Assembly (NCBI GenBank): GCA_031282425.1
Contig: JAITDT010000016.1
Location: 1-41,647, forward strand
Direction: 5' to 3'
DNA length: 41,647 bases
DNA from: Holosporaceae bacterium
GTDB lineage: Bacteria; Pseudomonadota; Alphaproteobacteria; UBA3830
The notes beneath the pieces are model-generated. The model saw only the letters and a list, made by a program, of their open reading frames with translations, ran no database searches and was not told the origin of the DNA. The translations under genes and the position numbers were made by a program. The first letter of the stretch is position 1; the number at the start of each line of letters is the position of its first letter. Below are positions 1 through 41,647 of the stretch, piece after piece.

Positions 1-169
1 TTATTTCAATTAATCGGCTATTAAATTTCGGTTCGCATTGCTCGCACGTTGCAACCAACTTTTGCGATTCTTCGTTTGTAAAAAAATATCTAAACGCCCT
101 GGATTGATCTCCACAGTAAATTGAAAGTAGACAAATCAAAGGTTCATTATCTGAAATTAAGCAAATCAC
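1..169 (-). CDS. possible partial ORF running off the left edge, unknown product
   Basis: Open minus-strand frame from a GTG near 169 to the window edge (...YCGDQSRAFRYFFTNEESQKLVATCEQCEPKFNSRLIEI); no family recognised; overlaps the start of the IS110 relic ORF. Confidence 0.2.
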   Translation of the reverse strand, partial: MICLISDNEPLICLLSIYCGDQSRAFRYFFTNEESQKLVATCEQCEPKFNSRLIEI

Positions 170-199
170 ATTTCGAATTCACTGAAGGAGTTGCGAGCG

Positions 200-690
200 G
201 CGGAAAAGAATCGTCTCCAAAGTCCAGGATGCGATTGGGGGAATCTTGCAAAGAATTGATGATAAGCCTCATAAAACAAATCGAGGTTTTAGAAAAAGGG
301 TTAGAGTATTTGATACGGAAAGACGATGATCTCAGCAAAAAATTTGATTCGCGAATGGAATTGGAGACACTACGGCCAAATACCTGGCTCACTTGCAGGA
401 GCTAGGCAACATCAAGCAGAAAGCTATATTCTCTCTGTGCGGACTAGCTCCCAAGGCTAACGACAGTGGGAAATGGTTATCGTTCTACTCGAGGCAGAGG
501 AAGGCCTTTGGTAAAAAAGATTATCTTCATGGCTGCCCTCAGCGCTATTCGCTTTAACGAATCCATCGCTAATTTCTACAACGCTAAAAAACAGGAGAAA
601 AACTGTAAAATGATCGCGATTATAGCTGCGAAAAATAACCGCTCAACTTAATGCTATACTAAAAAAAGGTGAAATGACTTTTTGAAATTT
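200..690 (+). pseudogene. degenerate IS110-family transposase (C-terminal part, frameshifted)
   Basis: Pieces in different frames read as one IS110-like C-terminus: LIKQIEVLEKGLEYLIRKDDDLSKKFD / NGIGDTTAKYLAHLQELGNIKQKAIFSLCGLAPKANDSGKW / MAALSAIRFNESIANFYNAKKQEKNCKMIAIIAAKNNR / LNAILKKGE. Confidence 0.8.
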
Positions 691-691
691 A

Positions 692-955
692 TTGTTGCAA
701 TCTACATGTGAACAGGATAGATCGTCCGATGGAAATCCGACGTATGCAGAACTTTTTGCAGAGGATATAAAGCCAGAGCACGTTGTTACAAAATCGGAGA
801 CATGTCTGGCAGAGTCGTTTAACTCAATTTTGAGATATCATCTCGCTAGACTCCACAGATTGGCGAACGCCACTAAATGCTACTCCAAATCACTTCAAAT
901 GCTCCAACTTTCTATTCGCTTACTCATTAACCAAAAATTTAATGTATGCTTATAG
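692..955 (+). pseudogene. IS1-family transposase C-terminal fragment
   Basis: HVVTKSETCLAESFNSILRYHLARLHR...TKCYSKSLQMLQLSIRLLINQ resembles the IS1 InsB C-terminus; the N-terminal part is absent. Confidence 0.75.
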
Positions 956-961
956 GCTAAT

Positions 962-1003
962 TCCACTTTAAGTGACTTATTGGAAGTCGCATTGTAAAGT
1001 GGA
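962..1003. repeat. inverted repeat / hairpin downstream of the IS1 relic
   Basis: TCCACTTTA (962-970) and TAAAGTGGA (995-1003) are perfect reverse complements. Confidence 0.5.
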
Positions 1004-1289
1004 TATCCTCCTCTGTTTATAATTCCATTTCCGGAGGTAAAATTTAGAGAAAAGCACGCACATTCACGGTGGAATTAAAAAATTCTCAGCTACGGTATTA
1101 CCTCGCACGATTAAGAAAAAATGTTATTCAAAATCCATACACATGCTTGTTGCTTCGCTTAATATTCCCATCTTTCATGATCTATTAAAACTACACTAAT
1201 TAGACAATTTCCAAATTAGCACTCTCCTAGATATTGCATACAACCTATATTATATTGTAAAATTTTTCGTGTTAGTTGGGAGAATGATA

Positions 1290-1466
1290 ATGAATAATGA
1301 AAAATTGCGGGATGAAGAGCGGAACAGATGCGAGTGTTGGACTCGTGTGATGGGATATCACAGACCGGTCGATGATTTCAATGTCGGCAAAAGAGGGGAG
1401 CACGCTGAAAGGGTTCATTTCGAAGAAAAGTTGACGTGCAAAGATTGTGATTCTGACACAGAATAG
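1290..1466 (+). CDS. stand-alone glycyl-radical domain of anaerobic ribonucleoside-triphosphate reductase (NrdD C-terminus-like), 58 aa
   Basis: MNNEKLRDEERNRCECWTRVMGYHRPVDDFNVGKRGEHAERVHF matches the NrdD C-terminal RVxGY glycyl-radical region; RBS-like GGGAG before ATG 1290; stop overlaps the nrdG GTG start. Confidence 0.8.
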   Translation: MNNEKLRDEERNRCECWTRVMGYHRPVDDFNVGKRGEHAERVHFEEKLTCKDCDSDTE

Positions 1467-2143
1467 TGGGGAGAACTATGCTGGTTGGCGGAGTGACTGG
1501 TTTAACGACTTTGGATTATCCTGGTTTTCTATCAGTGGTGATATTTTTTCGAGGGTGTCCGTGGCGGTGTTCTTATTGTCACAATAAACACTTGCAGGCT
1601 GTTTCGTCGTCGGAATCTTTGCCATGGGAAGACGTATTGCATCTACTGAAGACTCGCGTTGGATTTATAGAAGCGGCTGTCTTCAGTGGAGGCGAGCCGT
1701 TGCAGCAGATGCATCTGCCAGCGGCGATTGAGGATGTAAAGAGAATGGGGTTTCGGATAGGTCTGCACACATCCGGCGCCTTCCCTGAAAGGCTCGCGCT
1801 GGTGCTGCCGCTGGTGGATTGGGTTGGATTTGATATCAAACATGAATTTGAGAATTATTATGACATTACTGGCATACCGGAGAGCGGGTTTTTGGCTCAG
1901 AGAAGCTTGAATATGCTGATATCTTCCAATGTAAAGTACGAAGTGCGGATGACCGTATGTGAATCGTTGGATTCGCTCGCTATTGTGAACGCTTTCAAAG
2001 GAATCGCCGCCCAGGGTGTAAAGACGGTCGCGCTGCAGAAATGCCGAGACGAGAATGAGAATATAGTTGAACATCCGATCTTTTCTGATAAAGTACTCCT
2101 AGAGGATATATCGAAACGTTTCGAAAGTTTTAGCCTTAGATAA
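1466..2143 (+). CDS. nrdG: anaerobic ribonucleoside-triphosphate reductase activating protein (radical SAM)
   Basis: N-terminal CPWRCSYCHN radical-SAM CxxxCxxC motif, LDYPG start region typical of NrdG; GTG start or internal ATG at 1478. Confidence 0.85.
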   Translation: MGRTMLVGGVTGLTTLDYPGFLSVVIFFRGCPWRCSYCHNKHLQAVSSSESLPWEDVLHLLKTRVGFIEAAVFSGGEPLQQMHLPAAIEDVKRMGFRIGLHTSGAFPERLALVLPLVDWVGFDIKHEFENYYDITGIPESGFLAQRSLNMLISSNVKYEVRMTVCESLDSLAIVNAFKGIAAQGVKTVALQKCRDENENIVEHPIFSDKVLLEDISKRFESFSLR

Positions 2144-2208
2144 GGCAATTGCTGAATTCTTTGGTTGGATGTATCTGTTCTGGGCGAGTTTTTTTTAAAA
2201 GGTGTAAA

Positions 2209-2469
2209 ATGGCTAATCATAGTTCAGCCTTAAAAAGGATAAGGCAAAGCGAGAAAAGGACATTCATTAACAAAGGCAGAATTAGTCGCATTAAGACGTT
2301 TGTAAAGAAATTTGTTTCTGGTTTAGGATTTCCCGAAGCAAGTCCCAATTTTTCCTGCGTTCAGTCTGAAATTCAAAGGGGTGTAGCGAAGGGCGTGCTG
2401 CACAAGAATACCGCCAATCGCAAGATTTCTCGTCTACATAAATTATTGAAATCCGCGGAAGTGAAATAA
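2209..2469 (+). CDS. rpsT: 30S ribosomal protein S20
   Basis: MANHSSALKRIRQSEKRTFINKGRISRIKTFVKK...; ATG at 2209 preferred over the ORF-track start. Confidence 0.93.
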   Translation: MANHSSALKRIRQSEKRTFINKGRISRIKTFVKKFVSGLGFPEASPNFSCVQSEIQRGVAKGVLHKNTANRKISRLHKLLKSAEVK

Positions 2470-2478
2470 TTTATTCTC

Positions 2479-3834
2479 GTGAATAATTCAGATTTAGAAA
2501 GAGTTTGGAGTATCGCTTATCGGAACTTACAGCATGAGCTTGGAAATCCAGTTGTAAATAGTTGGATATCTCCGTTGTCTGTAGATAAGTTCTATTCTGG
2601 AGTTCTGTACATTCGAGCGCCAAGTTTGTTTTTGCGGGACTGGGTTATTAATAATTACTTAGATCTTATGATAAAGTTTTGTCAAAAAGAAAATAGAGAA
2701 ATTAAATCCATAGAACTATTTGTTTCCTCTGCTCATTCTTCCGTTCAAGAAAAATCTGCTGTGAAAGTTGAAAAAATTGCCGAAAAACAAACTTCAGAAG
2801 ACACAGTCGCTCTGGGAATTTCCCTCGATCCTAAGTTTACCTTTGATAATTTCGTTGTTGGAAAGTCCAACGAATTTGCTCATGCCGCAGCGCGACGCAT
2901 AGCTGAATCAGACTCGGTGGCATTCAATCCATTGTTCCTATACGGAGCCGTTGGATTAGGGAAAACGCACCTCATGCACGCTATAGCCTGGAATATTAAA
3001 GCAAGATCGCCTCATCGGAACATAGCCTATATGTCTGCCGAAAAGTTCATGTATTATTTTGTAAAATCCGTAAGGTATAAAGACACAATGGCATTTAAGG
3101 AACAATTTCGAGCCGTTGACGTTTTAATGATTGACGATATTCAGTTTATTTGTGGGAAAGATTCTACGCAGGAGGAATTTTTTCACACATTTAATGAGCT
3201 AGTGAATAATAATCGGCAGATCATAGTTTCCGCCGATAAATCTCCGTCCGATCTGGACGGCATGGAAGAACGTCTGAAGTCTCGGTTAGGATGGGGGCTG
3301 GTAGCTGATATACATCCGACTACTTACGAACTTCGGCTCGGTATTCTGCAATCCAAAGCGGCACATTGTACAGTTAAAATACCGGCGAAGGTACTGGAGT
3401 TCATCGCTCATAAAATAACTTCCAATATTCGCGAATTAGAAGGCGCGTTAAATCGCATTGTCGCAAGCGCGACTTTCATTGGTCGCGAAATTACCATCGA
3501 AAGCGCGCGCGACGTTCTAGCGGATCTGCTTCGCACCAGCGATCGAAAGGTCACTATTGAAGAAATTCAAAAAAAAGTAGCCGCTCATTATTCCATTAAA
3601 TATAGCGATATGTCGACTCCTCGGCGTACGCGTCAGATAGCGCTACCGCGGCAAGTGGCCATGTATTTATCCAAAAAATTCACCACACTATCATTGCCGG
3701 AAATAGGAAAAAATTTCGGAGGACGAGATCATACGACGGTTCTTCATGCATTTAAAAAAATAGAAGACGTTATGGCAAAAGACAGCAATCTTTCAGAGGA
3801 TATCCGACTTCTAACCAGCATCCTCGCGAAATAA
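2479..3834 (+). CDS. dnaA: chromosomal replication initiator DnaA
   Basis: FLYGAVGLGKTHLMHAIAWN Walker A, IDDIQFI Walker B, FGGRDHTTVLHAFKKI C-terminal DNA-binding signature; GTG start. Confidence 0.97.
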   Translation: MNNSDLERVWSIAYRNLQHELGNPVVNSWISPLSVDKFYSGVLYIRAPSLFLRDWVINNYLDLMIKFCQKENREIKSIELFVSSAHSSVQEKSAVKVEKIAEKQTSEDTVALGISLDPKFTFDNFVVGKSNEFAHAAARRIAESDSVAFNPLFLYGAVGLGKTHLMHAIAWNIKARSPHRNIAYMSAEKFMYYFVKSVRYKDTMAFKEQFRAVDVLMIDDIQFICGKDSTQEEFFHTFNELVNNNRQIIVSADKSPSDLDGMEERLKSRLGWGLVADIHPTTYELRLGILQSKAAHCTVKIPAKVLEFIAHKITSNIRELEGALNRIVASATFIGREITIESARDVLADLLRTSDRKVTIEEIQKKVAAHYSIKYSDMSTPRRTRQIALPRQVAMYLSKKFTTLSLPEIGKNFGGRDHTTVLHAFKKIEDVMAKDSNLSEDIRLLTSILAK

Positions 3835-4351
3835 ACGCTTGCGGCAACTTGCGTTGTTTCATTTTTTTATAATGGCAGAATTAGCTGGCCCTATGCACCA
3901 CATTCTTGCCGATATTTCAGCAGTCGTTACACATTCCGCACCAATAGGTTCTCTAAACCGTAGTCCACAGACCTTTCACATTAAATGGGGATTTCTGTTG
4001 CCCGGCTCCCCAGACCGCGTCTACTCTAACTAGGCAAACTTGGCAATGGCCTCATTTTCAAAGTTATCGTTGCATGCGACAAAATTATCGTTCGCATTTA
4101 TATTTTCGGTTCTATAACGGAAACCATACCGAGTGAAAATCATGCTTTTCAACGTGCGTCGAATCTATTCATCCCCTCAAAATGGTGGAGATGTCGGGCT
4201 CTGCCCCCGAGTCCGCAGCGCCTATTAATCACAATGTTTATCACCATAGTTGCTAAAACAACGACTATATTATACAATACAAAATATTAAAAAACACTTA
4301 AATATATTGGATCTGATTGCCAGAGGTACTTAAATTTTTTCGATCGTCGAT

Positions 4352-5107
4352 TTATTTTGGCGAAAAGTTCATTCCTGAAATTAGATGATCGGTAATATCG
4401 AAATATTTCAATAATTTTACACCGCTGGAATCGATGCTCATATTCACCTGCCATATCTTCACGCCAGCGTTTAGAGACTGTCGCACAGCGTCGCCAATAA
4501 TTTTATTTTGCACTGTACGTACCGGCGGCGTAAAAATCGGCGCGTCATAAACAAAGCATAACAGCATTAACGCGCTGTTTTCGTTTTTTCGACAACACTG
4601 CTCTAGCTCCGCGACGTGCCGCACAAATCTTTCGGCAGAATTAACACATTCCATACCGCTAGGCAGATCTGATTCCGATAACGCCAAAAATTGTAGAGGC
4701 ATCTTAACCTCTACATAGATGTTTCCCATCCTGAAGTCTAATTTGGAACCTCCAATTCTTTGCTCACGTAGAATATGACCATTGGAGACCACACCGCTCA
4801 AAGCTCCGATCCGAAAGAAATGCTCGATGTAGCGATTGGCGGCATTCTGATTTATGCCAATCCAGGATTTTGCTCCATTCACCGAGATTGCTTCCACCGT
4901 ATGTGTTGTTTTTCTTTTGACGTCCGGCGACGAGGACAATAAACACGGTACGCTGTCGAAAATCACTCTTCCAATTTTTCCCGTACTGGGACAGTGGCAT
5001 ACAATTACCGCATCTTCCTTTTTTACAATCATAAGGAAACGATTGGGACGCGAAATTATTACCCCATGTTCGAGAGGACGATCAAATTTGTATATAGCGG
5101 AGCACAA
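4352..5107 (-). CDS. sfsA: SfsA-family protein (sugar fermentation stimulation / putative nuclease)
   Basis: PCLLSSSPDVKRKTTHTVEAI...WIGINQNAANR...KLDFRMGNIYVEVKMPL...LLCFVYDAPIF...LNAGVKIW follows the SfsA motif order. Confidence 0.8.
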   Translation of the reverse strand: MCSAIYKFDRPLEHGVIISRPNRFLMIVKKEDAVIVCHCPSTGKIGRVIFDSVPCLLSSSPDVKRKTTHTVEAISVNGAKSWIGINQNAANRYIEHFFRIGALSGVVSNGHILREQRIGGSKLDFRMGNIYVEVKMPLQFLALSESDLPSGMECVNSAERFVRHVAELEQCCRKNENSALMLLCFVYDAPIFTPPVRTVQNKIIGDAVRQSLNAGVKIWQVNMSIDSSGVKLLKYFDITDHLISGMNFSPK

Positions 5108-5120
5108 CAGCGCAAACTGC

Positions 5121-7172
5121 TTAACTGGACGTTTGTTGAGCTAACAGCTCGCGCTTTTTTCTTTCAATTATTTCCTGATCACATTTTGGACAGAATTTAT
5201 GTTCTCCGGAAAGGTAGCCGTGTTTAGAACAAATGGAAAAAGTCGGAGTAATCGTAAAGTATGGTAAACTGAAGTTCTCCACAACTTTCCTCACCAACTT
5301 ACCGCAGACTTCCGAGCTTGATATGGCTTCATTCATGTACAAGTGTAAAACTGTTCCGCCGGTGTACTTCTTTTGGAGACTTTCTTGCGCCCTAAGCGCC
5401 TCGAACGCATCCCTTGTAAAGCTGACTGGCAACTGACTGGAGTTCGTGTAGTAAGGCATTTCCGGAGTTCCCGCCTGCAATATATCGGGAAAGCGCTTTT
5501 TATCTTCTTTGGCGAAGCGGTAGGTAGTGCCTTCGGCTGGAGTTGCTTCGAGGTTATACATATTCCCTGTTTCCGCCTGAAACTGCAGCAATGTTTCCCG
5601 AACCTTATCCAGAAAACGAATGGCAAAACTATGACCATATTCCGTCGAGATATCATGCTGATCATTTGTGAAATTGCGAATCATCTCATTAATACCATTT
5701 ACTCCGATTGTGGAGAAATGATTACGCAAAGTGCCCAAGTATCTTTTTGTATACGGGAAAAGCCCCATATCCATGTACATCTGCACGACTTTTCTCTTGA
5801 TTTCAAGGCTCATCTTGGCGTAATTCATTAACTCAATCATACGATTGACGACGGCATCCTCGTTTCCCTTATATATATATCCAAGACGAGCGCAATTGAC
5901 CGTCACAACGCCGATGGATCCCGTTTGTTCCGCCGAACCGAACAGGCTATTACCACGTTTCAATAGTTCGCGCAAATCCAACTGCAGTCTGCAACACATC
6001 GAGCGCACCATAGCTGGTTTTAGATCGGAATTTACAAAATTCTGAAAATATGGAAGCCCATATTTAGCGGTCATCTCGAATAGAAGATTTGCATTTTCGC
6101 TTTCCCATGGAAAGTCGTTCGTGATGTTATATGTAGGGATGGGAAATGTAAAAACTCTTCCTTTGGAATCGCCTTCGGTCATCACCTCTATGTAGGCGCG
6201 GTTTATCAGATCCATTTCCCGCTGCAGATCGCCGTAGGTAAATCCAACCTCCTTGCCGCCGATCAGTGGAACTTTATCGCTCAGATCCTCCGGACATACC
6301 CAATCAAAGGTCAAGTTCGTAAATGGCGTCTGATTTCCCCATCTGGAGGGGATATTCAAATTATAGATGAGTTCCTGAATACCTTGCTTCACTTGTTCGT
6401 AGGAAAGATTATCCACCTTTACAAACGGCGCAAGATATGTGTCGAAGGAGCTGAACGCTTGTGCGCCAGCCCATTCGTTTTGGAGGGTTCCTAAAAAATT
6501 CACAATTTGTCCCAAAGCGCTTGAAAAATGCTTTGGCGGCCGAGATTCCGCTTTTCCGTGCACGCCGTTGAATCCTTCATTCAAAAGCATCCGCAAAGAC
6601 CATCCAGCGCAATATCCTGACAACATATCCAAATCATGAATATGGAAATCTCCATTGCGATGCGCCATAGCGACGGATTCCGGATAAACCTTGTTAAGCC
6701 AGTAGTTCGCCACCATCTTCCCAGATATATTAAGGATTAGACCACCCAGCGAATAGCCCTGGTTGGCGTTGGCTTTAACTCGCCAATCGAGACGATCCAG
6801 ATATTCATTAACAGACAAAACTACATCTACAAGATTCTTCTTGTCTCGGCGGATTTCACCGTGTTTTTCACGGTAGATTATGTAAGCTCTTGCGGTTTTG
6901 ATGTAATTCTCGCTAATGAGAACTTGCTCGACGATATCTTGAATTTTTTCTATGTCTGGAGTGTCTTGACTTTCTCGATGCTTCAGAACCTTTATTACCT
7001 TAAATGTAATATGTCTCGCATCTTCTTCTGAAAACTCGCCGGTTTCAAATCCAGCTTTTTTTATCGCATTTACGATCTTTTCTGCATCGAAATCTACCTT
7101 TGCTCCGTTTCTTTTCAAAACGTATAGCGGTTCACCAGATTTTGGGTTAACTTCCCCTTTTGAGATCGACAT
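5121..7172 (-). CDS. nrdD: anaerobic ribonucleoside-triphosphate reductase, catalytic part lacking the glycyl-radical C-terminus
   Basis: N-terminal ATP-cone (VLKRNGAKVDFDAEKIVNAIKKA), NrdD core, C-terminal CSKHGYLSGEHKFCPKCDQE zinc-site cysteines; ends before any RVxGY motif. Confidence 0.93.
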   Translation of the reverse strand: MSISKGEVNPKSGEPLYVLKRNGAKVDFDAEKIVNAIKKAGFETGEFSEEDARHITFKVIKVLKHRESQDTPDIEKIQDIVEQVLISENYIKTARAYIIYREKHGEIRRDKKNLVDVVLSVNEYLDRLDWRVKANANQGYSLGGLILNISGKMVANYWLNKVYPESVAMAHRNGDFHIHDLDMLSGYCAGWSLRMLLNEGFNGVHGKAESRPPKHFSSALGQIVNFLGTLQNEWAGAQAFSSFDTYLAPFVKVDNLSYEQVKQGIQELIYNLNIPSRWGNQTPFTNLTFDWVCPEDLSDKVPLIGGKEVGFTYGDLQREMDLINRAYIEVMTEGDSKGRVFTFPIPTYNITNDFPWESENANLLFEMTAKYGLPYFQNFVNSDLKPAMVRSMCCRLQLDLRELLKRGNSLFGSAEQTGSIGVVTVNCARLGYIYKGNEDAVVNRMIELMNYAKMSLEIKRKVVQMYMDMGLFPYTKRYLGTLRNHFSTIGVNGINEMIRNFTNDQHDISTEYGHSFAIRFLDKVRETLLQFQAETGNMYNLEATPAEGTTYRFAKEDKKRFPDILQAGTPEMPYYTNSSQLPVSFTRDAFEALRAQESLQKKYTGGTVLHLYMNEAISSSEVCGKLVRKVVENFSLPYFTITPTFSICSKHGYLSGEHKFCPKCDQEIIERKKRELLAQQTSS

Positions 7173-7441
7173 AATTACACTCCGTTACTACAAATAACAA
7201 TGAAACAAGCCCAATAAGAACGACCAATTCCTATAACTTATACTATTTCCTACCATATGTCACGTTACTCTTGGCATTTTTATGGAAAAAATTTTTACAT
7301 TGACTATACGTTCGGCAACGGAATTAAGAAAAAACAACATTATAGCAATGGTTGACACATTTTTTTTGCACAATATTTTTCCATTTTAGTAAAGAATTAA
7401 TAAATATACTATATTGTCCTATTATAGATATAGAAATATGC

Positions 7442-8014
7442 ATGAGCAACGAAGATAACAATATACGAAATCTTGCAGGAAAGATTTTATTTTCAACTTC
7501 ATCAAGTGTAGATGAATATTTAAGTAAATCTATGGTTTATTTATGTTCCCACGATAAAAATGGCGCAATGGGGATAATTATTAATAAAATAATTCCAAAT
7601 ATGACTGTCTGCAATGTTTTAAAAAAAATGAAAATAGATGCTAGCGATGTGGAAGACCTTGATATTCTTTTCGGCGGCGCAGAAGAAAAAGATCGCTGCT
7701 TTATCCTACATTCGAACGATTATATGTCCCCAAATAGTACGATAATCCATGATCGCATAGCTCTAACCATTAACGCGGATATCCTCAGCGTGCTTACATC
7801 CACTACAGGACCGGAGAAAAAAATACTCTGTATGGGCTGTTGCATTTGGGAAATGGATCAACTGGAAAACGAGGTGGCATCTAGCTACTGGATCCCCATA
7901 GAGCCAGACGAAGCGCTTATATTCGGTAATCCCAAAGCGGACAAATGGAGTAAGGCTTGGCTAAAAATCGGGTCCAACACAAACGTTTTTTTGAACTCTT
8001 TGGGAAACGCCTAG
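7442..8014 (+). CDS. YqgE/AlgH family (UPF0301) protein
   Basis: NLAGKILFSTSS...KSMVYLCSHDKNGAMGIIINKI...LFGGAEEKDRCFILHS...GCCIWEMDQLENEV follows the family pattern; start at MSNEDN. Confidence 0.85.
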   Translation: MSNEDNNIRNLAGKILFSTSSSVDEYLSKSMVYLCSHDKNGAMGIIINKIIPNMTVCNVLKKMKIDASDVEDLDILFGGAEEKDRCFILHSNDYMSPNSTIIHDRIALTINADILSVLTSTTGPEKKILCMGCCIWEMDQLENEVASSYWIPIEPDEALIFGNPKADKWSKAWLKIGSNTNVFLNSLGNA

Positions 8015-8233
8015 CGAATCGACTCCGCTGTCTTGAGATGACCAAGTTTGAGCGTGAATTTTTGTTTTCAAATTATAGATTGCATCCTTCCCGTATCTTG
8101 CTATGTCTATTGAACAACCTGACGCGCAAAATCCTTCTGAACCATCAACACCAGAACACAAACTCGTCGATAAATGTCTTTAATTTGTGAAAGCAGAATC
8201 TCAATCCAACAGGCTGTTTTCACTGACTGATAC

Positions 8234-8332
8234 GCTTTAGATAAGCTCAATGGTTTGAAGGACGAAAGCTTTTTGCGGCATTTAAAAGAATACGAATTTC
8301 GATATAATAATAGAGATAGAAAACCCCTCTAA
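8234..8332 (+). pseudogene. possible IS1595-like transposase C-terminal relic
   Basis: In-frame LDKLNGLKDESFLRHLKEYEFRYNNRDRK resembles the C-terminus of ISXO2/IS1595-type transposases; no intact ORF around it. Confidence 0.4.
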
Positions 8333-8392
8333 GATTTTGACAAAATTGTTCTTAAAAAGGAGATATTAGTCCAGAACTTTCCGCACTACAAC

Positions 8393-8425
8393 GAAGCTAC
8401 TACTGACCTATAAGATAGTAGCTTC
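8393..8425. repeat. perfect 10-bp inverted repeat
   Basis: GAAGCTACTA (8393-8402) and TAGTAGCTTC (8416-8425). Confidence 0.6.
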
Positions 8426-8578
8426 TTGCGTAGCAATATGAAAACAATTCACCCATACTTTACTGAGTAGCCAACCACTCTCCAAACTGCCCTAGTATTT
8501 TCAGCATGTCTTCTAGAAATCATAATGTTTTTATGAAATATTGCAGCATATCCCGACACTGCAATTTCTTCGATCTTA

Positions 8579-9070
8579 TTAAGATACCTGACACCTTCGG
8601 GGCGGCTTCTCTGCTGGCTCTACTTGGGTTGGTGGTTGTGGCGGCTCTGCTTGAACTACTCGCGCTCCCCTTCCCTCCAGACGTTCTACTTCTGCATCAA
8701 CACATATCCATTGAAGACTGGGAAATTTAGCCTCAATAGTGCTACGGGACTTAGAAGCAACGCCATTCGAAACTTTTACTGCCTTGACCAATTCACACAG
8801 CTCTCTGCATCCAAGGACTAATTCTAATTCCTCAAATGTCCTAATGTGAAGTACTTCTAATCCCTCTGCAGACTCGATAGCCTTATCAAGCAAACCGCGC
8901 CTAAGGTTTCCCATGACATTATTTGATGCAGTTTTATCTGACAAATCTTGCTGCACGCGCGCCGCCATCCTACCAGGAAATCCACTGCTTGCTGGTATCA
9001 TACAATTACCATCTGTGAAAGGGCATAAAAGTACTGCAATAACAGCGCCTCCATATTTTTTAAGCTTCAT
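8579..9070 (-). CDS. hypothetical secreted protein with Pro-rich C-terminus
   Basis: Signal-peptide-like N-terminus MKLKKYGGAVIAVLLCPFTDGNC, RBS-like GGAGATGAGAA before ATG, C-terminal QAEPPQPPTQVEPAEKPP. Confidence 0.6.
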   Translation of the reverse strand: MKLKKYGGAVIAVLLCPFTDGNCMIPASSGFPGRMAARVQQDLSDKTASNNVMGNLRRGLLDKAIESAEGLEVLHIRTFEELELVLGCRELCELVKAVKVSNGVASKSRSTIEAKFPSLQWICVDAEVERLEGRGARVVQAEPPQPPTQVEPAEKPPRRCQVS

Positions 9071-9244
9071 TTCTCATCTCCATTATTAAGACTTTACACA
9101 AATATCAACACTTTTTTGATTTGTAAATATTAATTATTCGATAAAAATGAAAAAAACAATTTTTAGTAAATTTTAAATAATGAGGCTATGATTCGTTAAT
9201 AAAATATAAAGGATTTTTAGATATTTTGAAAAAAATCAACGATC

Positions 9245-11158
9245 GTGAAGAGAAAGTACGTGACTGCATGGTGGAGTAAAAATAAGCTCGAGATAACCAT
9301 CCTTTTATCGCTAGGAATGATTGTCGATACCAGATTCTATGGGCAAATATGCGGATCTTGTGTAACGTTTATGGATACGGACGATTACATGAGATTGGTT
9401 CGCATAAGAGATTTTTTTCTTCATCACGATCTGGCTAACACCGTTATATCTCGATGTAACGTTCCATTTGGATGCGACCTGCATTGGACGCGACTCTACG
9501 ATTTTTTTATAATTATTCCAGCATATATATTAAATATTTTTGCTGATTCTAATAAATCCATTGAATACGTGGGACTTCTGATTGGACCAGCCCTAAGAAG
9601 CATAACCACTATAACGCTTCTCAGCGTATGTCAAAAATTTATGAAAAAGAATAACGCATTTTTAACGACGGCGACATTTCCATGCCATCCGCTGATTTTC
9701 GGCATTAATCATTTCGGGCGACCGGATCATCACGCCTTCATAATGCTATTTATGGTCATTTATTTAAAAAGCATAATAGAGGTTGTGTTGACGAAATTCA
9801 ACGGTGAAAATTTATATCTAAAACCTGCAATAGTTGCCACGTTGTGCGTTTGGATTTCTCCAGAAACGTTAATTCCTATCCTCCTAACAGATGGAATTTT
9901 GTTCATTTACGCATTTAGTGACATGGAGAAGCTAAAATTTCTTCATATGAAAAATACATTGATAGCATGCGGCGTCGGAATGATAGCATTTTTTTCTTCC
10001 CATCAGATGTTTAGCTATGTTCTGACTGCATGTATTTTGCTAATGGTGGTAGTACCTTATGCAACTACCACAAATTGGTACCAGCAAAATCGAATTTTGA
10101 AATATTGGCATATTGTTGTAATTACCTTAATGCTATATCTATGCCCTCTTATCGCTCCTGTCGAGTATGATAAAATATCCGCCGTGCATGTATTTTTGTT
10201 CGTCTGTAGCGCCGTTTATTTTGGCATTGGCATAGCACATTGCCGACTAGAGTTGAAACGCCGAACAGTGTTGTCCGCAGTTTGGTTTGTGATTATAGCA
10301 ACTGTGTTTTTATTTTTGTATCCGAAGTTTTTTAGTGGCATGAGCGCAAACATCGACGACTATGTAAAGGAAATCTGGCTGAATGAAGTTAGAGAGCTCC
10401 AATCGCCACTTGCTGGGAGTGGAAAGGTTGATTTCCTGATCTATTGCGTTATTCTGGTCATATCGATCGGCAGTAAAGTCACAAGATTACTATCTCAAAA
10501 GCGCGCCGTTGCAGATATAATCTGGTACATTCTGATGGGTAATGCCGCTATCTATACTATTTTAGCGGCTATGGCGTATAGAATGCAACCCTACGCGATA
10601 TTATTTGGACTGCCGATAATTGTTGATTTCGCCGTAAATGGCGATTTTGGGAAGTCTATTCATCGTTTGTGGCGAGTGGTAGGAGCTCTTTTTCTTACTA
10701 CATTCTTTTTATTCCTTACCGGATTTTTCAGCGACTCTGCCTGCTCAAAAAGCGTGTCGCGCGCCTATACTCCGAGGGAATTATTCGAATTAATTGATAA
10801 TTTAAGTCAAACACCAGCAGTAATAATGGCTTGTATCGACGACGGCCCCGCATTGCTATATCACACAAAACATAGCGTAGTTGGCGCTCCGTATCATCGC
10901 CAAGAAAGAGGAATAATTTCTTCTCATAAAATTATGGATGCTAAATACGATGAAGAAACAGTAAAATCCATCCTAAAATCGACCGGCAGCTCATATATTT
11001 TTATAAAAAAATATTTGTATGACAAAAAGCGCTCAAAACCCGAAAGTCTTGCTCAGATGCTCATCAACAACAACTGCCCCGACTGGATTAACATTCTAAA
11101 ACTACCGCAGCGTTTCAGCGATGTTATCATAGCTAAAATCGACCAGGAAAAGCTTTAG
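9245..11158 (+). CDS. multi-spanning membrane protein, GT-C/STT3-like glycosyltransferase candidate
   Basis: MDTDDYMRLVRIRDFF...LHWTRLYDF...FGRPDHHAF motifs with many hydrophobic segments; GTG start. Confidence 0.65.
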   Translation: MKRKYVTAWWSKNKLEITILLSLGMIVDTRFYGQICGSCVTFMDTDDYMRLVRIRDFFLHHDLANTVISRCNVPFGCDLHWTRLYDFFIIIPAYILNIFADSNKSIEYVGLLIGPALRSITTITLLSVCQKFMKKNNAFLTTATFPCHPLIFGINHFGRPDHHAFIMLFMVIYLKSIIEVVLTKFNGENLYLKPAIVATLCVWISPETLIPILLTDGILFIYAFSDMEKLKFLHMKNTLIACGVGMIAFFSSHQMFSYVLTACILLMVVVPYATTTNWYQQNRILKYWHIVVITLMLYLCPLIAPVEYDKISAVHVFLFVCSAVYFGIGIAHCRLELKRRTVLSAVWFVIIATVFLFLYPKFFSGMSANIDDYVKEIWLNEVRELQSPLAGSGKVDFLIYCVILVISIGSKVTRLLSQKRAVADIIWYILMGNAAIYTILAAMAYRMQPYAILFGLPIIVDFAVNGDFGKSIHRLWRVVGALFLTTFFLFLTGFFSDSACSKSVSRAYTPRELFELIDNLSQTPAVIMACIDDGPALLYHTKHSVVGAPYHRQERGIISSHKIMDAKYDEETVKSILKSTGSSYIFIKKYLYDKKRSKPESLAQMLINNNCPDWINILKLPQRFSDVIIAKIDQEKL

Positions 11159-11859
11159 ATATTCCTAATAAACAAGATTCTCACCGCTATCCGGTTTGGC
11201 TTGGCGTCATATTTCCAGTTGTCTAATTGTTTGTCATTATCTTTCGAGGTAATAGACATTCTTATATCTCCGCGAATGCTCCATTTGAAATTTATCATTT
11301 GCTCTACTCCAACGCCTACTGTCGGATAGTAAGAGCCGAACGTTCCTCGATGATCGCTGGTTTTACTAATAACTTGTCCCTGAATCCTCGCTACTCCAAT
11401 GGTGACATACGCCAAAGCCCCTTGGAGTGAAAAAAGACACCCGGGACGTATATCCAAATTCATACCCAGAGCGGAACAGTGGCGAAGACCAACCTTTCCA
11501 CTGGTGTGAAAGGACTCCCCTCCGCCAAACCTTCTAAAGATTTCCATCTCTATTCCGATGTAGTCCCTCTTATGGAATGCAGAACCAAACCCGGCAAGCA
11601 CAGAAACATCCATTTGACTACCAGATCTGCTGAAATCTATCCGATCTTCGCCCGTCTTTTCGGCATTCAACTTATGAGATATACGCGATACAGCAAGACC
11701 TCCACCAAGATACGCCCCACCAATTCGCCGCTCCGGCTCACCAAGCAGTAAAAAGTCCCCACCTTCTGCGGCATCACCTACTGGCTGTTGAGATGCACCT
11801 ACAAATGCTGCATCTGAAACTGTCGAAATCAAAAGCATCAGCCATATCAACTTTTTCAT
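11155..11859 (-). CDS. outer-membrane beta-barrel-like protein
   Basis: Signal peptide MKKLIWLMLLISTVSDAAFVGA, GGAYLGGGLAVS start of barrel, alternating strands, terminal AVRILFIRNI. Confidence 0.55.
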   Translation of the reverse strand: MKKLIWLMLLISTVSDAAFVGASQQPVGDAAEGGDFLLLGEPERRIGGAYLGGGLAVSRISHKLNAEKTGEDRIDFSRSGSQMDVSVLAGFGSAFHKRDYIGIEMEIFRRFGGGESFHTSGKVGLRHCSALGMNLDIRPGCLFSLQGALAYVTIGVARIQGQVISKTSDHRGTFGSYYPTVGVGVEQMINFKWSIRGDIRMSITSKDNDKQLDNWKYDAKPNRIAVRILFIRNI

Positions 11860-11938
11860 GCAACACACCATCTTTAAAAACGCTTTCCAATGAACGAAAA
11901 TCGCCAATTTCGTAGATGCTTAGCCGTTTTTAGACACC

Positions 11939-12211
11939 CTAGTTCACGGAGTCCTTCAAATTTTTACCAGGCTTAAACCGTACAGATTTGCGCGGCGGAA
12001 TATCAATAGCAACGCCTGTTTTGAAATTTCGCCCACTCCGGCCGGCAGTTTTCCTGACGGAAAAGCTACCAAACCCAACGAGAACGACGTCATCGCCTTT
12101 CCCTAAGGTCTCTTCCATGGTTGTGATGAGGGAATTGACGGCCCTTTCAGTATCCGACTTTGTCAATCCACTATTTTTCGACACCGCATCAATTAGCTCA
12201 GATTTATTCAT
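11939..12211 (-). CDS. HU-family DNA-binding protein
   Basis: MNKSELIDAVSKNSGLTKSDTERAVNSL...VVLVGFGSFSVRKTAGRSGRNFKTG...IPPRKSVRFKPGKNLKDSVN. Confidence 0.95.
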   Translation of the reverse strand: MNKSELIDAVSKNSGLTKSDTERAVNSLITTMEETLGKGDDVVLVGFGSFSVRKTAGRSGRNFKTGVAIDIPPRKSVRFKPGKNLKDSVN

Positions 12212-12310
12212 AACACTCTCCAATCTTCCGTTCCAAGATTTTGAATGGTTTTCATTCAAAATGCAATAGCCTTTTTCACTAAAAAATCAAAAAAGTTTGA
12301 AATTATAGGC

Positions 12311-13312
12311 TCATTCTTTGAAAAAACTTATTTTCATGGCTTCTTTTACCTCTTGTAGTGTCGTTTGAGCAATATCTCTTGCCTTCTTTGTTCCCTCAAA
12401 GCATATTTCCAATAAATTTTTTTTGGACAATGTTTCTCTTTTTTCGCGTATTGGTTTTATTTTTTTCTGCAGAATATCGTTTAGAAGCGATTTTAAAACA
12501 ACATCTCCAAGTCCTCCTTGGGCGTACTTTTTTTTCAAAGAAGCAATCTCATCCTTTTCCTTATAAAACGCATCGAGATACGTGAACACAACGTTTCCTT
12601 CGACTTTTCCAGGATCTGATACTCTTATATGATCTGGATCTGTAAACATAGAATAAACTTTGTCATGAATGACCTGTGGTAAATCATTTAAAAAAATAGC
12701 ATTGTTCAAAGACTTACTGGCTTTAGCTTTTCCATCTATTCCCACCAACCGTTTAACGTTGCTCAGATGCGCCTTAGATTCCTTCAGACAATCAGTATTA
12801 TATATCCGATTGAACTTTCGAACAATTTCGTTTGATAACTCAATCATAGGAAGTTGATCCTCTCCGACGGGCACTAAATCTGCCCGGAAAGCGGTAATAT
12901 CCGCCGTCTGACTTATAGGATAGCACAAAAACCCAGCCGGAATAGATTCGCCAAAGCTCTTTTGAGCTATCTCAGCTTTAACGGTTGGATTTCGCTCCAA
13001 TCGAGAAATGGACGTTAGATTCATGTAGTACGCCGTCAATTCCGCCAATGCCGGAATTTGGGACTGAATAAATATGGTCGTCAATTCCGGTTCTATCCCT
13101 ACGGCGATGTAATCGGCAACGACCTCTAGCATATTATTCATTACTTTTTGAGGATTTTCAAAGTAATCGGTAAGGGCCTGTACGTCTGCAACCATAACAT
13201 ACTGATCACTGGAGAATTGCAGCGCAACTCTACTTTCAAGAGATCCTACCAGATGCCCCAGGTGCAAACTTCCCGTTGGTCGATCTCCCGTGAGAACTAT
13301 TTTCCTGGTCAT
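12311..13312 (-). CDS. trpS: tryptophan--tRNA ligase
   Basis: LTGDRPTGSLHLGHLVGSL (HIGH region), FIQSQIPALAELT, KASKSLNNAIFLND (KMSKS-like). Confidence 0.93.
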   Translation of the reverse strand: MTRKIVLTGDRPTGSLHLGHLVGSLESRVALQFSSDQYVMVADVQALTDYFENPQKVMNNMLEVVADYIAVGIEPELTTIFIQSQIPALAELTAYYMNLTSISRLERNPTVKAEIAQKSFGESIPAGFLCYPISQTADITAFRADLVPVGEDQLPMIELSNEIVRKFNRIYNTDCLKESKAHLSNVKRLVGIDGKAKASKSLNNAIFLNDLPQVIHDKVYSMFTDPDHIRVSDPGKVEGNVVFTYLDAFYKEKDEIASLKKKYAQGGLGDVVLKSLLNDILQKKIKPIREKRETLSKKNLLEICFEGTKKARDIAQTTLQEVKEAMKISFFKE

Positions 13313-13327
13313 TATACATTTCCACTA

Positions 13328-13414
13328 TGGTACCCCCGGAGGGACTTGAACCCCCACGTTCTTACGAACAACAGATTTTGAGTCTGTCGCGTCTACCAAT
13401 TCCGCCACGGAGGC
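13328..13414 (-). tRNA. tRNA-Leu (CAA)
   Basis: Reverse complement GCCTCCGTGGCGGAATTGGTAGACGCGACAGACTCAAAATCTGTTG...GGTTCAAGTCCCTCCGGGGGTACCA; encoded CCA, long variable arm. Confidence 0.95.
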
Positions 13415-13447
13415 AATATCTAGCTATATACAAAAGCTTAGAAAAAC

Positions 13448-13485
13448 AATCAAGGAATTTCGGCACAATCCCTTGATTTTTTTTT
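13448..13485 (+). terminator. hairpin with T-tract (rho-independent terminator-like)
   Basis: AATCAAGG (13448-13455) / CCTTGATT (13471-13478) followed by T run. Confidence 0.5.
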
Positions 13486-13529
13486 CATTAACGGTAGGAT
13501 ACGTCTATTGATGTGATGTAGAGGGAGTT

Positions 13530-13661
13530 ATGGCTAAGCCAACTTATAACCCCAGCAAGTTAGTTCGCAAACGGAGACATGGTTTTCGAATTCGCACAGC
13601 TGCTGGTGGACGCATACTGAGAGCCCGTAGAGCACATGGTCGCGCTCGATTGTCCGCATAA
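13530..13661 (+). CDS. rpmH: 50S ribosomal protein L34
   Basis: [43 protein letters not shown] (43 aa, below ORF-track cutoff). Confidence 0.95.
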
Positions 13662-13704
13662 ATTACTTGTATCCTATAAAGCTAGGATGAATTGAGTGTA
13701 ATTC

Positions 13705-14070
13705 TTGAAAAAGAGTTTTAGAATCAGAAGGCGAGCCGACTTTGTTAGAGTATCGCAGCAGGGTTTTTATTGGCGGACGAATTCTGTAGTCGTGCAATGC
13801 TGTTTTAATAATTTGAACACATACAGAGTTGGGGTAACAGCCTCCAAAAGGGTTGGCAACGCGGTAGTTCGCAATCGCTGCAAGCGCAGAATCCGAGCCG
13901 TTGCTGACGCAATCCTTGACGGCTTAGCTATTGTGGGTGTCGATTATGTTTTCATTGCAAGAAGATCGACTTACAATGTTAAATGGGCGTTGCTGATAGA
14001 GGATACAATCTCCTCCATACGGTTCTTGAACAATAGAGTCTTGAAATGCAAAAGCTTTTGTCGCTTTTAA
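13705..14070 (+). CDS. rnpA: ribonuclease P protein component
   Basis: RIRRRADFVRVSQQG...RVGVTASKRVGNAVVRNRCKRRIRAV; TTG start; follows rpmH. Confidence 0.92.
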   Translation: MKKSFRIRRRADFVRVSQQGFYWRTNSVVVQCCFNNLNTYRVGVTASKRVGNAVVRNRCKRRIRAVADAILDGLAIVGVDYVFIARRSTYNVKWALLIEDTISSIRFLNNRVLKCKSFCRF

Positions 14071-14252
14071 TTCGTATTTATCAAAAAACATTATCCTGTT
14101 ATCTGAAATCCCAATGCAAGTTTTATCCCACTTGTTCAGAGTACGCGCTCCTATCCATAAGAAAATACGGCGCGTTGCGGGGAAGTCTTAAAGCTGTATC
14201 CCGCCTTGCGCGCTGCAACCCATTTTTCCGAGGAAATGTAGATTTTCCATAA
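14046..14252 (+). CDS. yidD: membrane protein insertion efficiency factor YidD
   Basis: LIRIYQKTLSCYLKSQCKFYPTCSEYALLSIRKYGALRGSLKAVSRLARCNPF; overlaps rnpA 3' end. Confidence 0.92.
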   Translation: MQKLLSLLIRIYQKTLSCYLKSQCKFYPTCSEYALLSIRKYGALRGSLKAVSRLARCNPFFRGNVDFP

Positions 14253-14371
14253 TGATGCGGTTCGGATGTACGGACAGCAAATGTCAAGATTCTGAAAAAA
14301 CATGATTCTAGATTTGTATTGTGCAGCGATTTTTGATATAAAATAATGAGATAGATTGATTGTGGTGATTT

Positions 14372-15115
14372 ATGGATTTTTTGCATAATCTTGCGAAAGT
14401 AACAAAAGAATTAAATGGGCTTTCTGTGGTAAAGGCGCTTAATCGTGCAATACGAAAGATTTCGGCGTGTACGCATCATTTCCAACATATCATCGAATGG
14501 GAAACTGCCCCCCCCCCCCCTCCTGAATGGTACGATCACTTTCTTAATCAGCATTGGAATTGGGCAGGCGGCATGCCTTGGGAGAGAGGGTTTTTCTCGG
14601 CGTTAGCACTTAAAAAAGGAGGACGAGCTCTTGAATTGTGCTGTGGTGACGGATTTAACGCGCATAATTTCTATGCCGACCATCTAAGTAAAATAGTAGC
14701 GGTTGATTTTGATGAGTTGGCCATCAAACATGCGAAAAAAAATTTTGTTAACCCGAAAATAAGCTACGAAGTTTGCGATATAAGAACTTCGCTTCCTTCC
14801 GGACTATTTGATAACATAATCTGGGATGGTGCGATTGAGCATTTCACTGAAGCAGAAATTGCGAAGCTCATTGCTAATATCAAAAAATGCCTTACAAGAG
14901 ACGGAATTTTATCCGGTTATACTATCGTAGAAAAGCCCGATGGAACAAAGTCGCATCATGAACATGAGTATGAGTTTTCTTCTAAAGAGGATTTAAAAAG
15001 ATTTTTTTCTCCGCATTTTAAAAGAGTACAAATCTTTGAAACATTTTCTTCGGATCGTCACAATTTATATTTTTACGCATCGAACAGAACTCATCTTCCT
15101 CTTGATTCCGATTAA
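14372..15115 (+). CDS. class I SAM-dependent methyltransferase
   Basis: ALELCCGDGFNAHNFYADHLSKIVAVDFDELAIKHAKK SAM-binding motifs; contains a 13-C homopolymer. Confidence 0.8.
   Translation: MDFLHNLAKVTKELNGLSVVKALNRAIRKISACTHHFQHIIEWETAPPPPPEWYDHFLNQHWNWAGGMPWERGFFSALALKKGGRALELCCGDGFNAHNFYADHLSKIVAVDFDELAIKHAKKNFVNPKISYEVCDIRTSLPSGLFDNIIWDGAIEHFTEAEIAKLIANIKKCLTRDGILSGYTIVEKPDGTKSHHEHEYEFSSKEDLKRFFSPHFKRVQIFETFSSDRHNLYFYASNRTHLPLDSD
14508..14520 (+). repeat. 13-nt poly-C tract inside the methyltransferase coding sequence
   Basis: Direct read: GAAACTG CCCCCCCCCCCCC TCCTGAATGG, encoding APPPPPEW. Confidence 0.9.
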
Positions 15116-15150
15116 TATTATAAATTCTGCCAGAAATACCAACTGGGCAA

Positions 15151-15909
15151 TTACAGTTTCTCATCTGCATGAGGGAAGTTATAATCAGAAAAACTTTCTC
15201 CGAGGTAAATTTTACGAGCAACCTCGCTATTTATTATTTCCGCTGAGTTGCCTTCTACCAAAATCTTTCCATTGAATAATATATATACATGATCCGCCAA
15301 TGGAATGGCCTCTCGAACATTGTGATCCGTGATAACCACGCCTATTCCCATTTTTTTGAGGTTAAAAATCATATTTTTCATTTCTTTGATGGCCAGTGGA
15401 TCGATCCCAGCAAGCGGCTCGTCCAATAAAATAAAACTGGGATTTGTCGCCAACAATCGAGCTATTTCCAATTTGCGTCTTTCACCGCCAGAAACGCTTA
15501 ACGCCGGTGATTTTCGAATATCCATCAAAGATAAATCATGCAGAAGCTTTTCCACAATCGCGTGTCTTTTTTTAGCGCCAATTTTTCTATTCTCAAGAAT
15601 CGCATAGATATTTTCTTCCACCGTTAAGCCGCGAAAAATGGATGATTCTTGCGGCAGATATCCAATGCCCAGGCGCGCGCGTTTATACATAGGGAGATTC
15701 GTTATTTCTTTCTGATCCAGATATATATGACCGGAATCCGGTTTTATCAACCCGCACAGCACAGCAAACGTCGTTGTTTTTCCAGCACCATTAGGGCCCA
15801 GTAGAGCTGTGATATTTCCTCTGAACGCTGTGAAGCTTATGTCATTTAAAACAACGCGTCCATCTAAGGTCTTTTTTAGGTTTTGGCAGGCAATTTTCTC
15901 AGTAGTCAT
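15151..15909 (-). CDS. lptB: LPS export ABC transporter ATP-binding protein
   Basis: LLGPNGAGKTTTFAVLCGL, LSVSGGERRKLEIARLLA, FILLDEPLAGIDPLA, VVITDHNVREA. Confidence 0.93.
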   Translation of the reverse strand: MTTEKIACQNLKKTLDGRVVLNDISFTAFRGNITALLGPNGAGKTTTFAVLCGLIKPDSGHIYLDQKEITNLPMYKRARLGIGYLPQESSIFRGLTVEENIYAILENRKIGAKKRHAIVEKLLHDLSLMDIRKSPALSVSGGERRKLEIARLLATNPSFILLDEPLAGIDPLAIKEMKNMIFNLKKMGIGVVITDHNVREAIPLADHVYILFNGKILVEGNSAEIINSEVARKIYLGESFSDYNFPHADEKL

Positions 15910-16918
15910 TTATGATACCGCTGGATTGCCTAATAGAAACATCGCCGGTTTGTATATTTAATGTTCCAACATTTCCAAATAAACGTCCCGGCTTGCCGGA
16001 AACAACAACATTTCCCATAACTTTTATCTTATCGCCTTTAAAAGTTCCTTCACGAGCGTGAATTGTAGCATCCTTTGTTTTTATTCGCAAAGAACCGTTT
16101 GCTTCTACATAAGCTATCGTTCCTTGGCTTATGTGCGCACGCATGAATGCGGCTTGAACTTCGTAGTTATTTCCATCTTTTGAGAAGAGCAACATAACAT
16201 CGTCCCTTGCCTCAATCATATCATTTTCATATCGAAGTTTTTTAGCTTTTACGGTATACACACCAGAGCTATAAACGGCGTTTCCGGTAGCATTCATACG
16301 CCTCATGTTTTTTTTATTCGCATCGTCGAAGTAAATAATCAACTCATCTGCATTTATTTTACCGGTTTTATGAATTCCCTCCGCATTACAGTTTAATGTA
16401 AGGATATTATTGCTCATATCGCATAGATATTTCTCGGCAGATAGCTTTGCGCCGTCGCCAGTAATCACAATTTCCGTATCTCCATGCGCGGTTTTTTTAT
16501 CAAAATCTAAAAACATTTTGGCAGTTTTTGCCGCTAATCCGGATTTCATTGATAATTTCACGTTTCCTGTAAATTCACATTGCATTTTATCTTTGCCGAT
16601 AGCTTTGGTAATATCAGCCGAAACAGTTAAAATTTCTCCATTTGCCAAAGTAAAAGTAGAAAGCATATGGTTAAAAATATAGTTATCCTTTCCGCTTTCG
16701 TGAATGTCATCCGAAAGTAAACTGACCCCTTTAACATTGTTGCCGTAAGCAATAAAGCGCACCTTGGAGAAGAAATTGTTCCCTTTAGTTAAAAAAAAAT
16801 CTCCTGAAAATGTTTTTTTTGTACCAAAAACGAAAATCATCAAAGCCACAAAAATAGTGACCGCGACAACGACGAAAAAAATCGCTATAAATTTTATTCT
16901 AGTCCTTCTTCTATACAA
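15899..16918 (-). CDS. LptC-LptA-like fusion protein (LPS export periplasmic bridge)
   Basis: N-terminal TM helix and LptC-like region (LANGEILTVSADITKAIGKDKMQCEFTGNVKLSMKSGLAAKTAKMFLDF) followed by LptA/OstA-like repeats ending VMGNVVVSGKPGRLFGNVGTLNIQTGDVSI; overlaps lptB. Confidence 0.75.
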   Translation of the reverse strand: MYRRRTRIKFIAIFFVVVAVTIFVALMIFVFGTKKTFSGDFFLTKGNNFFSKVRFIAYGNNVKGVSLLSDDIHESGKDNYIFNHMLSTFTLANGEILTVSADITKAIGKDKMQCEFTGNVKLSMKSGLAAKTAKMFLDFDKKTAHGDTEIVITGDGAKLSAEKYLCDMSNNILTLNCNAEGIHKTGKINADELIIYFDDANKKNMRRMNATGNAVYSSGVYTVKAKKLRYENDMIEARDDVMLLFSKDGNNYEVQAAFMRAHISQGTIAYVEANGSLRIKTKDATIHAREGTFKGDKIKVMGNVVVSGKPGRLFGNVGTLNIQTGDVSIRQSSGIINDY

Positions 16919-17858
16919 GACCAGCTCTTAGACAATCATGAATATGTACAATACCACAGGGAATACCATTTTCCGCGACAAATAGACTGGTGATTTTACA
17001 ATCATTCATCATTTTAGTAGCTTCCTGCGCAAATATTTTTCTGGATACAACTTTCGGGTTCCTACTCATTACTTCGCAGGCTTTCATTTCCAGAAAATTT
17101 GAACAGATGCCTCTCCTTAAGTCTCCGTCCGTGATAATCCCGACAATTTTGTTTTGAACGTCGACCACACAGGTGCATCCAAATGACTTCGCCGTCATTT
17201 CCAACAGAACAGACTTCATGATTTCATGCTCACGAACCAGGGGTATATCCTGATGCATCAAATCTTCTACGGTCAGCAAACGCTTACCCAAAGCACCGCC
17301 TGGATGAAGTTTTTTGAAGTCTTCGCGATTGAATTCTTTTCGCTTCAATAAACACAGCGCAAGAGCGTCTCCTATGGCCAACATCATGGTAGTGGAAGTA
17401 GTCGGAGCCAAATTGTACGGACATGCTTCTCTAAGCTTTGGCATTGTTATGCACACGGTAGAGGCTTTGGCGAGAATGCTCGTGTCATCAGAAGTTATTC
17501 CCACCACATCTATACCAAAACGATTAGCGTAGGAAAGCATCGGCATCAACTCAGGAGTATTACCGGATAAAGAAAGAACTAGTAAGATATCGTCGTCGGA
17601 AATTTTCCCCAGATCTCCATGGCTCGCTTCTCCTGGATGCAAAAAAAACGACGGAGTACCGGTGGAAGCCATGGTTGCGGAGATTTTACGACCAATATGC
17701 CCCGGCTTCCCCATACCGGAAACGATAACATGACCTTTCTTCCTGTAAAACAGCTCTATCGCTTCCACAATACCGTCGTCCAAAAAATTATGCATCGCCT
17801 CCAAACCGGCTATTTCTTCTTTTATTACGGTTTTAGCATATTCCAGCTCTGGCTTCAT
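16911..17858 (-). CDS. kdsD: KpsF/GutQ family arabinose-5-phosphate isomerase
   Basis: SIS domain (VIVSGMGKPGHIGRKISATMASTGTPSFFLHPGEASHGDLG) plus CBS domains (GIITDGDLRRG). Confidence 0.92.
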   Translation of the reverse strand: MKPELEYAKTVIKEEIAGLEAMHNFLDDGIVEAIELFYRKKGHVIVSGMGKPGHIGRKISATMASTGTPSFFLHPGEASHGDLGKISDDDILLVLSLSGNTPELMPMLSYANRFGIDVVGITSDDTSILAKASTVCITMPKLREACPYNLAPTTSTTMMLAIGDALALCLLKRKEFNREDFKKLHPGGALGKRLLTVEDLMHQDIPLVREHEIMKSVLLEMTAKSFGCTCVVDVQNKIVGIITDGDLRRGICSNFLEMKACEVMSRNPKVVSRKIFAQEATKMMNDCKITSLFVAENGIPCGIVHIHDCLRAGLV

Positions 17859-17861
17859 CTT

Positions 17862-19625
17862 CTATTCCACCGTTACGGATTTAGCCAGGTTTCTAGGTTT
17901 ATCGATATCCGTACCACGCAATTGCGCCACGTAATAGGCCAGTAGTTGTAGTGGTATTACGTACAAAATAGGTGCAAACTCCTCCAAAATTCGCGGAAGA
18001 ATTATTTTCATGACTTCCAATGGCAAAAGTTTACTTCCCTTTGAATCTGTAAAAACGATAATGTTTTTTCCTCGAGCCAGGGCCACTTGAATATTAGAAG
18101 ACGTTTTCTCAAATAACTCGTCGTGGGGGCATAGACAGATCACCGGAATATCGTCATCGATCAATGCTATAGGTCCGTGTTTCAACTCTCCAGCGGCAAA
18201 GCCTTCGGCGTGAATATAAGAAATTTCTTTCAATTTTAAAGCGCCTTCCAGAGATATTGGGTATAAAGATCCTCTACCAAGATAAATCGCGCTGCCAGCA
18301 ACGCATATTTTTCGAGCTAAATTCTCAATCTCGCTTTGTACGCTAAGAGTCTCTTCGCACAGAGCTGGAAGATTTTGAAATTCCTGCATCAAAAACTCAT
18401 TCTTGCAAAAAGCTAAGCTGGCCAATATCGTCAATTGTGCTGAAAATGCTTTTGTGGAGGCAACCCCTATTTCGGCTCCCGCTTCCGTGTAGTAAATGAC
18501 TTCGGAGATTCTTGAAATTGCGCTATTTTTGACGTTTGCAATGGCAATCACCCGAGAGTTGCTGTTTTTTCTAACATACTCCACAGCCTCTAAAGTATCA
18601 ATCGTTTCGCCAGACTGAGTAATGGCGATAGCGATGGTATTTTTTTCGATAATGGGAGATCTGTACCTATATTCGGACGCAATTTCGACATCGGTTGGAA
18701 TTTTTAAAAATTTTTCAAACCAGTATTTCGCAACCATACCAGCGTGATACGATGTGCCGCAGGCAAGGATTAAAATCCTTGAAATTCCATTAAATATTTC
18801 AGCATTTATCTCACTGTGGAGAAGAGTTTTTCTGATAGTACTCGGTTGTTCCATTATTTCTTTAAGCATGAAATTTTGATATTTCCCCTTTTCTGCGCTA
18901 CCAGAATCCAGTGGCACATTTTGTTTCGGTGGAAACGTTTGCTGAAAATTTTTACCAAAAAATAAAGTATTGTTCTGGGTAATTTCTGCGTATTCTCCAT
19001 CTTCCAAATACACAATTTCTCTGCAGAGAGAGGACACGGAACTCAAATCAGATCCAACGCACATACTCTCTCCAAAACCAACTACAAGCGGGCTTTTGTA
19101 CTTAGCTGCGATTATCGTATCTGGCATGAAAGAAAATATCGCCGCCACGGCATAACTGCCAGACACAACACCTAGAGCATTTTTAAAAGCATCCCGCGGA
19201 GAGCATCCTCTGTTTATTTCCCGCTGCAGCAGATGAGCAAAAACTTCCGTGTCTGTATCTGAATCGAAAACAAAACCCTCTTTTTGCAGATCAAATCTTA
19301 ACTCTCTGAAATTTTCTATAATACCATTGTGAACGATAGCGACGGTTCCTGATACAATGGGATGAGCATTGTTTTCGATGGGTTTCCCATGGGTTGCCCA
19401 CCGTGTGTGTCCAATCCCTACGCTTCCGGCGATGGAAACGCTTTCTAATTTATTTTTTAAATTATGTAATTTCCCGACAGCGCGTAGTCTTTCGATTTGC
19501 CCTTCTCGTATCACCGCAATTCCTGCAGAATCATAACCGCGGTACTCCAACTTCTCCAATCCAGCGATTAACTTATCTACGATATTTTCGCCGGATTTAC
19601 CGACTATTCCTATGATTCCGCACAC
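17862..19625 (-). CDS. glmS: glutamine--fructose-6-phosphate aminotransferase (isomerizing)
   Basis: MCGIIGIVG N-terminal Cys, GHTRWATHG, two SIS domains, C-terminal RGTDIDKPRNLAKSVTVE. Confidence 0.97.
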   Translation of the reverse strand: MCGIIGIVGKSGENIVDKLIAGLEKLEYRGYDSAGIAVIREGQIERLRAVGKLHNLKNKLESVSIAGSVGIGHTRWATHGKPIENNAHPIVSGTVAIVHNGIIENFRELRFDLQKEGFVFDSDTDTEVFAHLLQREINRGCSPRDAFKNALGVVSGSYAVAAIFSFMPDTIIAAKYKSPLVVGFGESMCVGSDLSSVSSLCREIVYLEDGEYAEITQNNTLFFGKNFQQTFPPKQNVPLDSGSAEKGKYQNFMLKEIMEQPSTIRKTLLHSEINAEIFNGISRILILACGTSYHAGMVAKYWFEKFLKIPTDVEIASEYRYRSPIIEKNTIAIAITQSGETIDTLEAVEYVRKNSNSRVIAIANVKNSAISRISEVIYYTEAGAEIGVASTKAFSAQLTILASLAFCKNEFLMQEFQNLPALCEETLSVQSEIENLARKICVAGSAIYLGRGSLYPISLEGALKLKEISYIHAEGFAAGELKHGPIALIDDDIPVICLCPHDELFEKTSSNIQVALARGKNIIVFTDSKGSKLLPLEVMKIILPRILEEFAPILYVIPLQLLAYYVAQLRGTDIDKPRNLAKSVTVE

Positions 19626-20956
19626 TTTTTTATTCTCCTGAAATTTATGGCTCCATTTTCAATATTTTTTTGATTTCCACGAGCAATAACCAAAGCACCG
19701 CTAGCGACGTCCGAGACCACAACGCTGCCGGCTCCTACTATGGCATGATCCTGTACTTTTATCGGAGCGACCAACGCCGTATTTGATCCGATAAAAACAT
19801 CATCTCCAATTTCGGTTTTGTATTTTTTAAATCCGTCGTAGTTACAGGTAATTGTTCCAGCTCCTATATTTACATCTCTTCCAAGACTGGCATCGCCGAT
19901 GTAACTCAAATGATTTACACGAGAATTTTCTGCAATAATACTATTTTTTATCTCTACGAAATTTCCGACCTTCACGCCGCTTCGAACGTCCGTTCCGGTT
20001 CTAAGACGAGAAAAAGGACCCACTTTAGCATCCCCAACGGTCGCTCCTTCAATCATGCAAAAAGGACCGACCTGCGCGCCGCTCCGGATGTAAACATTCT
20101 CCGAAAATACAACATATGGATGTACGGTAACATCTCTTTCGATGTGTGTGTCGTGAGAAAAAAATACCGTTTCTGGAGCGACAAGGGTAACCCCATTACT
20201 CAGATGTCTTGCCCGCTCTCGATCCTGAAAAATCCTCTCCAGAGTAGCCAACTCTGCGCGCGTGTTTGCCCCCAATAATTCTTTTCGATCTCCTTCATAA
20301 TATCTGCAGACGTAACCAGCTTTGCAAGCCAACTGCACAATATCAGTAATATAGAATTCGCCAGTTTGAGGATTTGGTTTTAATTCTCCGATAAATTTTC
20401 TTAACAGGCTCTTTTTAACGAGTAGACCAGCGTTGCAAAGATTACTTACCACATTGGTATGCGGCGCATCACTTGCTTCAACGACACTTTGTACGACTCC
20501 CGATTCGTCCGTCAGTTCCAATTTCCCTAAATCGTTGTCCTTGTCGGAATTCATCGCCAGAATAACGACAGCGGTTTTGGCGCACTTTTCGGTAACCGAA
20601 AACCATCGTCGTAAAGTTTCCGAAGATATCAGCGGGATATCGCCATAAAGTATATATACCCACCCGGAAGAATCGTCCGACAGTAACTTTAGACCGCATT
20701 TTACAGCGTCTGCGGTTCCTCGGGGAGTATCTTGATTTGCCCTTTTAACGGCGGCGAAAAATTTCAGATCAGCGTCATTATACTTTGGATTCAAAACAGC
20801 CGCGATCTCGGTTGGATTTATCCCTTTGGCAGCCTTTATTACGTGATCTAACAGTGCCAAACCCCCTATCTTGTGGAATACCTTCGGAAGATTGGATTGT
20901 AGCCTTGAACCAATTCCAGCAGCCAATATAACAACAGAATCACCGGCTATTCCCAT
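19610..20956 (-). CDS. glmU: bifunctional N-acetylglucosamine-1-phosphate uridyltransferase/acetyltransferase
   Basis: VVILAAGIGSRLQSNLPKVFHKIGG, DIPLIS, NYDGFKKYKTEIGDDVFIGSNTALVAP; start at MGIAGD with GGAG RBS. Confidence 0.95.
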   Translation of the reverse strand: MGIAGDSVVILAAGIGSRLQSNLPKVFHKIGGLALLDHVIKAAKGINPTEIAAVLNPKYNDADLKFFAAVKRANQDTPRGTADAVKCGLKLLSDDSSGWVYILYGDIPLISSETLRRWFSVTEKCAKTAVVILAMNSDKDNDLGKLELTDESGVVQSVVEASDAPHTNVVSNLCNAGLLVKKSLLRKFIGELKPNPQTGEFYITDIVQLACKAGYVCRYYEGDRKELLGANTRAELATLERIFQDRERARHLSNGVTLVAPETVFFSHDTHIERDVTVHPYVVFSENVYIRSGAQVGPFCMIEGATVGDAKVGPFSRLRTGTDVRSGVKVGNFVEIKNSIIAENSRVNHLSYIGDASLGRDVNIGAGTITCNYDGFKKYKTEIGDDVFIGSNTALVAPIKVQDHAIVGAGSVVVSDVASGALVIARGNQKNIENGAINFRRIKKCAES

Positions 20957-21076
20957 TTTTTTCTCCTGGAGGCCAAAATTTACCATATATAAATTTGTTC
21001 TCGGTATATTTCTAAGCGATACACGGCATAATATAATAATTTTTTAGAAAATTACCACAGTCATGGATAATAAATT

Positions 21077-21967
21077 GTGAATAAGGTCGTTGCAATACTA
21101 GGGATTATAGTTCTGATAACTCTTGGCGGATTATTTTTCTGCGCGGGATTTTTTACTGGAACCACGACGCTTTCCACTATAACTGCCTCTTCAGATAAAA
21201 GTACGAAAGATGTCACTGCGGATGGCATTTCCCTAGAGAGGGTTGAAGCTGCCATAGATACTAAATCCGCCTCTATGTCAGACAAAATTATGGAAATACT
21301 AGCATCCACCACAGAAACTGCATCTTCTACGATCTCTAACGTCGCTAATCATGGGAAAATGTTGACTGGCGACAATTCCACTCACGTTTCCGTCGATTCT
21401 TTACTCAGGGAAATTGCAGCAGGACACTCTACCAATGACAACTGTTCTCCTAACGATACTCTCCAGAAGATAAACACTCCACATCCCGTAAATCCCAACA
21501 GCTTGCACGGGAAAAGAGTGGTGTTTGTAGGATATTTCAAAAATAAAATAGCCCTTGAAATTCAAAAACTTCTCATCACCAAAGGATATAAAGCGCACCT
21601 GGAAACCTCCAAAACCGGAGATGGCGAATCGTTTGTATTTTGTGGCCCCTTTAAGAAAGAAAAAAATGCCCAAATGCTGGTCAAGTGGTTGCGGAAACAT
21701 GACTTCTCCGAAGCGAGGATGGTAAAAATCTCGGAAGTAGCCATAGAGGAGACCCTCTACGACGCGCTAAATGACAGCGCTGGACCTCCAGAAAATGCTG
21801 AAAAAGACATTCCGGAGACGCTGCTACCTCCTCTGACTTATGCATCGCCTCCGGTTCCGACAGCGCAATTTCCCGGAACAGCGACACAGATACCACCACC
21901 TCCAATTGTTCCGATGCATCAAACTACCCCAACGCTTCCGGTTACTCCAGCATATCCAGCTATGTAA
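21077..21967 (+). CDS. membrane-anchored protein with SPOR-like region and Pro-rich tail
   Basis: N-terminal TM helix; VVFVGYFKNKIALEIQKLLITKGYKAHLETSKTGDGESFVFCGPFKKEKNAQMLVKWLRKHDFSEARMV SPOR-like; tail IPPPPIVPMHQTTPTLPVTPAYPAM; GTG start. Confidence 0.6.
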   Translation: MNKVVAILGIIVLITLGGLFFCAGFFTGTTTLSTITASSDKSTKDVTADGISLERVEAAIDTKSASMSDKIMEILASTTETASSTISNVANHGKMLTGDNSTHVSVDSLLREIAAGHSTNDNCSPNDTLQKINTPHPVNPNSLHGKRVVFVGYFKNKIALEIQKLLITKGYKAHLETSKTGDGESFVFCGPFKKEKNAQMLVKWLRKHDFSEARMVKISEVAIEETLYDALNDSAGPPENAEKDIPETLLPPLTYASPPVPTAQFPGTATQIPPPPIVPMHQTTPTLPVTPAYPAM

Positions 21968-21984
21968 CACGAAACAGCAAACGA
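21928..21984 (+). repeat. copy A of a 57-nt direct repeat (3' end of the SPOR-like gene plus 3' UTR)
   Basis: Matches 24569-24625 with 4 mismatches, all transitions, by manual alignment. Confidence 0.85.
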
Positions 21985-22008
21985 GGTGGGGGAGGGAGGG
22001 GGCGGCGG
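21985..22008 (+). other. G-rich tract, G-quadruplex-like
   Basis: GGTGGGGGAGGGAGGGGGCGGCGG in an AT-rich background. Confidence 0.6.
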
Positions 22009-22049
22009 ATCAAAAATAAACAATACAAATGTTGTCAGACAAATCCGGG

Positions 22050-22099
22050 GTTTTTCATTGTGAAAAACTCATCGAGAGCGGCAAGACTTTTCCGCTCTC
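22050..22099. terminator. two adjacent hairpins between convergent genes
   Basis: GTTTTTCA-TTG-TGAAAAAC (22050-22068) and GAGAGCGG-N10-CCGCTCTC (22074-22099), both perfect stems. Confidence 0.55.
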
Positions 22100-22126
22100 C
22101 GAGCCATAATCGTCAAAAGACGAGAA

Positions 22127-22567
22127 TTATTTCTTTGCTCTCCACTTTCCATTAAGATCGCCTTTCTCTCCGCCATCTAACTGGAAGTGCTCCTCGAGCA
22201 AGCGCAACACCTCTGATCCATGAGGTCGACACCCATCGAACTCCACTTCTTTCAATGCAGCCAATCTTTTAAAAAGTTCAACGTTTCGCGAGTATATTTC
22301 AAGATCCTTTATGACAATGTTTTCTAATGCAGAGAAGATGGTTGGATCTCTGTCTAATAACACCAACGCATTACTCTCATTAAGATACATCTTCTTTATG
22401 TGGGCCCCATAATCTCGAATGGCGGCTTCGTCCAATAAACTACGGAACTCTTCCACATTATATTTCTCGCTTCTGTTTAGATCAGATACACTCATAACAG
22501 GTCCAGGCATACAGTGAACACTCAAGCACATGCCGGATGCAAAACAAACGTATTTTAAGCTTTTCAT
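22127..22567 (-). CDS. hypothetical secreted protein
   Basis: MKSLKYVCFASGMCLSVHCMPG signal-like start preceded by GAGGAGAATGAT RBS; no family recognised. Confidence 0.6.
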   Translation of the reverse strand: MKSLKYVCFASGMCLSVHCMPGPVMSVSDLNRSEKYNVEEFRSLLDEAAIRDYGAHIKKMYLNESNALVLLDRDPTIFSALENIVIKDLEIYSRNVELFKRLAALKEVEFDGCRPHGSEVLRLLEEHFQLDGGEKGDLNGKWRAKK

Positions 22568-22742
22568 ATCATTCTCCTCAATTAATAGTTGAATATAACA
22601 CATCATCGACGTTATGTCAAGTGATTATTTATTTGGGGATTGTCTAATAAACATAGCAAAATACAAAAATCTGCTTGTTTTGCAACAAGTTGTCCCACTA
22701 TCAGTGATATTAATTAAATTGGTGTTTTTGTTGAAAATTTAG

Positions 22743-22801
22743 AGATTGTGAGTTGAAGATCTTTTTTTTAAAGATTTTGGTTTAATCGAAGGTCACAATC
22801 T
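22743..22801. repeat. 9-bp inverted repeat with 41-nt spacer, downstream of a minus-strand gene
   Basis: AGATTGTGA (22743-22751) / TCACAATCT (22793-22801). Confidence 0.45.
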
Positions 22802-22828
22802 ATATCTTTATTTACTTTACACAAGATC

Positions 22829-24298
22829 TCATTTAACCTTATCCATCTTTCCAAAAAGCTTTGTTTCACCTAAAGTCTGTATTAGTTTAAATCCATTTTC
22901 TTCCAGTTTTCTGGCAATGGAAGCTTGCGGTTCTCGATGAGATAATACAATAGAATTTTCGTTCATTTTGACAGGGTTAACTTCGCTTATTATCGGGAAA
23001 TCTTGACCTCCATAATAGCGAAGAAACGTTACATGCGAATTATATGGACATAGAAAGTGTTCATAAGGGAAAGCTTTGTCGTCAATCAAATAGAGTGCCT
23101 TTCCCAATTGACACTCCCTGACGATATTTTCAAAAAACAAGTGATCGTTATCCCTATGTTTCCAACATCTTAATACCACTTTGCTCGATGGTATAATTGT
23201 TATAGGCATACATACTAAGGCAAAACAGATCGCGAAAAAACTACGTTTCTTACTTAGGAATACGCACGGCTCATCATAACCGCAAAAGTATCCTTTCTCT
23301 TCCAAGAGAAAAGCTGCAAACGCAGGAATGAACAACAACACCGATGGAAAAAAATAATATGTACTCGCAAACTTAAACATCATGATGGCAATAGCGTATC
23401 CGACTCCAGCGAATAGCAGAGAATCCACGAAAATATATCTTCGGTCTTTTTTTACCAGAATTGAATACGCTCGGATACAAGCGATAATCACCATCAAAAT
23501 TAAAATAGGTTCCCTTCCAAACTGCTTAAAGGGAAGTTCAAAGTAATTAAAAATTATTTGGGCATAGGGCTCGCCAGAGTCTCTGAAAAACAGCCGATAC
23601 ACATAGATTGCCACAAAGATAGCGGAGTTTACCAGCAGTGCGCCATTAAAAATTTTATCTTTGAAAGACAGCTGTCCGCAAATGATATTTACCGCCGCGA
23701 TAATTATAAATACACCAAAAATCGGCTCCTTTAGATAAGTGGCGTAAGCGGCAACCAAAACAGCCAGAAAGTAATGGAGCAGCGACTGTTTCTCCCTCCC
23801 TTTTTGAGTGAATAACATAAAAGCGCTTAACATAAAAAACAACATTCTTTCCGGAAAAATACATGAAACATGAATACGCATAAAGGCTGAAGTCGAAAAT
23901 AGAACTAGCAAGGAAAATACAGAGATAAAGCGATTCTTGCAAATTTTATTCAGAAATTTATGTAGCATGAAACTAGCTAGAATCAGCATGACGCAGTTGT
24001 ATAAATAATGAGCAGTTGCAGTATTGCCGAAAGGCAAAAATAGCAATATGCAGTAGTCGCACAGTCCCAGCGGCCAAAATCGACCGTTACCACTCCATGC
24101 ATGCGATGGTTTTCCAACCGCTGTTGTTCTGAGGAATTGACATTCGTCAACTGCACTCCAAAGGCCGAATGTCCAGTTTGCCTTCCACAATATACAAAAA
24201 CAGATTCCTACGAGAACTACCGCTAAAATTACGTCGCTGATCTTTTTGTTAGTAATTTCACAGCTGTTAATTCTTAAAATTCGTCGTAAGTATGACAT
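22829..24298 (-). CDS. multi-spanning membrane protein, possible GT-C-type glycosyltransferase
   Basis: Many hydrophobic helices; WSAVDECQFLR near the first loop; no firm family assignment; start MSYLRRILR preferred. Confidence 0.5.
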   Translation of the reverse strand: MSYLRRILRINSCEITNKKISDVILAVVLVGICFCILWKANWTFGLWSAVDECQFLRTTAVGKPSHAWSGNGRFWPLGLCDYCILLFLPFGNTATAHYLYNCVMLILASFMLHKFLNKICKNRFISVFSLLVLFSTSAFMRIHVSCIFPERMLFFMLSAFMLFTQKGREKQSLLHYFLAVLVAAYATYLKEPIFGVFIIIAAVNIICGQLSFKDKIFNGALLVNSAIFVAIYVYRLFFRDSGEPYAQIIFNYFELPFKQFGREPILILMVIIACIRAYSILVKKDRRYIFVDSLLFAGVGYAIAIMMFKFASTYYFFPSVLLFIPAFAAFLLEEKGYFCGYDEPCVFLSKKRSFFAICFALVCMPITIIPSSKVVLRCWKHRDNDHLFFENIVRECQLGKALYLIDDKAFPYEHFLCPYNSHVTFLRYYGGQDFPIISEVNPVKMNENSIVLSHREPQASIARKLEENGFKLIQTLGETKLFGKMDKVK

Positions 24299-24568
24299 TT
24301 CAATAAACGCCTTCGTTGAGAGCGCCAAAAAACTACCATATAAAGTCTGATACGTCTATGACTTAATTAAGCATATGATCCCATATTGAGATGGACTTAG
24401 CGTATACCGCTGTAAGATTTTTATTATTACCGCCAGAAATGTATTGCTCGCTAAATTTGCTCTCGTGAAAGCCGAATCCACCAGTACTCCATAGACCGGA
24501 ACGAGAGACGTCTTACCGTTCTCGCGGAAGGAAATCGCCGAAAGAAAGCCTATTGGCCACAAAACCGT

Positions 24569-24625
24569 CCCGACGCTTTCGGTTGCTCCAGCATATCCAG
24601 CTATGTAACACGAAACAGCAAATGA
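24569..24625 (+). repeat. copy B of the 57-nt repeat, relic of a SPOR-gene paralogue tail
   Basis: In-frame HKTVPTLSVAPAYPAM* versus HQTTPTLPVTPAYPAM* in copy A; upstream frame closes at a TAG. Confidence 0.7.
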
Positions 24626-24765
24626 AAAGAGATAGTATCGAACGAAATCTCTAAGCTTTCGATAACAATAACTCCAAAGCGACATTGTGGACATATTTCA
24701 ATGGCTCCCAACATCAACTAGCGACGCGTTTTAGTAATGCATACTTTTCCAGAACCTTGTATTAC

Positions 24766-26154
24766 TTACATTTCGCAAATTGTGACTGAATTGCCTGAGA
24801 TATTATTTAAAACAACGATATTGTCGCCGACGGTAGCACATTTGAGTTCTGACACAATATATCTGGCAGTTCTGTTCATCTGTTCAGTCTTAAATTCTTT
24901 TTTTGCCACTATCGCAAAAATCCCGCAACATAGGCCGACTTTGTCGGCTAATTTGGGTGACTCGGTAACGAATATCACTGGAATTCTTGGTCGCAGACGC
25001 GCACAGCGACACGCGGCTTCAAAGGAATCAGAAAACATTACAACGGCAACGGCGTCGGAATACTCCGCAGCATCCTTTGCTGCTACGCAGACAGCGTCGA
25101 GTACCATCTTTTGCGGTGAAAAATCCTCACTTTCAAGTGCTTTCAATGTATCGAACTCCGTTTTTTCTACGATCTTGCTCATAATTCTTACCGCTTCAAA
25201 CGGATACAAGCCAGTCGCAGTTTCGGCTGAGAGCATAACAACGTCCGCTCCTTGATGAATGGCATTTGCCACATCTGATACTTCAGCTCTTGTCGGAACG
25301 GGGGAAGAAACCATAGACTCCAACATCTGGGTCGCTATTATCACAGGACGTCCCCTTCTTCTACAGACTTTTACGGCATTTCGCTGAATACCGGGAAGAT
25401 CCTCTTGATTCATTTCAACGCCCAGATCTCCGCGCGCTATCATCAAAGCGTCGGATGCATCCACAATAGGCTCCAGCTCGGTAACAGCCAGCGGTTTTTC
25501 TAATTTTGAAACTATTCCGGCTCGTCCATTAATTAAACTCTTGGCTTTTTCAACGTCTTCAACGCTTTGAACAAAAGACAGGGCTACCCAATCCACACCA
25601 AGATCCATAGCAAAATCCAGATCTTTCAAGTCTTTTTCCGTAAGACTAGGCACCGGCAACATTATGTTTGGTACATTTACTCCCTTTCTATCGGACAATT
25701 GTCCACCCACCAGAATTTTTGCATCCACAAAGGTTTTTTCCACAGCAACGACTTCCAGCTTCAATTTACCATCGTCCAATAACAATAGAGTTCCAACCTG
25801 AAACGCAGCTAAAATCTCCGTATGAGGAAAGTAAACTCTCTGAGAATTGCCTTTTTCTGGGTTTATATCCAACCGAAACATTTCACCTTCTTTTAGAAGA
25901 GTTTGACCATTTTCAAAAGTTCCTATTCTCAACTTCGGCCCTTGTAAATCAGCTAAAATCGTTGGATAAATGCGATGTTTTTGTCCGATGGTTCGGATGG
26001 CTCCATAGACTTTTGCATGATCATCGTGGGTTCCATGCGAGAAATTCAATCGAAATATATCGATTCCGTAGAGACACAATTTCTCTAAACTTTCTAAACT
26101 ATTGGTGGCCGGACCAATGGTGGCCATTATTTTTCCTTTACGATTATATCTCAT
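24766..26154 (-). CDS. pyk: pyruvate kinase
   Basis: KIMATIGPATNSLESLEKL, DIFRLNFSHGTHDDH, DLQGPKLRIG, MIARGDLGVEM, ATQMLESM, TAETATGLYP. Confidence 0.95.
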   Translation of the reverse strand: MRYNRKGKIMATIGPATNSLESLEKLCLYGIDIFRLNFSHGTHDDHAKVYGAIRTIGQKHRIYPTILADLQGPKLRIGTFENGQTLLKEGEMFRLDINPEKGNSQRVYFPHTEILAAFQVGTLLLLDDGKLKLEVVAVEKTFVDAKILVGGQLSDRKGVNVPNIMLPVPSLTEKDLKDLDFAMDLGVDWVALSFVQSVEDVEKAKSLINGRAGIVSKLEKPLAVTELEPIVDASDALMIARGDLGVEMNQEDLPGIQRNAVKVCRRRGRPVIIATQMLESMVSSPVPTRAEVSDVANAIHQGADVVMLSAETATGLYPFEAVRIMSKIVEKTEFDTLKALESEDFSPQKMVLDAVCVAAKDAAEYSDAVAVVMFSDSFEAACRCARLRPRIPVIFVTESPKLADKVGLCCGIFAIVAKKEFKTEQMNRTARYIVSELKCATVGDNIVVLNNISGNSVTICEM

Positions 26155-26205
26155 TTTTTTTCACCCGAGCCTACGGCAAACTATAATTTATTTTAAATAG
26201 CGCCG

Positions 26206-29200
26206 CTACTCCACTTCTTCACTTTTTTGTCGCGCTCTTGATAGCAGTAAATAAATCGCTGGAACCACAAACAACGTGAAGACTGTTCCAACAGACATGC
26301 CTCCCACAATTACCAGTCCAATTTGTCGTCTGGCGCTGGCTCCAGCTCCGGATGCCAAAGCCAGTGGTATTGCGCCAATGACCATGGCAAATGTCGTCAT
26401 CAGAATTGGCCGCAAGCGAAGATATGCCGCTTGTTTAATGGCCTCGATGCGGGCTTTGCCTTGCTCAACTAATTTGTTTGCAAAATCCACAATAAGAATC
26501 CCGTGTTTAGTAATTAGACCTATCAAAGTTACCAATCCCACTTTGGAATATATATTCAAACTACCGTCAGGGAATACGTACAATGTTATGAGCGCTCCAG
26601 TGATGGAGAATGGCACGCTCAGCATAATTATTAGCGGATCGATGAAACTCTCAAATTGCGCCGCTAAAACCAGGAACACAAAAATCAGCGCCAAAGCAAA
26701 AACCATGACAATCTGTTTACTTTCCTCTAAGTAATTTTTCGTTTCACCGGAGAATGTCAATTGAATTGTATCCGGAAGATACTTATCCTTGAATTGAATT
26801 AAGTCCTTTACCACACCGCCCAAATTATAGCCTTTTGCTATGTTTCCAAAAGCCACAATCGATAGCATCTGATTATGGTGATTCAATCCCATCGGAGAAG
26901 ACCGTTCTTTTATCTCGATGAGATCTGAAATGGACACCATTTTAATTTCATTATCCTGAGAATATAATTTTGATTTGACCAAAATTCTTGAAAGATCCTC
27001 TGGCGATTGACGTAGTTTTTGCTCCGCCTGCACAAATAATTCGTCCCTATTAGCCTCTCGCTGCACATTTGCCGCTTTAATTCCTTTGACAAAGCATTCG
27101 ATCGTTTCGATGACATCTTTTACCGTTACCCCCAAAGACGCAGCTTTGTCTCTATTCACCGAAATCACATACTCCTGCTGAGGAGGTAATATCGATGAAT
27201 TTAATGGATGCTGAACGCCAGGATAATGCGTTTGTAGAGATAATAAAAATTTTCTCCCGTATTTTTCCAGATATTCGTAGTTTTGATTAGTCTGCAAAAT
27301 GAAATTCACCGTATCCTTGTTAGACGCGCCAAATCCCGCAGATGCTGAGCATGGTACCTCAGTAACTTCTTTCAAAAAAGGGCGAATTACCTCTGCAATT
27401 TCTTTGGAGGATTTGTTTCGATCTTCCCAGTCAACCAGCTGAACAAATCCTTCAATTTTGGAAGTGTCGGCACTAAGCCAGATGTTTTTAAGAAACGGCG
27501 TCTGAGCCAAAGTTACATTGACTTTCTTAGCCGAATCCTCCATAAAACTATAGCTTGCTCCGATGGGCGCATTTCCATGAATACCGACAAGTCCCGTATC
27601 CTCCGAAGGGCGGCTTTCTGATGGCAGAATATTGGTTAACATTGCTCCCAGAATTGCAACGGCGCCTCCGATTCCCAGCACTACTGTTTTTTTCTCCAAT
27701 GCATATGTCAGCGCCTGTATGTATTCTGATTCCAATAAGGTTAAAATGTGTTCCTGATAGTTCGTCGCTTTTTTCCATAGCCCTTTCGCTTTTTTCTTCC
27801 TATCGGCGCTGATTAACTTCGAACACATCATAGGGGTAAGCGTAACAGCTACGAATCCAGATATTAAAACAGCCCCCGCCAATGTCAGTGCAAATTCTCG
27901 AAAACAACGCCCAACGGTGCCAGGAGTAAGCGCTATTGGTATATAGGCGATAGCCAACGTCAGCGTCATGGCCACTACGGAAAAAAATATCTCCTTCGAA
28001 CCAACAATAGTGGCTTTAATTCTGGATAATCCGCGCTCCATATGCCGATGAACGTTCTCTAATACAACAATGGCATCATCAACCACTAAACCTACAGCCA
28101 AAACCATAGCCAGAAGCGTAAATGTGTTTATGGAAAAACCAAACGCCAATAATAGTATCAGCGTTCCCAGCAGCGATACCGGTATCGTTACGATGGGTAT
28201 TAACGTGGCTCGAAAAGACCATAAAAACAAAAAAACCACAAAAACAACTAGAAACGTTGCTTCAAAAATGGCCCTATAAACATTGTTAAGCGAAGCTTTA
28301 ATATCGTTTGCCTCGTCCATTGCAATGACGGCCTTTACCCCGCTGGGGAGCATATCATTTATTTCTGGCATGGCTTTCCTGACGGCAGCGCTAAGATCTA
28401 TCGGATTAGCGGTTGACTGCTTGGTAATGGATACCGTCACGCATTCCTTGCCATTGAACCACGCGCCAGAGCGAATATCATCGGATATCAGCTTTGATTT
28501 TCCAATGTCTTTTATTCTTACGATCTTTCCTCTGCCATTGGATGGTAACACTATCTCATCGAATTCTTGAGGTTTCGTAAGCTCGCCGTTGGCTGTAAGC
28601 ATATATTCTCGATCTTTGCTTATGAGACGACCGCAGGGTCTTTGAATGTGCTGCGCCATGATGGCCTCAACTACGTCCGCCGGCGCATACCCATAGGCCG
28701 CTAGCCCCTGCGGATCAATGAATACCCTCATTGTTTTTATATTTCCACCGGATAGAAACACATGTCCCACGCCGGATAGCATTTCGAACTTCGATTTAAT
28801 ATATTTTTCAATGTAGTCTCGAAGATCATCAATAGTATGTCGTTCGCTGGTAAATCCTATGTAAATGCCTGGATTAGAGTCCGTATTGCCTTTGCGAATT
28901 ATGGACTCTGGAATACCGTGCGGCAGCTGATTACGCACAAGCGATAATCGATCCCTCACATCGGACGCCGCGCCGTCTGGCGTTCGTTCCGGTGCAAACT
29001 CAATAGTAATTTCGCTCTTTTGGTTAGAGCTATGCGAGCGTATTAATTCAACGCCAGGTATAGTGGCAAACTGTCCTTCTAAAATCTTAGTAATTTGCAT
29101 TTCTACGACTTTTGGACTAGCTCCGGGAAATTCCGATTCTACCACGATAATCGATCTCTCTATACGCGGATCTTTTTGTACCTGAAGCTTCGTTTGACAC

Positions 29201-29280
29201 ACAATACCTAACACCACGATTATCAACGTCAAGACCGTAGAAAAAACTGGCCTTCTGATACAGATTTCTGTCAGCTCCAT
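26206..29280 (-). CDS. RND-family efflux transporter permease (AcrB/HAE1-like)
   Basis: FSTVLTLIIVVLGI, SEFPGASPKVVEMQIT, VVDDAIVVLENVHRHMERG, GLITKHGILIVDFAN. Confidence 0.93.
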   Translation of the reverse strand: MELTEICIRRPVFSTVLTLIIVVLGIVCQTKLQVQKDPRIERSIIVVESEFPGASPKVVEMQITKILEGQFATIPGVELIRSHSSNQKSEITIEFAPERTPDGAASDVRDRLSLVRNQLPHGIPESIIRKGNTDSNPGIYIGFTSERHTIDDLRDYIEKYIKSKFEMLSGVGHVFLSGGNIKTMRVFIDPQGLAAYGYAPADVVEAIMAQHIQRPCGRLISKDREYMLTANGELTKPQEFDEIVLPSNGRGKIVRIKDIGKSKLISDDIRSGAWFNGKECVTVSITKQSTANPIDLSAAVRKAMPEINDMLPSGVKAVIAMDEANDIKASLNNVYRAIFEATFLVVFVVFLFLWSFRATLIPIVTIPVSLLGTLILLLAFGFSINTFTLLAMVLAVGLVVDDAIVVLENVHRHMERGLSRIKATIVGSKEIFFSVVAMTLTLAIAYIPIALTPGTVGRCFREFALTLAGAVLISGFVAVTLTPMMCSKLISADRKKKAKGLWKKATNYQEHILTLLESEYIQALTYALEKKTVVLGIGGAVAILGAMLTNILPSESRPSEDTGLVGIHGNAPIGASYSFMEDSAKKVNVTLAQTPFLKNIWLSADTSKIEGFVQLVDWEDRNKSSKEIAEVIRPFLKEVTEVPCSASAGFGASNKDTVNFILQTNQNYEYLEKYGRKFLLSLQTHYPGVQHPLNSSILPPQQEYVISVNRDKAASLGVTVKDVIETIECFVKGIKAANVQREANRDELFVQAEQKLRQSPEDLSRILVKSKLYSQDNEIKMVSISDLIEIKERSSPMGLNHHNQMLSIVAFGNIAKGYNLGGVVKDLIQFKDKYLPDTIQLTFSGETKNYLEESKQIVMVFALALIFVFLVLAAQFESFIDPLIIMLSVPFSITGALITLYVFPDGSLNIYSKVGLVTLIGLITKHGILIVDFANKLVEQGKARIEAIKQAAYLRLRPILMTTFAMVIGAIPLALASGAGASARRQIGLVIVGGMSVGTVFTLFVVPAIYLLLSRARQKSEEVE

Positions 29281-29283
29281 AAA

Positions 29284-30456
29284 TTACTTTCCATGCTTTT
29301 TTTGCTGCACATTCTTGCCATTTTGCGCTCGGTTATATGCTTTCTCCTTAATGGCTTTAACAATATCTGACATGGAAGCATTATTTTTGATCTTAACTTC
29401 TTTTCCATCCAAAACATTCGCTTGACCACTGGTAATTACGATATCTCCGTCGCTTATTCCGCTAACGATCTCTACGTTACCATCGCGGCGTACTCCCACC
29501 GTAACAAGCGTTCTGATCGCTATACCTTCCGCCACTTTAAACAATACGTCTTCGTCACCAATCTTTTCTAAAGCGCTCTCGGGAATCACGATACCTTGCT
29601 GATCGCCATCGACTTGTATCTTCACGCTGACAAACCTTCCCGGTCTTAGCGTTCGCATTATCGATTCAACATCTTCCGGCACATCCAACGTAGCTCTAAC
29701 GTCAAAGCTATGAGTCACTCTATCGCTTTCTGGATCGATGGCGGAAATTACCGCTTTATACGTCTTGGCACTGTCTCCTCCGACAGAAACCTGTATTTCC
29801 TGCCCTACATAAACTTTTTCAATATCGACTTCTGCCACTTTGAAATCGACCTTTGGTGGATGGCAGTCAACTATCTTCAGTAAGTCATTTCCGGGAGCGA
29901 CGATTTGCCCTTTGCTAATTTCTCGTAATCCTACAGTTCCCCCGAAAGGCGCATGAATCTTATGTTTCTCCAACTGTGTCTTGTAGGCGAAGACACGCGC
30001 CTTCGCCATGCTCATTTCGGCCTTTTTGGAATCTCTTTGAACTCGCGCCATGACTCCTTTATCCGCCAATTTTTCTATGGGTTCAAATTCACATTTTGCC
30101 TTTTGATACTGCGCTTCCGCTTCCATTAATTGAGCTTTTGCCGAAGCGTCGTCTAGTTCAACCAGAAGATCGTTTTCCTTAACAAGAGCGCCTTCTGAAA
30201 AGCAAATTTTGTCTACTTTGGCATTGACTTCAGATTTTATCACAACAGAGTCAAACGGCCTCAAAGTTCCGATGGTATTTATATACTTGGATACGGGACC
30301 AAAAATGGCTTTGCTGACAGTTACAGATGGTGGTTCAAACGTGAACTTACTCTCTTGCCTGCTTTTTGCTCTATACAGCTGCAAGCAGACGAACAGCGTA
30401 ACTACAAAGACGAATGCCCATAAAATTGTTATTTTTTTACCGAAAAAAAATTTCAC
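29284..30456 (-). CDS. RND efflux periplasmic adaptor (membrane fusion protein)
   Basis: TIGTLRPFDSVVIKSEVNAKVDKICFSEGALVKENDLLVELDD, IHAPFGGTVGLREISKGQIV; GTG start chosen so that the CDS does not enter tRNA-Pro. Confidence 0.88.
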   Translation of the reverse strand: MKFFFGKKITILWAFVFVVTLFVCLQLYRAKSRQESKFTFEPPSVTVSKAIFGPVSKYINTIGTLRPFDSVVIKSEVNAKVDKICFSEGALVKENDLLVELDDASAKAQLMEAEAQYQKAKCEFEPIEKLADKGVMARVQRDSKKAEMSMAKARVFAYKTQLEKHKIHAPFGGTVGLREISKGQIVAPGNDLLKIVDCHPPKVDFKVAEVDIEKVYVGQEIQVSVGGDSAKTYKAVISAIDPESDRVTHSFDVRATLDVPEDVESIMRTLRPGRFVSVKIQVDGDQQGIVIPESALEKIGDEDVLFKVAEGIAIRTLVTVGVRRDGNVEIVSGISDGDIVITSGQANVLDGKEVKIKNNASMSDIVKAIKEKAYNRAQNGKNVQQKKHGK

Positions 30457-30477
30457 ATCACTCACCGCTTTTAAACA

Positions 30478-30554
30478 TGGTCGGAGCAAGAGGATTCGAA
30501 CCTCCGACCCCAGCCTCCCGAAGGCTGTGCTCTACCAGGCTGAGCTATGCTCCG
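30478..30554 (-). tRNA. tRNA-Pro (CGG)
   Basis: Reverse complement CGGAGCATAGCTCAGCCTGGTAGAGCACAGCCTTCGGGAGGCTGGGGTCGGAGGTTCGAATCCTCTTGCTCCGACCA; encoded CCA. Confidence 0.95.
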
Positions 30555-30768
30555 ACACTCTCAAATTTCTCCGCTAGAAATTCATCAAGACGATATATTA
30601 TAGTGATTTTTTTCAAAAACACTAGAAAGATTTTGATTGTTCAAACAAATGTAGATAATGCCAGATAAAATCTCTGAAATTTCAATAAAATTACCAATTC
30701 CAATATTAGTAGGCAGATTCTTGATTACGCGCTGGTTTTTCTATATTGTAAAGTGATCGTTTTAGGAT

Positions 30769-32049
30769 GTGGTAGTGGTTAAAATAAAAGTATACGGAAA
30801 TCAAAAAGTAGAAGGCGTTATTCCAATTTCCGGAGCCAAAAATGCTGCTCTGCCATTGATGGCCGCATCCATATTATCAAACAATGGGCTAAAGCTGAAA
30901 AACGTCCCACCGTTGCTGGATGTCGATAACATGTTATGTCTATTGGAGAATTTAGGAGTAATATGTCAGGTAGATCAGGAAAATACGTTCGCTAACTCCA
31001 TCAGTTTAAAAACAGACGCTATCTACAACTTCTTAGCGCCCTACGATATGGTCAAGAAAATGCGGGCTTCCATATTGGTGTTAGGATCTTTGCTGGCGAG
31101 ATATGGCAGATGTAAGGTTTCATTACCAGGAGGGTGTGCAATTGGCGTGAGGCCAATCGATCTTCATTTGAAGGGAATGGAAGCCTTGGGAGCGAAGGTA
31201 GAGCTGCGAGATGGATATATCTGTGCCTCTACTGATAAAGGGCTCCGTGGCGTCGAGTACAAGTTTCCAATTGTGACTGTCACGGGAACGGAAAATATCA
31301 TGATGGCAGCCACTTTGGCGGAGGGAACGACGGTGCTTAAGAACTCCGCGCAAGAGCCTGAGGTGGTGGATCTAGCTAATTGTTTAAACAAGATGGGAGC
31401 AAAAATTTCCGGCCAAGGTACGAAGGTTATCAGCATTAAAGGCGTTTCCGACCTACATTGGACAGAGCATAACGTGCTGCCGGATCGTATTGAAGCCGGA
31501 TCGTATATGATTGCTGCGGGAATCACAAAAGGATGTATTGACCTCCAAGGAGGTAATTTTAGAGAACTGTTGCCGGCGTTTATTGAAAAAATGAAGCAAG
31601 TTGGTTTAACTTTTTGCGATATTGACGGAGGTATTCGGGTGCAAACGACTGGAGCGCTTGAGCCAGCGTGCATCAATACTGCGCCGCACCCAGGATTTCC
31701 AACAGACTTACAAGCCCAAACGATGGCTATGCTTTGCATAGTTAACGGAGAATCCTACATAACGGAAAATATCTGGGAAAATAGATTCATGCATGCTGCC
31801 GAGTTAGCGCGAATGGGCGCCGATATTACTCTCACCGGTCATACGGCTCGTATACGAGGAGTACCTCTGCTGCATGGAGCTCCCGTCATGTCAACGGATC
31901 TACGCGCATCATTTTCTCTTTTGTTGGCAGCGTTGGCGGCCAAGGGAGAATCTATTGTCGATCGGGTATATCATCTGGAGAGAGGGTATTGTTGTATTGT
32001 GGAAAAATTGGCGAGATGTGGCGTTGTGATTGACAAAATAAAGCATTAA
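30769..32049 (+). CDS. murA: UDP-N-acetylglucosamine 1-carboxyvinyltransferase
   Basis: VEGVIPISGAKNAALPLMAA, LPGGCAIGVRPIDLHLKG, FPTDLQAQTMAM, TDLRASFSLLLAAL; GTG start. Confidence 0.96.
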   Translation: MVVVKIKVYGNQKVEGVIPISGAKNAALPLMAASILSNNGLKLKNVPPLLDVDNMLCLLENLGVICQVDQENTFANSISLKTDAIYNFLAPYDMVKKMRASILVLGSLLARYGRCKVSLPGGCAIGVRPIDLHLKGMEALGAKVELRDGYICASTDKGLRGVEYKFPIVTVTGTENIMMAATLAEGTTVLKNSAQEPEVVDLANCLNKMGAKISGQGTKVISIKGVSDLHWTEHNVLPDRIEAGSYMIAAGITKGCIDLQGGNFRELLPAFIEKMKQVGLTFCDIDGGIRVQTTGALEPACINTAPHPGFPTDLQAQTMAMLCIVNGESYITENIWENRFMHAAELARMGADITLTGHTARIRGVPLLHGAPVMSTDLRASFSLLLAALAAKGESIVDRVYHLERGYCCIVEKLARCGVVIDKIKH

Positions 32050-32058
32050 GAGGGAAAA

Positions 32059-32364
32059 ATGAAAATAGTGGATGAGAAAAATTTCAAAGCAGAAGCGTTG
32101 GATGTAGAGTTTGTCGTGGTAGATTTCTACGCAGATTGGTGTGGACCATGCCGTGTAATTGCGCCATTATTGAATGAAATCAAATCTGAGTTAAATATAA
32201 AAATAGTAAAAGTTAACATCGATGAAAGTCCAAGCATAGCGACCAAATATAATGTCATGAGCATACCAACATTAATGATATTTAAGCGTGGAGAAAAAAG
32301 TGCGGTTATTACGGGTGCGGCGTCGAAAACAAGACTCGCGGACTGGATAAGCTCGCATCTATAA
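32059..32364 (+). CDS. trxA: thioredoxin
   Basis: VVDFYADWCGPCRVIAPLL active site; MSIPTLMIFKRGE cis-Pro region. Confidence 0.95.
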   Translation: MKIVDEKNFKAEALDVEFVVVDFYADWCGPCRVIAPLLNEIKSELNIKIVKVNIDESPSIATKYNVMSIPTLMIFKRGEKSAVITGAASKTRLADWISSHL

Positions 32365-32372
32365 CGTAAACA

Positions 32373-32960
32373 ATGTTAAAGGTCGTTCCGAATGTTTCAC
32401 GTGAAACAATTGAGAAACTTGAAAAGTATGCAGAGCTGCTGACAAAATGGCAGAGTAGCATGAATTTGGTATCCAGAAGCACGCTAGAAGATATCTGGAA
32501 TAGACACTTTCTAGATAGCCTTCAGTTACTTCATTACATTGAGGGGGATAGTATACTAGACGTTGGTTCCGGAGGAGGCTTTCCGGGAATGGTATTGGCG
32601 ATTGCAGGAAATCTTCCGGTCACCTGTATCGACGCTGATAAGAAGAAAATACTTTTTCTCGAAGAGATTGCTAGAGTCACCAACACTAACGTTACACTAA
32701 TAGCGAATCGCATTGAAAATCTGAAAAACGTAAGCTATGGAACCATTTGCGCCCGAGGATTCTCGAGCATGAAAGAACTTCTAACCATTGCAGAACGGTT
32801 AACTGCCCTAGGTCGCGGAGTATTTCTAAAGGGGAAAACATGGCGTCAGGAACTTGAACAGGCGTTACATTTTTTCGATTTTTATCATGAGGAATATTGT
32901 AGTAGCCTTAATAAGGATGGCAAAATCATTGTGGTACACTCCATAAAGAGGCGTGGATGA
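32373..32960 (+). CDS. rsmG: 16S rRNA (guanine-N7) methyltransferase RsmG/GidB
   Basis: NVSRETIEKLEKYAELLTKWQSSMNLVSRSTLEDIWNRHFLDSLQL, LDVGSGGGFPGMVLAI. Confidence 0.95.
   Translation: MLKVVPNVSRETIEKLEKYAELLTKWQSSMNLVSRSTLEDIWNRHFLDSLQLLHYIEGDSILDVGSGGGFPGMVLAIAGNLPVTCIDADKKKILFLEEIARVTNTNVTLIANRIENLKNVSYGTICARGFSSMKELLTIAERLTALGRGVFLKGKTWRQELEQALHFFDFYHEEYCSSLNKDGKIIVVHSIKRRG
32393..32408. promoter_or_regulatory. parS-type ParB binding site inside rsmG
   Basis: Perfect 16-bp palindrome TGTTTCACGTGAAACA, identical to the widely conserved parS consensus form. Confidence 0.85.
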
Positions 32961-35373
32961 TATGGAGGAAGTGTATGAAATTCCAGCAGCAGCCAATTTT
33001 TTAGAACGAGCGACAGAAATTGTCCGGATTAAGGTGACCAAATATCCACTAAAATCATGGGTCGTACTACTCCCCAACAATAGAAGTTGTCGCACGCTAA
33101 AAAAGACTTTATGTCGTTATGGAGAACTACTGCTGCCACGCATAATTGCGTTGCCAGATCTACGAGCATCGCATTGCTTACTTCTCCCGATGATAAAAAT
33201 ACTAAAAGAAACAGAATCTGACGTGCCGTTAAGTACATTATATAAATTGGCGAAGCGTGTATGCAGCTTGCTCCTCGAACTAACGCCGCATATAGATATG
33301 ACCAATGCACCGAATGCTCAATGTCGACCTTTTAGCACCATATTGACGGCGGTTTCTACGCCTGAAATTAAACGAAATATTAATGCGGTATGGCAAAAAT
33401 TCGCCATGGAAATGGCTGTTGCGAGCAATATCATAGCGATAGGAATTGAAGATAGTGAAAATCCATATGCGCAATTGGCGCTAGAAAAAGCACTAACAAA
33501 TGGCGTCGTTATAGCCTACGATCGTAGCTGCGCACCCCGTTTGAACGCTATTGAATTTTTAGAGTTCGAATCTTGTCAAGAAGAGGGCGCGGGAGTAGCC
33601 ATTGCAGTCAGAAAAGCCATTGCTGAAAAACAAAATGTTTTGATTGTTTCACCGGATCAGGATCTTACGGAAATTATAAAAGCGGAACTAACTCGCTGGA
33701 ATATTAACATCGACGACTCCCATGGTCGCGTATTTTCCAAAACGGCGGATGGTCTATTAATTGCGGCAATTCTGGATATGATGATGAATCAATATGACAT
33801 GGCGTCTATCCTAAAAGTTTTTCGATTAAGTCCAAAATTCGCCGAACAATCGCAGAAACTAGAGCTCGTTTGGCGTGAAAAGTCACAAACTTCTCAAAAT
33901 TGGAATGAGATTCTGCAGCAATACGATGAAGAAGCGATAGAGTTAAGGATAGCTGTAAAGCGGATAGAAGCTCTTACGAGCAATCAACTCCCCAGAAGAA
34001 CATTTGCCGAGTGGTATGCCGTTTGCCAAGAATTGGAGACTATTTTCAATCCAGAAAACATCGTTACGCTTGATAATATTTCTGCAGAGTTTTTGCATGA
34101 ACCTCTGCTATCACTGGAAATTACTCAAAGAGAATTTAGCATATTCTTTAAAAATCATGTTATTTCGCAAGCGATGAGAAATGTCGATGGATACACGCCT
34201 GGAGTGGTAATTTTGGGAGCGTTGGAAGCGCAGCTATTAGAGGCCGATCGAATTATTATTACGAGCGCCAACGACGAGTCCTGGATCAAGTCGAGCGCAG
34301 AAACAGATTTTGGGTTGACGTCGCCTCAGTTGGAGAATTATGGAACGCAGTCGCAGCATCGAAAAAATAAATTTTTGTGCGCCGTTTTCGAGAGATTCAT
34401 GTGTAAAAAAAATGTGCTAGTTACTAGATCAACACTGGTCGGAGGAGTTAAGCAACAGAAATATAGATATTTCGACAAGCTTACTAAACACCTGGAGATT
34501 AATGAGGCACAATGGTTGAAAGAAATACTTGAAAATTCAAAAAAGTCCAGTAAGGCTGGACCTGTAAAGTTAAAAAATCCTAACCCCGGAATAGAACTAC
34601 GTCCACGGCATTTTTGGGCAACGGATTTGGATCTTTTAATTAGCAATCCATACGCTTTTTATGTGAAAAAAATTCTTAAATTGATCGAAATGCCCAGTAT
34701 CGATGACAAAAAAAGTCTGCGCGGTAATTATATGCACGAAGTTTTGGCGGAATTCATTAAAAACTCAAAAAGTACATTCTCCATAGAGGCACTGTACCAG
34801 ACGGCGCAAAATGTCCGGCGAAATAGAAAGTTAGATCCGAGTGCGCTAGGTTTATGGTTCTTCCGGCAGCATAAAATTTTTTCATTCATTATCAATAGCA
34901 TAAATAACGTTGGCGCTCAAAAATATTATACGGAAATTCGTGGAAGCTGTACTCTGAAAATAGCTGAAACCGCGCGTATTAGTTGCAAGGCTGACAGAAT
35001 AGATGTAGATGAGCGTGGCGATATTTCCATCATCGACTACAAAACCGGCAATGCTCCGGAAAAAAAGCAGGTCGAGAAAGGGGAAAAAATACAATTGGCG
35101 GTTGAATCTCTCATTGCCCAAAATGGTGGATTCGAATTGAAGGGAAGTGAAATTAAAAGTCTCAGCTATTGGGAATTAACCAACCAAAAGATTGTAGATA
35201 TAGCTAAAAACAAGGAGGAGGTCGAGCAGTTACATACCAAAGTTCTAAATGTACTAGAGGAGTTGATACACAAGTATAATGTTTTGGGTAAAGTCTACAG
35301 GATTACTTGGGGTTCTCCATATGAAAAAGCCTACCTGCATTTGTCTCGTATGAAAGAGTGGATGGATGGTTGA
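32953..35373 (+). CDS. addB: AddB-like double-strand break repair helicase/nuclease subunit
   Basis: WVVLLPNNRSCRTLK, C-terminal RGNYMHEVLAEF...ISIIDYKTGNAPEKKQVEKGEKIQLAVESLIA PD-(D/E)XK nuclease region; adjacent to addA. Confidence 0.85.
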   Translation: MDDMEEVYEIPAAANFLERATEIVRIKVTKYPLKSWVVLLPNNRSCRTLKKTLCRYGELLLPRIIALPDLRASHCLLLPMIKILKETESDVPLSTLYKLAKRVCSLLLELTPHIDMTNAPNAQCRPFSTILTAVSTPEIKRNINAVWQKFAMEMAVASNIIAIGIEDSENPYAQLALEKALTNGVVIAYDRSCAPRLNAIEFLEFESCQEEGAGVAIAVRKAIAEKQNVLIVSPDQDLTEIIKAELTRWNINIDDSHGRVFSKTADGLLIAAILDMMMNQYDMASILKVFRLSPKFAEQSQKLELVWREKSQTSQNWNEILQQYDEEAIELRIAVKRIEALTSNQLPRRTFAEWYAVCQELETIFNPENIVTLDNISAEFLHEPLLSLEITQREFSIFFKNHVISQAMRNVDGYTPGVVILGALEAQLLEADRIIITSANDESWIKSSAETDFGLTSPQLENYGTQSQHRKNKFLCAVFERFMCKKNVLVTRSTLVGGVKQQKYRYFDKLTKHLEINEAQWLKEILENSKKSSKAGPVKLKNPNPGIELRPRHFWATDLDLLISNPYAFYVKKILKLIEMPSIDDKKSLRGNYMHEVLAEFIKNSKSTFSIEALYQTAQNVRRNRKLDPSALGLWFFRQHKIFSFIINSINNVGAQKYYTEIRGSCTLKIAETARISCKADRIDVDERGDISIIDYKTGNAPEKKQVEKGEKIQLAVESLIAQNGGFELKGSEIKSLSYWELTNQKIVDIAKNKEEVEQLHTKVLNVLEELIHKYNVLGKVYRITWGSPYEKAYLHLSRMKEWMDG

Positions 35374-38300
35374 CATGGGCGCACTACATTTTCGGCAGTC
35401 GGATGCCTGCGCATCAGAATGGATTTCAGCATCTGCCGGTACTGGAAAAACAAAAAGTCTGATCGATAGGATTGTACTACTCTTGCTAAGTGGCGTTCAG
35501 CCGTCAAAAATTTTGTGTTTGACATACACAAAAGCAGCGGCAGCGGAGATGTCTACCCGACTTTCCGATTGCCTCCAAAAATTAAGCGAAATTTCTGATG
35601 AAAAATTAAAGGAGGAGCTATATTTCTTAAAGTGCGATGAATTTTTGTGTGGAAGAGCTCGAGATTTGTATGAGCAAAGCGTGATAAATTCACAAGTTTC
35701 CATCCAAACAATTCACAGCTTTTGTTTTAAATTATTGGAGCAATTTCCACTGGAAACTGGATTATATCCGGGTATTCGACTGTGTACCCCTTATCAAAAG
35801 AAGCAATTAATGGACGAAGCCATTGCCCATGTGTTGGCTCAGGGGCATACAAATTTAGAAATTATTTCAGAATATACAGACAGTATTTCTGATATTTGGG
35901 GCGATCGCCTCATGGATATCGTTCACTTTATTAATAAGTCTGGAGATTTCAAAAAATTTTATGCGGAATTTTTTAATGTTGATGTCAATTGGATTGATTT
36001 GGATTCGGCTGATATCGATGCTCTATTATTTGAAAAGCTTTTTTATAATAATCATAGAAAAATTTTTGCTGAATTGGCGAAGGTTTTAGAAACAGGCGGC
36101 AAAAACGACAAGAAGAAAGCAGATATTTTAAAAAGAAACGCCAGCTATCCTACTGCGGAATTTATGAAGGCTTTTCTGACGGAAGAAGGAATGCCGCCTA
36201 AGCGGTTGTGCAGCACAGAAATCACAGAACCAAATTTTTCTGATAAAATGCGTGCCATCGCAGAAAAAGCGCTGAGTTTTTCCGAAACCAAAAAACAGAT
36301 TACCTCTGCGCGAGTAAACACAGCGTTTTTCACAATAGCGGAAGAGATAATCGGCAAATTTCGGGAACTAAAAGCCCTAAATCATTGTCTAGATTTCGAC
36401 GACGTCATTCTCCAAGCGACGGATTTGCTGAAAAACGGAGATTGGGTTCGGTGTAAAATCGACGGCGGCGTTGACCATATGCTTATTGACGAGGCGCAAG
36501 ATACTAGTCCTGAGCAGTGGGAGGCAATTAAGACTATCGCGGAAGAGTTTTTCACAAATTATCGATCGGATAAAACGATTTTTGCGGTCGGAGATGAAAA
36601 ACAATCCATATATTCATTCCAGGGAGCGAACGTAAAATTATTTGGCGAAATGCAAAATTATTTCAAAGAACGCGCTGAGCAATGTGAACAAAAGTTTCGT
36701 CAAACACAACTAAACACATCATTTAGAACGACCGGGAACATTCTTTCCTTCGTAGACGCAGTTTTCGCGGAAAAATTTACTACTTTGCATGCTACGCGTA
36801 GAAGCCAGAATACAGGAGTTGTAGAAATTGTCGATCTTTTCGAAGATGACGCCGAATACGAACCAGACGCAATTGAAAACGACCTAAAATACCATAGCGC
36901 CGAAGAAAAATTATCTTTCCACATGGCGAATCTAATAGAAAAAGCCATCAAAACAGGCGTTGTCGTAGAGTCTAGGGAACGCTCTGCGCAGGCATCGGAT
37001 TTTTTAATTCTGTTCCAGAGGCGAGATCCTAACGCCATGAGGTATATCATTAGCGCCTTAAAAAAAAAGAATATTCCCGTTACTGGAATTGATAAAATTT
37101 CTTTAGATGATGAATTGATAGTGGAAGATTTGATTGCACTGGCGGAATTTTCCGTCTTTCCGCTCGATGATTTAATGTGTGCGCGCGTCCTGAAATCTCC
37201 GGTTGTTGGTATGACGGAAGAGGAGCTTATGGAAGTCTGCCTAGCTCGAGGGGACAACAGCCTATGGGAATATATCAAAGAAAATCCACGCGTGAAGAAG
37301 CTGCAAAATTATGTGAAACAGTCGTCTGAATTATCAGTCTATGATTTTTTTATGTATGTCCTGATGGACGGCACAAAAGAGCAGTTTATCGGTCGACTCG
37401 GCGAAAAATGTTTGGGCATACTAAATGAGTTTCTCGCATTAGTGATGGAGTATGAAAAGGAAAATACGCCTTCTGTGCAAAGCTTTTTGGAATGGTTCAG
37501 ATCTTTTAAGCATGAGGTCAAGAGAGAATCTTTTGCGGAAAAGAACACCGTTCGTTTGATGACGGTTCACGCTGCTAAGGGCCTGCAATCGCCATTCGTG
37601 ATACTTGCAGATGCCCATTTCACGAAAGATAGGAGCATTAAATTACTAAATACAGAGGAAGAATTGCTATTGTGGAATTTTTCTAAAGACTTTAGGCCAA
37701 AGCAAACGGAGCAATTATTCACTGATAAACGAATAGAATTAGAGGAAGAATCTTATCGATTACTCTATGTGGCTATGACAAGAGCAGAGGATTTTCTTTA
37801 CATACTCGGCAAAAAACAAAAAAATAACAAGGATAAATGCTGGTACAATTTTGTATGCCAAAGGGTGGATAAATTTAAGAGAATAGAGTCGGAACATCTG
37901 TATAGAATCGGAAATTATGTCTTAAAGGATCCCGGCGATGGAGAACGGAAACGCACCATAGAAACAATCGCCGAAATTCCCTCCTGGTATTATAAAAAAT
38001 TACCACCGCCGGAGGATATCAAGCAATCGGAAATCAAAAAAAGTCCCGCAGCGATTTATGGAGATTGCGTTCATCTTCTATTAAACGAAATGCCACGATA
38101 TCTGAACGGTAATTTGCGCGACGAAGTCGCAGATCTTATGAAAAGTTTCAATTTATCTGAAACAGAAAAAGAGCAAGCGCAGGCAGAAGCGCTAAAAGTG
38201 ATGAAAAAATTTGATTTTCTGTTTGACGCCAAATCACTGGCGGAAGTTTCCTTTATGTATGCCGGAAAGGAAGGTAGAATCGATAAAATAGCATTTCGCG

Positions 38301-38473
38301 GAGATGATTTGTGGATTGTGGATTTTAAAACAGGTTTGCCTCAAAAGAACATCTCTCCGAGCTATATCGCGCAGTTGAATTTCTACAAAGAAGCCATCGG
38401 CAAGATAACCTGTCATAATGTCATCCGAACGGCGATATTATGGACGCAAAGCCAAGAGCTGGTGGAAATTTAA
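35366..38473 (+). CDS. addA: AddA-like UvrD-family helicase/nuclease
   Basis: WISASAGTGKTKSLIDRIVLLLL Walker A, HMLIDEAQDTSPEQW, MTVHAAKGLQSPFVILAD, RLLYVAMTRAED, nuclease motif IVDFKTG. Confidence 0.93.
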   Translation: MVDMGALHFRQSDACASEWISASAGTGKTKSLIDRIVLLLLSGVQPSKILCLTYTKAAAAEMSTRLSDCLQKLSEISDEKLKEELYFLKCDEFLCGRARDLYEQSVINSQVSIQTIHSFCFKLLEQFPLETGLYPGIRLCTPYQKKQLMDEAIAHVLAQGHTNLEIISEYTDSISDIWGDRLMDIVHFINKSGDFKKFYAEFFNVDVNWIDLDSADIDALLFEKLFYNNHRKIFAELAKVLETGGKNDKKKADILKRNASYPTAEFMKAFLTEEGMPPKRLCSTEITEPNFSDKMRAIAEKALSFSETKKQITSARVNTAFFTIAEEIIGKFRELKALNHCLDFDDVILQATDLLKNGDWVRCKIDGGVDHMLIDEAQDTSPEQWEAIKTIAEEFFTNYRSDKTIFAVGDEKQSIYSFQGANVKLFGEMQNYFKERAEQCEQKFRQTQLNTSFRTTGNILSFVDAVFAEKFTTLHATRRSQNTGVVEIVDLFEDDAEYEPDAIENDLKYHSAEEKLSFHMANLIEKAIKTGVVVESRERSAQASDFLILFQRRDPNAMRYIISALKKKNIPVTGIDKISLDDELIVEDLIALAEFSVFPLDDLMCARVLKSPVVGMTEEELMEVCLARGDNSLWEYIKENPRVKKLQNYVKQSSELSVYDFFMYVLMDGTKEQFIGRLGEKCLGILNEFLALVMEYEKENTPSVQSFLEWFRSFKHEVKRESFAEKNTVRLMTVHAAKGLQSPFVILADAHFTKDRSIKLLNTEEELLLWNFSKDFRPKQTEQLFTDKRIELEEESYRLLYVAMTRAEDFLYILGKKQKNNKDKCWYNFVCQRVDKFKRIESEHLYRIGNYVLKDPGDGERKRTIETIAEIPSWYYKKLPPPEDIKQSEIKKSPAAIYGDCVHLLLNEMPRYLNGNLRDEVADLMKSFNLSETEKEQAQAEALKVMKKFDFLFDAKSLAEVSFMYAGKEGRIDKIAFRGDDLWIVDFKTGLPQKNISPSYIAQLNFYKEAIGKITCHNVIRTAILWTQSQELVEI

Positions 38474-38570
38474 TTGAGTTAGAAAAATAGTTGATCTGTA
38501 TTGCTTTCCACTTGAAAATGTCCGTCAGATAGTTTAGTAATTACTCCGTATCTCGGTAAAGGATGGGTAG

Positions 38571-38882
38571 ATGCTTGCAGTTATCAGAACAGGCGGCCAG
38601 CAATATAAAGTAAAAGAGGGAGATTTTGTTTCAGTTGAAAAGCTTCCGCATGAAGTTGGCACAAACATTGAAATTTCTGACGTACTTCTGATTGAAAATA
38701 ATGGATATGTTAAAGTGGGTGCCCCAATTATTCCTGGAGCATTGGTAGTCGCCAATATAGTTGCGCAAAAGCGACATAAAACTATTCTCGTTTTCAAAAA
38801 AAGTCGCAGAAAAAACTATCGGCGAAAAAATGGGCATCGCCAGCCGGAAACAATTTTGAGAATTGAAGGTATTAAGCAGTAG
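38571..38882 (+). CDS. rplU: 50S ribosomal protein L21
   Basis: MLAVIRTGGQQYKVKEGDFVSVEKL...FKKSRRKNYRRKNGHRQPETILRIEGI. Confidence 0.96.
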   Translation: MLAVIRTGGQQYKVKEGDFVSVEKLPHEVGTNIEISDVLLIENNGYVKVGAPIIPGALVVANIVAQKRHKTILVFKKSRRKNYRRKNGHRQPETILRIEGIKQ

Positions 38883-38891
38883 GAGTGAGAT

Positions 38892-39167
38892 ATGGCTACA
38901 AAAAAAGCAGGTGGTAGTTCCAGAAACGGGCGTGATTCTGAAAGTAAGCGTCTTGGCGTGAAGCGTTATGGTGGACAAGCGGTCTTGGCCGGGAATATTC
39001 TTGTGCGCCAGAGAGGCACAAAGATAAGGCCTGGTTTAAACGTCGGTATTGGCAGGGATCATACGTTATTTGCCACCGTCGGAGGAATTGTTAAATTTTC
39101 TAAAGGCTCTTGCGGTAGAGGTGTAGTTTCTGTAATTCCTGCTGGATTCCTCTCCTGCGAGTCCTAA
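38892..39167 (+). CDS. rpmA: 50S ribosomal protein L27
   Basis: [44 protein letters not shown]. Confidence 0.97.
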
Positions 39168-39315
39168 AATCCTTGCTATTAAGAGTCGCAAAATCCTGTT
39201 GGCGATATTCCTATCGGAACCTTACTCAAAAACTTCTTACGAGATCTATAAAATCCTTTCTCGAAACTCATAAAAACCTTGCAAAGCATAGTTAAAATTA
39301 ATAGATTTACCGCAT

Positions 39316-39389
39316 GCGGGCGTAGCTTAATGGTAAAGCTTCGGCCTTCCAAGCCGATGACGTGGGTCCGATTCCCATCGCCCGCTCCA
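39316..39389 (+). tRNA. tRNA-Gly (TCC)
   Basis: GCGGGCGTAGCTTAATGGTAAAGCTTCGGCCTTCCAAGCCGATGACGTGGGTCCGATTCCCATCGCCCGCTCCA; encoded CCA. Confidence 0.95.
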
Positions 39390-39413
39390 ATTTGTTTTCG
39401 GAGGACAAAAATA

Positions 39414-40613
39414 ATGAGTATGAAATCCCTAAAAAAGTTGATTTCTAACCCAATTGTTCATTTATTAAGTGTGATGATTCTGGCAGCGGCGTATCATTCG
39501 AAATTGCATCCAGACATCGTACGATTCTTTCTCACCATAAGTGTATGTTTGCGGGAATTGTTGATTTTTGTTCTGCCTTTTTTGCTTTTTAGCTTTGTGG
39601 CCGTTGCGCTCTCCGCTATTCCTAAAGAGGGAATGTTTTTTGTTTTTGGATTAATGTTGGTTGTTTCGGTATCTAATTTCCTAAATATATTGATTTCCGG
39701 AGCAGTTGGATTTTCCCTCCTATCGACGGCAAAGGCTCACCCAATACTGGAATCCGGCGTGTTTTTTTCACCGTTATTCGAACTGGAACTTCCGCGCATA
39801 GCCGATACTATCCACGCGCTATTCGCTGGAATCATCGTTGGAATCGTAAATTCTCTGCGTCCGAATAAATATGTGTTTTTTGTCATTCGTCTTATGCACG
39901 ATGGCGTGCTGCAATTTATGAAGAAATTTTTTGTTCCCATGCTGCCTATTTTTGTTGGCGGGTTTTTGCTGAAGCTTTTTGCCGAGGGACGAGTATCTGG
40001 GTTTTTGGAACAAAACGCCAAAGTCTGTGTAATAATGTGTGGATTCCTATGGTGTTATCTGACCGTATGGTTAATGGCGGCGGCGTCTTTTCAGCGTGCC
40101 AGAGCAGCTGAGATACTCCGAAATGTTACTCCAGCTATCGTCACCGCGTTTAGTACAATGTCCAGCGCGGCGGCGCTACCAATTTCGTTAGCAGCTGCAG
40201 AGAAAAATACTAAAGATAAGGTTCTAGCCGATGCAGTTATGCCGTTGACATTGAATTTTCATATGGTGGGAGATACCATAGTGGTGCCGATTATGGCCAT
40301 GATCGTGATGCTAGCTTTCAATCATCCGCTACCGGAAGCGTCTAATTTTATCATGTTTGGAATATTTTTCGTGCTAAATAAGTTCGCCGGCGGTGGAGTT
40401 CCCAGCGGCACAATAATGGTAACGGTTCCTGTTCTGAAAGAATATTTTAAATTTGATGACTCCATGATCGCTTTCATAATCGCATTCTATGGCATGATGG
40501 ATCCAATTGCTACATCCGGAAACGTCGCAGCCAATAATTTCTTCGTTATTTTATTCCAAAAAATGAGAAATCTCATAAAAGGAATTTTTGCCAAGAAAAG
40601 CGCATATGTCTGA
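39414..40613 (+). CDS. dicarboxylate/amino acid:cation symporter (SDF/DAACS family)
   Basis: TAFSTMSSAAALPISLAAAEKN, MPLTLNFHMVGDTI, DPIATSGNVAANNF; start placed after tRNA-Gly. Confidence 0.8.
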   Translation: MSMKSLKKLISNPIVHLLSVMILAAAYHSKLHPDIVRFFLTISVCLRELLIFVLPFLLFSFVAVALSAIPKEGMFFVFGLMLVVSVSNFLNILISGAVGFSLLSTAKAHPILESGVFFSPLFELELPRIADTIHALFAGIIVGIVNSLRPNKYVFFVIRLMHDGVLQFMKKFFVPMLPIFVGGFLLKLFAEGRVSGFLEQNAKVCVIMCGFLWCYLTVWLMAAASFQRARAAEILRNVTPAIVTAFSTMSSAAALPISLAAAEKNTKDKVLADAVMPLTLNFHMVGDTIVVPIMAMIVMLAFNHPLPEASNFIMFGIFFVLNKFAGGGVPSGTIMVTVPVLKEYFKFDDSMIAFIIAFYGMMDPIATSGNVAANNFFVILFQKMRNLIKGIFAKKSAYV

Positions 40614-41385
40614 TAATCTACAAAGGCAGATAGAAAAATTGTGGGAGACGGATGCAACAAATATGCCCCGTATACAGGAAGCCTTGGACAAATTAGACTG
40701 CGGAGCGTTAAGGATCGTCGATAAAATAAATGGCGTATGGCAGATCAACGATTATCTCAAGAAAGCGATTCTTCTATACTTTAAATACACCAAATCGCAC
40801 ATCATGCCGGGAGATTATTTCGATAAGATACCGCTGAAGACTTATGGATGGACGGAAGCACGCTTTCAGGAATCGGGAATTCGGATGGTACCCGGTTGCG
40901 TGATCAGATACTCAGCCTATGTCGCGAAATCTGTGATTCTCATGCCAAGCTTCGTTAATGTGGGCGCATATATTGACGAGGGTACGATGATTGATACGCA
41001 TACGCTGGTAGGTAGCTGCGCTCAAGTGGGAAAGAGATGTCACATTTCTGACGGCGTTACCATCGGAGGAGTTTTAGAACCGCCGCAGGCAATGCCAATA
41101 ATTATTGAAGATAATTGTTTCGTCGGAGCTCGCTGCGCCATTTTAGAAGGCGTTATCGTAGAGGAAGGAGCCGTGATTGCGGCCGGAACTATATTGTCTT
41201 CTTCCACAAAAATTCTGGACCGGGAGACTGGCAACGTAAGTTACGGTAGAATTCCGTCTCACGCCGTTGTCGTACCGGGCACTTATCCATCGAAGAACGT
41301 TAATATCTGCTGCGCTGTAATTGTAAAACGCATCGACGAGCAAACACGACAGAAAACATCGATAAACGAATTGCTAAGATTATGA
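40606..41385 (+). CDS. dapD: 2,3,4,5-tetrahydropyridine-2,6-dicarboxylate N-succinyltransferase
   Basis: SFVNVGAYIDEGTMIDTHTLVGSCAQVGKRCHISDGVTIGGVLEPPQAMPIIIEDNCFVGARCAILEGVIV. Confidence 0.96.
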   Translation: MSDNLQRQIEKLWETDATNMPRIQEALDKLDCGALRIVDKINGVWQINDYLKKAILLYFKYTKSHIMPGDYFDKIPLKTYGWTEARFQESGIRMVPGCVIRYSAYVAKSVILMPSFVNVGAYIDEGTMIDTHTLVGSCAQVGKRCHISDGVTIGGVLEPPQAMPIIIEDNCFVGARCAILEGVIVEEGAVIAAGTILSSSTKILDRETGNVSYGRIPSHAVVVPGTYPSKNVNICCAVIVKRIDEQTRQKTSINELLRL

Positions 41386-41386
41386 T

Positions 41387-41647
41387 ATGGATGTGATATC
41401 CCTCTGCTCAGATTTAATCCGCTGCAAAAGCGTTACTCCCAAAGATGACGGTGTGTTGGATCTGATTTCGAAAGTTTTATCGGCTATCGGCTTTGAAACA
41501 AGAATTTTGACATTTCAATCCAGCGATGGAAGCAATGCGATAAAAAATCTCTTTGCCGAATACAGAAATACAGGAGAGAAGATATTAGGTTTCATTGGAC
41601 ATTCCGATGTAGTTCCAGCTGGAGAAGATTGGGTTGTTGATCCATTC
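41387..41647 (+). CDS. dapE: succinyl-diaminopimelate desuccinylase, partial (runs off the right edge)
   Basis: MDVISLCSDLIRCKSVTPKDDGVLDLI...LGFIGHSDVVPAGEDWVVDPF. Confidence 0.88.
   Translation, partial: MDVISLCSDLIRCKSVTPKDDGVLDLISKVLSAIGFETRILTFQSSDGSNAIKNLFAEYRNTGEKILGFIGHSDVVPAGEDWVVDPF

Follow-up and report, generated by a model that had tools for sequence, protein, structure and literature searches.

A poly-C tract in a methyltransferase gene as a candidate phase-variation switch in a Holosporaceae bacterium with many poly-G/C tracts

Slipped-strand mispairing at homopolymeric runs is an established mechanism in Campylobacter and Neisseria, and poly-G/C contingency loci have been described chiefly in host-associated pathogens and commensals that are in culture. 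In an uncultured Holosporaceae bacterium (Alphaproteobacteria) 13 consecutive cytosines (C13) lie within the coding sequence of a methyltransferase gene, which raises the question of whether this tract is a translational switch of the same kind or an accident of sequence. The question was addressed in the window (the whole 41,647-nt stretch of DNA that was analysed), in the genome to which it belongs (G000; 968,650 bases, 67 contigs, 94% complete) and in related genomes.

The poly-C tract and the reading frame of the methyltransferase gene

A run scan found C13 exactly where the first-pass annotation had placed it (Table 1), with the flanks gaaactg-C13-tcctgaatgg. No other C/G run in the window reaches 6 nt, and A/T runs there are 9 nt at most. 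In this sequence of 41.4% G+C, an order-1 Markov model predicts 8.6e-5 C/G runs of at least 13 nt per window, in agreement with the earlier statement that the tract is improbable by chance; a homopolymer so far beyond chance within a reading frame is a mark of contingency loci. Counted from the ATG, C13 begins at the second base of codon 46 (GCC, Ala) and ends at the second base of codon 50, so the annotated in-frame position stands and the annotated codons, 47–51, do not. The latter are the five prolines 47–51, the final one of which (CCT) falls outside the run.

The gene was correctly named a SAM methyltransferase, as the Pfam families Methyltransf_25, 11, 31 and 12 all match the ORF above their cut-offs, with Methyltransf_25 scoring 48 bits (cut-off 27), as expected of a class I SAM-dependent enzyme. 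The solved structures related to the protein are distant methyltransferases only. The tract is near the 5′ end of the gene, ahead of the entire catalytic domain. When tract lengths of 9–17 were simulated, C10, C13 and C16 gave the full-length product, C11, C14 and C17 a stop at 50–52 amino acids, and C9, C12 and C15 a stop at 76–78 amino acids. Truncation after about 50 residues, as first proposed, is therefore correct for one of the out-of-frame classes and too short for the other; in silico, both of these two length classes out of three end before the domain, such that the product would be lost on gain or loss of repeat units.

Table 1 Features of the window and copies of the Flp-pilin-like family in the genome.
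Feature	Position	Strand	Basis or remark
yidD, conserved upstream neighbour, after rpmH and rnpA	14046..14252	+	matches in 9/11 genus relatives
SAM-dependent methyltransferase gene, 247 aa, full length with C13	14372..15115	+	ORF; Pfam; homologues 41–58% identical
N-terminal segment, translated in all tract states	14372..14507	+	translation with tract lengths 9–17
C13 homopolymer, proposed slipped-strand switch	14508..14520	+	codons 46–50; run scan of window
Methyltransferase domain, residues 87–178, absent in out-of-frame states	14630..14905	+	Pfam match; frame simulation
ABC ATPase, LptB-like, convergent downstream neighbour	15151..15909	-	ORF; family by inspection
Flp-pilin-like copies in G000	C14:41493, C46:21081, C45:52, C45:27457, C12:529, C58:239, C60:6592, C18:14090, C4:7437, C9:940, C14:38594		loci within L061–L092

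Poly-G/C tracts across the genome

The genome contains 54 C/G runs of at least 8 nt, which rules out C13 as an isolated accident, and 51 of at least 9 nt, where about 1.07 per genome are expected. In the 342 kb around the tracts, the number of C/G runs falls from 549 at 4 nt to 2 at 7 nt and then climbs again to 17 at 12 nt, a second mode which shows that long runs are generated or maintained. A/T runs in the same 342 kb decay steadily with length, with no second mode and no excess. Across the related genomes of the order, the number of tracts of at least 9 nt ranges from 0 to 66 per genome.

Only 16 of the 54 tracts fall within called genes, so the process that generates the runs is not confined to switch genes, which counts against the switch reading. 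It is what would be expected if a bias of the polymerase or of repair lengthened C/G runs anywhere, in which case the window tract would be a tolerated or decaying accident that still slips. Tracts within a transposase-like repeat, and intergenic tracts that show no promoter pattern, fit such neutral expansion as well. A role of the intergenic tracts as sigma-70 spacers, i.e. as transcriptional switches, was unsupported, since a −10-like hexamer (at least 5/6 positions, within 30 nt) occurred in 9 of 36 flanks against a control rate of 0.246. By eye, G tracts were also seen upstream of tRNA-like genes at C26:18209 (L077), where a TATAAT hexamer follows 7 nt past the tract, and at C65:39537 (L093). 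The transposase-like repeat, recognised by inspection, has two copies whose identically placed tracts are G9 and G10 (C19:594, L074, and C39:15204, L079), such that homologous tracts differ in length inside one genome.

The coding tracts, by contrast with what neutral expansion would predict, concentrate in glycan-modifying genes. Outside the pilin-like family described below, coding genes hold about 17 tracts, mostly in methyltransferases, PIG-L deacetylases and other glycan-type enzymes. Methyltransferases identified by Pfam are the window gene, C14:33866 and C40:8105, with a match at C48:5110 that falls below cut-off because the search covered half of the gene and weak matches at C59:7769 and C6:23642; the remaining assignments include FkbM (C17:6757), two PIG-L deacetylases, a formyltransferase, an ATP-grasp protein, a GNAT protein, a GT2 glycosyltransferase and a B12-binding radical-SAM protein. 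Methyltransf_11 has 11 matches in the genome, of which three are in tract genes (3/17 versus 8/about 760, the latter total being estimated from gene density; p about 0.001). Among 120 tract-free genes, no Methyltransf family is found in the families with two or more members, a control that sets a bound, single-member families lying outside it. A set of repeat-bearing genes biased towards surface or host interaction is a further mark of contingency loci, and the methyltransferase of the window may likewise modify a surface glycan, if its methyl acceptor is not a lipid or small molecule.

Both frame states occur within this genome. The window gene, C14:33866, C17:6757, C48:1064, C56:3218 and C59:7769 are in frame at the tract, and C40:8105, C41:16849, C48:3818 and C48:5110 are frameshifted exactly at the tract and otherwise open, unlike the old pseudogenes that neutral decay would leave.

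A Flp-pilin-like family (Table 1), expanded in this genome only, has about a dozen further tracts in its leader. Its members consist of a short conserved leader (MRLFAKISDFLT and variants), a G tract and a prepilin-like segment (KKSSGATLVESALVVALVVIAAIGGLGYLG), which is weakly similar to Flp/Fap, with scores below the Pfam cut-off; past the leader and the G tract, KKSSGATLVESALVVALV is followed by long divergent C-termini. The prepilin-like segment has 11 matches in its own genome and none to three in relatives, in short ORFs. Each copy whose 5′ region was seen has a G tract of 10–17. By inspection, C46:21081 and C4:7437 are in frame, and C14:41493, C45:27457, C18:14090 and C60:6592 are out of frame.

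The tracts cannot be put down to lost mismatch repair, because MutS and MutL are intact in this genome and present in nearly all others of the order. In other species these proteins lower homopolymer slippage, and their integrity here is counted against the switch reading.

Orthologous tracts in related genomes and the switch reading

Three genomes of a sister family in the order (G037, G040 and G042; L137–L150) have equally dense tracts in glycan-type genes, and the same genes retain their tracts in different species, some with an open and some with a closed frame, which is not expected of neutral expansion. In the order G037, G040 and G042, the tract lengths are 10, 12 and 10 in a methyltransferase-like gene (ON, OFF, ON), 14, 16 and 11 in a PglD-like acyltransferase gene (OFF, ON, ON), and 14, 13 and 9 in a formyltransferase gene (ON, OFF, OFF), the G042 copy of which is poorly aligned upstream. 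Three genes were compared in G037 and G040 only: a C-methyltransferase with tracts of 12 in both and flanks one base apart (OFF, ON), a nucleotide-sugar dehydratase-like gene with tracts of 12 in both (ON, ON), and a gene of 470 amino acids with tracts of 13 and 11 (ON, ON). As judged from the assemblies, this pattern is what slipping tracts selected for re-opening would leave, and it speaks for the system and not for the window locus.

The poly-C tract of the window is best read as a translational phase-variation (contingency) switch operating by slipped-strand mispairing, to which we assign a probability of roughly 0.8. The reading rests on four observations that a contingency locus would predict, namely that the tract is not alone, that tracts lie in surface-modification genes, that both frame states occur and that orthologous tract lengths differ. 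The last was borne out in the relatives and not at the window gene, because no orthologue of the latter exists among 49 further genomes of the order. Replication would add or remove Cs by slipped-strand mispairing, and one length class in three (10, 13, 16) would yield the full-length methyltransferase with 4 to 6 prolines in its N-terminal segment, while the other two would place a stop ahead of the catalytic domain. The window tract would be expected to slip at a high rate in vivo. With the whole set of switches, comprising the glycan-modifying enzymes and the Flp-pilin-like family, surface structures would vary within a population.

Weighed against the retention of the tracts between species, the concentration in glycan-modifying genes and the otherwise open out-of-frame genes, neutral expansion appears an unlikely account of the window tract. 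Considerably less probable is slippage by RNA polymerase or the ribosome, which would give a mixture of products from a single DNA length, such that the tract would set the dose of the enzyme and not a heritable on/off state. Transcriptional homopolymer slippage is known from reduced genomes, and frameshifted copies that are otherwise intact would be expected if they were still partly read. The known cases, however, are mostly at A/T runs, which are not in excess here, and the tract lengths of the orthologues differ in the DNA itself, with a change of frame. An assembly or sequencing artefact is hardly credible: the assembly is fragmented and several tracts are near contig ends, but the window tract is 14.5 kb inside its contig, the frame and the homology extend past it in both directions, and separate genomes of different species share orthologous tracts.

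The closest known parallel is the phasome of Campylobacter, where a PhasomeIt survey found that 91% of repeats were poly-G/C, with a length peak at 9–10 and 5–81 phase-variable genes per strain (PMC6321876). Both systems have poly-G/C tracts of about 8–13 inside genes of a small genome, and the Campylobacter G-tract genes, which include SAM methyltransferases, formyl transferase, ATP-grasp and radical-SAM proteins, closely match in class those with tracts here (PMC6321876). The two differ in that Campylobacter belongs to another class of bacteria and has its mode at 9–10 compared with 12 here (PMC6321876), and the present set stands apart in the presence of MutS and MutL and of a pilin-like paralogue family with leader tracts. 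The account of Neisseria meningitidis (PMC5084427) describes many genes controlled by simple sequence repeats with reversible frame changes, which resembles the present set; switching there was validated by deep sequencing, whereas here it is proposed from the comparison of assembled sequences.

The genome-wide setting is of more interest than the single locus. The taxon and the tract density appear to be new, the mechanism already being known; a limited literature search found no homopolymer phasome in Alphaproteobacteria, which is weak evidence of novelty. By a narrow balance we favour the proposal that reduced-genome, uncultured alphaproteobacteria with MutS and MutL run a poly-G/C phasome, dense at about 50 tracts per Mb, in which glycan enzymes and a multi-copy Flp-pilin-like family are switched together to give combinatorial surface variation, and that this phasome has been gained or lost repeatedly in the order. 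So dense a set in an uncultured alphaproteobacterium of about 1 Mb that keeps MutS and MutL suggests selection for surface variation by hosts, phages or predators. An order in which species range from no tracts to 66 offers a place to study how a phasome originates, and metagenome reads would allow a test that needs no culture.

Origin of the methyltransferase gene and its surroundings

Homologues of the window methyltransferase were found in another alphaproteobacterium (L104), on an IMG/VR contig (L135), in a betaproteobacterium (L099) and on a plasmid of Azospirillum sp. TSH58 (WP_109469317.1; L136). The L099 contig carries the C-terminal part only and the tract site was compared in the other three, whose proteins belong to the same family as the window protein across most of their length. 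Unlike the window gene, their DNA has no C run at this site, where the residues are WGVDPKPEW (L104), WGVHPNPEW (L135) and WSIPPAPEW (L136), and, aligned with L104 and L135, the protein of the window is longer by two residues exactly at the tract. The C-run-free homologues and the two extra residues suggest that C13 arose by expansion in this lineage, at a point where the protein tolerates additional prolines. The Azospirillum copy is near genes for a glycosyltransferase, a DegT-type aminotransferase and an epimerase. The L135 protein, 47% identical to that of the window, is encoded on a contig listed as viral.

Among 49 other genomes of the order no orthologue of the window gene was found in which tract length could be compared, and among 385 genomes of the class there was one good match besides the gene itself; from this distribution the gene was probably acquired laterally. 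A comparison with an empty site at yidD was attempted within the genus, but the relatives have differing genes after yidD and gave no clean empty site. The genes rpmH and rnpA, which precede yidD, were named from reading the sequence. Another copy of yidD, broken by in-frame stops, is present at C14:50241-50416 of the same genome (L197, L198), about 1 kb from a G14 tract at C14:51274. Elsewhere in the window, positions 3939-4301 of the minus strand encode a tmRNA of the alphaproteobacterial type, which the permuted tmRNA model also matches.
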